This document shows, piece by piece, positions 1-64,000 of a stretch of 64,000 nt of DNA. Position numbers and translations under genes: made by a program. The notes beneath the pieces were generated by a model, which did no database searches, was not told the origin of the DNA, and saw nothing but the letters and a program-made list of their open reading frames with translations. Source of the DNA: Gemmatimonas phototrophica (GTDB lineage: Bacteria > Gemmatimonadota > Gemmatimonadetes > Gemmatimonadales > Gemmatimonadaceae); contig CAMBNV010000002.1 in the NCBI GenBank assembly GCA_945869195.1, positions 1 to 64,000 of the forward strand, in the 5' to 3' direction. How positions within the stretch are numbered: the stretch's first letter is position 1; every line of letters begins with the position of its first letter.

Positions 1-87
1 CGCCTGCGCCATCGTCACGCCGCGATTCCGCACCAGCTTCACCGCTTCCACCTTGAACTCTCTTGTAAACTTCCGTCGCGTACCCAT
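1..87 (-). CDS. IS3-family transposase OrfA, N-terminal fragment (runs off the window)
   Basis: Reading from ATG at 87 on the minus strand gives MGTRRKFTREFKVEAVKLVR and then NRGVTMAQA. This is the characteristic start of the helix-turn-helix OrfA (DUF1153/HTH_Tnp_1) of IS3-family elements, which binds the IS ends and is fused to the OrfB integrase by a -1 frameshift. A GGAGGT ribosome-binding site lies a few bases upstream (94-99 on the forward strand). Only 29 codons are visible, so whether the element is intact is unknown. Confidence 0.75.
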   Translation of the reverse strand, partial: MGTRRKFTREFKVEAVKLVRNRGVTMAQA

Positions 88-138
88 GCCGCACCTCCGA
101 TTCCGAAAGAACACCTAAAGAAGGTGTCCACGGAACCC
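1..138 (-). mobile_element. Partial IS3-family insertion sequence (end with orfA start)
   Basis: Only the first end of the element is in the window; the rest lies beyond position 1. The minus strand carries a transposase start with a good ribosome-binding site, and the DNA behind it (about 100-138) would be the terminal inverted repeat. The exact tip cannot be set without the other end. I place it near the CCCA at 136-139 because sequence resembling the next feature begins there. This is inference. Confidence 0.6.
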
Positions 139-229
139 AGTGCAGCTCACTACTGACAGCCACGCTATTGTAGCGACCGCTGCGCGGTCGCATTTTATGG
201 AGTGTCTGCAGTAGAAGCCCACGTTATAC
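139..229 (+). repeat. attC-like site, left half degraded
   Basis: The right part has the layout of an integron attC site. A terminal hairpin GCGACCGC/GCGGTCGC (173-191) is followed by an ATTTTAT stretch, then a stem-forming CAGTAG (209-214) that pairs with CTACTG (150-155), and finally GTTATAC (223-229) as the R' core. GTTATAC is the exact reverse complement of the left core GTATAAC of the attC-like site at 2573. The left core itself is not recognisable and may have been lost when the IS inserted. Confidence 0.45.
173..191. repeat. Perfect 8-bp inverted repeat, 3-nt loop
   Basis: GCGACCGC (173-180), loop TGC, GCGGTCGC (184-191), followed by ATTTTATGG. By itself it could be taken for a terminator, but it matches in layout the variable terminal structure of the attC-like site at 2573-2666 (a TAGC...GCTGCGC...TCGCATTTT arrangement), so I read it as the tip of an attC hairpin. 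Confidence 0.5.
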
Positions 230-310
230 GGCCAAGAGGGTCCGTTGTAGAGCCGGCATTCCGATTCATGACCAATGCCCCGGTCGTGGACATTGGAGCG
301 ACCAGTGGCC

Positions 311-339
311 TTGCAGGCAACGTGTCCTTAGTGTAGACT
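311..339 (+). promoter_or_regulatory. Sigma70-like promoter of the methyltransferase gene
   Basis: TTGCAG (311-316), a 17-nt spacer and TAGACT (334-339). The start of transcription would fall at about 346-349, on or just before the ATG at 349. The transcript would therefore be leaderless, which fits the absence of a Shine-Dalgarno sequence. The -10 box overlaps the C-box at 336-346. Confidence 0.5.
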
Positions 340-346
340 ATCGGTC
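336..346 (+). promoter_or_regulatory. Single C-box operator over the methyltransferase start
   Basis: GACTATCGGTC fits the controller-protein box GACTnnnAGTC with one mismatch. It overlaps the -10 element and ends two bases before the ATG. In the Esp1396I system a single C-box placed this way lets the C protein repress the methyltransferase gene once it has accumulated. The same reading is likely here. Confidence 0.55.
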
Positions 347-348
347 AC

Positions 349-1524
349 ATGTCGTCCTCCAAACATCTTCAGACGCTCGACCTCTTCTGCGGTTGCGGAG
401 GGATTTCTGCGGGTGCCAGAGCTGCGGGGTTCGATATCGCAGCAGGTCTTGACGTCGAACCGAAGTACATGTCGACGTTCTCGCACAATTTTCGAGACGC
501 TCAGAGTGTCGCGGCAGACTTGACGGAACTCGCCCCGGAGGAGCTTGCCGCCCGCTTGAAGATCAAGCGCGGTCAGCTCGGGCTCTTAGTTGGCGGTCCT
601 CCTTGCCAGGGCTTTTCGAAGAACGTCCCGCGGCGGTCGCGCTACATGGAGGATTCACGGAATCTTCTCGTCTTACGGTTTCTGCAGTACTGCGAGTGGT
701 TTCGCCCTCGCGTCATCATCATGGAAAACGTAGCCGAAATGAAGAACGGCTTCGATGAGGCATACACTGAAGAGATAGTTGAAGCGCTGACCAAGAACGG
801 CTACGCCGTCACGCACGGCGTCCTCAACGCGGCAGACTACGGCGTTCCCCAGCGTCGGCGGCGTGCATTCTTCGTTGCCGTCAGCGACAGTCGTGCTGTC
901 TCCCTCCCCGCTCCCACGCATCGCGCGCGAGAGCGCGAGGGCGACTTGTTTCAATCGCCACGCCACGTTTCGGTTTGGGAGGCGATTGGCGACCTCCCGC
1001 GAGTGGAGCATGGCGAGGGTTCTGATGTGGCGATTTATGCGTCAGATCCGCAATCGCCGTATCAACGTTGGGCTCGTACTCGTTCTGATTCCGTACGAAA
1101 TCACCAAGCCAGACATCTGCAGCCTCTCCAGTACGAGCGTCTCGCGGCGCTCTTGCCTGGACAGGGCCTCAAAGACTTGCCCGCACACCTTCGAACAAAG
1201 GGTGGATACAGCGGTGCATACGGCCGCCTAACAAAAGAAATGGTGGCGCCAACAATTACTCGCTGGGTGTTTCACCCGGGCTCTGGCCGCTGGGGACATC
1301 CGGAAGAGATTCGGACGCTAACGATGAGAGAAACGGCTCGAATTCAGAGCTTTCAAGACGACTACCTGTTTGTGGGGACCTTCATTCAGCAGGCCGGCCA
1401 GCTTGGAAACGCGGTCCCGCCGTTATTGGCCGAAGCGATTATTCGGCATGTTGGCCAACAAGCAGGGTTAATCGGTGTCGAGAAGTTCGATCAAGTCTTG
1501 CATCGACATGCGGTCAACGAGTGA
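349..1524 (+). CDS. DNA (cytosine-5-)-methyltransferase of a type II R-M system
   Basis: 391 aa, usual length for a C5 methyltransferase. It transfers a methyl group from SAM to C5 of cytosine in the recognition site and so protects host DNA from the partner nuclease. Motif I is TLDLFCGCGG (about residues 9-18), motif IV is GGPPCQGFS with catalytic Cys86, motif VI is MENV, motif VIII is QRRRR, and motifs IX/X end in IQSF...QLGNAVPP. The target-recognition region lies between VIII and IX, but the site cannot be deduced. It converges on the nuclease gene, and the two coding ends overlap by 57 bp. There is no ribosome-binding site, so translation is probably leaderless. Base composition is lower in GC than the core genes, which suggests transfer. 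Confidence 0.93.
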   Translation: MSSSKHLQTLDLFCGCGGISAGARAAGFDIAAGLDVEPKYMSTFSHNFRDAQSVAADLTELAPEELAARLKIKRGQLGLLVGGPPCQGFSKNVPRRSRYMEDSRNLLVLRFLQYCEWFRPRVIIMENVAEMKNGFDEAYTEEIVEALTKNGYAVTHGVLNAADYGVPQRRRRAFFVAVSDSRAVSLPAPTHRAREREGDLFQSPRHVSVWEAIGDLPRVEHGEGSDVAIYASDPQSPYQRWARTRSDSVRNHQARHLQPLQYERLAALLPGQGLKDLPAHLRTKGGYSGAYGRLTKEMVAPTITRWVFHPGSGRWGHPEEIRTLTMRETARIQSFQDDYLFVGTFIQQAGQLGNAVPPLLAEAIIRHVGQQAGLIGVEKFDQVLHRHAVNE

Positions 1525-2196
1525 TGGCAACGTGAAGGTGATTGCATTTGTCTCTGCCGTCGGCCACCACGCTGTTTCTCCACTGAAGTGAAGTTGGTTT
1601 TCTCCGAGACCGTGCCAGGCCCACCATTTCTTCCCGGTCTTCACGTGGATCCCGTGTAGAGCGGACAGTTGCTCCTTCTTCTTGGATTGTTTCTGAATTG
1701 ACCATTGCCAAGAAAACTCAGATGCTTTGAACAATTCGGGCGACTTGGCAGTGACCAAGATTCTTTCAAAGTACGTAGCGGAAAGGTCGGCTCTGATTAA
1801 CAGGCGCGAGTAACCAATCTCCGACAAGCCGTACTCCTTCAGACTCTCTCGAGCGTGCGCGTTGCAGAATTCGATGATCGAGTTACCGAGTACCTGAGCA
1901 CCTGTCGCTGTTTGTGACGCTTTGATCAGTTCGACCTGATTTGGAAGCTTTGCTCGCTTCCATGTTACGGGCGTAGATGCCTTCGTTGACTTCACCTGCC
2001 ACCCTATTCCTTCGGCTGGCCTGACTACGTCAACAAAATCATACGTCTCAAGTCTTGTTGCATTTCTCACCTCAGCGACGATGGATTCCACTACCGCCCC
2101 CGGAACCGATGCGGGGTCGGAGAACGGGAGGCTTGTGAAGCGCGTAATTAGGTGCGCGATTCTCTTCAGCTCTCGATGATTGGAGAGTACGGTCAC
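1468..2196 (-). CDS. Probable type II restriction endonuclease, PD-(D/E)XK-like
   Basis: 242 aa. I do not recognise the family by sequence. The call rests on context: it follows the controller gene with a GTGA overlap and converges on a C5 methyltransferase. It also rests on a plausible nuclease core, with acidic residues D53 and D56, then Q67-V68-K69 ending a hydrophobic strand (GIGWQVKS), which resembles D-x(n)-(E/Q)xK; Glu37 in the preceding helix could be the first metal ligand. The start is GTG at 2196, overlapping the stop of the controller gene, so expression is probably coupled to it. The C-terminal half is rich in Trp and Lys (for example KTGKKWWAWHG). The recognition site is unknown. 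Confidence 0.75.
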   Translation of the reverse strand: MTVLSNHRELKRIAHLITRFTSLPFSDPASVPGAVVESIVAEVRNATRLETYDFVDVVRPAEGIGWQVKSTKASTPVTWKRAKLPNQVELIKASQTATGAQVLGNSIIEFCNAHARESLKEYGLSEIGYSRLLIRADLSATYFERILVTAKSPELFKASEFSWQWSIQKQSKKKEQLSALHGIHVKTGKKWWAWHGLGENQLHFSGETAWWPTAETNAITFTLPSLVDRMSMQDLIELLDTD

Positions 2197-2405
2197 GCGC
2201 GTCCTTCGAGGAGTTCCGAGGCTCCGACACCGAGCGCGCGCGCGAGTCGCTCCACAATCTCGAGAGTCGGGTTGCGCGTTCCGGTTTCGACTCCGCTGAG
2301 ATATGTGCGATGAATACTTGCAAGATCGGCCAGTTGTTCCTGAGACAAGTTTCTTGCCTCGCGCGCTCGCCTGACATTGCGTCCGAAATCACGACTAATC
2401 GACAT
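2193..2405 (-). CDS. R-M controller (C) protein, XRE-family HTH regulator
   Basis: 70 aa, the usual length of C proteins. One XRE-type helix-turn-helix covers nearly the whole chain: LSQEQLADLASIHRTYLSGVE is helices 2-3 (about residues 19-39), followed by RNPTLEIVERLARALGV. C proteins bind C-boxes as dimers. They activate their own C-R operon at low level, shut it down at high level and, in some systems, repress the methyltransferase, which delays nuclease production after the system enters a new host. A tandem C-box lies 24-49 bp upstream of the ATG. No Shine-Dalgarno sequence is seen. Confidence 0.9.
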   Translation of the reverse strand: MSISRDFGRNVRRAREARNLSQEQLADLASIHRTYLSGVETGTRNPTLEIVERLARALGVGASELLEGRA

Positions 2406-2428
2406 TGGGGAAACGAGCCATCTTGTAG

Positions 2429-2454
2429 TCTATCAGTCAACAGACTATGAGTCA
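2429..2454 (-). promoter_or_regulatory. Tandem C-box operator of the C-R operon
   Basis: Two 11-bp boxes, GTCTATCAGTC (2429-2439, one mismatch to GACTnnnAGTC) and GACTATGAGTC (2444-2454, perfect), are separated by the four bases AACA. This is the box-4bp-box layout of well-studied C-protein operators. On the minus strand TTGACT (2440-2435) could be the -35 element lying in the proximal box. A 17-nt spacer then puts a poor -10 at 2417-2412 and transcription at about the ATG. That would be a weak, activator-dependent, leaderless promoter (inference). Confidence 0.65.
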
Positions 2455-2572
2455 CAATCCAAATCTCCGACTTCGCGGCTTCGCGCCATCGAACCATCGA
2501 CGGCGGATGCCACGATGCAACCATCGTCAGAAGGAAGGTCCAGTATATGGGCCGAAGCATCTCAACGCGGCC

Positions 2573-2666
2573 GTATAACGTGCGTTGCACCAGTCGGGCG
2601 ATTTTTGGTAGCTCGCTGCGCTCGCATTTTGTTTGATTCGCCCGCAGGTGAACTTGGGCGTTAGTC
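2573..2666 (+). repeat. attC-like integron recombination site
   Basis: A 94-bp imperfect palindrome. The left core GTATAAC (2573-2579) is followed by GTGCGTTGCACC. The right arm GGTGAACTTGGGC is followed by core GTTAGTC (2660-2666). Inside are a second pair, GGGCGA (2596-2601) with TCGCCC (2638-2643), and a terminal structure containing GCTCGCTGCGCTCGCATTTT. Length, core sites and nesting are those of a gene-cassette attC. Each core has one mismatch to the RYYYAAC/GTTRRRY consensus. It closes the R-M cassette and opens the DinB cassette. Confidence 0.65.
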
Positions 2667-2709
2667 CGACGGGCGCACAGTCCACTCATCGACTCTTCTT
2701 CGGGCGTCC

Positions 2710-3258
2710 ATGTCGTCTGAGATCCGCGAGATACTTCTGCGACAGCTCGACGTCTCTTGGCGCCTCGCGAGCCACCATCTGGATGGGCTCTCCACCGAGG
2801 AGTGTCTCTGGTCTCCCGCGACTGTCGGGCCCCGACTCATTGCGGTGGCACCCGGCCAATGGATCGCGCGAGTACCCGAGCACGAACGGTACGATCTAGG
2901 GCCAGCCAGCATCGGGTGGCTCACTTGGCACTTGGGCTACTGGTGGTCGATGGCCCTGAACCGATCGTTCGGCGATGGTACGCTCACCGCCGCGCAAGTG
3001 GTCTGGCCGGGATCGGGCGTTGCGACGGTGGAATGGATTGCGGCGCGGCATGCCGAGTGGCGGCAACGGCTCGAGTCCGCATCCGACGCGGAGATGCTCG
3101 GACGCGAGCGGACGCGGTGGCCATTCACGCACCGCCCGTTCGCGGACCTTGCCGCGTGGGTGAACATCGAGTTGATGAAGAACGCAGCAGAGATCGGCTA
3201 TGTACGATTTCTCTACGCCGTGCGCGAGAGCAGGGAGCGTCCCGGAGGCGCGGCCTAA
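2710..3258 (+). CDS. DinB-like (DUF664/DinB_2) family protein
   Basis: 182 aa. The sequence has the DinB four-helix-bundle pattern: an early helix with HH (ASHHLDGL, about residues 21-28) and the family hallmark WHLGYWW (about residues 73-79), a metal-ligand His followed by aromatics. A C-terminal helix, ELMKNAAEIGYVRFLY, has Asn where many members have a third His. DinB-superfamily proteins are metal-binding and often thiol-dependent transferases, but the substrate here is unknown. The ATG is 44 nt after an attC-like site, and the TAA stop lies inside a GCCTAAC core, both typical of an integron cassette gene. Confidence 0.8.
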   Translation: MSSEIREILLRQLDVSWRLASHHLDGLSTEECLWSPATVGPRLIAVAPGQWIARVPEHERYDLGPASIGWLTWHLGYWWSMALNRSFGDGTLTAAQVVWPGSGVATVEWIAARHAEWRQRLESASDAEMLGRERTRWPFTHRPFADLAAWVNIELMKNAAEIGYVRFLYAVRESRERPGGAA

Positions 3259-3275
3259 CGGCAGTTGGTGACCGA
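3253..3275 (+). repeat. Left half of an attC-like site
   Basis: GCCTAAC (3253-3259) is a perfect RYYYAAC core and contains the stop codon of the DinB-like gene. GGCAGTTGGTG follows as a possible L'' box. No matching right half (expected ...CAACTGCCGTTAGGC) is seen in the next 350 bp, so the site seems truncated where other mobile DNA has joined. Confidence 0.4.
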
Positions 3276-3361
3276 CGCGCACGGATGATCGCGAATGGGG
3301 ACTCCGAGTCGATCCAATCCCTCTGGTCAAACGCTGCTTGGACGGAGACGGGGCATTCCTT

Positions 3362-3511
3362 GTCATCACAAAAACTTGGCGCAACTTCACGCCGAAGACT
3401 TTCCCAATCCAGTTGTCCGGCCAGGTTAACAAGTGGGTGATTCATATCGATCAACCCAAAAAGGGACCGGTCAAACAGATGAGGCAGCGCATCCGTGTGT
3501 TTTGGTGTCAT
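3362..3511 (-). pseudogene. Transposase N-terminal remnant (IS5-like)
   Basis: From ATG at 3511 on the minus strand about 50 codons read like the start of IS5-type DDE transposases: an LFDRSLFGLIDMNHPLVNLA segment, then a QLDWE..R.EVAPSF segment and a D-D-K. After that the frame no longer resembles the family and the DDE domain is missing. The rest of 3259-3622 holds no gene I can support. It is AT-richer than the core and looks like debris between the cassette region and the CPBP block. Confidence 0.45.
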
Positions 3512-3622
3512 TTATAGCGAGCTTCCCCCGTGAGAGCAGTTTCCTTTTGGCAACTTCTACTCCCATCAAAACCAAGCGAGCTATCAGGAATTCAGGCCCT
3601 TTTGTGAGTGCTTAAGGGACGA

Positions 3623-4483
3623 CTATAACAGCTGGCCTTGATGGTAGAGCGAGGCCAAGTCCATCGTAAGGGCGACGGCCACGTGCAGAACCGCTCCGGG
3701 CCAAATCGACCCTGTCCTCAGGCTCATCAATCCCAATCCCAGTCCGGCAAGTATTGAAGCAAACGCCTCGGGGGTGGGTTTGCCCCAATGGATCATGCAA
3801 TAGGGGACCATAGCCATCGGCACCGCCAAGCTCCCAAGTGTTCCCGCCAGTCGATAAAGCAAAAACCCGCGAAAAAGACTTTCAAGCGCAATGAATTGAA
3901 CAAGATAGAACGCTTCCCAGAGGAAGAAGCGGGGCCAAAGGCTCACGCCATCGGGAATCCGGTAAAACGGATACCGGCTCAAAAATTCCGATTGTCCAGT
4001 CGTCCAACCCAACACCAACACCATGATCAAGGCAAAGCCGACATAAATGGACAGATGGTTTTTGGTTTTACCGATCCGCCAACCCATGCTTTCACGTAGC
4101 GGAAGTCCACCCACCCACACCCAGACCAGAGGCAAACCCAAATAGCCGGTGATGGTGACGGTGGCCCACCAAAGAAGATTTAGTAGGCGCCAATCTTCCC
4201 CCGTCAGGGCGCGTACACTGTCCGCCCATGCGGGACAACCCACGGTGCGAGCCAACCCCTCGAGCATGAGTGGTCCGTTCAACCGTGCGGCATAGTGAAC
4301 CCCGGTGAGCATCGCCGCCAACAGCGTCAGCAGCAGCCAGGTTTCGCGAATCGACTGAGGATTGGGCAACGGAGCGGCATGGGTTCCCCAAACCATCTTT
4401 GCCAAGATTTGAAACTCCCCACGGATCCCGGTTGGTGGGGCGGGGGAGGAAGGAACGGGTTTTGGATCAGGTTTGGACGGCAT
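3623..4483 (-). CDS. CPBP-family intramembrane metalloprotease (Abi/CAAX-like)
   Basis: 286 aa from ATG 4483; a TTG at 4510 in the same frame is a less likely start. After a Pro-rich cytoplasmic N-terminus (about 25 aa) there are roughly seven hydrophobic segments. The conserved core is ESLFRGFLLYRL (first motif, ES instead of the common EE), then MIHWGKPTPEAFASILAGLGLGL with the second-motif His, and a final AVLHVAVALTMDL. CPBP proteins are membrane Glu-type proteases related to CAAX prenyl endopeptidases; their substrates are mostly unknown. It overlaps by 17 bp the tail of a permease-like frame at 4467, so the two probably came together from a donor genome. Codons are AT-richer than in the core genes. 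Confidence 0.8.
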   Translation of the reverse strand: MPSKPDPKPVPSSPAPPTGIRGEFQILAKMVWGTHAAPLPNPQSIRETWLLLTLLAAMLTGVHYAARLNGPLMLEGLARTVGCPAWADSVRALTGEDWRLLNLLWWATVTITGYLGLPLVWVWVGGLPLRESMGWRIGKTKNHLSIYVGFALIMVLVLGWTTGQSEFLSRYPFYRIPDGVSLWPRFFLWEAFYLVQFIALESLFRGFLLYRLAGTLGSLAVPMAMVPYCMIHWGKPTPEAFASILAGLGLGLMSLRTGSIWPGAVLHVAVALTMDLASLYHQGQLL

Positions 4484-4694
4484 CAAATAGGACCCAAGAT
4501 AGTGGCCCAAAAAAAAGAATTGGCAACCAAGCGGCGAGCGCGGGGGTCAGGATATTGGCGGTGTCTAGCATTTGAAAAACCTGGATGCTGATGAAAAACA
4601 GGCCGCGCCCGCCGCATTCGGGGCATCGCAACGTCAACGCGCGCCTGATGCGCGCCCCGTGATCGGGCATGATGGTGGGCGCACTCATCCGCAC
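4467..4694 (-). pseudogene. Chimeric frame: DUF983 N-terminus joined to an LptF/LptG-like C-terminus
   Basis: 75 codons. Residues 1-32 (4694-4599) are GC-rich and read RRALTLRCPECGGRGLF, the zinc-ribbon start of DUF983 membrane proteins, whose usual second Cys pair and helices are missing. From about codon 33 codon use turns AT-rich (TTT TTC ATC, CAG GTT TTT CAA). The sequence ILTPALAAWLPILFFGPLSW resembles the last transmembrane segment of LptF/LptG permeases. The frame happens to stay open across the joint. I read this as a recombination junction near 4598, not as a functional gene. DUF983 and Lpt assignments are from memory of the families. Confidence 0.5.
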
Positions 4695-4746
4695 AAGCTA
4701 CATTCGACGGGACAGCGATGGCACCACACTCGTTCCCGGATCAGCC

Positions 4747-5913
4747 ATGCCCGGCCGTCATCATCTCTTCGTTCCCGGTCCGACCAACGTTCCTGATCGC
4801 GTGCTCCGCGCGATGCACCGCGCCCAAGAGGACCATCGCTCCAGCGTATTCCCGGAGCTGACTCAGGGACTGCTGCGTGACTTGGAGCCGGTGTTCGGCA
4901 CAGTCCGCGGCCGGCCCTTCCTCTTTGCGAGCACCGGGACCGGTATGTGGGAGGCCGCGCTGACCAACACGCTCGCGCCCGGGGATCGTCTCCTGTCGAT
5001 CCGGTTCGGACAGTTCTCGCATCTGTTCATCGATACGGCGGAGCGGCTGGGGTTTCAGGTCGACGTGATCGACCTTGAGTGGGGTGAGGCGGTCGATCCG
5101 GCGCGCATCGCCGAGGCGCTTGCCGCGGACACCGCGCACGCGATCAAGGCGGTGCTCCTGGTGCACAACGAGACCGCCACTGGCGTGACGAACGACGTCG
5201 CCGGTGTCCGCGAAGCAATCGACGACGTCGACCATCCCGCGCTGCTCCTCGTCGACGGGGTGAGCTCGATCGGCTCGCTCGAGTTTCGGTTCGACGACTG
5301 GGGTGTGGATGTGGCGATCTGTGGTTCGCAGAAGGGGTTCATGATGCCAGCTGGACTTGGCATGCTCTGTCTCTCGCCCAAAGCGATGGCCCTCGTGGAG
5401 CACGCCCGCTGCCCGCGGGCCTATTTCGATCTTCGTCCCCAGGTGCTGCACAATGATCAGGGCTACTTCCCCTACACTCCGCCTCTCACGCACCTATTCG
5501 GCCTGCGCGAGGCGCTCGACATGATCGCTGAGCAGGGGATGCCCGCGATCGTGGCGAGCCATGCGCGACTCGCTGAAGGGGTGCGCCGAGCGGTCGCCGC
5601 GTGGGAGCTCAAGCTGTTCGCGCGCGATCCGGAGCGCCGCTCAAACACAGTCACCGCGATTGTCGTTCCCGAGGGGAAAGACGCGAAACAGGTGATTGAC
5701 CTGGCGTACCGACGGTGGGACCTGGCGCTGGGCTCAGGACTTGGTCGATTGAACGGGACGGTATTCCGGATTGGCCACCTCGGGGATCTCAACGCCGGGA
5801 TGCTCTTGGGCGCGCTCGCGCTGACGGAGTTGGCGTTGCACGATGCGGGGATCAGTGTGCCGTACGGCGCGGGTGTCACAGCCGCGCAGCGCTGGTATCA
5901 CGAGTCGGCATGA
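4747..5913 (+). CDS. Serine-glyoxylate / alanine-glyoxylate aminotransferase (class V, PLP)
   Basis: 388 aa from ATG 4747 (MPGRHHLFVPGPTNVP), chosen because the family starts just before the FVPGPTN motif; the open frame extends upstream without homology. It is a fold-type I PLP enzyme. STGTGMWEAAL binds the cofactor phosphate, LLVDGVSSIGS carries the Asp that pairs with the PLP ring, and SQKGFM holds the Schiff-base Lys. It moves the amino group of serine (or alanine) to glyoxylate, giving glycine and hydroxypyruvate. The next gene, overlapping by ATGA, is a hydroxypyruvate/glyoxylate reductase, so serine is probably the donor. Confidence 0.85.
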   Translation: MPGRHHLFVPGPTNVPDRVLRAMHRAQEDHRSSVFPELTQGLLRDLEPVFGTVRGRPFLFASTGTGMWEAALTNTLAPGDRLLSIRFGQFSHLFIDTAERLGFQVDVIDLEWGEAVDPARIAEALAADTAHAIKAVLLVHNETATGVTNDVAGVREAIDDVDHPALLLVDGVSSIGSLEFRFDDWGVDVAICGSQKGFMMPAGLGMLCLSPKAMALVEHARCPRAYFDLRPQVLHNDQGYFPYTPPLTHLFGLREALDMIAEQGMPAIVASHARLAEGVRRAVAAWELKLFARDPERRSNTVTAIVVPEGKDAKQVIDLAYRRWDLALGSGLGRLNGTVFRIGHLGDLNAGMLLGALALTELALHDAGISVPYGAGVTAAQRWYHESA

Positions 5914-6887
5914 ACGGCGCTCCGCGACCCCGAGTGGGGGTGACGCGCCGGCTGCCCGCGGCCGTCGAGCGCGCGTTGCACGAGCGATTCGATCTGGTGC
6001 AGTCCGACGCAACGCGCTCACTCGACGCAAATGAACTGATCGCGATGCTGCGGGAGTGTGACGCGGTGCTGCCGACCGTCACTGACCACCTCAACGACGT
6101 GGTCCTCGGGGTCGCCGGCGTTAGGTGTCGGCTGCTCGCCAACTTTGGCAGCGGCGTGGACCACATCGACCTTGCGGCCGCCACGAGGGCCGGGATAGTC
6201 GTCACGAATACCCCTGACGTGCTTACCGACGACACCGCGGATCTCACCGTGGCACTCATGCTCGCCGTGATGCGCCGTCTTGGCGAGGGGGAGCGCGCGG
6301 TGCGCGCGGGCAGCTGGAGCGGCTGGCACCCGACGCAGTTTCTTGGTCGACGACTGCGTGGCCAGACGCTTGGAATCGTTGGACTGGGACGGATTGGTCG
6401 CGCCGTCGCAGAGCGCGCGGTCCGCGGCTTCGGCATGCAGGTCATTGCCTGGAGCCGCTCCGCTCGCAGCAGTGCGGATGACGCGACGCCCATTGAGCGC
6501 GTGACCACACTCGACCAGCTGCTGGAGGCGAGTCAGGTGGTCAGCCTGCACTGCCCACTCGTCCCGGCGACGCGGCACCTGATCAGCCATGCGCAGTTCG
6601 CGCGCATGCGCCCAGGCGCCGTCCTGATCAATACCTCGCGCGGTCCGGTCGTAGATGAGGCGGCGTTGGTCGCTGCCCTCGAGACCGGACAGATCGCCGG
6701 CGCTGGGCTCGATGTGTATGAAGAGGAACCCCGCGTGCATCCTGGGCTCGTGGCACGTGAGGATGTCGTCCTCTTGCCGCACCTCGGGAGCGCCACAGTG
6801 GAGACGCGCGAAGCGATGGGGCTGCGCGCGCTTGACAATCTCGTGGCTCACTTCGCTGGACGAATCCCACCAGACCGCGTCAACTGA
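5910..6887 (+). CDS. D-2-hydroxyacid dehydrogenase, likely hydroxypyruvate/glyoxylate reductase
   Basis: 325 aa. The start ATG at 5910 overlaps the aminotransferase stop by 4 bp. The NAD(P)-binding fold has GIVGLGRIGRAVAERA (about residues 154-169). The family signature continues with a SLHCPLVPATRHLI stretch and NTSRGPVVDEAAL. The Arg/Glu/His catalytic residues include Glu in VYEEEP and His in LLPHLGSATVETREAMG. With the gene before it, it can turn serine-derived hydroxypyruvate into D-glycerate, which enters glycolysis, or it can reduce glyoxylate. Cofactor preference cannot be read from the sequence. Confidence 0.85.
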   Translation: MNGAPRPRVGVTRRLPAAVERALHERFDLVQSDATRSLDANELIAMLRECDAVLPTVTDHLNDVVLGVAGVRCRLLANFGSGVDHIDLAAATRAGIVVTNTPDVLTDDTADLTVALMLAVMRRLGEGERAVRAGSWSGWHPTQFLGRRLRGQTLGIVGLGRIGRAVAERAVRGFGMQVIAWSRSARSSADDATPIERVTTLDQLLEASQVVSLHCPLVPATRHLISHAQFARMRPGAVLINTSRGPVVDEAALVAALETGQIAGAGLDVYEEEPRVHPGLVAREDVVLLPHLGSATVETREAMGLRALDNLVAHFAGRIPPDRVN

Positions 6888-6998
6888 CGGCGCGCACGGC
6901 GACGGCGGCGGTGGGGCTGTCGGCAGGCGTCGGCCGAGTCGCCTTGCTCGTGGTAGTCGCGACTCCCTAGTTTTCAGCATCCCACCCTCTCCGATCAT

Positions 6999-8243
6999 AT
7001 GACCACATATAAGCACGCGCGCGTCCCCGCCAAGGGTGAACGCATCGAAGCCTCCGCCGGGGTATTTCACGTCCCGGATCAGCCTGTCATCCCCTTCATC
7101 GAAGGCGACGGCACCGGCGCAGACATCTGGCGTGCGAGCGTCCGCGTCTTCGACGCGGCTGTCGCGCGGGCCTACGGGGCCAAGCGGAAGATCCATTGGA
7201 TGGAGATTTTCGCTGGCGAGAAGGCGCATAACCTGACGGGCGAGTGGATGCCGGCCGAGTCGCTCGAAGCGGTGCGCGAGTTCAAGGTGGCGATCAAGGG
7301 CCCACTTACCACGCCGGTCGGTGGTGGAATCCGATCGCTGAACGTAGCGCTGCGCCAGGAGCTCGATCTCTATGCCTGCATTCGGCCGGTGCGCTATTTC
7401 GAGGGCGTTGGCGCACCGGTGAAGAACCCCGGCAAAGTTGACATGGTGATTTTCCGCGAAAATATCGAAGACGTTTACAGCGGGATCGAGTTCAGGGCGG
7501 GATCTGCTGACGCCGAGAAGCTGCGGCTCTTCATCGAGAAGGAGTTTGGGAAGAAGATCCGCCCACAGTCCGCCATCGGCATCAAGCCAATGTCGGCCTT
7601 CGGTTCCAAGCGACTCATCGAAATGGCGCTCCGGTACGCTATCAAGAATGGACGTCCGCACGTGACGATGATGCACAAGGGGAACATCATGAAGTTCACC
7701 GAAGGCGGCTTCCGCGACTGGGGGTACGAACTCGCCCGCGAGAAGTTCGGCAACGAGGTGGTCGCTGAGGCCGATCTCGGCCTGGCCGGCAGTACCGCTC
7801 GCGCCGACGCGGTGGTGCTCAAGGACCGGATCGCCGACTCGATGTTCCAGCAGATCCTGCTGCGCCCAGAAGAGTATTCCGTTGTCGCTACGCCCAACCT
7901 CAATGGCGACTACATCTCCGACGCGCTCGCGGCGGAAGTCGGCGGTCTCGGCATCGCCCCTGGTGGCAACGTCGGTGACGAGGCGGCGGTGTTCGAAGCG
8001 ACGCATGGCACGGCGCCGAAGTATGCCGGCCTCGACAAGATCAATCCCGGGAGCGTGATCCTCTCCGGCGTGATGATGTTTGAGCATATGGGGTGGAACG
8101 AGGCCGGTAAGCTCATCGTGCATGGACTAGAGAAGGCGATCGCGGCAAAGACGGTGACGTATGATCTCGCGAGGCAGATGGCCGGCGGGACCGAGGTGTC
8201 CACGACCGGGTTCGCTGACGCGATCATCAAGGGGATGTCGTGA
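6999..8243 (+). CDS. icd: Isocitrate dehydrogenase, NADP-type
   Basis: 414 aa, standard length for the bacterial NADP-dependent enzyme. It oxidatively decarboxylates isocitrate to 2-oxoglutarate. The substrate loop [20 protein letters not shown] has Ser113, the position phosphorylated by AceK in E. coli; RPVRYFEG and [14 protein letters not shown] follow. The dinucleotide region [23 protein letters not shown] is near residues 325-350. The stop overlaps the GTG start of pepA. About 110 bp of non-coding DNA lies upstream with no clear promoter. Confidence 0.95.
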
Positions 8244-9718
8244 AGTCGATTGCCTTCGGCGTGCGCGCAGGTGATCCTGCCCGGATCGCAACCCCGTTGC
8301 TCGTCGTCGCACTCTCAGCCGACCCCGCGATGCCCCGCGCGCTGGCAGCGCTGGACAAGCGCTACGGGGGGGCGCTCTCGCGCGCAATTCGGCAAAAAGA
8401 TTTTCAGGGCGGCAAAGACGAGACCCTGTTCCTGTTGGCGCCAGGCGGAGGCCCAGCCCGCGTGCTGCTCGTCGGCACCGGCACCGGGGATGGCGTGAAG
8501 GGACTCACGCGGGCCGCGACGCTCGCGGGGCGCCGGGCGAACGGACTCGGTGTCGGGTCGCTCGCCTTCTGGGCGGCGGATCTCACGGACGCCGCGCTCG
8601 AGGGCGCAGTCGTCGGACTCTCGCTCGGAGCGTGGGAATTCAAGGAACTGCATGCACCGCTCCCGGTGGCCAAGCGTCGCAAGCCGCTGGGTGCGGTCGT
8701 ACTCTGCGTTCCCACTGTGCGCGCGGCGGGTCAGGCGCTCACGGCCGGCGTTGCTGTGGCCGAAGGTCAGCGCATCGCGCGCCGTCTCGCGATGTTGCCG
8801 GGAAATATCTGTACCCCCGAGTACCTCGCGCGTACGGCGCGCGAGATCGGCAAACGGCATCGGCTCACGGTCAGGGTCTTGGGTCGTCGCGAGATGCGGC
8901 GACTCAAGATGGGCTCGTTCCTCGCGGTCGCGCAGGCGACCGCCCAGGACCCCAAGCTGATCGTGCTCGAGTACAGGGGCGGACGCCGGGGTGTGGCACC
9001 CGTCGTGTTGGTAGGGAAGGGACTCTGCTTCGACACCGGTGGCGTGTCGCTCAAGCCCGGGGCTGGCATGGAACTCATGAAGTTTGATATGAGCGGCGCG
9101 GCCGCCGTCCTTGGCGCCATCGAAGCGATTGCTCGGATGAAGCTCCGGATCAACGTGGTCGGTCTTGTCGGGGCCACGACGAACGTGATCGGCAGCGATG
9201 CCATGATGCCTGGCGACGTCGTCCGGGCGAGCAACGGGAAGACGATCGAGATCCAGAACACCGACGCCGAGGGCCGGCTCGTACTCGCGGACGTCCTGCA
9301 CTACGCCAAGCGCTACAAGCCGCAGGCGGTGATCGACGCCGCGACCCTGACCGGCGCCTGTGTCGTGGCGCTAGGCAACGTGGCCGTGGGTGTGATGGGC
9401 AACGATCAGGCGGTGATCGACGAGATTCTCACTGCTGGTCGTCGCGGTGGTGAGGTCGGATGGCAACTCCCGATGTTTGAGGAGTATCAAGAGCTCATCA
9501 GGTCTGATGTGGCCGACATGCGGAACATCGGCGGACGCGCTGCGGGGACGATCACGGCCGCGCTCTTTCTAGCGGAGTTCACCGAGGGGATGCCTTGGGT
9601 GCATCTGGATGTCGCAGGGACGGCGTACTCCGAGTCCGATCTGGTGGTCATTCCAAAGGGCCCGACCGGCACACCGGTGCGCACCTTCGTGGAGTTCGTG
9701 CGCGGGAGAGCGCGCTGA
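8240..9718 (+). CDS. pepA: Leucyl (cytosol) aminopeptidase, M17
   Basis: 492 aa from GTG 8240, which overlaps the icd stop. The N-terminal macrodomain-like half is variable. The catalytic half begins around [19 protein letters not shown] and contains the Lys/Asp ligands, followed by the M17 signature [14 protein letters not shown] (around residues 346-359). It is a two-metal aminopeptidase that removes N-terminal residues from peptides in the cytoplasm; some members also bind DNA, which cannot be judged here. The last base of its frame is shared with the unusual start of the next gene. Confidence 0.93.
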
Positions 9719-11526
9719 AGCTGCTGATCGCGTTGGGTGTGGCACTCGCCACCACGCCCCTTTACGGGCAGCCCCCAACGCCCCGGCCGCCGGCGCCGGT
9801 CGTGGTGGGACCGGATAGCGCCCGCGCGCGCGTTCCCGTGGCGACGTTGGCGGAGACGGTGCCGCGCGACACAGTGGTTGTCGATACGGTGAAGGCGCCG
9901 ATCGCGGTCGCCTTGCGCCCAGCGAGCCCTGAGATTCGCGGCCGGCGCACCGTCTGGGACCGTCAGGAAATCTTCGCGAGTGGTGCCCTCACTCTACCCG
10001 AGCTGCTCGCGCAGGTGCCTGGTGGCACGGTGTTCAATGCGGGGTTCATCGCGGCGCCGAGCGCGACCTCGTGGTATGGGGAGCCGGGACGAGTGCGCGT
10101 CTATCTGGACGGCGTCGAGCTCGACGGCCTCGACCCACGTGTCGGACGGGTGCAAGATCTGTCGACGGTGCAGCTCGCGGCACTCGAGGAGGTGGCGGTC
10201 GAACGGGCGGCGGGTGAGCTGCGCGTATTTCTCCGGTCTTGGCGCGTGCGGCTCACGACGGCACTCACCCGGACCGATATCGCGACCGGGTCGGAGAACA
10301 CCAATCTCTATCGCGGCTACTTTGGCAAGCGGACGAACCAGGGTGGCGTGCTGCAGGTCGCAGCACAACAATATTCGACCACCAGCGCCCGCACCGCAGG
10401 CGACGGCGACGCCCTGGCGGCGTTCGGTCGCCTGGGCTTTGCGCGCGGGCGACTCACGGTCGATGCGGTGGGGACGCGGTTCGGACGTACGCGGTCGGCG
10501 ACGGTTCGCCACGTCGTCACTGGCACGCTCGATCCGAACGCGATCGGAGCCTTTACCGGGAACGACGCCGCGGCCTATGTGCGCGCCGCCTGGGGCAACG
10601 CCGACAGCGCAGGGTTCTGGATGCAGGCCATCGCCGCCTCTCTCCGACACGCCGAGACCGGCGATTCATCCGTCGGCGCCGACTCGGCACAGTCGCTATC
10701 GCAGTATCTCGCAACGGCAGGCATGACGCGATGGGGTGCGCGACTCTCAGCTGCGGCGCGCCTCCGCGTGCAGGGAGGAGAGAGCCGCCTCGCGCCGGAG
10801 GTGCGCGGGTCCTGGGAGGGCCGCTGGCTCGCGCTGAGCGGGCTGCTCGAGGATGGTGGTCCTGACTCCACCAGTCGTGCTGACGCGCTCGCCACCCTGA
10901 CGCCATTTCCCTGGCTGGAGGTCGCGCTCGCGCATTCGATTCACACGCCTGACGACTCGGCATTCGGTGGCCCGGCTCGCACCAGCTCCCGGGCCGAGGT
11001 GGCCGCGCGCGTGTACGGGCGCTGGATCGGCGTTGGTGCGGTGCAGCGGTCGTCGGCTCTCGTGATGGGCATGCCAGTGTTCGACTCGCTCTTTGTCCCG
11101 ACCAATATTGCCCCATCAACGGGAATTGAGGCCAGCTTCGCGGGTCAGGTCTGGGGTCCGTACTCCTTCGAGTGGCGGGGCATCCGATGGGCGAAGGAGG
11201 CGTTCTACCGGCCTCAGGTGGAGTCGCACGCAGAGCTTCGGGTGACCTCGAACTTCACCCGGCAGATCAAGCGCGGCACCTTCGGGCTGACCGCAGGGCT
11301 GACCCATGATTACCGCGGCGCTGTAGAGATGCCGGCGGACCCTGGCCAGGTCTCGAGAGCCGAGGGGGCGGGATGGGTCGGTGGCTACCTGGAACTGCGC
11401 CTGGGTAGCGCGCGGATCTTCTGGTACAACCGGAATGCGGTCGGGAAGGTGTTCGAGACGGTTCCTGGCTACCTGATGCCCCGCCTGGTTCAGCTGTATG
11501 GCGTCCGTTGGGAGTTTTGGAACTAG
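9715..11526 (+). CDS. Outer-membrane protein with TonB-receptor plug-like domain
   Basis: About 603 aa if translation begins at CTG 9715. That start gives a clean signal peptide ([18 protein letters not shown], cleavage before Gln), has GGGAGAG just upstream and overlaps the pepA stop (CTGA). No ATG or GTG lies nearby in frame except inside the signal. A Pro-rich segment is followed by a plug-like domain (about residues 70-160: LPELLAQVPGG..., then VRVYLDGVELDGLDP and the region around LEEVAVERAAGELRVFLR). A long beta-rich barrel-like region ends in an aromatic WEFWN, typical of outer-membrane proteins. No TonB box is evident and the ligand is unknown. Confidence 0.7.
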   Translation: MKLLIALGVALATTPLYGQPPTPRPPAPVVVGPDSARARVPVATLAETVPRDTVVVDTVKAPIAVALRPASPEIRGRRTVWDRQEIFASGALTLPELLAQVPGGTVFNAGFIAAPSATSWYGEPGRVRVYLDGVELDGLDPRVGRVQDLSTVQLAALEEVAVERAAGELRVFLRSWRVRLTTALTRTDIATGSENTNLYRGYFGKRTNQGGVLQVAAQQYSTTSARTAGDGDALAAFGRLGFARGRLTVDAVGTRFGRTRSATVRHVVTGTLDPNAIGAFTGNDAAAYVRAAWGNADSAGFWMQAIAASLRHAETGDSSVGADSAQSLSQYLATAGMTRWGARLSAAARLRVQGGESRLAPEVRGSWEGRWLALSGLLEDGGPDSTSRADALATLTPFPWLEVALAHSIHTPDDSAFGGPARTSSRAEVAARVYGRWIGVGAVQRSSALVMGMPVFDSLFVPTNIAPSTGIEASFAGQVWGPYSFEWRGIRWAKEAFYRPQVESHAELRVTSNFTRQIKRGTFGLTAGLTHDYRGAVEMPADPGQVSRAEGAGWVGGYLELRLGSARIFWYNRNAVGKVFETVPGYLMPRLVQLYGVRWEFWN

Positions 11527-11611
11527 CCGCTGGGCGTACCTGGTACCCTCCCGGCCTAGGGCCATTGTGGCTTGCCCAAGAGGTTGGGACACCGTAACTT
11601 ATCAGGCTCTT

Positions 11612-12493
11612 ATGATTCACAGCATGACTGGATTCGGGGCGGCCGAAGGGCCCGTCGGCGGCACACGCGTAAGCGTGGAGCTGCGCGCAGTGAATCATCG
11701 ATTCTTCAACCCGAGTCTCAAGCTCCCCGCCGCGCTTTCGCAGTGGGAGGGTGAGGTCCGGGAAGCGTTGCGACTGCGAATCGCTCGCGGGCATCTTACC
11801 GTCTTTGCGCGCATTGAGCGCGGCGACGAGCCGCAGGGGGTGGTGGACGAAGAACGGTTCGCGCAGTTCGCGAGCGAACTGCGCAGGCTTCAGCTCGCGC
11901 ACGGACTGACGGGCGACGTTGATGTCGCCACGGTGCTGCGGATGCCGGATGTGCTGCGGATGGGACGGGAGGAGGACAATCTCGCCGGTGGGTCGGCGGC
12001 GGAGCTGTTGGCGGTGGTCGCTGTTGCCGCGCGCGCGTTGCAGGCCATGCGGGAGCAGGAGGGTGCGCGTCTCGGAGCGGTGATCGCCGAGCGGCTCGCG
12101 GTGGTGGAAGCGGCGGTCGCACGATTGAGCGCGCGGGCACCGGAGCGGACCGAAGCGCAGCGGAATCGGCTGCGTGATAATGTGGAACGGCTGGCGGGTG
12201 GCATCGCGGTAGACCCGCAGCGCCTCGCGCAAGAGATCGCCATTTTGGCCGACAAGCTGGACGTGGGGGAGGAACTAGACCGGTTCACGGCGCACCTCGC
12301 CGCGTTCCGTGATGCATTGAGCGCTGAAGATTCGGAGCCCGTCGGTAAGCGCCTGGGATTCCTGCTGCAGGAGATGTTGCGCGAGGCGAACACGACGGGG
12401 AGTAAGGCAAACGATGCCCCGATGCTCCTCGACGTGGTTGCGATTAAGGAAGAGCTCGAGCGGATTCGTGAGCAGGTGGAGAACCTCGAGTGA
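11612..12493 (+). CDS. yicC: YicC/YloC-family endoribonuclease
   Basis: 293 aa from ATG 11612, chosen because the family starts MIxSMTGFG. The N-terminal YicC domain covers roughly residues 1-155. The C-terminal DUF1732 includes DRFTAHLAAFRDALSAEDSEPVGKRLGFLLQEMLREANT and ends with the conserved IKEELERIREQVENLE helix. YicC proteins are hexameric endoribonucleases linked to sRNA and mRNA decay in enteric bacteria. The gene sits directly before gmk with an overlap (GTGA), the common yicC-gmk-rpoZ-coaBC arrangement. Confidence 0.9.
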   Translation: MIHSMTGFGAAEGPVGGTRVSVELRAVNHRFFNPSLKLPAALSQWEGEVREALRLRIARGHLTVFARIERGDEPQGVVDEERFAQFASELRRLQLAHGLTGDVDVATVLRMPDVLRMGREEDNLAGGSAAELLAVVAVAARALQAMREQEGARLGAVIAERLAVVEAAVARLSARAPERTEAQRNRLRDNVERLAGGIAVDPQRLAQEIAILADKLDVGEELDRFTAHLAAFRDALSAEDSEPVGKRLGFLLQEMLREANTTGSKANDAPMLLDVVAIKEELERIREQVENLE

Positions 12494-13134
12494 GTGGCGG
12501 GCTGTTTCCGATCGTGATGTCGGCGCCGTCGGGTGGTGGCAAGTCGACCATCGCGCGGTTGCTTCTGGATCGACGGGTGGACGTCGGGTATTCGGTGTCG
12601 TGCACCACCCGGGCGCCACGGCCTGGCGAGCGAAACGGAAGGGACTATCACTTCCTCTCGCCGCACGAGTTTGACACGAAGGTGTCGGACGCAGAGTTCG
12701 CGGAGTGGGCGGAGGTGCACGGCAACCGCTACGGGACCCTGCGCAGTGCTGTCCGAGAGGTGCTGGAGCAGGGAAAACACGTCATGCTCGACATCGACGT
12801 GCAGGGGGCGCGGCAGGTGACCGCGGCCTTCCCGGAATCGGTGACGATTTTCATTGTGCCGCCGAGCGTGGAGGTTCTGGTCTCGCGGTTGTTGGGCCGG
12901 AACTCTGACAGTGCAGAGTCCCTTGCGCTGCGACTGCAGAATGCGAGGACCGAGTTACTCGAGGCAGCACGATATCAGTACGTGGTAGAAAACGATGACC
13001 TCGAATCAGCAGTACAGCGCGTGTCGGCGATCCTCGACGTGGAGTCAACGCGAGTGGAGCGGATGCCCGCGTTAGGTGACCAGGTGGTCGGGGTGATTGA
13101 CCGTCTGTTTGATGGGTTGCAGCAGAGAGGGTAG
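12490..13134 (+). CDS. gmk: Guanylate kinase
   Basis: 214 aa from GTG 12490. It phosphorylates GMP to GDP with ATP. The P-loop is SAPSGGGKST with Lys18, GMP binding lies in SCTTRAPRPGERNGRDYHFLS and an EWAEVHGNRYGT segment, and DIDVQGARQV is the Walker-B-like strand. The length is normal. It is coupled to yicC by a 4-bp overlap and followed by rpoZ. Confidence 0.95.
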   Translation: MSGGLFPIVMSAPSGGGKSTIARLLLDRRVDVGYSVSCTTRAPRPGERNGRDYHFLSPHEFDTKVSDAEFAEWAEVHGNRYGTLRSAVREVLEQGKHVMLDIDVQGARQVTAAFPESVTIFIVPPSVEVLVSRLLGRNSDSAESLALRLQNARTELLEAARYQYVVENDDLESAVQRVSAILDVESTRVERMPALGDQVVGVIDRLFDGLQQRG

Positions 13135-13207
13135 CAGGGAGAACGTCAAGCGTAGTGGGCTCCGATCGTCTAAATCGAATCACCGTCGTCCGACCTCCGA
13201 GGTTCCG

Positions 13208-13423
13208 ATGCAAGTGTTCACGCCGACTGAAGTCGCCAAGCACGCGACCAACAAGTACCTCTCGATCCTCGTGGCCGCGAAGTACGCTCGCGTGCTCAAC
13301 GAGTTCCCGCGCGACCGCGGGACGTCAGGCGAAAAGAAGCTCACCACTCGTGCGCTCGAGGATCTCTCGGCCGGCGAAATCGAGTACCGTGTCGTGCCGC
13401 GCCGCCGCCCTCGGGGCGAGTAA
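13208..13423 (+). CDS. rpoZ: RNA polymerase omega subunit
   Basis: 71 aa from ATG 13208. It assists folding and assembly of the beta' subunit. The typical core is VAKHATNKYLSILVAAKYAR, followed by LTTRALEDLSAGEIEY. The position between gmk and coaBC is the usual one in many phyla and supports the call for such a short protein. The upstream 73 bp show nothing distinctive. Confidence 0.9.
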   Translation: MQVFTPTEVAKHATNKYLSILVAAKYARVLNEFPRDRGTSGEKKLTTRALEDLSAGEIEYRVVPRRRPRGE

Positions 13424-13448
13424 GCGCGGCCGGAGCGGAATCCATTCC

Positions 13449-14654
13449 GTGCGGCCCTTCGACGGTCGGCGGGTCCTCCTCGGTGTCACCGGAGGAATCG
13501 CCAGCTACAAGTCGGCCTGGCTCGCCCGCCTGCTCACGCAGGCTGGTGCCCAGGTCGATGTCGTTCTCACTCGCTCGGCCCGTGAGTTCATCGGCTCGAG
13601 CACCTTCGAGGCGCTGACTGGCCGTCCAGTGTACAGCGTGCTCATCGGCGACGGGCACGCACTCGACCATCTCAAGCTCGCTCGGGCCGCCGAAGTGATG
13701 GTCATTGCGCCGGCGACGGCGGACTTCCTCGCGCGCGCCGCGCACGGTCATGCGGATGAACTCCTCTCTGCCTGCCTCCTTGCGACTGATGCACCGGTGA
13801 TGATCGCGCCCGCGATGAACGATCGGATGTGGGCCAATCCGCAGGTGCAGGCGAATGCGGCCTCGCTGCGAAAGCAGGGCCGCGTCGTACTCGATCCGGG
13901 GATCGGTCCTCTCGCTTCGCCCGACGAAGGGGCAGGTCAGGGACGGATGCAGGAGCCCGAGACGATTCTGGCGCATCTGGGGCGCCTGCTCGAGCCGCGC
14001 GGAAAACTGTACGGCCGGCGCATTGTCGTGACAGCGGGGCCCACGCGAGAGCCGCTCGATCCGGTGCGCTATCTCTCGAACCACTCCACCGGAAAGATGG
14101 GTGTCGCGCTCGCCGCGGCGGCGTGGCGGCGTGGCGCCGAGGTGGCCGTGATCCACGGACCGATGGCGGTTGCCCTCCCGGCGATTGGTCTCTGTGCGAT
14201 CCCCGTCGAAACAACCTCGGAGATGGCGGACGCGGTGCGTGCCGAACTCGGACTCGCGGACGTCCTCGTGATGGCGGCCGCCCCGGCGGACTTCCGCCCC
14301 GCGGCCGTCTCAGGAGCCAAGATCAAGAAGCGCCTGGGCGCGCCAGCCCCGATCGAGTTGACGGAGAATCTTGATATCCTCTCTTCGACTCGGGACGGGC
14401 GCAAACCGGGGATGCTTGCGGTGGGTTTCGCGCTCGAGACCGACGATCTCCTGGTGAATGCCGCCCGGAAACTAGAGAAGAAGGGGCTCGACCTCATTGT
14501 CGCAAACAGTGCGCGCGAGGCGGGTGCGGGATTCGGCTCTGATACGAATCGCGTCACGATCCTCTCTCGAGACGGTGCGCCTGAGGCCCTGCCGCTGCTG
14601 CCCAAGACCGAGGTCGCCGATCTCATTCTCGATCGCATTGAGGCCCTTCTGTGA
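13449..14654 (+). CDS. coaBC: Bifunctional phosphopantothenoylcysteine decarboxylase / phosphopantothenate-cysteine ligase
   Basis: 401 aa from GTG 13449, the only start that gives the normal length and begins shortly before the flavoprotein fold (VLLGVTGGIASYKS). The CoaC half includes the loop APATADFLARAAHG and APAMNDRMW with the active-site Asn. The CoaB half begins near residue 190 (VVTAGPTREPLDPVRYLSNHSTGKMG) and contains AAAPADFRP and the KIKK Lys pair. It makes 4'-phosphopantetheine for coenzyme A. Its stop overlaps the start of udg (GTGA). Confidence 0.93.
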   Translation: MRPFDGRRVLLGVTGGIASYKSAWLARLLTQAGAQVDVVLTRSAREFIGSSTFEALTGRPVYSVLIGDGHALDHLKLARAAEVMVIAPATADFLARAAHGHADELLSACLLATDAPVMIAPAMNDRMWANPQVQANAASLRKQGRVVLDPGIGPLASPDEGAGQGRMQEPETILAHLGRLLEPRGKLYGRRIVVTAGPTREPLDPVRYLSNHSTGKMGVALAAAAWRRGAEVAVIHGPMAVALPAIGLCAIPVETTSEMADAVRAELGLADVLVMAAAPADFRPAAVSGAKIKKRLGAPAPIELTENLDILSSTRDGRKPGMLAVGFALETDDLLVNAARKLEKKGLDLIVANSAREAGAGFGSDTNRVTILSRDGAPEALPLLPKTEVADLILDRIEALL

Positions 14655-15628
14655 GTGATGCCCGGGATCGGTTGCGCCAGTATCTCGAGCAGCGTCGCGA
14701 GATGGGCGAATCTGAGTTCGTGCTCGACGCTATGAGCGTCGACGACGCGCTCAAGGTGCTCTCGTTCGGCGCACAGCCCTCGGCGGCGCCCTCCGCCGCT
14801 GCGCCTGCGAGTGCACCGCATTCGAAGCCGAGCTCCGACTCGGGTGTTCTCCCAATCCGCGGCGCACCGACTCGCGGCGCACCGACTCGCGGCGCACCCG
14901 TCGAGCATCCTCGGGCGCCACGCACCGACGGCGTGACCGAGGACTGGAAGTCGATCGTCGGTGCACCGGAGGGTGCGACGGAGCTTGCGGGGGCCGCGAG
15001 GCCACGCGCGCCGAAGAGCGCACAGCGGGACAAGGAGGCCGCGCGGCCAATCAGCATGCCGCCTGCCCTTGCCGCCGCCGCGTCACTGGCTGACGTGGCT
15101 CACGCGATTGCCGGCTGCACGGCCTGCGCGCTCTCCGCTACCGCCCTCAATCACGTACCGGGCGAGGGCGACCCTAACGCGAAGTTCGTCGTAGTGGGCG
15201 AGGCGCCCGGAGCGACCGAGGACGAGTTGGGCCGCCCGTTCGTCGGTAAGTCGGGCGACCTGCTGACGAAGATTCTCGAGGCGGTACAGCTGAGGCGCGA
15301 GGACGTCTTTATCTGTAACGTCCTCAAGCATCGGCCGCCCGGGAACCGAAATCCGAGTGGCCCTGAGATCGTGGCGTGCGCTCCGTTCCTACTGCGGCAG
15401 CTCGAAATCCTGCGACCGAAGGTGATCCTTGCCCTTGGAACGTTTGCTGCGCAGACGCTCTTGAAGTCAGATTCCACCATCGGGCAGCTGCGGGGGATCG
15501 AGCACGTGTACCATGGCATCCCTCTCGTCGCTACCTACCATCCCGCTGCTCTGCTACGGAACCCCAACTGGAAGCGCCCCGCGTGGGAAGATGTCCAACT
15601 CGCCCGTAGAATTCTCGATCGCGCCTAA
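14651..15628 (+). CDS. udg: Family 4-like (Fe-S) uracil-DNA glycosylase
   Basis: 325 aa from GTG 14651. The catalytic domain is residues about 145-325: VVVGEAPGATEDELGRPFVG (motif 1), then a LKHRPPGNRNP segment and the second uracil-binding motif YHPAALLRNP. It removes uracil from DNA to start base-excision repair. Expected cluster ligands are C156 and C159 (GCTACAL), a Cys in the usual KCRPP motif, and C243. The third is His226 here, with C222 four residues before it. The N-terminal 145 residues are a low-complexity Ala/Pro-rich linker with an RGAPT repeat. The helix at 2-40 could be a partner-binding element (inference). It overlaps dnaB by 38 bp. Confidence 0.88.
   Translation: MSDARDRLRQYLEQRREMGESEFVLDAMSVDDALKVLSFGAQPSAAPSAAAPASAPHSKPSSDSGVLPIRGAPTRGAPTRGAPVEHPRAPRTDGVTEDWKSIVGAPEGATELAGAARPRAPKSAQRDKEAARPISMPPALAAAASLADVAHAIAGCTACALSATALNHVPGEGDPNAKFVVVGEAPGATEDELGRPFVGKSGDLLTKILEAVQLRREDVFICNVLKHRPPGNRNPSGPEIVACAPFLLRQLEILRPKVILALGTFAAQTLLKSDSTIGQLRGIEHVYHGIPLVATYHPAALLRNPNWKRPAWEDVQLARRILDRA
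14858..14902 (+). repeat. 15-bp tandem repeat inside udg
   Basis: The unit CGCGGCGCACCGACT is present at 14858-14872 and 14873-14887, and about 12 bases of a third copy follow. It encodes RGAPT-RGAPT-RGAP in the linker of the uracil-DNA glycosylase. The repeat keeps the frame, so copy-number change would only alter linker length. Confidence 0.85.
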
Positions 15629-17027
15629 GACGGCCTCGGTCGATCCGTTCCGTGACCGACGACCCCCCTGGTCGGAGGACGCGGAGCGTGCCGTCCTCGC
15701 CGCCATGATGCTCTCCGTCGACGCCATCGTGACCGCCTCGGAAATGCTCACCGAGGACACGTTTTATCGCGAGGGGCACCGTCGGCTTTTCCGCGCGATG
15801 ATGATCGTGCACGCCGCTGGCGCTGTCGTCGACCCGCTCACCCTCGCGAATGAGCTTGAGCAGCGCGGCGACCTGCCCGGCGCGGGTGGGAAGGAGTACA
15901 TCGGGGGCCTGCTCGATGAGGTGCCAACCGCGGCCAACGTCGAACATCACTGCAAGATCGTCCGCGAAAAGGCGCTGCGTCGTCGCCTGATCGAGACGGC
16001 GACGACGCTGGTTCGCGAAGGGCACGAGAGTCCGGCCGACGTGGCCGAACTGCTCGACATGGCGGAGTCGAAGATCCTTGAGCTCAACGACCAACGTGGG
16101 TCGGAGGGTTTCGTCAAGATCAAGTCGCTACTCTGGTCCGCGATGGAGCGCATCGAGCTCTTGCGCTCGTCCGGGGGCGGCCTCACCGGGGTGCCGTCGG
16201 GATTTGCCGATCTCGACAAATTGACACTCGGGTTCCAGCCCTCCGATCTCGTCATCATCGCGGCGCGTCCGTCGATGGGCAAGACGGCGTTCGTCTTAAA
16301 CATCGCGCAATACGCCGCCATCGAACGCAATGTCCCGACGGCGATCTTCTCGCTCGAAATGAGTACTGATTCGCTCCTGATGCGCATGCTCGCCTCCGAG
16401 GGTTACGTCGACGCACAACGTTTGCGGTCCGGCGCCTTAACGGCGCAGGACGCATCAAACCTCGCGAAGGCCGCGGCCCTGCTCGGCCAGGCACCCGTCT
16501 GGATTGACGACACGCCAGGGCTCACCGTGCTCGAGCTTCGGTCGCGCGCGCGTCGGCTCAAGAGTCAGGCCGACATCAAGTTGATCATCGTCGACTATCT
16601 CCAGCTGGTGAACGGGCCGGCCAACGCGGAAAACCGGCAACAGGAGGTCTCGATGATCTCACGCTCGTTGAAGGCGTTGGCCAAGGAGCTCAATGTCCCG
16701 GTGCTCGCCCTGTCCCAGCTCTCGCGCGCGTCGGAACAGCGCGGCGGAGAGAACCGGAAGCCCCAGCTCTCCGACCTGCGTGACTCCGGCGCGATCGAGC
16801 AGGACGCCGACGTCGTGCTCTTCATCTACCGGCCTGAGATGAACGAACGGCCGTATGACGAGCAGGGAAATGCACGGATGGTGCCGGGGACCAGCGATGT
16901 GCCGCTTGACGGCTATGCGGAGGTCATCATTGGAAAGCACCGCAACGGGCCGACGGGGTTCGTGAAGATGCATTTTCGAAAGCAGCATACGCGGTTTGAA
17001 AACTGGTCCGGCCGCCACTCGGAGTGA
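15591..17027 (+). CDS. dnaB: Replicative DNA helicase
   Basis: 478 aa from ATG 15591 (MSNSPVEFSIAP), chosen over an earlier in-frame ATG at 15513 because DnaB homology begins at RRPPWSEDAERAVLAAML. The N-terminal domain binds primase. The RecA-like domain has Walker A ARPSMGKTAF (about residue 225), Walker B IIVDYLQL and the arginine-finger region near EHGG-type loops (ASEQRGGENRKPQLSDLRDSGAIEQDADVV). Hexameric, it unwinds DNA 5'-3' at the fork. Its 5' end overlaps udg by 38 bp, and radA follows. Confidence 0.95.
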   Translation: MSNSPVEFSIAPKTASVDPFRDRRPPWSEDAERAVLAAMMLSVDAIVTASEMLTEDTFYREGHRRLFRAMMIVHAAGAVVDPLTLANELEQRGDLPGAGGKEYIGGLLDEVPTAANVEHHCKIVREKALRRRLIETATTLVREGHESPADVAELLDMAESKILELNDQRGSEGFVKIKSLLWSAMERIELLRSSGGGLTGVPSGFADLDKLTLGFQPSDLVIIAARPSMGKTAFVLNIAQYAAIERNVPTAIFSLEMSTDSLLMRMLASEGYVDAQRLRSGALTAQDASNLAKAAALLGQAPVWIDDTPGLTVLELRSRARRLKSQADIKLIIVDYLQLVNGPANAENRQQEVSMISRSLKALAKELNVPVLALSQLSRASEQRGGENRKPQLSDLRDSGAIEQDADVVLFIYRPEMNERPYDEQGNARMVPGTSDVPLDGYAEVIIGKHRNGPTGFVKMHFRKQHTRFENWSGRHSE

Positions 17028-17097
17028 GGGTGACGTCGCCGAGCCGCCCCGTTCGGCCGCGCCTGACCCGCGCGGCCCGCGCCTGGGGATCATCGCC

Positions 17098-18510
17098 GTG
17101 GCGCTGAAGTCCAAGTCGGTGTATCGCTGCACCGAGTGCGGCGCGGAGTCATTGCGCTGGGCAGGGCAGTGCAACGCCTGCAGCGAGTGGAACACGCTCG
17201 TTGAGGAGATGGCCGCGCCGAAGGCGAGCGCAAGCAGGGGCATCGGCGCGGCGCGGCGCAGGGCGGGGTCGCAGTCCTACGGGGAGGGCGGCAGCGTGAT
17301 GGAGACATCGCGCCTGCGCGACGTGCAGGGTTCTGAGCTGAACCGCCTGCGCACCGGCATCAACGAGTTCGACTTCGTGCTGGGCGGCGGCGTCGTCCCT
17401 GGCTCGATGGTCCTCGTGGGAGGGGAACCGGGGATTGGCAAGAGTACGATCCTGCTTCAGGTCGCCGCGCGACTCGAGGTCGCGGGTCACGCCGCGCTAT
17501 ATGTGAGCGGCGAGGAGTCACCGCTCCAAGTGAAGCTCCGCTCGGACCGCCTCGGCGCGGACGCAGACGCCGGCGCCGTGCGACTGCTGGGTGAGACCAA
17601 TCTGGAGACGATTCTCGCGACGGCCGTCTCGCTACGGCCCGCGGTGCTTGTGGTCGACTCGATCCAGACCGTCTTTACCGGGGATCTCGAGGGCGCACCC
17701 GGGAACGTGGGACAGGTCCGCGAGTGCGCGGCGCGGCTTATGCGATTCGCCAAGGAGAGCGGGACCGCGGTATTCGTCGTGGGTCACGTGACCAAGGGCG
17801 GCGGCATCGCCGGGCCAAAGACGCTCGAGCATATCGTCGACACGGTGCTTTACTTCGAAGGCGAGGGTATGGCGGATCATCGCGTACTGCGCGCGACGAA
17901 GAACCGCTTTGGGTCAGTCGATGAAATCGGGGTCTTCCGCATGACAGTCTCCGGATTGGTGGCGGTGGAGAATCCGAGCGCGCTGTTCCTGAGCGAACGG
18001 ACCGATGCGGCCACGAGCGGCAGCGCCGTCACCTGTCTGCTCGAGGGCACGCGACCGATGCTGCTGGAGGTGCAGGGGCTCGCGGCGAAAGCCGGATTTG
18101 GCACGCCGCAACGCGTGAGCACTGGCTACGACAATCGACGGCTCGCCCTGTTACTCGCCGTGCTCGATAAACGGGCCGGCCTCTCGTTCGCACAGCTTGA
18201 TGTCTTCCTTAACGTCGTTGGCGGCGTGCGCATGCAGGAGCCGGCGGGTGATCTCGCGGTCGCCGTAGCGCTCGCGAGCAGCGTGTACGACCGGGCACTG
18301 CCGGCCGACGCGGTCTTCATCGGCGAAGTGGGACTCGCGGGTGAGATTCGTGCGGTCTCGCAGGCGGAGCGTCGGATTGCCGAGGCCGAGAAGATGGGAA
18401 TGAAAGTGGCGTATGTGTCGGAACGCAGCGTGCCGAGACGCGCGCCCAAATCACTGAAGGTGCGCGGCGTCGCTGATCTCGGTGTGCTCTTCAAGGAGCT
18501 CTTCCGATGA
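17098..18510 (+). CDS. radA: DNA repair protein RadA (Sms)
   Basis: 470 aa from GTG 17098 (VALKSKSVYRC), chosen because RadA starts just before its C4 zinc finger; an ATG at 16996 in the same frame overlaps dnaB and adds an unconserved stretch. The zinc finger is CTECG...CNAC (residues about 10-27), Walker A is GGEPGIGKST, the RadA-specific motif is KNRFGSVDEIG, and a Lon-protease-like C-terminal domain follows from about residue 290. It is a branch-migration helicase in recombination. It ends in ATGA, overlapping ispD. Confidence 0.94.
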   Translation: MALKSKSVYRCTECGAESLRWAGQCNACSEWNTLVEEMAAPKASASRGIGAARRRAGSQSYGEGGSVMETSRLRDVQGSELNRLRTGINEFDFVLGGGVVPGSMVLVGGEPGIGKSTILLQVAARLEVAGHAALYVSGEESPLQVKLRSDRLGADADAGAVRLLGETNLETILATAVSLRPAVLVVDSIQTVFTGDLEGAPGNVGQVRECAARLMRFAKESGTAVFVVGHVTKGGGIAGPKTLEHIVDTVLYFEGEGMADHRVLRATKNRFGSVDEIGVFRMTVSGLVAVENPSALFLSERTDAATSGSAVTCLLEGTRPMLLEVQGLAAKAGFGTPQRVSTGYDNRRLALLLAVLDKRAGLSFAQLDVFLNVVGGVRMQEPAGDLAVAVALASSVYDRALPADAVFIGEVGLAGEIRAVSQAERRIAEAEKMGMKVAYVSERSVPRRAPKSLKVRGVADLGVLFKELFR

Positions 18511-19277
18511 CCGCCGCCGATGCACCGCGCACCGAGACCGTGCCGAGCGCAACCCCGCCGAGTCCAGTTACAGCACCACGCGTGGCGCGCGACGTCGGCG
18601 TGGTCATCGTGGCCGGCGGTTCGGGGAGCCGCATGGGCGGCGGTGAGCTCAAGCAGCTGCGTTGGGTGGCAGGCAAGCCGATGCTCCTGCACTCGCTTCA
18701 GGCGTTTCAGGCGCGAGCGGACGTCGCGATGGTGGTCTGTGTTCTGCCGCGACAGTACGCGGGCGATCCACCGCCATGGATTTTCCAGAGCGATGCGGAG
18801 CGCCTGCTGATTGGCGTCGGTGGTGCGACGCGCGCGGAGTCTGTCGCCAACGGACTCGAGGACCTCCCGCCAGAGTGCCAGTATGTGCTCGTCCACGATG
18901 CAGCGCGACCGTTTCCCTCTGAGGGGATGATCGATCGCGTGATTTCCGAGGCGCGGAAGGGTCACGGTGCGATTGCGGCCCTGCCAGTCAGTGACACACT
19001 TAAGCGCGTCGATGCCGATGGACGGATCGCGGCGACTGTGCCGCGCGAGGGACTCTGGCGCGCGCAGACGCCGCAGGGGTTTCCGCGAGAGATGATCGAG
19101 CGCGCGCATCGCGAGGGCCGCGAGAACGGAACGCATGCGTCGGCCACTGACGATGCGGCACTGTGTGAGCTGCTTGGTTTCCCGGTGTTCGTAGTCCGAG
19201 GCAGCGAGCGGGCGCTCAAGGTCACCGATGATGGGGACTTCGCGCGTGCGGAAGCCGCTTTTCCGTTGCCGGAATAG
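18507..19277 (+). CDS. ispD: 2-C-methyl-D-erythritol 4-phosphate cytidylyltransferase
   Basis: 256 aa. After a 29-residue Pro/Thr-rich N-terminus comes the nucleotidyltransferase loop VIVAGGSGSRMGGGELKQ, then HDAARPF and TLKRVDADGRI, WRAQTPQGF and a C-terminal TDDAALCE. IspD makes CDP-methylerythritol in the non-mevalonate isoprenoid pathway, which supplies the menaquinone side chain among others. No ispF is adjacent, unlike in many genomes. Overlaps radA by 4 bp. Confidence 0.9.
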   Translation: MTAADAPRTETVPSATPPSPVTAPRVARDVGVVIVAGGSGSRMGGGELKQLRWVAGKPMLLHSLQAFQARADVAMVVCVLPRQYAGDPPPWIFQSDAERLLIGVGGATRAESVANGLEDLPPECQYVLVHDAARPFPSEGMIDRVISEARKGHGAIAALPVSDTLKRVDADGRIAATVPREGLWRAQTPQGFPREMIERAHREGRENGTHASATDDAALCELLGFPVFVVRGSERALKVTDDGDFARAEAAFPLPE

Positions 19278-19279
19278 CG

Positions 19280-19948
19280 ATGGCAGAAGCGCGAGGGATC
19301 CCGTTCTGGTCGCCAGAGGAGGTCGATGCGGCCCTCACCGGCACCGTTGCACACCTCCAGGACGGTGGGATCCTCGCGTACCCCACCGAGACGGTCTACG
19401 GGTTCGGGACCATGATCGACCGCGAGGCAGTTGATCGACTAGTGAGTCTCAAGCGGCGACCGCCGGTTAAGCCATTCCTCCTGTTGATTAGCGACACGTC
19501 GATGCTCGCGCGACTCGGACTCCAGGTCACGCGCTCCGCGAGCATGCTCGTCGCGCGCCACTGGCCCGGGCCGCTCACGCTGGTGCTACCAGGAGGGGAG
19601 CGTCGAATTCCGGAGCGGCTTCGCGGCCCGGAGGGCGGAATCGCGGTGCGGTGGACGCCGCACGTCGGCCTGCAGCGGCTCATTAGCGCACTCGGTGATC
19701 CAATCACCAGCACCTCAGCGAATCTTCCAGGCCAGCCACCTGCCATCGCGGCGGCGGAAATTGCGAGCCAGTGGGGGAACGACGTCGCGAACGGAACGAT
19801 CCGTCTGCTCGATGGGGGTCGGTTGCCGGTCTCGTCCGCGTCGACGGTGGTCGACTGCACCGGCCGGGTTCCGCGTGTCATTCGGCCCGGCGCACTCCCC
19901 GTGTCCACGTTGCGGGAAAGCGTCCCAGACCTCATCGAAGACCTGTGA
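19280..19948 (+). CDS. tsaC: L-threonylcarbamoyladenylate synthase (TsaC/Sua5/YwlC family)
   Basis: 222 aa, the short YrdC-domain-only form. Diagnostic segments are GGILAYPTETVYGFG (about residues 29-43), LKRRPPVKPFLLL, the WPGPLTLVLP strand, GIAVRWTPH and ITSTSANLPGQPP. It makes threonylcarbamoyl-AMP from threonine, bicarbonate and ATP for tRNA t6A37. The stop TGA overlaps the GTG of the next gene. Confidence 0.9.
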   Translation: MAEARGIPFWSPEEVDAALTGTVAHLQDGGILAYPTETVYGFGTMIDREAVDRLVSLKRRPPVKPFLLLISDTSMLARLGLQVTRSASMLVARHWPGPLTLVLPGGERRIPERLRGPEGGIAVRWTPHVGLQRLISALGDPITSTSANLPGQPPAIAAAEIASQWGNDVANGTIRLLDGGRLPVSSASTVVDCTGRVPRVIRPGALPVSTLRESVPDLIEDL

Positions 19949-20421
19949 CCGGGCTCGTACTCTTTGTTTGCACCGGCAACACCTGCCGTAGTCCCATGGC
20001 CGAGGTGATTGCGCGTCGGTCCGTGGATGCGCGGCACCGCTCCGATATCACCGTGGCGAGCGCCGGCACGAGTGCCTGGGATGGAGCACCTGCATCCGAC
20101 GGCGCGCTTCTCGTAGCGCTCGAGCACGGACTCGATCTGAATGGGCATCGGGCCACGATGCTCTCGCGCGACCTCGTGAAGGCCGCCTCGCTAATCCTGG
20201 TGATGAGTCCTCACCACGCCGAGCGCGCCGTGGTACTCGGCGGCGCCGGCCGCACGCACCTCCTCACCGACTTTGCCAGCCGCTCCACCAACGGGCAGCC
20301 GGTTCAGGATCCGTTTGGTGGCGAGCTCGACCAGTATCGTCGGACCTTTGACGAACTCACCGGCGAGATTTCAGCGGCGCTTGACCGGATCGCCGGCGGG
20401 CACGGCGCGGATACGGCGTGA
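19945..20421 (+). CDS. Low-molecular-weight protein-tyrosine-phosphatase family
   Basis: 158 aa from GTG 19945, chosen because the P-loop must lie at the N-terminus: LFVCTGNTCRSPMAE (Cys about residue 8), matching CX5R(S/T). The general-acid Asp is in VQDPFGG near residue 122. LMW-PTPs dephosphorylate tyrosine; relatives next to tsaC in other bacteria act as arginine phosphatases (YwlE with YwlC in Bacillus). The Thr in CTGNTCR is the residue reported to favour phospho-arginine in YwlE, so an arginine phosphatase is a real alternative. Confidence 0.85.
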   Translation: MTGLVLFVCTGNTCRSPMAEVIARRSVDARHRSDITVASAGTSAWDGAPASDGALLVALEHGLDLNGHRATMLSRDLVKAASLILVMSPHHAERAVVLGGAGRTHLLTDFASRSTNGQPVQDPFGGELDQYRRTFDELTGEISAALDRIAGGHGADTA

Positions 20422-21238
20422 ACGAACTCCCCGGTCGCCTCGTGTTGGTCGGTCACCCGGTGGCGCACTCGCTTTCGCCCGACTTCCAGAACGCGGCGCT
20501 TGAGATGGCGGGGATCCCCTTGCTCTACGAGGCACTCGACGTCGCCCCCGGGGATCTGAAGGCGATTATGGGACTACTCGCGGATGCGCGTGCGGCGGGC
20601 AATGTGACCATGCCACATAAGGAATCGGTCTTCGCCTGGTGCTCGCGCCGTACGCCAGTCGCCGAGCGCGTTGGTGCGGTAAACATCTTCTGGACGGACA
20701 GCGACGGCGTGGTGGGCGACAATACCGATGTGGGTGGGTTCTGTTTTGCCGTGGAGCGCCTGCTCGGTCGTCGACCGGCGGGGTTGCGCGTGGGTATGCT
20801 CGGGGCGGGCGGCGCCGCGGCGGCCGTCTGTGCGGCGGTGGAGCAGTGGCCCGACAGTCAGGTGCGAGTGTTTGCACGTACGCGTGATCGTGCCGACCTG
20901 CTCGCCGGACGCTTTCCTGGTGTCGCGCGCGTGGTCTCCCGCGCGATGGATACCGTGCAGGGGGTGGATCTGCTCGTGAATGCCACTCCACTCGGGTTGG
21001 AAGGCGCGCTGATGCCGATCCCCCCTGGGAGTATTTCTCTCGATACGGCGGTGCTCGATCTCACCTATCGTCGCGGGCGCACTCCGTTTACGCAGGCGTG
21101 CCGCGCCCGAGGGCTGCGAGCCGACGACGGTCTGGCGATGCTGGTGGAGCAGGGGGCGCTGTCGTTCGAGCGGTGGTTCGGCACCGCCCCCGATCGCGGA
21201 GCGATGTGGCGCGTGGCCCTCGCGCGCCAGAGCGGACC

Positions 21239-21242
<4 letters not shown>
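20418..21242 (+). CDS. aroE: Shikimate dehydrogenase
   Basis: 274 aa from GTG 20418. The substrate domain starts LVLVGHPVAHSLSPDFQNAA; NVTMPHKE carries the catalytic Lys, NTDVGGFC the catalytic Asp and GMLGAGGAAAAV the NADP loop; LVNATPLGL follows. It reduces 3-dehydroshikimate in the chorismate pathway. Chorismate is also the substrate of MqnA at 62698. Overlaps genes on both sides by 4 bp. Confidence 0.92.
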
Positions 21243-23042
<1,800 letters not shown>

Positions 23043-23056
23043 GCTCGACTCTCGAG

Positions 23057-24259
23057 ATGAATACTCGGACCATCAAGGACCTCTCACCGGCGGAGATGCG
23101 CGGAAAACGCGCACTCGTGCGAGTCGATTTCAACGTGCCGTTCGACGCCGCCGGGCGCGTCGGCGACGACACCCGCATTCGGGCGGCCATCCCGACCATC
23201 CAAGCGCTCCTCGCGGCGGGCGCGCGCGTGGTGCTCTTCTCGCATCTCGGACGCCCCAAGGGAAAGCCTGATCTCAAGTACACGCTCGCTCCAGCGGCAC
23301 CGGTGCTCGCGGCACTTCTGGGCGGCAAGGTGGTGGTTACGTTCGTGCCGCATGTTGTCGGCGCCGCGGCTGAGGCGGCGACGAGGTCACTCAAGGACGG
23401 TGAAGTCTGCCTGCTCGAAAACACGCGCTTCGAGGCCGGCGAGGAGACGAACGACGCGGCGCTCGCGACAGGGTTCGCTCGGCTCGGTGACTTCTATGTC
23501 AACGACGCGTTCGGCGCCGCGCATCGGGCGCATGCGTCTACAGAAGGTGTGACAAAGCACCTGCGCCCGGCGGTGGCGGGATTGCTCATGGCGCGGGAAC
23601 TCACGTTCCTCGGTAGCGCACTCGAGAAGCCGAGGCGGCCATTTCTTGCGATCCTCGGCGGATCGAAGATTTCAGGAAAAATCGATGTCATCGAAGCCCT
23701 GCTCCCAAAGGTCGACGGGATCCTCATTGGGGGGGCGATGGCGTGCACGTTCTACGAGGCGATGGGCTTTGAGACGGGAGAGTCACTCGTCGAGGACGAG
23801 CGCGTCGACATGGCGGCGGACCTGATCGAACGTGCTGCGTTTCGGCTCACCCTGCCCCACGACGCGATGGTCGCACCGTCGATCGCCGAGGCGAGCGAAG
23901 CGCATGCGGTCCGGCGTGATGCGATTCCTGAGGGCGAGGCGATGCTCGACATCGGTCCGGAGAGTGCCGTGTCGTATGCACGGGCGATCGCGTCCGCGAA
24001 GACGATCATCTGGAACGGCCCGATGGGCGTGTTTGAGACCAAGCCGTTCGATGCCGGCACGATGGCGGTGGCCCATGCGATGGCCGCCGCGACGGCCGCC
24101 GGCGCGACGACGATTGTCGGTGGCGGTGATTCGGCCGCCGCGGTCCAGGCGGTGGGGCTCGCGAACAAGATGAGCCATGTCTCTACGGGCGGCGGTGCGT
24201 CGCTCGAGTTTCTTGAAGGAAAGATCCTCCCTGGCATCGCTGCGCTCGACCAACGCTGA
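23057..24259 (+). CDS. pgk: Phosphoglycerate kinase
   Basis: 400 aa from ATG 23057 (MNTRTIKDLSPAEMRGKRALVRVDFNVP), chosen over an earlier start inside gap. Substrate Arg/Asp motif RVDFNVPFD, SHLGRPKGK, ENTRFEAGEE, a hinge with GGSKISGKIDVIEALLPKVD, and the C-terminal GGGDSAAAVQAVG. It makes ATP from 1,3-bisphosphoglycerate. Fourteen bases separate it from gap. Confidence 0.96.
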   Translation: MNTRTIKDLSPAEMRGKRALVRVDFNVPFDAAGRVGDDTRIRAAIPTIQALLAAGARVVLFSHLGRPKGKPDLKYTLAPAAPVLAALLGGKVVVTFVPHVVGAAAEAATRSLKDGEVCLLENTRFEAGEETNDAALATGFARLGDFYVNDAFGAAHRAHASTEGVTKHLRPAVAGLLMARELTFLGSALEKPRRPFLAILGGSKISGKIDVIEALLPKVDGILIGGAMACTFYEAMGFETGESLVEDERVDMAADLIERAAFRLTLPHDAMVAPSIAEASEAHAVRRDAIPEGEAMLDIGPESAVSYARAIASAKTIIWNGPMGVFETKPFDAGTMAVAHAMAAATAAGATTIVGGGDSAAAVQAVGLANKMSHVSTGGGASLEFLEGKILPGIAALDQR

Positions 24260-24269
24260 CCCAGACCCG

Positions 24270-25022
24270 ATGCCAACTCTGATCTTCGCCGCCAACTGGA
24301 AGATGAATCAGGCCCCCGCCGCCGCCACCGCTTTTGTTCGTGCGTTCACCGATCAGTACGTGCGCCGGCAGGATCGTCGAGTGCTCTTTTTCCCGCCAGC
24401 AGTGTCGATGTACGCGGTGGTGCAGGGGCTGCGAGATCGGAGCGACCTCGAGGTCGGAGTGCAGAATATCCACTGGGAGGATCAGGGCGCCTTCACCGGT
24501 GAGACATCGGGACCTCTCGCGCACGCAGCCGGCGCACGGCATGTGCTCGTCGGGCACTCTGAACGCCGCCATCTGTTCGGCGAGACAGATGAGGAGACGG
24601 CGAAAAAGATCTCATCTGCGTTCCGTGCCGGCCTAACGCCAACGCTCTGCGTCGGTGAGACCCTCACGCAACGTGAGGCAGGGGAGACGATCGCTGTGGT
24701 GCAGCGGCAGCTCCGGGCGGCTCTGGCTGGCGTGGCAGCCCCGATCCTCACCAGCGCGATCGTCGCCTACGAGCCTGTCTGGGCGATCGGGACGGGACGG
24801 ACCGCCACCCCCGCCGACGCGAGTGAGGTGCACCTCGCGATCCGTGCCGAGCTGCGAGCGATCGCGGGGGAGCTGGGCGCGGCGATCCCCATCCTCTATG
24901 GCGGCAGCGTGAATCGGTCCAACGTACAGAGTTTACTCGCTGCTCCCGAGGTGCAGGGTGTGCTGGTTGGAGGGGCGAGTCTGGACGCAGAACAGTGGTG
25001 CGCCATCGTCGGCGGGTCCTGA
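24270..25022 (+). CDS. tpiA: Triosephosphate isomerase
   Basis: 250 aa from ATG 24270. AANWKMN with the catalytic Lys, GHSERR with the catalytic His (about 95) and AYEPVWAIGTG with the catalytic Glu, followed by YGGSVNRSN. It interconverts dihydroxyacetone phosphate and glyceraldehyde 3-phosphate. Third gene of the glycolytic run. Confidence 0.96.
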   Translation: MPTLIFAANWKMNQAPAAATAFVRAFTDQYVRRQDRRVLFFPPAVSMYAVVQGLRDRSDLEVGVQNIHWEDQGAFTGETSGPLAHAAGARHVLVGHSERRHLFGETDEETAKKISSAFRAGLTPTLCVGETLTQREAGETIAVVQRQLRAALAGVAAPILTSAIVAYEPVWAIGTGRTATPADASEVHLAIRAELRAIAGELGAAIPILYGGSVNRSNVQSLLAAPEVQGVLVGGASLDAEQWCAIVGGS

Positions 25023-25049
25023 GACTCGGCGGGGGATTGCGAAGGGTTG

Positions 25050-25076
25050 CCGGAGAGAAGTAACTCCGGTATTCTT
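25050..25076 (+). terminator. Weak terminator-like hairpin after tpiA
   Basis: CCGGAG (25050-25055), an 8-nt loop and CTCCGG (25064-25069), followed by TATTCTT. The stem is only 6 bp and the T-tract poor, so termination may be partial before secG. Confidence 0.35.
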
Positions 25077-25117
25077 CGAGGCTTACCGCGTCCGCCGCAC
25101 CCGCCGATCGAGCCCCC

Positions 25118-25516
25118 ATGTATACGTTTCTCCTCGTTCTTCTCATCATCGACGCGATTATTCTCGCGGCCGCCGTTCTCATGCAGGCCGGTAAGGGCGG
25201 CGGTGTCGCTGCCAATTTCGGCGGCGCCTCCTCCTCGACCTCCTCGGTGATTGGCTCGCGCCAGGCCGGCGACCTCCTCACCAAGACCAGCTGGTGGGGC
25301 GGAGGCATTTTCATCTTCCTCGCGTTCCTATTGCAGCTCATGTCGAGCCGCTCCACGGGACCGCGGTCGATCCTCGATGACATTGCGTCGCCGGCTCAGT
25401 CGCAGACGGCGCCTTTGACGCCGGAACCGCCGTCAAGCCTGATCCCGCTTGAGCAGGCGACTCCGCCGACACTGACTCCGCCGACGCCGGCTCCGACGAC
25501 CACGCCGCCGCTGTAG
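25118..25516 (+). CDS. secG: Protein translocase subunit SecG
   Basis: 132 aa. Two transmembrane segments (about residues 2-20 and 58-76) flank the SecG hallmark [15 protein letters not shown]. SecG supports the SecYE channel and SecA cycling. A Pro/Thr/Ser-rich tail of about 50 residues follows the second helix, longer than in E. coli. The position after tpiA is common in bacteria. Confidence 0.9.
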
Positions 25517-25518
25517 CC

Positions 25519-26646
25519 GTGACCGCTAACACGCAAACCGCCGTGCCGGGGTTCCTCCTCCTCGAGGACGGGACCCTTTTTCTTGGCCGGCTCCAGGCGC
25601 CCCTGGCGATGCCCGCGGTTGCCGAGGTCGTCTTCACGACGTCAATGAGCGGCTATCAGGAGACGTTCACCGATCCGTCGTATCGCGGGCAGATCGTCGT
25701 CATGACGTCGACGATGATCGGGAACTACGGCGTGAACGCCGCCGACGCGGAATCTGCGCGCCCGCAGATCGCCGGCGTGGTGGTTCGTGAGCTCTCCGCC
25801 TCGTACTCGAACCATCGGGCGGAACAGGGCCTCGGCGCCTGGCTTGGCGGGGCTCGAATCCCCGTACTTTCAGAAGTTGACACACGTCGCCTTACCCGGC
25901 ATCTCAGGACGGTCGGCGTGATGCGCGGGGTGATTGCCACAGGGGGTGACCCTCTGCCAGAGCACCGTCGCGAGCTCGAGGCGTCTCCGCTGATGTCTGG
26001 GCGCGATTTGGCCACCGTTGTGACGACGAAAGAACGCTATGTGTGGGGGGACGCCAATGCGAAGCGCCACATCGTCGCGTACGACTACGGAATCAAGCGC
26101 AACATTCTCAGGATGTTTGAGGCGCGAGGCTGCCGGGTCACCGTGGTCCCGTCTACCACGCCAGCGTCGGAGGTGCTCGCCGCAAAGCCGGACGGTGTCT
26201 TCCTTTCAAATGGGCCCGGCGATCCGGAGGCGGTCGGCTACGCGCCAGACGCGATCCGTGCGATTGCGAACGCCGGCCTTCCGGTCTTCGGGATCTGCCT
26301 CGGGCATCAGCTTCTCGGTATCGCGTTTGGCGGGAAGACGAAAAAGCTTTCCTACGGACATCGTGGCGGGAACCATCCGGTCAAGGACCTCATCTCCGGG
26401 GAAGTACTTATTACGAGCCAGAATCATGGCTTTGCCGTGGAAGGAGACGCGCAGGGCATTCCCGGGGCTCCCGCGCTTCAGGTGACCCACCTGAATCTGA
26501 ATGACGGCACGGTCGAAGGGCTGCGTCATCGGACACTGGCGGTGTTCGGGGTGCAGTACCATCCGGAGGCAGCGCCAGGACCACACGACGCAGTTCCCCA
26601 TTTTGACGAGTTCTTGCGGGCAGTTGCCGGTAGCGCAACCTCTTGA
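25519..26646 (+). CDS. carA: Carbamoyl-phosphate synthase small (glutaminase) subunit
   Basis: 375 aa from GTG 25519. The N-terminal CPSase domain has [15 protein letters not shown]. The class I amidotransferase domain has [10 protein letters not shown] with nucleophile Cys260 and [12 protein letters not shown] with His348 and Glu350. It supplies ammonia to CarB for pyrimidine and arginine synthesis. carB is not in the window, so the two subunit genes are apparently separate. Confidence 0.94.
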
Positions 26647-26671
26647 CACTGTACTGCTAAGTTCCTATACT
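26643..26671 (+). promoter_or_regulatory. Near-consensus sigma70 promoter of the HU gene
   Basis: TTGACA (26643-26648), a 17-nt spacer and TATACT (26666-26671). The -35 is perfect and the -10 differs from TATAAT at one base. Transcription would start near 26678, giving a 5' leader of about 30 nt. It is the best promoter I see in the window, and the -35 overlaps the carA stop codon region. Confidence 0.8.
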
Positions 26672-26707
26672 AGTAGCACTTACGGCCCCGGCGTTAACCA
26701 TTCAGGT

Positions 26708-27037
26708 ATGTCCATGACCAAATCCGATCTCGTGGAGCGCGTCACGGAGTCGATCTCCCAGACGGCCGGCCCCATGATTTCCAAGAAGGACTGTTCTCGC
26801 GTCGTGGACGCGTTCTTGGATGCGATCAAGGACGCGCTTCAGGAGCAGAAAAACATCGAAGTCCGGGGCTTCGGTACCTTCAAAATCCGGAATCGAAAAA
26901 CGCGGATGGCGCGTAACCCTCGGACCGGTGAACCGGTCGAGGTGTCTGCGAGGCCGGTGCCGGTATTCAAGCCGTCGAAAGAGCTCAGAGCGCTCGTCGC
27001 CGATGTCGAGTATGACCCGACACTCGACACCCAATAG
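26708..27037 (+). CDS. HU/IHF-family DNA-binding protein
   Basis: 109 aa from ATG 26708; ATG 26714 is also possible. Dimerisation helices TKSDLVERVTESI and CSRVVDAFLDAIKDAL are followed by the family signature EVRGFGTFKIRNRKTRMARNPRTGE and the DNA-binding arm with its conserved Pro. The tail VADVEYDPTLDTQ is an acidic extension beyond a standard 90-aa HU. It binds and bends DNA non-specifically in the nucleoid. HU versus IHF cannot be separated from sequence alone. It has its own strong promoter and a terminator. Confidence 0.92.
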   Translation: MSMTKSDLVERVTESISQTAGPMISKKDCSRVVDAFLDAIKDALQEQKNIEVRGFGTFKIRNRKTRMARNPRTGEPVEVSARPVPVFKPSKELRALVADVEYDPTLDTQ

Positions 27038-27078
27038 CGCGCAGCGGCGTCGCTGGTCGCGCACCGAGCCGGTCCCGA

Positions 27079-27110
27079 GGGCGATGCGAACTCCGCATCG
27101 CCCTTGTTCG
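27079..27110 (+). terminator. Rho-independent-type terminator after the HU gene
   Basis: GGGCGATGCG (27079-27088), loop AACTC, CGCATCGCCC (27094-27103), then TTGTTCG. A perfect 10-bp stem with a moderate T-run, placed between the HU gene and moaD. Confidence 0.75.
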
Positions 27111-27181
27111 TACCGCCGAGCCCGAGTGGACACGTCGTCGGTTAGGCGCCGGTTGACGACCTCCCGGTTAGATTTAGTTCT

Positions 27182-27418
27182 ATGGAGCTAAACGTTCTTC
27201 TCTTCGCCAGTTGGTCCGACGCCCTCGGCCCCAACGTGACGGTGCACGTCCCAGCGGTGGCCACTGTCCGCGACGTCCTGGAGGCGGTCTTGGCCCGCGC
27301 CGGGGGCTTGGCGCTGCCGACTCCTCTGGTCGCCGTGAATCACCGCTACGCGAAGCCTGAGAGCCCGGTGCGGGCCGGCGACGAGGTCGCCCTGATCCCG
27401 CCGGTGGCGGGGGGCTGA
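27182..27418 (+). CDS. moaD: Molybdopterin synthase small subunit
   Basis: 78 aa with a ubiquitin-like fold. It ends in VAGG, the C-terminal Gly-Gly that is adenylated and thiocarboxylated to carry sulfur. Hydrophobic strands NVLLFASW and EVALIPPV fit MoaD. Followed after 4 bp by moaE, whose product completes the synthase. Confidence 0.9.
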   Translation: MELNVLLFASWSDALGPNVTVHVPAVATVRDVLEAVLARAGGLALPTPLVAVNHRYAKPESPVRAGDEVALIPPVAGG

Positions 27419-27422
27419 GCGC

Positions 27423-27863
27423 GTGCGGACCGCGATCGTAGAACACGTGCTCGATCCGGCGGCGCTGCTCGACGAGGTGGCGAGCACAGACTCGGGAGCG
27501 AGCACACTCTTCGTGGGTACGGTCCGGCGAGTGAATGAGGGGAGAGACGTCACCGGGATCGACTACTCCGCCTATGGCCCGATGGCTGAGTCAGAAATGG
27601 GGATGATCGCCGCCGAGGCTGAGAAGCGGTTCGGCACCAGCCGGATCGTGGTCGAGCACCGTCTGGGCACGCTCACCCTCGGCGAGGCGAGCATCATTAT
27701 CGCGGTCTCGCATCCGCGGCGGGCGCCGGCGATCGAGGCACAGCGGTTCTTGATTGAGGAGATCAAGAAGCGCGTGCCGGTCTGGAAGCGTGAGCACTAT
27801 GCCGACGGGACGCGCGAGTGGGTCGAGCCCACGGCGGGCGTCGTGGCCGGCGGAGCCGCATGA
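27423..27863 (+). CDS. moaE: Molybdopterin synthase catalytic subunit
   Basis: 146 aa from GTG 27423. Signature segments: TLFVGTVRRVNEGRDVTGIDYSAYGPMAE, RIVVEHRLGTLTLGE, ISHPRR-type VSHPRRAPAIEA, and the Lys pair IKKRVPVWKREHYADG, which contributes the catalytic Lys. It inserts sulfur from MoaD into cPMP to form molybdopterin. The stop overlaps moaA (ATGA). Confidence 0.92.
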   Translation: MRTAIVEHVLDPAALLDEVASTDSGASTLFVGTVRRVNEGRDVTGIDYSAYGPMAESEMGMIAAEAEKRFGTSRIVVEHRLGTLTLGEASIIIAVSHPRRAPAIEAQRFLIEEIKKRVPVWKREHYADGTREWVEPTAGVVAGGAA

Positions 27864-28843
27864 GCGCGCCGCTGCGCGACCAGCACGGCCGTGCGATCGA
27901 GTACCTGCGGATCTCGATTACCGATCGCTGCAACTTTCGCTGCGTCTACTGCATGCCAGAGGCGGGGCTCGACTGGCTCCCCAAGCAGGACATCCTCTCA
28001 TACGAGGAGATTGTCGACGTGGTGCGCCAGTTGGCCCCGCTCGGGCTCCGACGTCTGCGCATCACCGGCGGCGAGCCGACGATCCGTCCCGACCTGCTGA
28101 CGCTCGTCCGTCAGCTGAAGGCGGTGGAGGGGATCGAGGACATCGCGCTCTCGACGAACGGCGTCAAGCTGCCCGCGATGGCGGCTGACCTCCGCGCCGC
28201 GGGACTCGATCGGGTCAACATCTCCGCCGATTCGCTGCGCCCGGAGCGGATCGCCGCGATTGCGCGCCGCAACCTCGGCTTTGCCCCGATCGTAGCCGTG
28301 CGCGCCGCGATCGAGGCGGACCTCGCGCCGGTCAAGCTCAACGTGGTCGTTATGCGCGGGATTAATGACGACGAGGTCGTGGACTTCGCGCGGATCACGC
28401 TCGAGTTGCCGGTGCATGTCCGCTTCATCGAGCTCATGCCGGTGGGCGAGATGGCGCACCTGACGAACGAGCATGTGGTCCCAAGCGACGAGGTGCTTGC
28501 GCGAGTGGCGACGCTCGGCCCGCTCGCGCCGGCGGATGGTCCGGCGCGAGGCAATGGCCCGGCCACGTATTCTCGCCTCGCTGGCGCGGTGGGTACCATC
28601 GGCGTGATCACGCCGATGACGCACACATACTGCGGCAGTTGCAACCGCGTGCGCCTCACCGCCGACGGGCGCCTGCGCACCTGTCTGTATGGCGACCACG
28701 AAGTGAACCTGCGCGACCCGCTGCGACGCGGGGAAGCGCTGGGTCCGCTCTTCCGTCAGGCGCTCGCGGAGAAGCCGCTGGAGCACAATCTGCTGCAGCT
28801 GAAAGTCGGCGGGCTCAAGGCGCTGTCACAGGTCGGGGGATAG
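27860..28843 (+). CDS. moaA: GTP 3',8-cyclase
   Basis: 327 aa from ATG 27860, chosen for the 4-bp overlap with moaE and the correct distance to the radical-SAM cluster. CNFRCVYC (C24, C28, C31) binds the SAM cluster, and the C-terminal CGSCNRVRLTADGRLRTCLYG binds the second 4Fe-4S cluster. The last residues are GG, needed in MoaA for the second step of cPMP formation. It starts molybdenum cofactor synthesis from GTP. No moaC is in the cluster. Confidence 0.94.
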   Translation: MSAPLRDQHGRAIEYLRISITDRCNFRCVYCMPEAGLDWLPKQDILSYEEIVDVVRQLAPLGLRRLRITGGEPTIRPDLLTLVRQLKAVEGIEDIALSTNGVKLPAMAADLRAAGLDRVNISADSLRPERIAAIARRNLGFAPIVAVRAAIEADLAPVKLNVVVMRGINDDEVVDFARITLELPVHVRFIELMPVGEMAHLTNEHVVPSDEVLARVATLGPLAPADGPARGNGPATYSRLAGAVGTIGVITPMTHTYCGSCNRVRLTADGRLRTCLYGDHEVNLRDPLRRGEALGPLFRQALAEKPLEHNLLQLKVGGLKALSQVGG

Positions 28844-28893
28844 AAGGGAGAAGGGAGAGGATAGAACGGCGCACCGATCGGAGTTTCCCAGTC

Positions 28894-29886
<993 letters not shown>

Positions 29887-29900
29887 CCGGAGGGGACGAC

Positions 29901-30557
29901 GTGCGCAGGTTGCTACTGTTCTGGGGTTCGACCGTTGGCAAGAAGGTCGTCATGGCGGTGACGGGGATCGTGCTCGTCGGGTTCGTGATTGGCCATATGC
30001 TCGGGAATCTGCAGATGTTCCGCGACGCGGAAGCCATGAACAACTACGCCGCTTTCCTCAAGAGCACGGGTGGGCTGCTGTGGGTCGCACGCGCCGGTCT
30101 CCTCACGGCGGCGGTGCTTCATATCATCGCGGCGGTCCAGTTGACGCTGATCAATCGTGCGGCGCGCCCGACGGCGTACGTCAGGCGCGATCCACAGGTC
30201 GCGACATTCGCGTCGCGCACACTGCGGTGGGGCGGTGTGATCCTCGCGGTCTTCATCGTCTACCACCTTGGTCACTTCACCACTGGCACCTTCCATCCGG
30301 CGTTCAGTCATCGGGACGTCTATGGCAACGTGATCATCGGGTTTCGGTCGGTCTGGGTCGCGCTGTTCTACGTGATCGCGATGGCGTCACTCGGACTGCA
30401 TCTGTTTCACGGCGTCTGGGCAGGCGTCCGCACGCTCGGCCTGCAGCAGCGCTCGGAAGTCCCGATTCAGCGGACGGTCGCGCTCTGGGTCGCTATCGTC
30501 GTCTGGGCCGGGTTCACGATGATCCCGGTCGCCGTCCTGCTCGGCGTTCTTAACTAG
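29901..30557 (+). CDS. sdhC: Succinate dehydrogenase cytochrome b subunit (Bacteroidetes-type SdhC)
   Basis: 218 aa from GTG 29901 ([22 protein letters not shown]). About five transmembrane segments with His residues suited to two b hemes ([37 protein letters not shown]). This single-subunit type, without SdhD, is the diheme membrane anchor used by menaquinone-linked SDH/fumarate reductases. That agrees with the menaquinone genes at the end of the window. Confidence 0.9.
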
Positions 30558-30573
30558 AGGCCGAGGACACGCC

Positions 30574-32492
<1,919 letters not shown>

Positions 32493-32496
<4 letters not shown>

Positions 32497-33296
32497 GCGG
32501 GACTTCGTCCGCTGCCAAGTCAATGAACCTCACGCTCCATGTCTGGCGTCAGGCGGCCGCGCACGCTCCCGGCGGGATCGTGGACTATCCCGCGAACGAC
32601 ATCAGTCCGGACATGAGCTTCCTCGAGATGCTCGATGTGGTGAATGAGCGCCTGACTGAGGGAGGGCAGGAGCCCATTGCGTTCGATCACGACTGCCGTG
32701 AGGGGATCTGCGGATCGTGCGGCGTAATGATCAACGGGGCGGCGCATGGCCCTATGAAGGCGACCACGGCCTGTCAGCTCCATATGCGCAGCTTCAGTGA
32801 CGGCGACGAGATCTGGATTGAGCCCTGGCGTGCCAAGGCCTTCCCAGTGGTGAAGGACCTGATCGTTAATCGGAGCGCGTTCGACCGGATCATTCAGGCC
32901 GGCGGCTATATCTCAGCGCCGACGGGGACGCCGCAGGACGCGAACGCGTTGCCGATCAGGAAGCCAGACGCCGACCTTGCGATGGACAACGCCGCCTGCA
33001 TCGGGTGCGGTGCCTGCGTTGCGGCCTGCCCGAATGCGTCGGCGTCGCTCTTTACCGCGGCGAAGATTACTCATCTGGCGGTGCTCCCGCAGGGTCAACC
33101 GGAGCGCTCAACTCGCGCGCGCTCGATGGTGGAGACGATGGACCTCGAGGGGTTCGGCGGCTGCACCCTCTTTGGCGAGTGTCAGGTTGCATGTCCGAAA
33201 GAGATTTCAATCGATGCAATCATGCAGATGAACCGGGACTATATCATGGCGAGTGCAACAAAGGTCGAGTTGGGAGAATGGGCGGGGTCGGCATGA
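32493..33296 (+). CDS. sdhB: Succinate dehydrogenase iron-sulfur subunit
   Basis: 267 aa from GTG 32493, with GGAG upstream and a GTGA overlap to sdhA; ATG 32523 is an alternative closer to the conserved start [10 protein letters not shown]. The 2Fe-2S motif is [15 protein letters not shown]. Clusters two and three are in [13 protein letters not shown] and the later C...CQVACPKE. It passes electrons from FAD to the quinone site in SdhC. The stop overlaps the next gene by 4 bp. Confidence 0.94.
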
Positions 33297-33772
33297 GCTT
33301 CTCGCTCTACCGGTCGCTTCCCACGGCACGGCGTGTGGCGCTCCTCACTCGGCTGATCTCCGAGCGCAAGGAGTCACGCGCGCTGTTCATTCAGCGGATG
33401 TCGGCGCGCGGAGGCTTTCGCGCGGTGGTGCTGTTGAAATGGCCAGCCGCGAGACTGGCGTACGAGGTCGTCCGCATGAATGCGCAGACGGCGGAGGATG
33501 AAGTCGACCTGCTGCAGGCCCTGTATGTGGATATCGAGCCGGCAATCCAGACGGCGTTTCTGCACGCAGCGGGAGTCAGGGCGGAGGGCGCGACGATCGA
33601 CGAGACCCTCGAGCCACCCTATGCTGCGGAGCCAATGGTCGCCTCTGCTGCGGGCCTCGTACGCGACCAGTTCGGAGCCGATGGACTGCACTACCTTCGG
33701 ACAATCGCACGGTACAATCCGGCGGGGTGGCCGGGAATCGTGGCTCTGCTTGCCGATCATCCCCAGGCGTAA
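33293..33772 (+). CDS. Unknown protein coupled to sdhB
   Basis: 159 aa from ATG 33293, overlapping the sdhB stop by 4 bp. I recognise no domain. There is no signal peptide or membrane helix. The N-terminal half is basic and helical-looking ([28 protein letters not shown]); the C-terminal half is more acidic ([19 protein letters not shown], then [12 protein letters not shown]). Codon use is like the core genes and the overlap suggests expression together with SDH. A role in SDH assembly or regulation is possible but is only inferred from position. It lacks the RGxxE motif of SdhE. Confidence 0.75.
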
Positions 33773-33835
33773 GATCGGCGCGTCGGGTCTGCTGTTGCTA
33801 CGGACGCGGATCGCGCGGCAATCGCCGCCCAGTCT

Positions 33836-35071
33836 CTAGGTTCCGGTAGAAAGAGTGGCGCGGCCGCCGGTGAGTACGGCCGCGGTCAGGTGGGAGGTCA
33901 CATTTGCCAGCGTTTTGAACATATCGGGGAGCACATCCACTGCGATCAGGATTCCAACACTTTCCGCCGGGAGTCCGAGATCGACCAGCACCGGGGCGAG
34001 TAGGAATAGGCTGCCTGAGGGAATCCCGGGAACGCTGAAGCTGAGCATCGTCGAGGTCAGCACGAGCGCCATCAAGGATGCGTCGCTGATCGGCACACCG
34101 TAGAGCTTGCCAAGAAAGACAACGCCGACCACCCAAGCCATCGGGACGTTGACGCGAAAAACAGAGACGGCGAGTGGTAGAATGAAGCCACTCGCTGTCT
34201 CACTGAGCCCCAATCGCTCTCGGGCGGCGGCGATCATGAGCGGAAGCGCAGCCAGAGAGCTGCGTGACCCCGCGGCGAGCGCCTGCGCCGGCGCGGCCGC
34301 AGCCATGAAGCGTCGCAACGGCATCCGCCCGATCAGCACCACCACCGGATAGAGCGCGACCGTGAAGATGATCAAGGTCACCGAGAGCGTGGCGATATAG
34401 CGCGCGAGTGCACCGACGGCCGAGAGCCCGAGCCGGGCGCCAAGGGCGTAGGCAAGACCGAGGACTCCGATTGGCGCCGCCGCCACGACCCACCCCACGA
34501 CCACGAGCATTGCGTCTGCGATTCCCCGGCATGCTTCGACAACAGGTGCCCGCCGATGTGGCGCCACCTGTTTCATCGCGAAGCCGAGTGCGAGTGAGAA
34601 AACAACAAGGGGAAGCAGGGCACCATCGACGGCCGATTTCACGGGATTCGACGGCACCATGTCGACTAGACGCTGACCGAGCGAAGGGAGTGTTGGCGCG
34701 GATGCCGCCCCGACCGCGGAGCCCCGAATGCGGTCGGCCACCTCGAGGGGCAGGGAGAAGTCGGCGAAGGTAAATCGCGCGATAACTAGCGCGAGGATGC
34801 CTCCCGTCACGAGCAGGAGGACGAAGACCCCGAGTGCGCGCCCTCCGGCGCGTCTCAACTCCGCGCTACCGGCGGACGTGGCGACCGATGCCACGGTGAG
34901 AGTGGCGACCAGTGGTAGGACCGTCATGCGGATTGCGTTCGTCCACAACGTACCGATCACGTCGGCAATCGGCATCAGCGCGTCGAGGGCCGGCACGCCG
35001 GCTCCAGAGACGAGCATGCCGGATACGAGCCCTATGGCGAGGGCGAGGAGCACCTGGATCGACGACTTCAA
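33836..35071 (-). CDS. Sodium/proton-dicarboxylate symporter family (DAACS) transporter
   Basis: 411 aa; the start at 35071 is TTG with no stronger option nearby. Eight-helix-plus-hairpin layout of the GltP/DctA family. HP1 carries the serine-rich SRSSLAALP (usual SxSSxATLP), HP2 is SFSVPGIPSGSLFLLAPVL and helix 8 reads VDVLPDMFKTLANVTSH, with Asp and Asn at the substrate positions. The usual NMDGT in helix 7 appears as a changed FRVNVPMAW, so ion coupling may differ. Likely substrates are C4-dicarboxylates or acidic amino acids. It converges on the sdh operon, 63 bp from its end. Confidence 0.8.
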   Translation of the reverse strand: MKSSIQVLLALAIGLVSGMLVSGAGVPALDALMPIADVIGTLWTNAIRMTVLPLVATLTVASVATSAGSAELRRAGGRALGVFVLLLVTGGILALVIARFTFADFSLPLEVADRIRGSAVGAASAPTLPSLGQRLVDMVPSNPVKSAVDGALLPLVVFSLALGFAMKQVAPHRRAPVVEACRGIADAMLVVVGWVVAAAPIGVLGLAYALGARLGLSAVGALARYIATLSVTLIIFTVALYPVVVLIGRMPLRRFMAAAAPAQALAAGSRSSLAALPLMIAAARERLGLSETASGFILPLAVSVFRVNVPMAWVVGVVFLGKLYGVPISDASLMALVLTSTMLSFSVPGIPSGSLFLLAPVLVDLGLPAESVGILIAVDVLPDMFKTLANVTSHLTAAVLTGGRATLSTGT

Positions 35072-35129
35072 TGGGCTCTCGGAACGGCGTGCGAGATAGT
35101 GGGAAGGGAAAGGGAACGTCGAGGGAGCG

Positions 35130-36029
35130 TCAGGGGAGCGAGTCGAGCTTGGCCTTCAACCGCGCATTCGTTGGGAACGCGGCGATTGCCGGGGAGAGAA
35201 CCGCGCGGGCGCTGTCAGCCATGCCCATCGCGATGAAGATGTCGGCAGTCACCGATGCTTTGCGTGCCACCCAACGGGCACTCGCCTGGTCGACGCGAAT
35301 GCCGCCCACCGCGGCGAGCGCCGCCTCGAGGTCCTTGGTGTCGAGAAGTAGTGACTCGACCCGCAAAAACCTGACGGTAGTGTCACCGGGCAACCGTGTC
35401 GCCAACTCGTTTACAAGTCGTGCCGCCGCCGCCCCGCGGCCGGCCACGCGATCGGCCTGCGACTGATTGTAGAGCCCCGCGATGAGGAGTCGTTCGACGT
35501 CCACCGGATCTGTGGTGCGAAGTCCCGGGCCACCTGCGTACGAATAGACGAGTGCGCCTCCATCCTCTGCCGTCTGGAACAGCACCGTGCTGCCGTAGAC
35601 GCCAACGATCGCCGAGGCGATGTATGCGTATCGGGTGAAGCCTGCGGTCTTCGCTCCGGCGGCAAGGCCAAGGGCGAGCAGTTCAGCCGCTGCGACGATG
35701 AAAAAGATGTTGCGTGTGTCGACGCCGAGCGCTTCATGCGCGATCACCGCGTCGCGGACGCCGGGGATTCGCTCCACCGGCCCATGTGCGTCCGTTCCCG
35801 ACCGGACCGAGGCAGCTGCGGCAACGGTGCCGAGGAGAAGAAGCGTCGTGGCCGCATCCCTCATGAATGCGAGACGTCCGCTGAGAGAGATCAGGCGGAA
35901 CGCGACGCCCACGAGCAGGAGGGCAATGGCGAAGTGGACAAACTGCGGGTGGTTTGCCGCGAGGTTTGGCACGGGAGTCGTTGTGGAGGTGGAGTGCGAC
36001 GCTGTGAAACGGGTTAGGCTGAGCAGCAA
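35130..36029 (-). CDS. DUF2231-like membrane protein with C-terminal TPR-like region
   Basis: Up to 299 aa from TTG 36029; GTG 35972 (just before PNLAANHPQFVHF) is an equally good start because DUF2231 proteins begin next to the HPxxVHF motif. The N-terminal half has about four hydrophobic segments: HPQFVHFAIALLLVG, LLLLGTVAAAASV, IFFIVAAAELLALGL and YAYIASAIVGVYGS. The C-terminal 130 residues are soluble and helical with TPR-like spacing (VARKASVTADIFIAMGMADSARAVLSPAIAAFPTNARLKAKLD). The function is unknown. The C-terminal extension is not usual for DUF2231. Confidence 0.65.
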   Translation of the reverse strand: MLLSLTRFTASHSTSTTTPVPNLAANHPQFVHFAIALLLVGVAFRLISLSGRLAFMRDAATTLLLLGTVAAAASVRSGTDAHGPVERIPGVRDAVIAHEALGVDTRNIFFIVAAAELLALGLAAGAKTAGFTRYAYIASAIVGVYGSTVLFQTAEDGGALVYSYAGGPGLRTTDPVDVERLLIAGLYNQSQADRVAGRGAAAARLVNELATRLPGDTTVRFLRVESLLLDTKDLEAALAAVGGIRVDQASARWVARKASVTADIFIAMGMADSARAVLSPAIAAFPTNARLKAKLDSLP

Positions 36030-36074
36030 GATGTCGTGATGCGCGCTCAGAGTCAGTGGGCCGTCGAATAGGTC

Positions 36075-36629
36075 TTAGATCCGCGGTAACGTGACGCCAA
36101 CCTGACCCTGATACTTTCCCTTTTTGTCCTTGTAGCTCACGAGCGGCTCCTCGTCGCCTTCGAAGAACAGGACCTGGGCAATCCCTTCATTGGAATAGAT
36201 CTTCGCAGGCAACGGCGTCGTGTTCGAGATCTCCAGTGTCACGAATCCCTCCCATTCAGGCTCGAACGGCGTGACGTTCGTGATGATCCCGCATCGCGCA
36301 TACGTCGACTTGCCCACCGTGATCGTCATGACGTTCCGCGGAATCCGGAAATACTCGATCGATCGAGCCAGCGCGAATGAGTTGGGCGGCACGATACAGA
36401 CCGGTCCCTCGAACTCCACGAAGGATTTGGGGTCGAAGTTCTTCGGGTCCACGATGGAGCTCAAGACGTTGGTGAAAATCTTGTACTCGGGCGCCACGCG
36501 CATGTCGTACCCGTAGGCGCTCACGCCATAGGACACCACCCCCGCGCGCTGCTGTGAACTCTCGAACGGCTCGATCATGCCGTGCTTCGTGGCCATCTCG
36601 GTGATCCAGCGGTCGTTCTTGATTGACAC
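36075..36629 (-). CDS. dcd: dCTP deaminase
   Basis: 184 aa from GTG 36629. Dcd/dUTPase fold: [13 protein letters not shown], then the segment around [44 protein letters not shown] with the catalytic Glu in PEWEG, and a C-terminal [15 protein letters not shown]. It converts dCTP to dUTP, the precursor of dTTP. A bifunctional dCTP deaminase/dUTPase cannot be excluded. It is divergent from nuoA. Confidence 0.92.
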
Positions 36630-36871
36630 GGAGGGAGGGTGTGTGGAGTGATTGGCGGGAGAGCAGAGGCAGGGTAAACCTGCCCGCCAGCGCGCCTCCA
36701 GTCAAACGTGCCGGGCAGGACGATGCGAAGCGCGGAGCCGGATCCCGGTCTCGTCGCCGTCTCCGCTGAAATCGCAGGCGTTGCTTCGCCCAATACCCGT
36801 GGCTATTTTCCCATGCGAAAGTCAGCCCCCCGCCATTTTTCACAAACTCACGCTCCGCTCTCCCCCTCCTT
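36630..36871. other. Divergent intergenic region between dcd and nuoA
   Basis: 242 bp that must hold promoters for dcd (-) and the nuo operon (+). It contains a small hairpin, GGCAGG/CCTGCC (36668-36684). I find no clear -35/-10 pair. Before the nuoA ATG is only CCCTCCTT, so nuoA lacks a recognisable ribosome-binding site. Confidence 0.5.
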
Positions 36872-37276
36872 ATGGAACGGACGTACCTACCGGTCCTGCT
36901 ACTCGTCGGATTCGTGGTCGTGAATGCGATCGCGATCCTCGGACTCGCGCACCTCATCACGCGCTCCCGACCGACCCCCGTGAAGCAGCAGCCCTACGAG
37001 TCGGGCATGCCGGTGCTTCGGGACGCGCGCGACCGCTTTTCAGTGAAGTTCTACATGGTCGCGATGCTCTTCATTGTTTTCGACATCGAAACCGTGTTCA
37101 TGATCCCCTGGGGCGCCTACTATCGGCAGCTCTCCTGTAGCGTCCCCCTCGTCGGCGGCGCCTGCCCGGCGGGAAATATCTCGTTCTTCGGTCTAGGCGA
37201 GATGATCGTCTTCATGGTCATCCTCCTCGCCGGTTACCTCTACATCTGGAAGAAGGGAGCTCTGCAATGGGATTGA
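36872..37276 (+). CDS. nuoA: NADH-quinone oxidoreductase subunit A
   Basis: 134 aa, three transmembrane segments. The conserved loop between the first two reads [23 protein letters not shown], followed by [14 protein letters not shown] with the acidic residues of the quinone-tunnel region. Between helices 2 and 3 is a Cys-containing loop ([13 protein letters not shown]). First gene of the 14-gene complex I operon; it overlaps nuoB by 10 bp. Confidence 0.94.
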
Positions 37277-37911
37277 TCACGCGCCCGGATCAGAGTGTCC
37301 AGACTGGTTCCAAGGTCGTTTCGTTTAATCCGGTGGAGCAAGAAGGCTGGATGACGACCAAGCTCGACTTCCTGGTCAACTGGGGCCGCGCCAACTCGCT
37401 CTGGCCGATGCCGTTCGGCACCGCGTGCTGCGCCATCGAGTTCATGGCCTCGGCGGCCTCGCACTTCGACCTGGCGCGTTTTGGAATGGAGCGCATGAGC
37501 TTCTCTCCCCGCCAGGCCGACGTGCTGATCTGTGCCGGCCGAGTCCCATTTAAGCTGGCCCCGGTAATCCGCCGTATCTATCAGCAGATGCCCCAGCCAA
37601 AGTGGGTTATCTCGATGGGCGCCTGCGCCTCGACCGGCGGGATGTTTGATTCGTACGCCGTCGTGCAGGGCATCGATACGATCATTCCGGTCGACGTCTA
37701 CGTGCCCGGCTGCCCGCCGCGTCCTGAGAGTCTGATCTACGGCATTATGATGCTGCAGCGAAAAATCATGGATGAGCGCATGTCCAACACGAGCATTCGT
37801 GACGAGATGATGCCTGACCCGTCGTCTCAGCTCTACATTCCGCCGAGCCGGATTGACGAACTTTCTGAGCCGTTCGGAAACTCCGTACATCAGAATCGGT
37901 CGGCGCCATGA
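37267..37911 (+). CDS. nuoB: NADH-quinone oxidoreductase subunit B
   Basis: 214 aa. Holds cluster N2, the last in the chain before quinone. The tandem Cys motif is in the segment [11 protein letters not shown], with further ligands in the [11 protein letters not shown] and [11 protein letters not shown] stretches. A basic, flexible C-terminal tail extends past the usual end. ATGA overlap with nuoC. Confidence 0.95.
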
Positions 37912-38633
37912 GCACGCATGTACAGCGGGATCCCGCGGCGCCCCTGTTTGCCATCGTGCACGCCGGACAACCCGGTGACCTGCCCTCGACACCGAAGCAC
38001 GTACCGCACCGTGGCGGTGCGGCAAATCCGTCTGTAGAGGCACTGCGCGCGCGCTTTGGTGCCGCAATCCTGCGCCATGAGGTGTTGTGGGGCGATACGA
38101 CCGTCTTCGTCGACCGTACGAAGGTCGGCGAGGTCTGTGCCTGGCTGCAGTCGGACGCCACGCAAAGCTATGAGTACCTCTCAGATGTTACGGCAGTCGA
38201 ATACCGCGACCATGTCCGGCCGATCGAGGTCGTCTGGCATATCCGGTCGATCAGGTTCCGTCGCTTTTTGCGCCTGAAGGCCGAGATCCCGAAGGATGGA
38301 AAGACGCCGCTCGAAGTGCCGAGTGTGTGGCCTGTCTGGAAGGGCGCCGATTGGCTCGAGCGTGAGTGCTACGACATGTTTGGGATCAGGTTCGTCGGGC
38401 ATCCTGATCTCAGGCGCATTCTGCTCTGGGAGCAGTACAAAGAAGGATTCCCACTGCGCAAGGATTTCCCTATGCGCGGTCGGTTCTCGCGGTCCGAACA
38501 GCTCAAGAATGCGCTCGCGGCTGATCCAGAGGCGCGCTATTCCATCGAGGAGATCGGGGTCGCGGATGCGTATGGCGACCTTCCAGTCGACATACGTAAA
38601 CGGCTTGCTGGCGGCGAAAAGGTGGGGGAATAA
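37908..38633 (+). CDS. nuoC: NADH-quinone oxidoreductase subunit C
   Basis: 241 aa. After about 40 non-conserved residues comes the 30-kDa subunit domain, with [20 protein letters not shown], then [36 protein letters not shown], the family signature. It packs against NuoD in the peripheral arm. Separate from nuoD, not fused as in E. coli. Confidence 0.93.
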
Positions 38634-38636
38634 GCC

Positions 38637-39932
38637 ATGACCGCCACGAGGACGATCGAAGTCGCGCTGTCGACCACTGGCATTGGCTCCGATGGCAGAC
38701 CGCAGCGAACCCTGCTCGGCGCCGACGGTCTCATGACGGCGCCGCCAGGGATGGAGCCCGAGCTCGCGGGCGAGAACATGCTCATCAACATTGGGCCGCA
38801 ACATCCGGCGACGCACGGGGTGCTGCGCCTGGTCCTTGAGCTCGACGGTGAGACCGTCGTTCGCTGCATTCCGCATGTCGGCTATCTGCACTGCGGATTC
38901 GAAAAGATCGGTGAGTATCGCCAGTACAATCAGATCATCCCGTGGACCGACCGCGAAGACTATCTGAACTCGATGGGCAATAACGTCTCCTTCGTGCTCG
39001 GCGCCGAACGGCTATTCGGGATCGATATCACGCCACGCTGCACGGTGCTGCGCGTGATCGCCATGGAGCTGTCGCGCATCATTTCGCATCTCGTGTGGAT
39101 GGGAACAACCTGTATTGATATCGGTGCGTTCACTCCCTTCCTCTGGAGCTTCCAGGAGCGCGAGAACGTCTATAAGCTCCTCGAGGGGTGGACTGGCGCG
39201 CGGCTTACGACGACTGGCACCCGTGTGGGTGGAATGATCGCCGACGTACCCGAGGGGTGGACCGAAGGGCTGCGAGGCTTCCTCGATCGATTCCCAAAGA
39301 CGCTCGACGAGTGCGATCGAATGCTCACGCGCAATGCGATCTGGGTGGGGCGCACCGTGGGACTGGGAGTCATGACGCCGAACGAGGCACTCAACTACGG
39401 CCTCTCTGGGCCGCTGCTTCGAGCCTCCGGTGTGGACTACGATGTCCGCAAGGACTTCCCCTACCTCGACTACGAGACGTACGACTTCGAGGTTCCCGTC
39501 GGCACCAATGGCGACGTCTACGACCGCTACTTGGTCCGGATCGAAGAGCTGCGGCAATCGGTACGGATCCTAGAGCAGGCGCTCAAGCGTCTGCCCGACG
39601 GTCCCGTCAACGTCGATGATCCGCGTCTGATCCTGCCACCGAAGCACAAGGCCACGAGTGAGATGGAATCGATGATCCACCACTTTAAGCTCGTGATGGA
39701 GGGCCCGCGTCCTCCGATCGGCGAGGTGTACGTGCCGACCGAGAGCCCGAAGGGTGAAAAGGGCTACTACTTTGTTTCCGACGGGACGTCGAAGCCGGTG
39801 CGTTGGCGGATCAGGCCGCCGAGCTACGTCAACCTTTCGGCGATCTCGAAGATGGCCGAGGGGCACCTCCTCTCGGACGTGATCGCGATCAACGCCTCCA
39901 TCGACATCGTCATGGGAGAGATCGACCGGTGA
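38637..39932 (+). CDS. nuoD: NADH-quinone oxidoreductase subunit D
   Basis: 431 aa. INIGPQHPATHGVLRLVLELDGE with the quinone-site His, then GYLHCGFEKIGEYRQYNQIIPWTDREDYL, and the C-terminal RIRPPSYVNLSAISKMAEGHLLSDVIAI, which replaces the Ni-binding end of hydrogenases. With NuoB it forms the quinone pocket. The last codon overlaps nuoE. Confidence 0.95.
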   Translation: MTATRTIEVALSTTGIGSDGRPQRTLLGADGLMTAPPGMEPELAGENMLINIGPQHPATHGVLRLVLELDGETVVRCIPHVGYLHCGFEKIGEYRQYNQIIPWTDREDYLNSMGNNVSFVLGAERLFGIDITPRCTVLRVIAMELSRIISHLVWMGTTCIDIGAFTPFLWSFQERENVYKLLEGWTGARLTTTGTRVGGMIADVPEGWTEGLRGFLDRFPKTLDECDRMLTRNAIWVGRTVGLGVMTPNEALNYGLSGPLLRASGVDYDVRKDFPYLDYETYDFEVPVGTNGDVYDRYLVRIEELRQSVRILEQALKRLPDGPVNVDDPRLILPPKHKATSEMESMIHHFKLVMEGPRPPIGEVYVPTESPKGEKGYYFVSDGTSKPVRWRIRPPSYVNLSAISKMAEGHLLSDVIAINASIDIVMGEIDR

Positions 39933-40477
39933 GCCACGGACCTTCCGCTCCGCCCCGCGCCCCTGGCGGCGCCCCGGGGCATCATGAGCCATACGTCGCC
40001 GTCTTCACCGACGGCTCGGCGCGCCAGACCGAGTTGCGCGACATCATCTCCCGCTACCCAGACAAGCGGGCGGCGCTGCTGCCTGCCCTCTGGATGGTGC
40101 AGCAGGATCGTGGCTGGATCAGCGAAGACGCCATGCGCGAGGTTGGCGACCAGCTCGGATGCACCGCTGCCTACGTCAAGGGCGTGGTGACGTTCTACAC
40201 CATGTACCATCAGCATCCGGTGGGGAAACACTTTATCCAGGTCTGCACGACGAGCCCCTGCCTCTGTGCCGGTGCCGACGACGTGGTGAAGGCGTTCCTT
40301 GAGCACACCGGCTGCAAAGAGCTCGGCCTCACGTCGCCAGACGGCAAGTACTCGGTGATCGAGGTCGAATGTCTTGGCGCCTGCGGGTTCGCCACGCCGG
40401 TGCAGATCAACGAGGACTGTGTCGAAAATGTGACCCCGGCGAAGGTGCCGGAGATCCTGGCTGGACTCAGGGACTGA
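39929..40477 (+). CDS. nuoE: NADH-quinone oxidoreductase subunit E
   Basis: 182 aa from GTG 39929, preceded by GGGAGAG at suitable distance and overlapping the nuoD stop. The thioredoxin-like 2Fe-2S site N1a has CTTSPCLCAGA and CLGACGFA. The N-terminal 20 residues are Pro/Gly-rich. Works with NuoF and NuoG in the NADH-oxidising module. Confidence 0.93.
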   Translation: MSHGPSAPPRAPGGAPGHHEPYVAVFTDGSARQTELRDIISRYPDKRAALLPALWMVQQDRGWISEDAMREVGDQLGCTAAYVKGVVTFYTMYHQHPVGKHFIQVCTTSPCLCAGADDVVKAFLEHTGCKELGLTSPDGKYSVIEVECLGACGFATPVQINEDCVENVTPAKVPEILAGLRD

Positions 40478-40480
40478 TCA

Positions 40481-41809
40481 ATGGGATATCCGCACAAGTC
40501 GCATCCGAGAGAGACACCGGTCCTCTCCAAGCATTTCGGCGATCCTGAGGCGCGCACCCTCGCCGGCTGGAAGGCCCGCGGGGGCTACACGGCGCTCCAG
40601 CAAGCGCTCCAGATGGAACCGACCGCCATCGTGGACATCGTGAAGGCGTCGGGCTTGCGCGGCCGTGGTGGCGCGGGGTTCCCGACCGGTCTCAAATGGT
40701 CGTTCATGAAGATTGGCGACGGCAAGGAGCACTACCTCTGTTGCAACGCCGACGAGTCTGAGCCGGGTACGTTCAAAGACCGCGAAATCATGCGCTGGAC
40801 ACCCCACGCCCTCATCGAAGGCTGCGCGATCGGGGCGTACGCAATCGGAGCCGAGACGGCGTACATCTATATCCGTGGTGAGTTCACCGAGCCCATCAAC
40901 GTGATGGAGCGTGCGCTCGCTGAGGCGCGCGCTGCTGGCATCATCGGCAAGAACGCCATGGGTACCGGCAAGACTATCGACGTCTGGGTACACAAGGGCG
41001 CGGGCGCGTACATCTGCGGCGAGGAGACTGCGCTGATGAACTCGCTCGAGGGCAAGCGCGGCAACCCGCGTATCAAACCCCCGTTCCCCGCGGTATCGGG
41101 CCTGTTCGGCAAACCGACGACGATCAACAATGTGGAGACGCTCGCGGCTATCCCGCACATCCTGAATAACGGCGCGGAATGGTACAAGGCGATGTCGCTC
41201 TCGAGCCCCAAGAGCAGCGGGAGCAAGCTCTTCTCGGTCTGTGGCAACGTCTCGAAGCCCGGCAACTACGAAGTCGTGATGGGGTTCTCCTTTAAGGAAT
41301 TCCTGTACGACCTCTGCGGCGGCCCACTCCCAGGACGCAAGTTCAAAGCGCTGATTCCAGGAGGATCGTCAGTCCCGACGATCACGATCGAGGAAGCCGA
41401 AGCGATCGCGATGGACTACGAGGGTTTCGTCGAGCAGGGCACCATGCTCGGCTCTGGCGGAGTGATCATTTTTGACGACGCACAGTCAATGCCGCGGCAG
41501 CTGGCGCGGATTGCGCGTTTCTACGCGCACGAGAGCTGTGCGCAGTGCACGCAGTGTCGTGAGGGCACGGCGTGGATGACGAAAATCCTTGAGCGGATCG
41601 TGGCAGGGCAGGGGACGTACGAGGATCTCGATACGATTTTTGATCTCTCCGACGCGATGACCGGAAAGACGATCTGCGTGCTGAGCGACTCGTGCGGGGC
41701 GCCGGTGGTGAGTGGGATCACCAAGTTCCGCGGCGAGTTTGAGGCTCTGATCAAGGGCCGTCGCTCGAGTACGGTGACGATGCCGGGCGTGCCGACGGGG
41801 TCGCGCTGA
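40481..41809 (+). CDS. nuoF: NADH-quinone oxidoreductase subunit F
   Basis: 442 aa. NADH site GLRGRGGAGFPTGLKWSFM, FMN site with CNADESEPGTFKDREIM, then GAGAYICGEETALMNSLEG, and the N3 cluster SCAQCTQCREGTAWM near residue 350. It accepts hydride from NADH and starts electron transfer. The TGA shares its last base with the nuoG ATG. Confidence 0.96.
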   Translation: MGYPHKSHPRETPVLSKHFGDPEARTLAGWKARGGYTALQQALQMEPTAIVDIVKASGLRGRGGAGFPTGLKWSFMKIGDGKEHYLCCNADESEPGTFKDREIMRWTPHALIEGCAIGAYAIGAETAYIYIRGEFTEPINVMERALAEARAAGIIGKNAMGTGKTIDVWVHKGAGAYICGEETALMNSLEGKRGNPRIKPPFPAVSGLFGKPTTINNVETLAAIPHILNNGAEWYKAMSLSSPKSSGSKLFSVCGNVSKPGNYEVVMGFSFKEFLYDLCGGPLPGRKFKALIPGGSSVPTITIEEAEAIAMDYEGFVEQGTMLGSGGVIIFDDAQSMPRQLARIARFYAHESCAQCTQCREGTAWMTKILERIVAGQGTYEDLDTIFDLSDAMTGKTICVLSDSCGAPVVSGITKFRGEFEALIKGRRSSTVTMPGVPTGSR

Positions 41810-43377
41810 TGGCCGACGTCCGGATGATCAACCTGACCATCGAAGGCCGTCCGGTGACGGTCCCTGACGGCACGACAATCCTCGAGGCCGCCAAGACCGC
41901 CGGCATTCTTGTCCCGCACTACTGCTACCATCCCGGCCTTCCTGTCGCTGGCGTCTGCCGCATGTGCTTGGTCGAAGTCGAGAAGATGCCGAAGCTCGCA
42001 CCGAGTTGCGCGACGAATGTCGGAGAAGGCCAGGTGGTGCACGTCTACTCCGAGAAAGCGCTCGAGGCACGCAAGGGGGTGCTCGAACTCCTCCTCATCA
42101 ATCATCCACTCGACTGCCCTATTTGCGATCAGGCGGGCGAGTGCGAGCTGCAGGACTACACGTTTCAAGAAGGGCGCACGGACTCGCGGTACCGTGAACC
42201 GAAGCGCTTCGATCCGATGGAGGATTTCGGCGGGGACGTACTCTACGTCACCAATCGCTGCATCCTCTGCACGCGGTGTGTCCGATTCATGGACGACGTG
42301 CATCAGGAGCCCGTGCTCTGCGTTGCTGAGCGCGGCGACCGTGCGACGATTGGCAAGGCCCCAGACGCTGACCTCACGCAGCCTTGGGCCGCGAACGTCA
42401 TCGACCTCTGCCCGGTCGGAGCGCTCGTCTCCAAGGATTTTCTCAACAAGGCGCGTGCCTGGGAGCTCGACCGCACCGCGAGCGTCTGTACCGGCTGCTC
42501 GCAGGGCTGCAACAACGTTCTCGAGTCCCGTGACAACGTCATCGTGCGGATGAAGCCGCGTTCCAACGAGGATGTTAATCATTTCTACTTATGCGACGCC
42601 GGGCGACTCGACTATCGCTGGATGAATCGCCCCGACCGCGTCGAGGTCCCGAAGATTCGGATGCATGACGTCCTCTCTCCGGTGGACTGGGAGACGGCGT
42701 ATGACGAGGCGGCAAAGCTCCTCAAGGGAAAGCGCGCCTTCGTGGTCGCGTCCCCTTCACTTTCGAACGAGGCGCTTTTCCTGCTCAAGCGCGTCATCAC
42801 TCAGACGGGCGGTGAGGGCGTATTTCGTTGTGAAACAGGCTTTGAAGCTCCGCTCCCGGGCGTTCCAGACCTCGCGCTCCGCGCCGATCGCGCCCCGAAT
42901 GTCTATGGTGCCGAACTCCTCGGCTTTCAGCGTCACGATATCAATCCATTGGCCGGCCTCAAGCAGGGCGATGTGCTTGTCTTGGCGGGCGAGACGCTCC
43001 CCGGGCTCGATCTAAGCGCCACGACGAGGGCGAGCGCGATCATCGTGATCGGTACCGTGCACGTCGACGGCATTCCGACGCCCTCTGTCGTGCTTCCGAT
43101 CGCCAACGTTGCTGAAGAAGAGGGGACATTCACCAACCTGCGCGGTCGGGTCCAGCGTTTTCTGCAGGCCAAGGCGGCACCCGGTTATGTACGTCCGAGC
43201 TGGTACGCGTTTGCCGACTTGGCAACCGCAGTAGGCGCGAACAGCGACGACATGAACCTGCCGTCCGTCATCTTTAGCGCCCTCGCGCAGTCCGAGCCCG
43301 CTTTTGCCGGGCTCTCCTATGACACTATCGGTCTCCGCGGCGGGCTCATCGCGGGCGCCACGGCTGGAGCGCACTGA
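41809..43377 (+). CDS. nuoG: NADH-quinone oxidoreductase subunit G (short form)
   Basis: 522 aa. N-terminal ferredoxin domain with a 2Fe-2S site (CYHPGLPVAGVCRMCLVEVE ... SCAT), the His/Cys N5 site (HPLDCPICDQAGECELQ), 4Fe-4S N4 (NRCILCTRCVRF) and an extra CTGCSQGC set near residue 227 that may hold cluster N7. The molybdopterin-oxidoreductase-like domain is much shorter than in E. coli (about 900 aa), ending after roughly 250 residues. All electron-transfer clusters are kept. Confidence 0.92.
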   Translation: MADVRMINLTIEGRPVTVPDGTTILEAAKTAGILVPHYCYHPGLPVAGVCRMCLVEVEKMPKLAPSCATNVGEGQVVHVYSEKALEARKGVLELLLINHPLDCPICDQAGECELQDYTFQEGRTDSRYREPKRFDPMEDFGGDVLYVTNRCILCTRCVRFMDDVHQEPVLCVAERGDRATIGKAPDADLTQPWAANVIDLCPVGALVSKDFLNKARAWELDRTASVCTGCSQGCNNVLESRDNVIVRMKPRSNEDVNHFYLCDAGRLDYRWMNRPDRVEVPKIRMHDVLSPVDWETAYDEAAKLLKGKRAFVVASPSLSNEALFLLKRVITQTGGEGVFRCETGFEAPLPGVPDLALRADRAPNVYGAELLGFQRHDINPLAGLKQGDVLVLAGETLPGLDLSATTRASAIIVIGTVHVDGIPTPSVVLPIANVAEEEGTFTNLRGRVQRFLQAKAAPGYVRPSWYAFADLATAVGANSDDMNLPSVIFSALAQSEPAFAGLSYDTIGLRGGLIAGATAGAH

Positions 43378-44642
43378 TGCCGCCGCTCGACGCGTCACAG
43401 CTACCGCCTTCGACGCTCTTCTTCCTGCTCGCCACCGTAGTGAAGATGCTCGCAATCTTCACATTGTACATGGTGGTGGTTGCGTACACGACCCTCGCCG
43501 AACGCAAGGTGTCGGCGTGGATTCAAGACCGGCATGGCCCCAATCGTGTGGGCCCGTGGGGCCTGCTGCAGGTGGCGGCGGACGGCCTGAAGAATTTCAT
43601 GAAGGAAGAGACGATGCCGGGGGACGTATACAAACCCCTGTTCATCCTCGCGCCTGCGCTCGCTTTTTGCTCGGCGATGATCGCGTGGGCGGTGATTCCG
43701 TTCGGCGCGCCCCTGCCGACGCCATGGGGTCGCATCGACTTGGTCGTAGCGGACCTGCCGATCGGATTCCTGTACGTCCTGGCGATCACGTCGCTCGGCG
43801 TCTACGGGATCGTGCTCGCTGGTTGGTCGTCCAACAACAAGTACGCGCTCCTCGGCGGCCTGCGGTCCTCGGCACAGATGATTAGCTACGAGATCGCGAT
43901 GGGAATGAGTACGGTCTGCGTCTTGCTGGTAGCAGGCAATGTCTCCCTCAACGCGATTGTGGCCCAGCAGGTTGCCACCGGCTGGAATGTTCTCATCCTC
44001 TCGATCGCCGCATTCATCTTCCTTGTTGCGGCATTCGCTGAGACGAACCGCGTGCCATTTGACCTCCCCGAAGCGGAGTCGGAGCTCATCGCGGGCTACC
44101 ACGCGGAGTACAGCGGGATGAAATTCTCGATGTTCTTCATCGCCGAGTATGCGAACGTACTTACGGCAAGCGCCCTGTTCGTCTCGCTCTTCTTCGGTGG
44201 CTGGGACATCCCATTTACGCGATGGGACAACGCCGGGCCAGCAACAGTGACCAAGTCGCTTCTCACGGTCGCGATGTTCGGTTTTAAGACCTATAGCTGT
44301 GTGCTCTTCTACATCTGGATTCGTTGGACGCTGCCCCGATTCCGGTATGATCAGCTCATGTCACTCGGATGGAAGTTCATGCTGCCTCTGGCCCTGGTGT
44401 ACATCGTGATTGTCGCGAGCGCGATCCTCGGCCTCGACGCCGCGGGCGTTGCACGCACCGGCTGGGCCTTCAAGGGCGCCATGGGGAGCATCAATCTCGT
44501 GCTCCTCATCCTGTTGTTCTTCGTCATCGACCGTGGCCGCCTCATCAGCCCGGCTTCCTCGCGTATCGATCGCGAGCGTGTGGCGCGTATCCGCCGCGCC
44601 ACGGACACCCGCTCAACCCTCGGTTCAGGGGAGGCCCACTAG
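43377..44642 (+). CDS. nuoH: NADH-quinone oxidoreductase subunit H
   Basis: 421 aa, about eight to nine transmembrane helices. Conserved loops: AERKVSAWIQDRHGPNRVGPWGLLQ, the quinone-channel loop AETNRVPFDLPEAESELIAGYHAEYSGMKF, and WIRWTLPRFRYDQLM. It links the quinone site with the proton-pumping arm. It ends with a basic cytoplasmic tail longer than usual. Confidence 0.95.
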   Translation: MPPLDASQLPPSTLFFLLATVVKMLAIFTLYMVVVAYTTLAERKVSAWIQDRHGPNRVGPWGLLQVAADGLKNFMKEETMPGDVYKPLFILAPALAFCSAMIAWAVIPFGAPLPTPWGRIDLVVADLPIGFLYVLAITSLGVYGIVLAGWSSNNKYALLGGLRSSAQMISYEIAMGMSTVCVLLVAGNVSLNAIVAQQVATGWNVLILSIAAFIFLVAAFAETNRVPFDLPEAESELIAGYHAEYSGMKFSMFFIAEYANVLTASALFVSLFFGGWDIPFTRWDNAGPATVTKSLLTVAMFGFKTYSCVLFYIWIRWTLPRFRYDQLMSLGWKFMLPLALVYIVIVASAILGLDAAGVARTGWAFKGAMGSINLVLLILLFFVIDRGRLISPASSRIDRERVARIRRATDTRSTLGSGEAH

Positions 44643-45140
44643 ATGGCGATTACCGTCAAAGTCATGGAGCGTCCGATTGGCGAGGCGAGCTATGTGCGCG
44701 CCACGCTCAAGGGCCTCGCCCTCACGCTCAAACATCTCGTTGACCCACATCGGGTGACGATTCAGTATCCCGAGGAGAAGTGGGATCTCTCGCCGCGCTG
44801 GCGCGGCACGCATCGGATGTTGACCACAGAGGACGGCACGGCGAAGTGCGTCGCGTGTGGCCTCTGTCCGACGGTGTGTCCGGCGAACTGCATCAAGCTT
44901 GTTCCGGGTGAGGATGAAGAGGGGAACCGATTCCCGCTCGTCTTCGAGATTGACGAATTCCGGTGCATTTTCTGCGGCTTCTGTCAGGAAGTCTGCCCAG
45001 AAGAGGCGATTCATATGGGACGACACTATGAAAACGCCGAGTTCAATCGGGCGCGTTTCGTCTATGATCTGGAACGGCTCACCGCGCAGACGCATCCGGT
45101 GTCCGAGCTCTGGGATCCTGCGCATCCGCGGGGGGAGTAA
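44643..45140 (+). CDS. nuoI: NADH-quinone oxidoreductase subunit I
   Basis: 165 aa. Two 4Fe-4S motifs, CVACGLCPTVCPANCI and CIFCGFCQEVCPEEAI, for N6a and N6b, which pass electrons to N2 in NuoB. Starts on the base after the nuoH stop. Confidence 0.95.
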   Translation: MAITVKVMERPIGEASYVRATLKGLALTLKHLVDPHRVTIQYPEEKWDLSPRWRGTHRMLTTEDGTAKCVACGLCPTVCPANCIKLVPGEDEEGNRFPLVFEIDEFRCIFCGFCQEVCPEEAIHMGRHYENAEFNRARFVYDLERLTAQTHPVSELWDPAHPRGE

Positions 45141-45142
45141 TC

Positions 45143-45700
45143 ATGGGCAACGTGTTTGTCTCCCTGCTCTACGGGTTCAATTTTTATCTGTTCGGGCTGA
45201 TCGCGATCGCGTCGGCGCTGCTCTTCGTGACTCGGAAGAGCCCGGTAGCGGCAGCCTTGTGGTTAGTGAACGTAATGTTCTGTCTCGCCGCGCTCTATGT
45301 GATGCTTGACGCGCAGTTCATCGGGGCCATACAGGTCCTGGTCTACGCCGGTGCCATCATGGTTGTATTTCTCTTTGTGGTCATGTTGCTCAATCTCGGA
45401 CGTGGCGACGCGGACAGTGATATGCGGGGCAGTGTCGGTCGGATCGCCGCCGGAGCGGTCGGGCTCGCCCTTCTCGCCGAGGTGATGGTGCTCGCACGCT
45501 CGCGCTTCCCGGAGGAACTCACGCTCAGGGCGGCGCAGGGCCTGGCCCCCGTCGACGTAACGGCCGGTGTCATCGGGCCAATCGCCGGGCCGTTGTTCAA
45601 TGAATACCTGCTCGCCTTTGAATTGACGTCGATACTCCTGTTGACCGCGATTGTCGGCGCCGTCCTGATTGGCAAGAAGCGAGTCACCGATGCTCGCTGA
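45143..45700 (+). CDS. nuoJ: NADH-quinone oxidoreductase subunit J
   Basis: 185 aa, five hydrophobic segments. The conserved third helix, [21 protein letters not shown], carries the pi-bulge region typical of NuoJ, and helix 5 is [21 protein letters not shown]. The end overlaps nuoK by 11 bp. Confidence 0.92.
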
Positions 45701-45983
45701 ATCGCTCGCGCTCTCAGCGCTCCTGTTCACCATTGGCGTCATCGGCGTTCTCACGCGTCGCAATGCCATCATCCTGTTTATGTGCGTTGAGCTTATGCTC
45801 AATGCGGTAAACCTCTCGTTCGTCGCGCTCTCAAAGCTCCACGGGGTCGGCGGTCAGGTGTTCGTCATCTTTGTCATGTCGGTTGCTGCCGCTGAGGCCG
45901 CCGTCGGGCTCGCGATCATCATCGCGATCTTCCGTCATCGGCAGTCAGTAAATCTCGAAGACATCAATCTGTTGAAGGGCTGA
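45690..45983 (+). CDS. nuoK: NADH-quinone oxidoreductase subunit K
   Basis: 97 aa from ATG 45690 ([13 protein letters not shown]), chosen over an upstream start inside nuoJ because NuoK is normally about 100 aa and starts with helix 1. Three helices: the acidic pump residue Glu is in [12 protein letters not shown] and a second Glu in [12 protein letters not shown]. Its stop overlaps nuoL. Confidence 0.93.
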
Positions 45984-48163
45984 TGCAGACCGCACCTCTT
46001 GTCACTGGGCATCCGATGTCCGACACAATCGCCCGGTTCGCTTGGCTGATTCCCCTGTTGCCGCTCGTCGGTTTCGCGTTGAACGGCCTGCTCTCACTCC
46101 ACGCGGCCGCGCACCCCGGTCCCGCCGACCCGAGCGGGTCGGACGACGACCACGACGTCGCGCACGCGGCGCCCGCGGCGCACGACCACGACGACGCCCA
46201 TCAGGTGGCTCGGCATCCGTCCGCCGGACTCGTCTCGCTGATCGGCCCGGGTGTCTTGGCGCTGTCGTTCGCGATGACGCTGGCCGTGCTCTACCAGTTC
46301 GGGATCGCCGACCAGGCGATGCATGAGCCCTATGTGCTCACACTGTTCCAATGGATGCCGGCGGGAAAACTGAGCATCGATGTCGCCTTTCAGATCGACC
46401 AGCTCTCGCTCGTGATGATGAGTATCGTGACAGGCATCGGCACGCTGATCCACATCTTCAGCGTCGGCTATATGCGGGACGACCCGGGATACCCCCGCTA
46501 TTTCGCGTATCTCAACCTATTCATCTTCTTCATGCTCCTGCTCGTCATGGGGGCGAACTACCCTCTGATGTTCGTAGGCTGGGAGGGGGTCGGGCTCTGC
46601 TCGTATCTCCTGATTGGATTCTGGTTCAGCGACAAGTCCAACGCAGATGCAGGCAAGAAGGCATTTATTGTCAACCGGATCGGCGACTTTGGTTTCCTCG
46701 TCGCCATGTTCCTGATGTTCGCCAATTTCGGGACGCTCTCGTTTGCCGGGGTTGAATCGGCGGCGGCGATTGTTCCGATGGGCGGAGCACTCGTCACCGC
46801 GATCTGCCTCTTCTTGTTCCTCGGCGCGACTGGCAAATCGGCCCAGATTCCGCTTTTCGTCTGGCTTCCCGACGCGATGGCTGGACCGACGCCAGTCTCG
46901 GCGCTCATCCATGCCGCGACGATGGTGACGGCCGGTGTGTACCTCATTGCACGCAGCGCGGTGCTCTTCTCAATGGCCCCGGTCGCGCAGTTGACGGTCG
47001 CCGTTGTCGGTGCTCTCACGGCCGTCTTTGCCGCGACGATCGGCCTCAAACAGTGGGACATCAAAAAAGTCCTGGCGTACTCCACAGTGTCGCAGCTCGG
47101 CTACATGTTCGTGGGTGTTGGCGTCGGCGCGTACTCCGCGGGCGTATTTCATCTGATGACGCACGCATTTTTTAAGGCACTCCTATTCCTCGGGTCTGGT
47201 TCGGTGATCTACGCCATGCACAAGGCGTATCACGCGACGCATAGTCCCGAGGACGCGCAGGACATGCGCAACATGGGCGGACTCCGCAAGCGGATGCCGG
47301 TAACATTTGTTCTGATGTGGATTGCCACCTTCTCGATTGCTGGCATTCCACCATTCTCTGGCTTCTTCTCTAAGGATGAGATTCTCGGCGCCGTCTTTGC
47401 CAGAACACACGGGTCGACGCTTGCCGAAGCGCAGTGGCTCGGTATTCCGGGCTCCCTAGTGCTGTACGGGGTATATGTCCTCGGCTTGGCAGCCGCCCTC
47501 ATGACCGCGATCTATATGACGCGCCTGATGCTGTACACCTTCCACGGGCCGAGCCGGACCGGAGAGAAGGAGGCGACGCATCTGAAGGAAGCGCCATGGA
47601 TCATGACGGGGCCACTGGTGGTCTTGGGTGTGCTCTCCGCTGTTGGCGGTTTTGCAAATGTACCAGCGCTCTACGGCGGCATGGGGAGTCAACTCCTGCA
47701 CTCGTGGCTCGAGCCCGTCCTCGGCAGAGGCACTGAGATTTCGCTCGGGACAGAGGGCGTGCATCTCTCCCACGCGACCGAGTACCTGTTGATCGGCGTC
47801 GCCATTGCCATTGCCGTCATCGGCATCGTATTCGCTTGGCTGCGACTCAAGCCAGACGCACTCGTACCCGCTAAGAGCGCGCCGGTCGAAGAGGGCCTTG
47901 AGAGGACGTTGCTCCATAAATGGTACGTGGACGAGGCCTACGCGAGGACGGTGGTCCAACCAACCCTCGGCATATCGCGTACGCTGCTCTGGAAGGGGAT
48001 CGACGCCGGCATCATCGACGGACTGCTGGTGAACGGGAGTGCGCTGTTGGTGCGCACGGTGGGCTGGGTCGGATCGCAGCTCCAATCGGGCCGCGTCGGC
48101 ACATATGCCTGGGTGCTGCTCATGGGCGTGCTCTCCGTGCTCTCCGCCTTCTCCTTCCGTTGA
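45983..48163 (+). CDS. nuoL: NADH-quinone oxidoreductase subunit L
   Basis: 726 aa from ATG 45983; ATG 46016 is also possible. Antiporter-like core with FVGWEGVGLCSYLLIGFWF, the pump Lys/Glu region FVWLPDAMAGPTPVSALIHAATMVTAG, KKVLAYSTVSQLGYM, and the long C-terminal lateral helix after about residue 600. Between the first two helices, at about residues 40-79, is an Ala/Pro linker rich in His and Asp (DDDHDVAH, AAHDHDDAHQ), which is not part of the usual NuoL. Confidence 0.94.
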   Translation: MQTAPLVTGHPMSDTIARFAWLIPLLPLVGFALNGLLSLHAAAHPGPADPSGSDDDHDVAHAAPAAHDHDDAHQVARHPSAGLVSLIGPGVLALSFAMTLAVLYQFGIADQAMHEPYVLTLFQWMPAGKLSIDVAFQIDQLSLVMMSIVTGIGTLIHIFSVGYMRDDPGYPRYFAYLNLFIFFMLLLVMGANYPLMFVGWEGVGLCSYLLIGFWFSDKSNADAGKKAFIVNRIGDFGFLVAMFLMFANFGTLSFAGVESAAAIVPMGGALVTAICLFLFLGATGKSAQIPLFVWLPDAMAGPTPVSALIHAATMVTAGVYLIARSAVLFSMAPVAQLTVAVVGALTAVFAATIGLKQWDIKKVLAYSTVSQLGYMFVGVGVGAYSAGVFHLMTHAFFKALLFLGSGSVIYAMHKAYHATHSPEDAQDMRNMGGLRKRMPVTFVLMWIATFSIAGIPPFSGFFSKDEILGAVFARTHGSTLAEAQWLGIPGSLVLYGVYVLGLAAALMTAIYMTRLMLYTFHGPSRTGEKEATHLKEAPWIMTGPLVVLGVLSAVGGFANVPALYGGMGSQLLHSWLEPVLGRGTEISLGTEGVHLSHATEYLLIGVAIAIAVIGIVFAWLRLKPDALVPAKSAPVEEGLERTLLHKWYVDEAYARTVVQPTLGISRTLLWKGIDAGIIDGLLVNGSALLVRTVGWVGSQLQSGRVGTYAWVLLMGVLSVLSAFSFR

Positions 48164-48174
48164 GGCCATAGACA

Positions 48175-49764
48175 GTGACCAAGTTCCTTGTTGGGATCGG
48201 CTACAATGGCTGGATCCTGCCCGTTCTGCTCGTGCTCCCGCTGGTCGGGGGCCTGCTGCTAGTGTTGCACCGTTGCACGCAGCGGCAGGACGCCGACGCT
48301 GCGATGCGCAGTGCTCGATCGATCGCATTCTGGATATTCGTCGCGGAGGCGGTCCTGTCGATCGGTCTCTGGTGGTCGATCGACACCGTCAGCGCTGATT
48401 GGCAAGCCTACGTCGACGTCGCGTGGATCCCGCAATGGGGAGCGCGCTTCACCGTCGGCATCGACGGGATTGCCCTCATGCTGATTTTACTCACGACGCT
48501 GCTCATGCCCCTCGCGGTGCTGGGGAGTTGGACGAGCATTCGGGTAAATCCGCACGCCTTTTACACACTACTGCTCGTGCTTACCACCGGGATGCTCGGC
48601 GTCTTCATGGCGCTCGACCTGGCGTTCTTCTACGTGATGTGGGAAGTGATGCTCGTCCCGATGTACTTGATCATCGGTATCTGGGGCGGACAACGCCGAC
48701 TGTACGCGAGCATCAAGTTCTTTATCTACACGATGGTCGGTTCGTTGCTCATGCTCGTGGCCATCGTCTCGCTGGGCCTCCAGGCGGGGCAGGGCGGTCC
48801 GCCGGTGTTCAGCTACGACGCCATTCTCGCATTGACGCGGGCAGCCCCCGTCGTCGGGTCGTACTGGCTCTTCGGCGCCTTCGCGCTCGCCTTCGCGGTG
48901 AAAGTGCCGATGTTCCCGTTTCACACCTGGCTTCCCGACGCCCACGTCGAGGCGCCGACAGCGGGCTCGGTGATCCTCGCGGCGATCATGCTGAAGATGG
49001 GAACTTTCGGCTTTGTGCGTTTTGCGGTCCCGCTCTTCCCCGACGTCGCGATGGACCCGACGGTCCGCACGATCATCCTTGTCCTCGCGGTGATCGGGAT
49101 CGTGTACGGTGCGCTGGTGGCGCTGGTGCAGCCGGATTTCAAGAAGCTCGTCGCCTACTCGTCGGTCTCGCATCTCGGCTTCGTCATCCTGGGCATCTTC
49201 GCGATGACCGTCGAGTCGATGCAGGGCGCACTCATGGTCACTATCAGCCACGGCATCTCGACCGGCGCGCTCTTCCTGCTCATCGGAATGATCTACGAGC
49301 GGCGCCATACCAGGCAGATTGACGACTTCGGCGGTATTGCCAAGGTCATGCCGATCTTTGCCGTCTTCCTCACGGTGGTCTCGCTCAGTGCGATCGGTGT
49401 CCCGGGTACCAATGGTTTCGTCGGGGAGTTCCTCGTGCTGATCGGATCGTTCCCGACGCAGCCGTACTACACGGTGATCGCCGCGACGAGCGTCGTTTTT
49501 GCCGCTGCGTATCTGCTCTGGGCCGTCCAACGCATCATCTATAATCCGCTCGTGAAACCAGAGAATGCGGCCCTCAAGGGGAATGATCTCAACTGGCGCG
49601 AGATCGGCCTTCTGACGCCTCTCGTTATCGCCATCCTCTGGCTGGGTGTCTACCCTAAGCCCGTCCTGAACAAGACTGAGGCGGCCGCTGACCGTCTGGT
49701 CCGCTCGGTCGAAGCGGCCCGGATGGGCTCCATGCAGCAGCTCCCGCCCGCCGGGGGACGTTGA
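48175..49764 (+). CDS. nuoM: NADH-quinone oxidoreductase subunit M
   Basis: 529 aa from GTG 48175. Antiporter-like helices: FYVMWEVMLVPMYLIIGIWGG with the key Glu, KVPMFPFHTWLPDAHVEAPTAGSV, KKLVAYSSVSHLGFVILG, and PGTNGFVGEFLVL. The proton-pumping subunit between NuoL and NuoN. Confidence 0.95.
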   Translation: MTKFLVGIGYNGWILPVLLVLPLVGGLLLVLHRCTQRQDADAAMRSARSIAFWIFVAEAVLSIGLWWSIDTVSADWQAYVDVAWIPQWGARFTVGIDGIALMLILLTTLLMPLAVLGSWTSIRVNPHAFYTLLLVLTTGMLGVFMALDLAFFYVMWEVMLVPMYLIIGIWGGQRRLYASIKFFIYTMVGSLLMLVAIVSLGLQAGQGGPPVFSYDAILALTRAAPVVGSYWLFGAFALAFAVKVPMFPFHTWLPDAHVEAPTAGSVILAAIMLKMGTFGFVRFAVPLFPDVAMDPTVRTIILVLAVIGIVYGALVALVQPDFKKLVAYSSVSHLGFVILGIFAMTVESMQGALMVTISHGISTGALFLLIGMIYERRHTRQIDDFGGIAKVMPIFAVFLTVVSLSAIGVPGTNGFVGEFLVLIGSFPTQPYYTVIAATSVVFAAAYLLWAVQRIIYNPLVKPENAALKGNDLNWREIGLLTPLVIAILWLGVYPKPVLNKTEAAADRLVRSVEAARMGSMQQLPPAGGR

Positions 49765-49765
49765 A

Positions 49766-51295
49766 ATGACCTACGATCTGCTCAGTCCCACGCAGCTCTC
49801 CGCCGCCCTTCTTCCCGACCTCCTGCTGATGGGGGGAGCGATCGTCCTCATGCTGGTCGCGGCCTGGCGGCCAGAGAGCGATGCGCATCAGCGCACCGTA
49901 GGGCTCGCGGCGATTGGCCTGCTCATCGCGACCATGGCGACGGTGGTCTGGATGTCGGTGCGCGGCGATTCTGCGCTTGAGACCGGCGTCATCGCGGTCG
50001 ACGGGTTTCGCTGGATGGTCGACCTGATCCTCCTGCTCGGCGCGATTGGTACGATCGCACTGGCTATCGAGCACAACGAGCGCGACGGGATCACACAGGC
50101 TGAATCGCACGTGCTCGTGCTCTTCGCGGTGGCTGGCATGATGATCCTCGCCGCGGCGCGCGACCTGATGGTCGTATTTCTCGGCATCGAGATCATGTCG
50201 GTGGCGGTGTATGTGCTGACGGGGCTCAATCGCCGCAGCGCGCGATCGGCCGAGGCGTCGCTTAAGTACTTCCTGCTGGGCGCATTTGCGACTGCCTTCT
50301 TGCTCTACGGAATGGCGCTCGTCTACGGTGCCACCGGCCAAACGCAGTTCGCGGAGATCGGCCTAGTCATCCGCCGACTCAATCTGATCGACAATCCGAT
50401 GCTCCTCGTCGGCATCGGGCTCATGCTGGTCGGCATGGCGTTCAAGGTTGCGGCGGCACCGTTCCATATGTGGGCGCCCGACGTATACGATGGCGCGCCA
50501 ACGCCGATTACCGCGTTCATGGCAGCAACGGTCAAGACGGCCGCTTTCGCGTCGTTCCTCCGCATCTGGTACGAGGCGTTTTATAGTGTGTTCAACGGGT
50601 GGGCCCACGCCGTCTGGTGGCTCGCTGTACTCACGATGGTTGTCGGCAATGTGGTCGCGCTCTCGCAGAAGAACATCAAACGGATGCTCGCCTACTCGAG
50701 CATCGTCCACACCGGCTACCTACTGGTCACGGTGACGGCCGCGTCGGTACTGGCGAGCACGGCCTTCACATTTTACGCCTTGGCCTATACGCTCGCGACG
50801 TTTGGTGCCTTCGCCGTGGTCGCGTCGATGCAACCGGCCGGCGAGACTGATGCGCGGATCTCTGATTATCAGGGGCTCTGGCACGTACGGCCGTGGATGG
50901 CCACCGCGATGGCGGTGTTCCTTCTGGCGCTGCTCGGCTTCCCGGTGTTTGGCGGCGTTGGCTTCTTCGCCAAGTGGTACCTGATCCAGGCGGCGATTGC
51001 GGCGCCAGCCGGACTGACCATTCTCGCGGTCATCTTAGTCCTGACGTCAGTGATTTCGGCCGGCTACTATCTGCAGGTCGTCCGCGTCATGTTCATGATG
51101 CCTCGCGCCGACGAGGCAGTGGAACCGCTGCCGGTCGGCGCGCTCACCAGAGCCGTCCTCGCCGTGACCGTGGTGCTCATACTCGGACTCGGGCTCTTCC
51201 CGTCGCGCCTCGTCGAGATTACGCAGTCCAATGGATTCCGTCCGTACGCCTATTCTCCCGCCCTCGACATGGGCCTCCCGCGGTTTGAGCCGTAG
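49766..51295 (+). CDS. nuoN: NADH-quinone oxidoreductase subunit N
   Basis: 509 aa. VVFLGIEIMSVAVYVLTGLNRRSARSAEASLKYFLLGAFATAFLLYG is the family signature, followed by AAAPFHMWAPDVYDGAPTPITAFMA and KRMLAYSSIVHTGYLL. Third antiporter-like subunit and last gene of the operon, followed by a terminator-like hairpin. Confidence 0.95.
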   Translation: MTYDLLSPTQLSAALLPDLLLMGGAIVLMLVAAWRPESDAHQRTVGLAAIGLLIATMATVVWMSVRGDSALETGVIAVDGFRWMVDLILLLGAIGTIALAIEHNERDGITQAESHVLVLFAVAGMMILAAARDLMVVFLGIEIMSVAVYVLTGLNRRSARSAEASLKYFLLGAFATAFLLYGMALVYGATGQTQFAEIGLVIRRLNLIDNPMLLVGIGLMLVGMAFKVAAAPFHMWAPDVYDGAPTPITAFMAATVKTAAFASFLRIWYEAFYSVFNGWAHAVWWLAVLTMVVGNVVALSQKNIKRMLAYSSIVHTGYLLVTVTAASVLASTAFTFYALAYTLATFGAFAVVASMQPAGETDARISDYQGLWHVRPWMATAMAVFLLALLGFPVFGGVGFFAKWYLIQAAIAAPAGLTILAVILVLTSVISAGYYLQVVRVMFMMPRADEAVEPLPVGALTRAVLAVTVVLILGLGLFPSRLVEITQSNGFRPYAYSPALDMGLPRFEP

Positions 51296-51323
51296 CGCAG
51301 TAACAGTAGGTCGAACAGGTTCT

Positions 51324-51349
51324 ACGGGGCGCCTCTTCTGGCGCCCCGT
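51324..51349 (+). terminator. Strong hairpin after the nuo operon
   Basis: ACGGGGCGCC (51324-51333), loop TCTTCT, GGCGCCCCGT (51340-51349): a perfect 10-bp GC-rich stem 29 bp after the nuoN stop. No T-tract follows, so it may act as an intrinsic terminator without T-run or mainly protect the mRNA end. Confidence 0.6.
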
Positions 51350-51373
51350 GCCACATCCGACACGAACACTTCC

Positions 51374-52756
51374 ATGATTTCTCCCGCCATCTTCCGTCAG
51401 TACGACATCCGCGGCGTGTACGGCACCGATCTTACGATAGAGGTGGCGGAAGCGATTGGCCGCGGCTATGCGACTGTGCTCGCGGAGCATGGGCTGGTCG
51501 GCACTGTCGCGGTCGGTCGTGATAACCGGCCCAGCGGCGATGCGCTGCGCGACGCTCTCGTACAGGGCCTCATGTCTTCGGGACTCAATGTGATCGACAT
51601 CGGTGTCGTGCCCACGCCATTGCTCTATTGGGCGTTGCACAATCTGCCGGTCGCGGCGGGCATCCAAATTACGGGGTCACACAACCCGCCGGAGTACAAC
51701 GGATTTAAGTGCTGCGTAGGTACCGGCTCGTTGCACGGGGTAGGCCTCCTGCGCCTCCGTGACATCATCGCGGCTGGGACCTTTCCCACCGGCTCAGGAA
51801 CGGTCAGGCACGAGGAGGTAGTCGACCGGTACGTCGCTGACATCGCGGCGCGTATCGGCCCGCTTCCCCAAGAGATGAAGGTCGTCGTTGACTGCGGCAA
51901 TGGGGCGGGGGCGATCGTCGCCCCGGCGCTCTTCAAAGCGCTCGGACTCACGCCGACGATGCTCTTTGCCGAAAGTGACGGCACGTTCCCGAACCATCAC
52001 CCAGATCCCACCGTCGTTGAGAACCTGCAAGATCTGATCGCCAGTGTCAGGGCGACCGGCAGCGAGGTGGGCATTGGTTTTGATGGCGACGCCGACCGCA
52101 TCGGGATCGTCGATGGGGACGGCACAATCATCTGGGGAGACTACCTGCTGCTCATCTACGCGCGTGACGTGATCGCGCGTACTGGAGCGGGGCAGCCCAT
52201 CATTTTCGATGTCAAGTGCTCGCAGGCGCTGGCCGACGGCATCGAGAAGGCGGGTGGGAAGCCCGTCATGTGGAAAACCGGTCACTCGCTCATCAAGGAT
52301 AAGATGAAGGAGATGCAGGCGCCGGTGGCCGGAGAGATGTCGGGACACATGTTCTTTAGCGAGGGCTTCTACGGACACGATGACGCACTCTACGGTGCGG
52401 CGCGTCTGCTCCGCCTCGCCGCCGATGCCGGCCGCACCGTGAAGCAGCTCCTCGCCGACGTGCCGCGCTACGTTTCCACCCCTGAGCTCCGGATCGCCTG
52501 TGCCGACGACCGAAAAGAAGTCGTGGTTCGGGACGCCCTCGCGCACTTTTCGTCGCTATACAAGGTCTCGGCGATCGATGGGGTGCGCATCCTGTTCGAC
52601 GGCGGCTGGGGGCTCATCCGGAGCTCGAATACTCAGCCGATTCTCGTGATGCGGTTTGAAGCTGACAGTGAGTCGCGTCTCGCGGCGATACGGGCCGAGG
52701 TCGAGGGCTGGCTCATCGCGCAGGGCGTCGACGTCACCCCGGGAACGGGCCACTAG
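51374..52756 (+). CDS. Phosphomannomutase / phosphoglucomutase
   Basis: 460 aa, four-domain alpha-D-phosphohexomutase. The phosphoserine loop is GSHNPPEYNGFK with Ser102, the Mg loop is DGDADRIGIVD, the sugar-specificity loop has GEMSGHMFF, and the phosphate-binding loop near the end is SNTQPILVMRFEA. It interconverts hexose 6- and 1-phosphates for polysaccharide and nucleotide-sugar synthesis. GEMSGH favours a combined PMM/PGM of the AlgC/ManB type. Confidence 0.9.
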   Translation: MISPAIFRQYDIRGVYGTDLTIEVAEAIGRGYATVLAEHGLVGTVAVGRDNRPSGDALRDALVQGLMSSGLNVIDIGVVPTPLLYWALHNLPVAAGIQITGSHNPPEYNGFKCCVGTGSLHGVGLLRLRDIIAAGTFPTGSGTVRHEEVVDRYVADIAARIGPLPQEMKVVVDCGNGAGAIVAPALFKALGLTPTMLFAESDGTFPNHHPDPTVVENLQDLIASVRATGSEVGIGFDGDADRIGIVDGDGTIIWGDYLLLIYARDVIARTGAGQPIIFDVKCSQALADGIEKAGGKPVMWKTGHSLIKDKMKEMQAPVAGEMSGHMFFSEGFYGHDDALYGAARLLRLAADAGRTVKQLLADVPRYVSTPELRIACADDRKEVVVRDALAHFSSLYKVSAIDGVRILFDGGWGLIRSSNTQPILVMRFEADSESRLAAIRAEVEGWLIAQGVDVTPGTGH

Positions 52757-52854
52757 ATTGGCCGGCCGGCCGGCGCGGCCGCGCTGAGCGTCTGCCAATC
52801 GTGGTTCGCGTCCACTAAGTTTCAGGACTGTCCTAAAAATCCACTGGAGTTTTT

Positions 52855-54000
52855 GTGAATCTGCACGAATATCAGGCGAAGGACATTCTCCGCGGCTATG
52901 GTGTGAACATTCCGCCCGGGCGGATTGCCACTACGCCTTCAGAGGCGGAGGCAATTGCCCTCGAGTACGGCGCCGCAGTGATGGTCAAGGCGCAGGTGCA
53001 TGTCGGTGGCCGTGGCAAAGCCGGCGGCGTCAAATTCTGCAAGACGCCAGCTGATGCAAAGGAGAAGGCGACGGCGATTCTCGGCATGGACATCAAGGGC
53101 CTCACGGTCGAAAAGGTCCTCGTGACGGTCGCGGCGGACATCGGAAGCGAAGCCTATGTCGGCATCATTGTCGACCGCGCGACCAAGAAGCCGGTGTTCA
53201 TGGTGTCAGCCGCTGGCGGGATCGACATCGAGCAGGTTGCGGCCGAGACGCCGGAGAAGATCCTGTACGTGCCGGTCGACCCACGCTACGGACTGCCGTC
53301 CTATGACGCGCTGCGCATGGGCTTCTTCCTGTTCGCAGACGTGAAGCTTGCGCGCGGTGCAGGGAAAATCATGCAGCAGCTCTACGCCGCGTTTATGGCG
53401 AGTGGCTGCTCGCTGGCCGAGATTAATCCGTTGGTGGTCACGCCCACTGGGGAGTTGGTCGCCGTAGACGGCAAGATGGTGATTGACGACAACGAGCTCG
53501 ACCGCCTTCCCGCGATCGCCGCACTCCGCGATGAGAGCAGCGAGGAGCCAAGTGAGGTGGACGCGCGCAACGCGAATCTCACGTTCATCAAGCTTGACGG
53601 CGACGTCGGCTGCGTCGTCAATGGCGCCGGCCTTGCGATGGCAACGATGGACCTTGTGAAGTACTACGGCGGTGAGCCAGCGAACTTCCTCGACATCGGC
53701 GGGTCGTCGAATCCCGAGAAGGTCGTCAACGCACTACGCATCATCACAGCCGACGCGAACGTGAAGGTCATTCTGTTCAATATCTTCGGCGGCATCACAC
53801 GCACCGACGACGTCGCGAATGGCATCGTGACCGCGACCAGGGCGAATCCGCTCACGGTACCGCTCGTCATCCGTCTGACTGGGACCAACGAAGAACTCGC
53901 GATGAAGATCCTGACCGAGAACGGCTTCTCTGCCTCGAGCGACATGGACGAGGCAGTGCAGAAGGCCGTCGCACTAGCCACGGGAGGGAAGTCCGCATGA
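52855..54000 (+). CDS. sucC: Succinyl-CoA synthetase beta subunit
   Basis: 381 aa from GTG 52855 with GGAG upstream ([20 protein letters not shown], the typical start). ATP-grasp segment [18 protein letters not shown], metal/nucleotide residues in [28 protein letters not shown], and the C-terminal [13 protein letters not shown]. It makes ATP or GTP from succinyl-CoA. Overlaps sucD by 4 bp. Confidence 0.95.
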
Positions 54001-54869
54001 GCGTTTTCATCGACAAGAACACCAAGCTGGTGATCCAGGGTATCACGGGTCGCGACGGCTCATTCCACGCCAAGCAGATGATGGAGTACGGCACCCAGGT
54101 CGTCGCCGGCGTGACGCCGGGCAAGGGTGGCCAGAAGTTCGAGGGCACGGTGCCAATCTTCAACACGGTGATGGATGCTGTTGCGGCGACGGGGGCCAAC
54201 ACGAGTGTGATCTACGTGCCGCCGCCGTTCGCGGCTGATGCAATCATGGAGGCCGCCGCTGCTGGCATCGCCCTCGTGATCTGCATTACTGAGGGTGTGC
54301 CGGTGCTCGACATGACCAAGGTATATCCGTTCGTGAAGGAGCAGGGCGTACGCCTCATCGGTCCCAACTGCCCGGGACTCATCACGCCTGGCGCATCGAA
54401 GGTCGGCATTATCCCGGGCCGCATCTGCACACCCGGGCCCGTCGGTGTCGTCTCGCGTTCCGGCACGCTGACCTACGAGGTGGTCTACCAACTCACGAGC
54501 GCAGGTATCGGCCAGACCACCTGCGTCGGAATCGGCGGCGATCCGATCAACGGGACCAACTTTATCGATTGCCTTGCGGCATTTGAGCAGGACCCCAAGA
54601 CGATGGTGATCGCGATGATGGGCGAGATCGGCGGCACGGATGAGCAGGAAGCGGCTGATTTCGTGAAACACCAGATGAAGAAGCCGGTGGTCGGTTTCAT
54701 CGCGGGTCAGACCGCTCCGCCGGGCCGACGCATGGGTCACGCCGGTGCAATCATCTCCGGCTCGTCTGGGACGGCCGCCGAGAAGCTCGAGGCGTTCGAG
54801 GCCGCCGGGATGGGGATTGCCAGACGGCCGAAAGACTTCGTGGAGCTCATCCGTGAACGCCTGGGTTGA
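53997..54869 (+). CDS. sucD: Succinyl-CoA synthetase alpha subunit
   Basis: 290 aa. CoA-binding [21 protein letters not shown], the Pro-rich [11 protein letters not shown], and the phosphorylated active-site His248 in [21 protein letters not shown]. Partner of SucC. Confidence 0.95.
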
Positions 54870-54930
54870 ATCGGCGAAGGTCAGTCCGTAGCAGCTCATC
54901 GACACCCCTCACCACACGGAATTCCACACG

Positions 54931-55350
54931 ATGTCGCTCGACTATACTTTCTCAATCATCAAGCCGGACGCCTTCAACGCCGGTAAAGCGGGCAAGATCA
55001 TTGGTCATCTTGAAGCCGAAGGCTTCAAGCTCACCGCCGCACGCGTTATCCTACTCACCCGGAGACAGGCGGAGGAGTTTTACGCAGTGCACCGCGCTCG
55101 CCCATTCTATGGCGAGCTGGTCGAGTTCATGAGCTCCGCACTGTGCATGCCCTTTGTGCTTCAGAAGACGAACGCCGTTAACGCCCTGCGTGACGCGATC
55201 GGCGCGACCGATCCGGCCGAAGCCGCTGAGGGCACGGTGCGCCGGCTCTTTGCCGAATCGAAGGGGCGGAACGCGATTCATGCGTCGGACTCAGACGAGA
55301 ACGCGATCCGCGAAAGCCGCTTCTTTTTCGCGGGATCTGAGGTCGTCTGA
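54931..55350 (+). CDS. ndk: Nucleoside diphosphate kinase
   Basis: 139 aa. FSIIKPDAFNAGKAGKIIGHLE at the start and the active site NAIHASDSDENAIRES with phospho-His117. It equalises NTP pools; next to sucCD it can take up the GTP or ATP made there, a frequent neighbourhood. The spacing of 61 bp from sucD suggests one transcript. Confidence 0.95.
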   Translation: MSLDYTFSIIKPDAFNAGKAGKIIGHLEAEGFKLTAARVILLTRRQAEEFYAVHRARPFYGELVEFMSSALCMPFVLQKTNAVNALRDAIGATDPAEAAEGTVRRLFAESKGRNAIHASDSDENAIRESRFFFAGSEVV

Positions 55351-55450
55351 AGCGGGAGCAGGGGTAGGGCGGCACGAGTGAACAGGGAGGGGGACGGGAC
55401 GGGAAGCGAGCCCTTGTCCGCACTCGCCGCCGATGGTATCTTTCTCTGCT

Positions 55451-55912
55451 ATGCTGTCGTTCGACATCCGTATCATATCCCAAGGCGCTGTTCAGGTCGA
55501 AGGGGACCTTAGCGCCGACGACGCGGTCTGGTTGGAGGGCGACTCTCGGCCTGTCTCGAATGCCCATATCACCGGGCGTCTGAGCGGAGCCGGAAGCGGG
55601 CGGTACTACTTCAGCGGCGCGTTCACGGGAAGGTCCGCCGGAGAGTGCCGCCGGTGCTTGGTGCCGGTTGAGAGCGCAGTGAGCGGACAAGCTCACCTGC
55701 TCTACGCCGACGCCGAAGACGAGAACGCGGACGAACCGGACGTTTTCCCCATCGGAGCCTCGGGGACGATGCTTGACCTTCGGCCCGCGATTCGGGAGCA
55801 GTGGCTGCTCGAGGCTGCGGAGCTCCCGTTGTGCCGCCCGGATTGCAAAGGGTTGTGCCCAACCTGTGGCACCGACCTCAATGCCAGCTCCTGCGACTGT
55901 ATATTATCCTGA
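55451..55912 (+). CDS. yceD: YceD/DUF177-family protein
   Basis: 153 aa from ATG 55451; ATG 55433 is possible. The fold is mostly beta, with CRRCLVPVE in the middle and the conserved DLRPAIREQWLLEAAELPLCRPDCKGLCPTCGTDLN, ending in CDC; the Cys residues probably bind zinc. YceD is widely encoded just before rpmF and is linked to rRNA processing and ribosome assembly in plants and E. coli. Precise role here unknown. Confidence 0.88.
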   Translation: MLSFDIRIISQGAVQVEGDLSADDAVWLEGDSRPVSNAHITGRLSGAGSGRYYFSGAFTGRSAGECRRCLVPVESAVSGQAHLLYADAEDENADEPDVFPIGASGTMLDLRPAIREQWLLEAAELPLCRPDCKGLCPTCGTDLNASSCDCILS

Positions 55913-55942
55913 TTCCGATTAACCTTTCCTGGCAGGGTTCCG

Positions 55943-56125
55943 ATGGCCGTCCCGAAACGCCGCACCTCCAAGCGCAAAAAGCGCGCTCGCAACACCCACA
56001 AGATCGCTCCCGCGATCAACATCCAGGCGTGCCCGAAGTGTGGCGCGATGAAGCGCCCGCACCACGTGTGTGAGGAGTGCGGCTTCTACGCCGGTGAGCA
56101 GCGAGTCGCGGCCCGCGAAGCGTAG
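55943..56125 (+). CDS. rpmF: Ribosomal protein bL32
   Basis: 60 aa. MAVPKRRTSKRKKRARNTHK start, then a C4 zinc ribbon (CPKCG ... CEECGFY), so the zinc-binding C+ form. Between yceD and plsX, the classical position. Two bases before plsX. Confidence 0.95.
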   Translation: MAVPKRRTSKRKKRARNTHKIAPAINIQACPKCGAMKRPHHVCEECGFYAGEQRVAAREA

Positions 56126-56127
56126 GG

Positions 56128-57129
56128 ATGCCGCGCGTCGCGCTGGACGCGATGGGGGGCGATCTTGCCCCGGGAGCGCCGATTGCCGCTGCACTGCTTG
56201 CGCTTCAGGAGCTTGGGCCTGAGCACCAGATTCAGCTCGTGGGGCGCGAGAGCGTGATCCGCGACGAACTGACCGTACAACTCGCCGCCGCTCCGGCCTT
56301 CCTGGTCGAGGCGGCTACGCGTTTTGAGATCATCGATGCCCCAGATGTCATCGAGATGACCGACAAGCCTTCGATCGCGATTCGCGGCAAACCAAAGTCT
56401 TCCATGGCCGTGGGCATTCGGCTCCAGGTCGAGGGGCGCTCCGACGCCTTTGTGTCCGCTGGTAACTCAGGCGCACAGATGGCGGCATCGACGTTCATTC
56501 TGCGCCTGCACGAGGGGCTATCGCGACCGGCCATCGGCACCATCTTCCCAACATCCAAGCAACCGATCGTTGTGCTCGACTCCGGAGCCAACGTCGACTG
56601 CTCTCCCGCCGAGCTCGTGCAGTTCGCGCGCCTCGGTCATGTGTATGCACGCGACGTCCTTGGTCGCCCCAATCCGGCCGTCGGGCTCCTCTCGATCGGT
56701 GAAGAGGCCGAGAAGGGCAATGCCGCCGTAAAAGAGGCCCATCAACTGCTCTTGCAGGCGAGTCTCAACTTCATCGGCAACATCGAGGGGCGTGACATCC
56801 CCAACGGCGACTGCGACCGCGGACCCATCGACGTGGTCGTCTGTGACGGCTTCACCGGCAACGTTCTCCTCAAGTTCTATGAGGCCGTCGCGCCGATGCT
56901 CTTCGGCATGATGATGAAAGCCGGTCTCACGAAGGAGCAACTCGGCAGCGTCGTCCACTCGCTCAACTACGAGAAGTACGGCGGCGCGCCGCTCCTTGGG
57001 GTCAAGGGTGTCAGCATCATCTGCCACGGAAAATCGAGCCCCGAGGCCCTCAAGAACGGCATCATCGCCGCCATCCGCGCGGTGGAATCACGCATGAGCC
57101 AACACATCGAGGAACAACTGTCGTCATGA
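56128..57129 (+). CDS. plsX: Phosphate acyltransferase
   Basis: 333 aa. ALDAMGGDLAPGAPIAAALLAL at the start, VSAGNSGAQMAAS, VLDSGANVDCSPAELVQFA, and VCDGFTGNVLLKFYEA. It converts acyl-ACP to acyl-phosphate, the donor for PlsY in phospholipid synthesis. Overlaps fabH by 4 bp. Confidence 0.95.
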   Translation: MPRVALDAMGGDLAPGAPIAAALLALQELGPEHQIQLVGRESVIRDELTVQLAAAPAFLVEAATRFEIIDAPDVIEMTDKPSIAIRGKPKSSMAVGIRLQVEGRSDAFVSAGNSGAQMAASTFILRLHEGLSRPAIGTIFPTSKQPIVVLDSGANVDCSPAELVQFARLGHVYARDVLGRPNPAVGLLSIGEEAEKGNAAVKEAHQLLLQASLNFIGNIEGRDIPNGDCDRGPIDVVVCDGFTGNVLLKFYEAVAPMLFGMMMKAGLTKEQLGSVVHSLNYEKYGGAPLLGVKGVSIICHGKSSPEALKNGIIAAIRAVESRMSQHIEEQLSS

Positions 57130-58115
57130 AACGACCAATCGCGATGTTCGCAGCGACGGGCCATGCCGCGCCTAAGCGGATTCTTCGGAACGACGAGTTC
57201 GTCGGCCTGGGGATCGACACGTCTGATGAATGGATTCGCGAGCGGACCGGCATTCGTCAGCGCCATATCAGCGGCGAGGGTGAGACGCTCACCGGTATCG
57301 CGTCTGAGGCGGCCCGTCTCGCAATGAAACGGGCGGGGGTCACCGCTAGCGAGATCGACCTCATCATCCTCGGTACCGCGAGTCCCGACCGTCTGCTTCC
57401 GGCCACCGCGGTTGAGATCCAGGCGGAGTTGGGGGCGACGCGTGCAGTCGCGTTCGATATTGTCGCGGCCTGCTCGGGCTGGTTATACGCAATCCAGATC
57501 GCCGAGGGGCTTATGGCGACCGGAAACTACGAGACAGCCCTCGTGATTGGCGGAGAGCAGCTGTCCCGTATCGTGAACTGGAGTGACCGCAACACCTGCG
57601 TCCTTTTTGGTGACGGCGCCGGCGCGACCATCCTGAAGAAAAGTACCAAGGGCCGCGGGATCCTCTCCGCCTATATGCGGTCCGACGGTACGCTCGCCGA
57701 TCTATTGCACCGGCCAAAGGGCGGTTGCCTCGCGCCAGTCACGCCAGAGATCATCGCCGAGGGATCACATATGTTGACGATGACTGGGCGCGAGGTCTTC
57801 AAGAACGCGGTTCGGTCGATGGCCGATGCCTCCGATCGTGCGCTCGACGGCGCGAAGCTCTCTGCGACCGACATCGACGTGCTGATCCCGCACCAGGCGA
57901 ACATCCGCATCATTGAGGCGACGGCGAAGCACGCCGGCATACCGATGGAGAAGGTGTTCGTGAACGTCGACCGTTTCGGAAACACGTCGGCAGCGTCGAT
58001 CCCGATCGCGCTGAGCGAGGCGCAGGAACAGGGGATCGTCAAGGATGGCTCCACGGTGATGTTCGTGGCGTTCGGGGCGGGTTTCACCTGGGGATCGATG
58101 GTCGTGCGATTCTGA
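57126..58115 (+). CDS. fabH: Beta-ketoacyl-ACP synthase III
   Basis: 329 aa. Catalytic triad Cys116 (DIVAACSGWLYA), His256 (LIPHQANIRI) and Asn286 (RFGNTSAASIP), with GTASPDRLLPATA before it. It starts fatty acid elongation from acetyl-CoA or a branched acyl-CoA and malonyl-ACP. Confidence 0.95.
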   Translation: MKRPIAMFAATGHAAPKRILRNDEFVGLGIDTSDEWIRERTGIRQRHISGEGETLTGIASEAARLAMKRAGVTASEIDLIILGTASPDRLLPATAVEIQAELGATRAVAFDIVAACSGWLYAIQIAEGLMATGNYETALVIGGEQLSRIVNWSDRNTCVLFGDGAGATILKKSTKGRGILSAYMRSDGTLADLLHRPKGGCLAPVTPEIIAEGSHMLTMTGREVFKNAVRSMADASDRALDGAKLSATDIDVLIPHQANIRIIEATAKHAGIPMEKVFVNVDRFGNTSAASIPIALSEAQEQGIVKDGSTVMFVAFGAGFTWGSMVVRF

Positions 58116-58171
58116 TCGGAGAAGTGTCTGGCGCGTTGTGCGGATCTTTCCCCCCCTCTAGCTCACACCTC

Positions 58172-59101
58172 GTGACCCTGTTCCTCCTCTTCCCCGGCCA
58201 GGGTTCGCAGAAGCCCGGAATGGCGAAGGATCTCGTCGAGGCCTTCCCGGAGGCGCGCCTCGCGTTCGAGAGTGCTGATACGGCGCTCGGGACCAAGCTC
58301 AGCGCCGTCTGCTTCGACGGTCCGGCCGACGAGTTGACACTGACGCACAACGCGCAGCCCGCGCTCCTCACGCACGGTGCCGCGGTCTGGGCCGTCGTGC
58401 GTGCGTCGATTGCTCGGCGAGTCGTGGGCGCGGCCGGTCACTCGCTCGGCGAGTTTTCGGCGTACCATGCGGCGGGTGCATTGCCGCTGGAGGATGCGGT
58501 GCGACTAGTGCGTCGTCGCGGCGAGCTCATGTACGAGACCGGGGTACACGTCCCCGGTGCGATGGCGGCCATCCTTGGTGCGCTGCAGCGTCCGATCGAA
58601 GCGATCTGTCACGAGGCGAGCGCACGCGGCGTCTGCGTACCCGCCAACTACAACACCACCGAACAGATCGTCATCTCCGGTGAAGTCGTAGCCGTCGAGT
58701 TCGCCATCGAACTCGCGAAGTTGGCCGGCGCGAAGCGCGCGCTTCGACTCCCGGTGAGCGGTGCATTCCATAGTCCGCTCATGCAACCCGCCGCTGTCGG
58801 ACTTGACGAGGCGCTGCGGGCCGCCGACTGGGGCGATCCGGTCGTGCCGGTCTGGAGCAACGTGACTGGCGAGTCCGTTGGCAACGCGGCTACCGCGCGA
58901 GACCTTCTGCTCAGACAGCTTACGTCACCGGTGCGATGGGTCGACGTTGTACGAAACGTGGCGGCACGGTTTCCGGGCACTACCTTCGTCGAGATGGGGC
59001 CCGGTGCGGTCCTGAGCGGACTGGTGAAGCGACTCGCCCCAGACTGTTCGTCGGTGCCGTGTGGTACGGTTGCTGAGGTTGAAGCACTGCTCAAGAGGTA
59101 G
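58172..59101 (+). CDS. fabD: Malonyl-CoA-ACP transacylase
   Basis: 309 aa from GTG 58172 (VTLFLLFPGQGSQKPGMAKDL), chosen by homology; GTG 58124 in frame adds 16 unconserved residues. Nucleophile Ser91 in GHSLGEFSAYHA, a catalytic His in SGAFHSPLM, and Gln in GQGSQ forming the oxyanion hole. It loads malonate on ACP. Confidence 0.94.
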   Translation: MTLFLLFPGQGSQKPGMAKDLVEAFPEARLAFESADTALGTKLSAVCFDGPADELTLTHNAQPALLTHGAAVWAVVRASIARRVVGAAGHSLGEFSAYHAAGALPLEDAVRLVRRRGELMYETGVHVPGAMAAILGALQRPIEAICHEASARGVCVPANYNTTEQIVISGEVVAVEFAIELAKLAGAKRALRLPVSGAFHSPLMQPAAVGLDEALRAADWGDPVVPVWSNVTGESVGNAATARDLLLRQLTSPVRWVDVVRNVAARFPGTTFVEMGPGAVLSGLVKRLAPDCSSVPCGTVAEVEALLKR

Positions 59102-59205
59102 CGGAAGCCAGGTAGTCCGCTGGCACCCGAAGGCGTACGAATCTCGTCGTACTACGTCGTGATTTCCTCCACCTTCGCTGTTCACCATTCAGCACGGGTT
59201 TCCTC

Positions 59206-59940
59206 ATGCGTATCGATCTCTCAGGTAGGGTTGCCCTCGTCACCGGATCCACCCGTGGCATCGGCCGCGCGATCGCAATGGAGCTGGTCGCCTGCGGTGC
59301 CAGGGTCGCTGTCGCGGGACGCGACCTCGCGAAGGCCGAGGTCGTCGCCGAGGAGCTGGGTGAGGCCCGGGGGTTCGCCTGTGATATCAGCGTTCCCTCC
59401 GATGTGACGACCCTGATCCAGAACGTCGAGGACGCGTTCGGGTCCCTCGATATCCTCGTCAATAATGCCGGCATCACCAAGGACAACCTGATGCTGCGGA
59501 TGAAGGACGAGGACTGGGACGCGGTTCTCGACACCAACTTGCGGTCCGCATTCATCGCGATTCGCTCGGCGCAGCGGGGCATGATGAAGCGCCGTTGGGG
59601 GCGGATCATCAATATCGCGTCGGTGGTCGGGATCATCGGCAACAAGGGGCAGGCAAACTATGCGGCGAGCAAGGCCGGTCTTATCGGTCTCAGCAAGTCG
59701 GTCGCCAAGGAACTGTCGAGCCGCAACATACTCTGTAACGTCGTGGCTCCCGGATTTATCCGGACCGATATGACCGACGCGATGAGTCCGGAGGCGGTGA
59801 CCGCCCTGTCGGCGCAGATCCCACTAGCGCGGCTTGGATCACCCGAGGACGTCGCCGGAGTGGTTGCGTTCCTCGCCTCGGACCGGGCGGCATACATCAC
59901 CGGTCAGGTCTTCAGCGTTGACGGCGGCATGGTGATGTGA
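59206..59940 (+). CDS. fabG: 3-oxoacyl-ACP reductase
   Basis: 244 aa SDR. NADPH loop TGSTRGIGRAIA, NNAGIT, catalytic Ser139, Tyr152 and Lys156 (YAASK), and PGFIRTDMT. Reduces 3-oxoacyl-ACP in fatty acid elongation. About 100 bp lie between fabD and fabG. Confidence 0.95.
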   Translation: MRIDLSGRVALVTGSTRGIGRAIAMELVACGARVAVAGRDLAKAEVVAEELGEARGFACDISVPSDVTTLIQNVEDAFGSLDILVNNAGITKDNLMLRMKDEDWDAVLDTNLRSAFIAIRSAQRGMMKRRWGRIINIASVVGIIGNKGQANYAASKAGLIGLSKSVAKELSSRNILCNVVAPGFIRTDMTDAMSPEAVTALSAQIPLARLGSPEDVAGVVAFLASDRAAYITGQVFSVDGGMVM

Positions 59941-60038
59941 CCGGGCCCATCTGGGGGGTCGCTCCAGAATAGCCATTCACGCTCCGCCGCATATATTTAG
60001 TGGTGTCGTTGCAGTCCCACTTCTACGGAGACAATCGC

Positions 60039-60278
60039 ATGGCCGACCATACCGCGAGGGTGAAGGACATCATTGAGAAGGAGCTCGGCGTCGAGCGCGA
60101 GAAGCTCACGGACGGAGCCAGCTTCATCGAGGATCTTGGCGCCGACTCGCTCGACATCGTCGAACTCGTCATGGAGTTCGAAAAAGAGTTCAATATCGAC
60201 ATCCCTGACGAGGACGCTGAGAAGCTCCGGACCGTCGGCGACGCGACCACCTACCTGAACGCCAAGATCGGCGTCTGA
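60039..60278 (+). CDS. acpP: Acyl carrier protein
   Basis: 79 aa from ATG 60039 ([18 protein letters not shown]). The phosphopantetheine attachment is Ser37 in the DSL motif of [20 protein letters not shown]. Acidic, as expected. Next to fabG and fabF, as in most bacteria. Confidence 0.95.
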
Positions 60279-60279
60279 G

Positions 60280-61533
60280 ATGGGAGCCTTGAGGCGCCGG
60301 GTTGTCATCACGGGGGCCGGGTGCATCACGCCGGTTGGGAACGATGTGGCCAGCGCATGGCAGGCTTTGCTCGACGGTAAGTCGGGTGCAGGCCCCATCA
60401 CGCGATTCGACGCATCGGCGTTCAAGGTCCGCTTCGCCTGCGAGGCAAAGGGGTTTGATGTCACCCAGTACATGGACCGTAAAGAAGCGAAACGCACCGA
60501 CCTCTACACTCAGTTTGCGATGGCAGCGTCGGTGCAGGCGATGCAGGACGCTGGCTTCGGGGACAAAACGGGATACACCCCAGAGCGCACGGGTGTGATT
60601 ATCGGGTCTGGGATCGGCGGTATTGCGACGTTCGAGGAGCAGTGTCGGATCTATGAGCGTGATGGTCCGAACCGGATTTCGCCCTTCTTCATCCCCATGT
60701 TCATCGGCGACATCGCCGCGGGGGTTGTGTCGATGCGATTCGGCGCGAAGGGGCCGAACTACGCTACGCAATCGGCCTGCGCGACGTCGGCGCACGCGAT
60801 TGGCAGCGCTTTTCGCCTGATCGTGTACGGCGATGCCGATGTCATTATTGCTGGCGGCTCAGAGGCTGCGGTGTCGCCCGTCTCGATCGGGGGGTTTGGG
60901 AACATGCAGGCCCTGTCGACGCGGAACGACTCGCCGGAGACCGCCTCGCGTCCATTCGATCAGACCCGCGACGGGTTCGTCCTCGGAGAGGGGGCGGGCA
61001 GTGTCGTCCTTGAAGAATACGAACACGCCAAGGCTCGCGGCGCGACTATGTACTGCGAGGTTGTGGGATTCGGCGCCACGGGCGACGCGTACCACCTGAC
61101 GGGGCAGCCCGAGGACCACGAGGGGCTGCAGCGTGCGATGCGCCGAGCGATGGAGGACGCCAGTCTCACCCCCGCAGATATTCAGTACATTAACGCGCAT
61201 GGTACGTCGACACCGCTCAACGATCCGAACGAGATCCGGGCGATCAAGAAGGTCTTTGGGCCGCACGCCACGGGCCTCAACGTGAGCTCAACCAAATCAT
61301 CGACTGGGCACATGCTCGGTGCGGCGGGTGCCGTTGAGGCGATCTTTACGGCAATGGCGATCCGGCACGGCGTCATCCCGCCGACCATCAATCTGACGAC
61401 GCCCGACCCCGAATGCGACATCGACTGTACCGCGATCGTACCGGTGAAGCGTGACGTGCACGCGGCGCTCTCGAACTCCTCGGGCTTCGGCGGACACAAC
61501 GTGAGTATCGCGCTGCGACGTGTCATCGGTTGA
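60280..61533 (+). CDS. fabF: Beta-ketoacyl-ACP synthase II
   Basis: 417 aa. VVITGAGCITPVGND at the start; catalytic Cys167 (SACATSAHAIG), His307 (NAHGTSTPLND) and His344 (STGHMLGAAGA). Condenses malonyl-ACP with growing acyl chains. Confidence 0.95.
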   Translation: MGALRRRVVITGAGCITPVGNDVASAWQALLDGKSGAGPITRFDASAFKVRFACEAKGFDVTQYMDRKEAKRTDLYTQFAMAASVQAMQDAGFGDKTGYTPERTGVIIGSGIGGIATFEEQCRIYERDGPNRISPFFIPMFIGDIAAGVVSMRFGAKGPNYATQSACATSAHAIGSAFRLIVYGDADVIIAGGSEAAVSPVSIGGFGNMQALSTRNDSPETASRPFDQTRDGFVLGEGAGSVVLEEYEHAKARGATMYCEVVGFGATGDAYHLTGQPEDHEGLQRAMRRAMEDASLTPADIQYINAHGTSTPLNDPNEIRAIKKVFGPHATGLNVSSTKSSTGHMLGAAGAVEAIFTAMAIRHGVIPPTINLTTPDPECDIDCTAIVPVKRDVHAALSNSSGFGGHNVSIALRRVIG

Positions 61534-61537
61534 GCGC

Positions 61538-62695
61538 ATGACGGCGAACGCGTTGACGATCCCTTTCGAGCGCATCGCCGACCCCGTAGTGCGCGCGATC
61601 GCCGAGCGGGTGGCCAGCGGGACGCGCCTTCGTCGGGCGGACGGCGTTGCGCTGTTTGAGTCACCGGACCTCACCGGCATCGGTCTCCTCGCTGACGCGG
61701 TGAATCGGGCGAAGCATGGCGATGTGGTCACGTTCGCCTCGAACCAGCATATCAATCCAACCAATATCTGCACCCTGCGCACCACCTGCGTCTTCTGCGG
61801 TTACGCACGTCTTCCCAAGGAGGAGGGTGCGTATCGGTATACGCTCGACCAGGTGATGGCGGAAGCGCGCACGGGCAATAATGGGATGACGCGTGAGTTT
61901 CACATCGTCGGTGGGCTCGATATGCAGGCGGGACTGGAGTACTACACTTCAATGTTTCGCGCGCTGAAGGCCGAACTCCCGCACGTGCATATCAAGGCAC
62001 TCACTGCGGTTGAGATCGCGCACATCGCGCGGATTGAAAAGATCGGCTGGTCGGAGGTGCTCGCGGCGCTGAAGGAGGCTGGGCTTGATACAATGCCTGG
62101 CGGAGGGGCCGAAACCTTCAGTGCGGCGGTGCGCGAGGCGATCGCGAGCAAGAAGCTCGGTGCCGCTGACTACATCGGCGTGCATCGCGCTGCCCATGCC
62201 CTCGGCATCCGCTCCAATAGCACAATGCTTTATGGTCATGTCGAGAGTTTTGCTGACCGCCTGGAGCATATGCAGATGCTACGCGATCTACAGGATGAGA
62301 CGGGGGGGTTCCTCGCGTATATCCCCCTGGCCTATCACCCTGATGACAACGAACTCGGCAAACGGCTGAAGCGGCAGGGCATCGCCACGTCTGGGGTAGA
62401 CGACCTGAAGAATCTCGCGGTCGGGCGGCTTTTCCTTGACAACTTCGCGCACGTAAAGAGTCATTGGATCATGGTGAGTCCCGCGCTCTCGCAGATTGCG
62501 CTTCATTACGGCGTCAATGATCTCGAAGGGACGGTAGTGCGCGAGAAGATCTACCACGCCGTCGGCGCTCAGACGCAACAGGCCATGTCGTTACCCGAGA
62601 TCCTCCGGCTGATCCGCGGCGCGGGCAAGATTCCTGCCGAACGCGACAGTTTCTACAATGTGCTCCGGACATTCGAGCAGTCCGAGGCGGCGTAG
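61538..62695 (+). CDS. mqnE: Aminofutalosine synthase, radical SAM
   Basis: 385 aa from ATG 61538; GTG 61520 overlapping fabF is the alternative. TIM-barrel radical SAM enzyme: FASNQHINPTNICTLRTTCVFCGYARLP carries the cluster cysteines; GREFHIVGG-type HIVGGLD and MPGGGAETF fit MqnE. It joins SAM-derived adenosyl radical with the MqnA product to make aminofutalosine, on the way to menaquinone. The cysteine spacing is CX5CX2C, not the CX3CX2C of the MqnC next door. Followed after 2 bp by mqnA. Confidence 0.88.
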   Translation: MTANALTIPFERIADPVVRAIAERVASGTRLRRADGVALFESPDLTGIGLLADAVNRAKHGDVVTFASNQHINPTNICTLRTTCVFCGYARLPKEEGAYRYTLDQVMAEARTGNNGMTREFHIVGGLDMQAGLEYYTSMFRALKAELPHVHIKALTAVEIAHIARIEKIGWSEVLAALKEAGLDTMPGGGAETFSAAVREAIASKKLGAADYIGVHRAAHALGIRSNSTMLYGHVESFADRLEHMQMLRDLQDETGGFLAYIPLAYHPDDNELGKRLKRQGIATSGVDDLKNLAVGRLFLDNFAHVKSHWIMVSPALSQIALHYGVNDLEGTVVREKIYHAVGAQTQQAMSLPEILRLIRGAGKIPAERDSFYNVLRTFEQSEAA

Positions 62696-62697
62696 CC

Positions 62698-63558
62698 GTG
62701 CGCGTCGGACGCATCCCGTATATCAACTGCTTCCCTGTCTACGGGGCGGTGGACAGGGGCATCGTTCCGATGGCAGCAACGCTCGTCGATGGCGTTCCGA
62801 CGGCGCTCAACCGGATGATGTCCAATGGCGCGCTCGACGTCTCGGTCGTGTCTGCCGTGGAGTATGCGCGCGACAGCGAGCGCTACCTGCTTCTGCCAGA
62901 CCTCGCGATCTCCTCTGATGGCCCGGTGCGCAGTGTAATGCTTTTCTCGCACGAGCCGGCTGATTCGCTGACGGGAAAGCGAGTGCTCGTGAGCCGCTCC
63001 TCGATGACGAGTGTGCACCTCCTAGAGCTGCTGTTCGAGCACGTGTGGCGGGCACGACCGGTGTTCGTTCCTGGCGATGCAGAGGCTGACGCGCTCTCGC
63101 GCGACGGACAGCAGGAGTTCGGGGCGCGACTCGTGATCGGAGACGCGGCCCTCATGCTGCAGAGCGCTGAGCACCCCCTCGCGCGCGTACATGGTGCGGC
63201 CTACGCGCACGTGTACGACCTGGGTGCTGAGTGGAAGACCTGGACGGGGCTCCCGTTCGTGTTCGCGGTCTGGGTCGCCCAGCGCACGACACCGGTGACC
63301 GCCGCGCTCGCGGTCCACGCTTCACTGATCGATTCGCGAAATTGGGGCGTAACTCACCTCGCCGAACTCTCCGCGCAGGCCTCGCGCGCCACGGACGTAC
63401 CGATCCACGAGTGTCGACATTACTTCGACGGCCTCGATTGGCGACTGGGGCTTAAGGAACTAGAGGGTCTTTCCGAGTTCTTCCGCCGTCTCGAACTTGC
63501 CGGTCGCGTCCCGCAGGGCAAGCTCGCGTTCCTTCCCGCTGCGGGTCGAAGGGGATAG
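62698..63558 (+). CDS. mqnA: Chorismate dehydratase (menaquinone futalosine pathway)
   Basis: 286 aa from GTG 62698. Periplasmic-binding-protein fold without signal peptide: RVGRIPYINCFPVYG start, LNRMMSNGALDVSVVSAVEYAR, and VIGDAALML. It converts chorismate to 3-[(1-carboxyvinyl)oxy]benzoate, first step of the futalosine route. Sits between mqnE and mqnC. Confidence 0.92.
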   Translation: MRVGRIPYINCFPVYGAVDRGIVPMAATLVDGVPTALNRMMSNGALDVSVVSAVEYARDSERYLLLPDLAISSDGPVRSVMLFSHEPADSLTGKRVLVSRSSMTSVHLLELLFEHVWRARPVFVPGDAEADALSRDGQQEFGARLVIGDAALMLQSAEHPLARVHGAAYAHVYDLGAEWKTWTGLPFVFAVWVAQRTTPVTAALAVHASLIDSRNWGVTHLAELSAQASRATDVPIHECRHYFDGLDWRLGLKELEGLSEFFRRLELAGRVPQGKLAFLPAAGRRG

Positions 63559-63608
63559 TAGGAGTCGTCGCTCCCTTCACCCTCGCCCATCTCCCACCTG
63601 CCGTCTCC

Positions 63609-64000
63609 ATGTCCCACGTATCCGACCTTCTCGACTACTACTCGCGGGCACCGCTCCTTGAGCTGGGTGCGGCCGCTGATGCCATGCGCCGACGCTTGCA
63701 TCCAGAGCCCGTCGTCACGTATATCGTCGACCGCAACATCAACTACACGAACGTCTGTGTCGCGGACTGCGGCTTTTGCGCATTCTATCGCCGCCCCAAG
63801 GACGACCAGGGATGGACGTTGAGCTACGAACAGATCGGCGAGAAGATCGACGAGGTGAAGGCCATCGGTGGCGTGCAGATCCTCATTCAGGGCGGGCATA
63901 ACCCGTACATCCCGTTCGAGTGGTACCTCGAACTACTCAAGTACATCAAACGCAACCATCCGATCCATGTGCACGGTTTCTCGCCGAGCGAGGTGGACTT
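63609..64000 (+). CDS. mqnC: Cyclic dehypoxanthinyl futalosine synthase, N-terminal part (runs off the window)
   Basis: 130 codons visible from ATG 63609. After RNINYTNVCVADCGFCAFYR, with radical SAM cysteines C50, C54 and C57 in normal CX3CX2C spacing, comes IQGGHNPYIPFEWYLELL and the beginning of HGFSPSEVD. These fit MqnC, which cyclises dehypoxanthine futalosine. Belongs to the mqnE-mqnA-mqnC unit, 50 bp after mqnA. Confidence 0.92.
   Translation, partial: MSHVSDLLDYYSRAPLLELGAAADAMRRRLHPEPVVTYIVDRNINYTNVCVADCGFCAFYRRPKDDQGWTLSYEQIGEKIDEVKAIGGVQILIQGGHNPYIPFEWYLELLKYIKRNHPIHVHGFSPSEVD

Follow-up and report, generated by a model that had tools for sequence, protein, structure and literature searches.

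A controller-regulated type II restriction-modification system as a probable chromosomal integron cassette in Gemmatimonadaceae

Restriction-modification (R-M) genes have already been noted in integron cassettes (PMC9892861, PMC4176335), R-M cassettes have been found in Xanthomonas arrays (PMC12444791), and integrons as stores of anti-phage genes are cited in PMC12444791 and PMC12409362. Gemmatimonadota, in turn, is among the phyla listed as carrying integrons (PMC8618304), although a title-level literature search combining integrons with Gemmatimonadota, Gemmatimonadetes or Gemmatimonas found no article titled on that combination. Both R-M cassettes and Gemmatimonadota integrons have therefore been reported before. 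Here we ask whether three R-M genes lying between palindromes at the end of a Gemmatimonadaceae contig make up such a cassette or arrived there by other means. The DNA that we analysed, called the window below, comprises bases 1-64000 of contig C2, from its very first base, in a genome assembly of 2.33 Mb in 15 contigs. A first-pass annotation had read these genes as a complete type II R-M system between two attC-like sites with cores facing the cassette. It had also proposed an attC covariance model and a search of related genomes for the same locus without the cassette. The features at this end of the window are the following, where M, R and C stand for the methyltransferase, endonuclease and controller genes:

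1..149, minus strand: left end of an IS3-family element, with the start of orfA (HTH_Tnp_1 match, 1-87) and the terminal repeat TGAGCTGCACTGGGTTC; target duplication CTAC at 150-153.
150..229, plus strand: left attC, 3' part, with R' GTTATAC at 223-229; the 5' part, GCATAACGCAGCTTG, is on contig C5.
224..2660, plus strand: R-M gene cassette, from the left crossover G/TTATAC (first base after it) to the right crossover G/TTAGTC, by attC model boundaries and circle-form pairing.
336..349, minus strand: C-protein operator upstream of M, TGTGACCGATAGTC, an exact match of TGTGACNNATAGTC.
349..1524, plus strand: M, C5-cytosine DNA methyltransferase, 391 aa (PF00145, E 7.6e-57; PADLOC MTase_II, E 2e-99).
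1468..2196, minus strand: R, predicted restriction endonuclease of an unrecognised family, 242 aa, assigned from its position in a conserved M-R-C module.
2193..2405, minus strand: C, HTH controller protein of 70 aa, whose gene overlaps the start of R (PADLOC Control_protein, 1.5e-20).
2426..2440, minus strand: second, adjacent C-protein operator (right site), TTGACTGATAGACTA, found by sequence inspection.
2443..2456, minus strand: C-protein operator upstream of C/R (left site), TGTGACTCATAGTC, an exact match of TGTGACNNATAGTC, identical in the homologous module L010.
2573..2666, plus strand: complete attC site, with R'' GTATAAC, L'' GTT-G-CACC with an extrahelical G, L' GGTGAAC and R' GTTAGTC.
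2661..3259, plus strand: possible next cassette, with a DinB-family gene at 2710-3258 (PF12867), ending in an R''-like box GCCTAAC (3253-3259).

We built a covariance model from 12 attC sites of relatives' integron arrays, which had been gathered through an integrase search followed by a structural scan of the arrays; the window was excluded from training. Over 148 kb, the model placed the right attC at 2573-2666 with exact ends (70.7 bits, E 1.7e-17) and, leaving aside the left site, its next match in the window had an E value of 0.86. The R'', L'', L' and R' boxes and the extrahelical G by which an integron gene cassette is recognised are all present at the 3' end of the gene set. The site aligns without gaps to one in an array of another genus (L066:5612-5705), with 80 of 94 bases identical and a score of 66, against a mean of -1.2 and a maximum of 10 for 500 shuffled versions. 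Its L box reads CACC/GGTG where the relatives have CAGC/GCTG, a two-sided compensatory change that keeps the pairing. Folded alone with its current R', the right attC is as stable as its shuffles (z -0.04); with the R' that it would have in the excised circle, it is more stable than mononucleotide shuffles (z -3.3). Rfam at gathering thresholds gave no match within the window, and a short exact attC pattern, which allowed too short a gap, found nothing over the genome itself.

The first-pass annotation was right that GTTATAC (223-229) and GTATAAC (2573-2579) sit inside a perfect 14-bp inverted repeat (220-233 and 2569-2582). Excision would bring G(2660) next to TTATACGGCC (224-233), and in the predicted circle this stretch forms 12 uninterrupted base pairs with the R'' region; 9-11 are reported as usual (PMC2727003). 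An inverted repeat of this kind is expected from cassette excision. Its two arms are in the main the halves into which the attC of a single cassette has been split, and not a pair of facing attC sites. Both edges are attC, as had been claimed, but the cores do not face each other: both sites point in the plus direction, and the left one is partial.

Insertion of the IS3-family element cuts the left attC at 149/150. Contig C5 starts with the right end of such an IS, its terminal repeat in inverse order, followed by GTAGCAAGCTGCGTTATGC, and on inspection the end of an ORF there reads as orfB. Four exact copies of the terminal repeat are present in the genome, one each on C1, C2, C5 and C12. Left IS ends are found on C2 and C12, and only the C2 flank, CTAC, fits the 4-bp duplication GTAG at C5; C12 was rejected as the partner of C5, its flank GACT mismatching the target duplication. 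When the flanks are joined across the IS they form a 95-bp attC, 81/95 identical and gap-free to a site of the same genus (L059:17958-18052). Compared with five relatives, 12 of the 33 stem pairs in the rebuilt site have changed on both sides and still pair, a number reached by none of 500 shuffles, slid versions giving at most 2. A left attC in the opposite orientation was considered and dropped, the extrahelical bases lying on the R''-L'' arm in the plus orientation. The left boundary of the cassette accordingly falls at the crossover point of a preceding attC in the same orientation. Because terminal repeats, target duplication and rebuilt attC agree, the C5-IS-C2 join appears strongly supported. 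Together with the same-type attC sites of relatives, the covariance model also bears out the central claim of the earlier annotation: the gene set reads as a complete R-M system in an integron cassette between two attC sites, both in plus orientation. In the search of relatives for a cassette-free locus, no member of the genus with an empty site was found, the other genomes of the genus lacking this flank.

The integrase, which the first-pass annotation had thought absent from the neighbourhood, is on C5, a contig that would be joined to C2 through one IS copy. It lies at C5:15278-16225 (TIGR02249, 404.7 bits against a cut-off of 265), free of stops, on the strand of the array and ~15 kb into the contig. 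Two more attC sites on C5 point the same way. At sequence level, linkage of the integrase to the array is indicated by the matching IS ends, the target duplication and the rebuilt attC. Because C5 carries the integrase and joins via the IS, the window's apparent lack of one looks like an effect of the assembly, which the IS probably broke at the contig end. An IS in that position can make an integron array seem integrase-less. The same insertion has probably locked the cassette in place: excision depends on recombination between the two attC sites, and the left one is split.

We then consider the cargo. The C5 methyltransferase and the controller named by the first-pass annotation are both confirmed, the latter as an HTH protein. 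M has intact PPCQG, ENV, QRRRR and GNAVPP motifs, and the best PDB matches of C are C.BclI (2e-13) and C.AhdI (1.5e-9). Within the 64 kb there are exactly two exact matches of TGTGACNNATAGTC, one before M and one before C, and with a predicted controller and operators before M and C/R the set has the make-up of a C-protein-controlled R-M system. R and C run against the direction of the array and the operators are internal, and on this basis we expect the genes to be expressed without help from the integron promoter. A homologous M-R-C module was found in L010, a metagenome-assembled genome titled delta proteobacterium, in which M is 59% and R 51% identical, C shares 37 of 70 residues, and the M-R-C order, the convergent layout and the operator arrangement are the same. 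No attC site was found at the L010 module; near it, an ORF (L010:8388-8861) reads like a Vsr-type mismatch endonuclease. With its predicted C5 methyltransferase, nuclease and C.BclI/C.AhdI-like controller, the cargo forms a coherent type II set as read from its sequence.

The least familiar part is the nuclease. R had no convincing match in Pfam, NCBIfam, PADLOC or PDB, and structure prediction performed poorly, giving two models with mean pLDDT of 45 and 52 and no recognised nuclease fold. The earlier call of a nuclease, lacking a library match, is carried instead by the M-R-C layout conserved elsewhere. Among 298 genomes of the phylum a search with R gave one weak match (E 5e-4), none was obtained in plasmids and phages, and viral contigs yielded a single homolog, L100. 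Residues E37, D53, D56, Q67 and K69 are conserved in the three homologs (window, L010 and L100), and E37...D53/D56...Q67-x-K69 could be a PD-(D/E)XK-type site. The L100 homolog (L100:4001-4699, 49% identity) lies on a phage-like contig, on which an ORF at 1915-3000 reads like a RecA/UvsX-type protein; no methyltransferase was seen beside the homolog in the examined stretch. R offers a candidate new family of restriction enzymes, and we consider the chances about even that it represents an undescribed family within a controller-regulated system that would be safe to start in any host into which it recombined. If this is true, Gemmatimonadota integrons would be a store of unrecognised defence genes, because one relative of R belongs to a chromosomal M-R-C module and another stands alone on a phage-like contig.

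Other explanations of the locus have to be weighed against this evidence. The genes could be an R-M island inserted independently between attC-like palindromes, with the inverted repeat arising by chance or as a transposon-like terminal repeat. The L010 module, at which no attC was found, indicates that other means of movement are possible; both sites flanking the R-M genes are, however, gap-free matches to attC sites in relatives' arrays (80/94 and 81/95), and the M-R-C module takes up the whole stretch from one crossover point to the other, so that an island of this kind is extremely improbable. Nor do we favour a CALIN, that is, an attC cluster without an integrase and far from any. Such a reading would agree with a window that holds no integrase and with a genome whose other attC groups are on C1, C5 and C15, but it has to contend with C5: this contig opens with the opposite end of the IS that begins C2, along with a fitting target duplication and the part of the left attC that is lacking on C2, and an integrase is encoded on its array strand ~15 kb in. 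We judge a CALIN very unlikely.

A further alternative concerns the middle gene, which might not encode a restriction enzyme at all; M would in that case be a solitary methyltransferase under the control of C, and the gene beside it unrelated. That R matches no family and that its lone homolog outside an M-R-C module is in a phage-like contig would be compatible with this. Against it, L010 keeps the order of M, R and C, their convergent layout and the operator arrangement, and Esp1396I is described as having its operators placed likewise, in front of M and of C/R (PMC3758141). We therefore regard this alternative as unlikely, and take the locus to be, very probably, a C-protein-regulated type II R-M system that forms one cassette of the chromosomal integron of a Gemmatimonadaceae bacterium.

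As such a cassette, the set would be inserted or excised when the integrase recombines the folded bottom strand of attC. In a new cell, M would methylate the host target, while C, acting at the operators in front of M and of C/R, would hold back the endonuclease at first and turn M down afterwards; the new host would in this way be protected before cutting by R begins. Its own operators would make expression independent of the integron promoter. The later insertion of the IS3-family element would then have split the left attC and locked the cassette in place.

Like the published R-M integron cassettes, this one is part of a chromosomal array and carries its R-M genes between attC sites. Compared by description, it differs from them in its Gemmatimonadaceae host, in its set of three genes, which brings along a controller and operators of its own, in its endonuclease of an unrecognised family and in the left attC broken by an IS. 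To the growing number of defence genes known in integron cassettes it adds, from Gemmatimonadota, what is probably a complete R-M system under controller regulation. Its likeness to Esp1396I-type systems lies in a controller gene joined to R, in a single operator in front of M with two in tandem in front of C/R, and in GAC...GTC boxes with outer TG; unlike in those systems, the controller is nearer to C.BclI and C.AhdI, the central spacer is not TATA, and R has no sequence kinship to any solved structure.

The cassette has a G+C content of 56%, against 64-65% in its surroundings. The family assignment follows from a relative, G080, which belongs to the same family as the window and whose integrase coordinates coincide with those on Gemmatirosa kalamazoonensis plasmid NZ_CP007129.1. 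That a cassette would be notable in such a chromosome is a weak claim: an integrase search found integron integrases in 82 of 148 sampled Gemmatimonadaceae genomes (30/35 genera), and the attC model had matches in 12 of 17 genomes of the genus, with a maximum of 108 attC in one genome. Chromosomal integrons of the family (G129, G073 and G004) carry the same attC types as the window. In G129 and G004 the integrase lies upstream of the array on the attC strand, the same-strand feature being shared with the genome studied here. That genome has only ~10 attC sites, in scattered groups, compared with 87-108 in G129 and G073. Its further matches to the attC model are at G000:C1:499829-508070, C5:77274 and C15:4825. 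The large integrons of the genus, with 108 attC matches in G073 and 87 in G129, include several clusters (L061, L059, L079 and L080).

Finally, we examined the neighbouring genes. The R''-like box GCCTAAC at the end of the DinB interval is one base off the expected GACTAAC. The rest of that attC was not found, the attC model having no match at 2661..3259, and the DinB gene remains a tentative cassette because its homologs in relatives have no convincing attC beside them. On C5, between the attC sites and the integrase, L007 5060-8446 encodes a large enzyme that combines an N6-methylase domain with a type ISP C-terminal domain, which two tandem C5 methyltransferases adjoin (5060-10828); the attC model had no match among these methylase genes. 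A ParE-like toxin gene (L007:14181-14741) with a small upstream gene lies near the integrase and no attC was found beside it, ParE-type genes being common cassette cargo. In the window itself, 3623-4510 encodes a CPBP-family membrane protease with a sub-cut-off match to the archaeomyxosortase MrtA (66.5 vs 200 bits).
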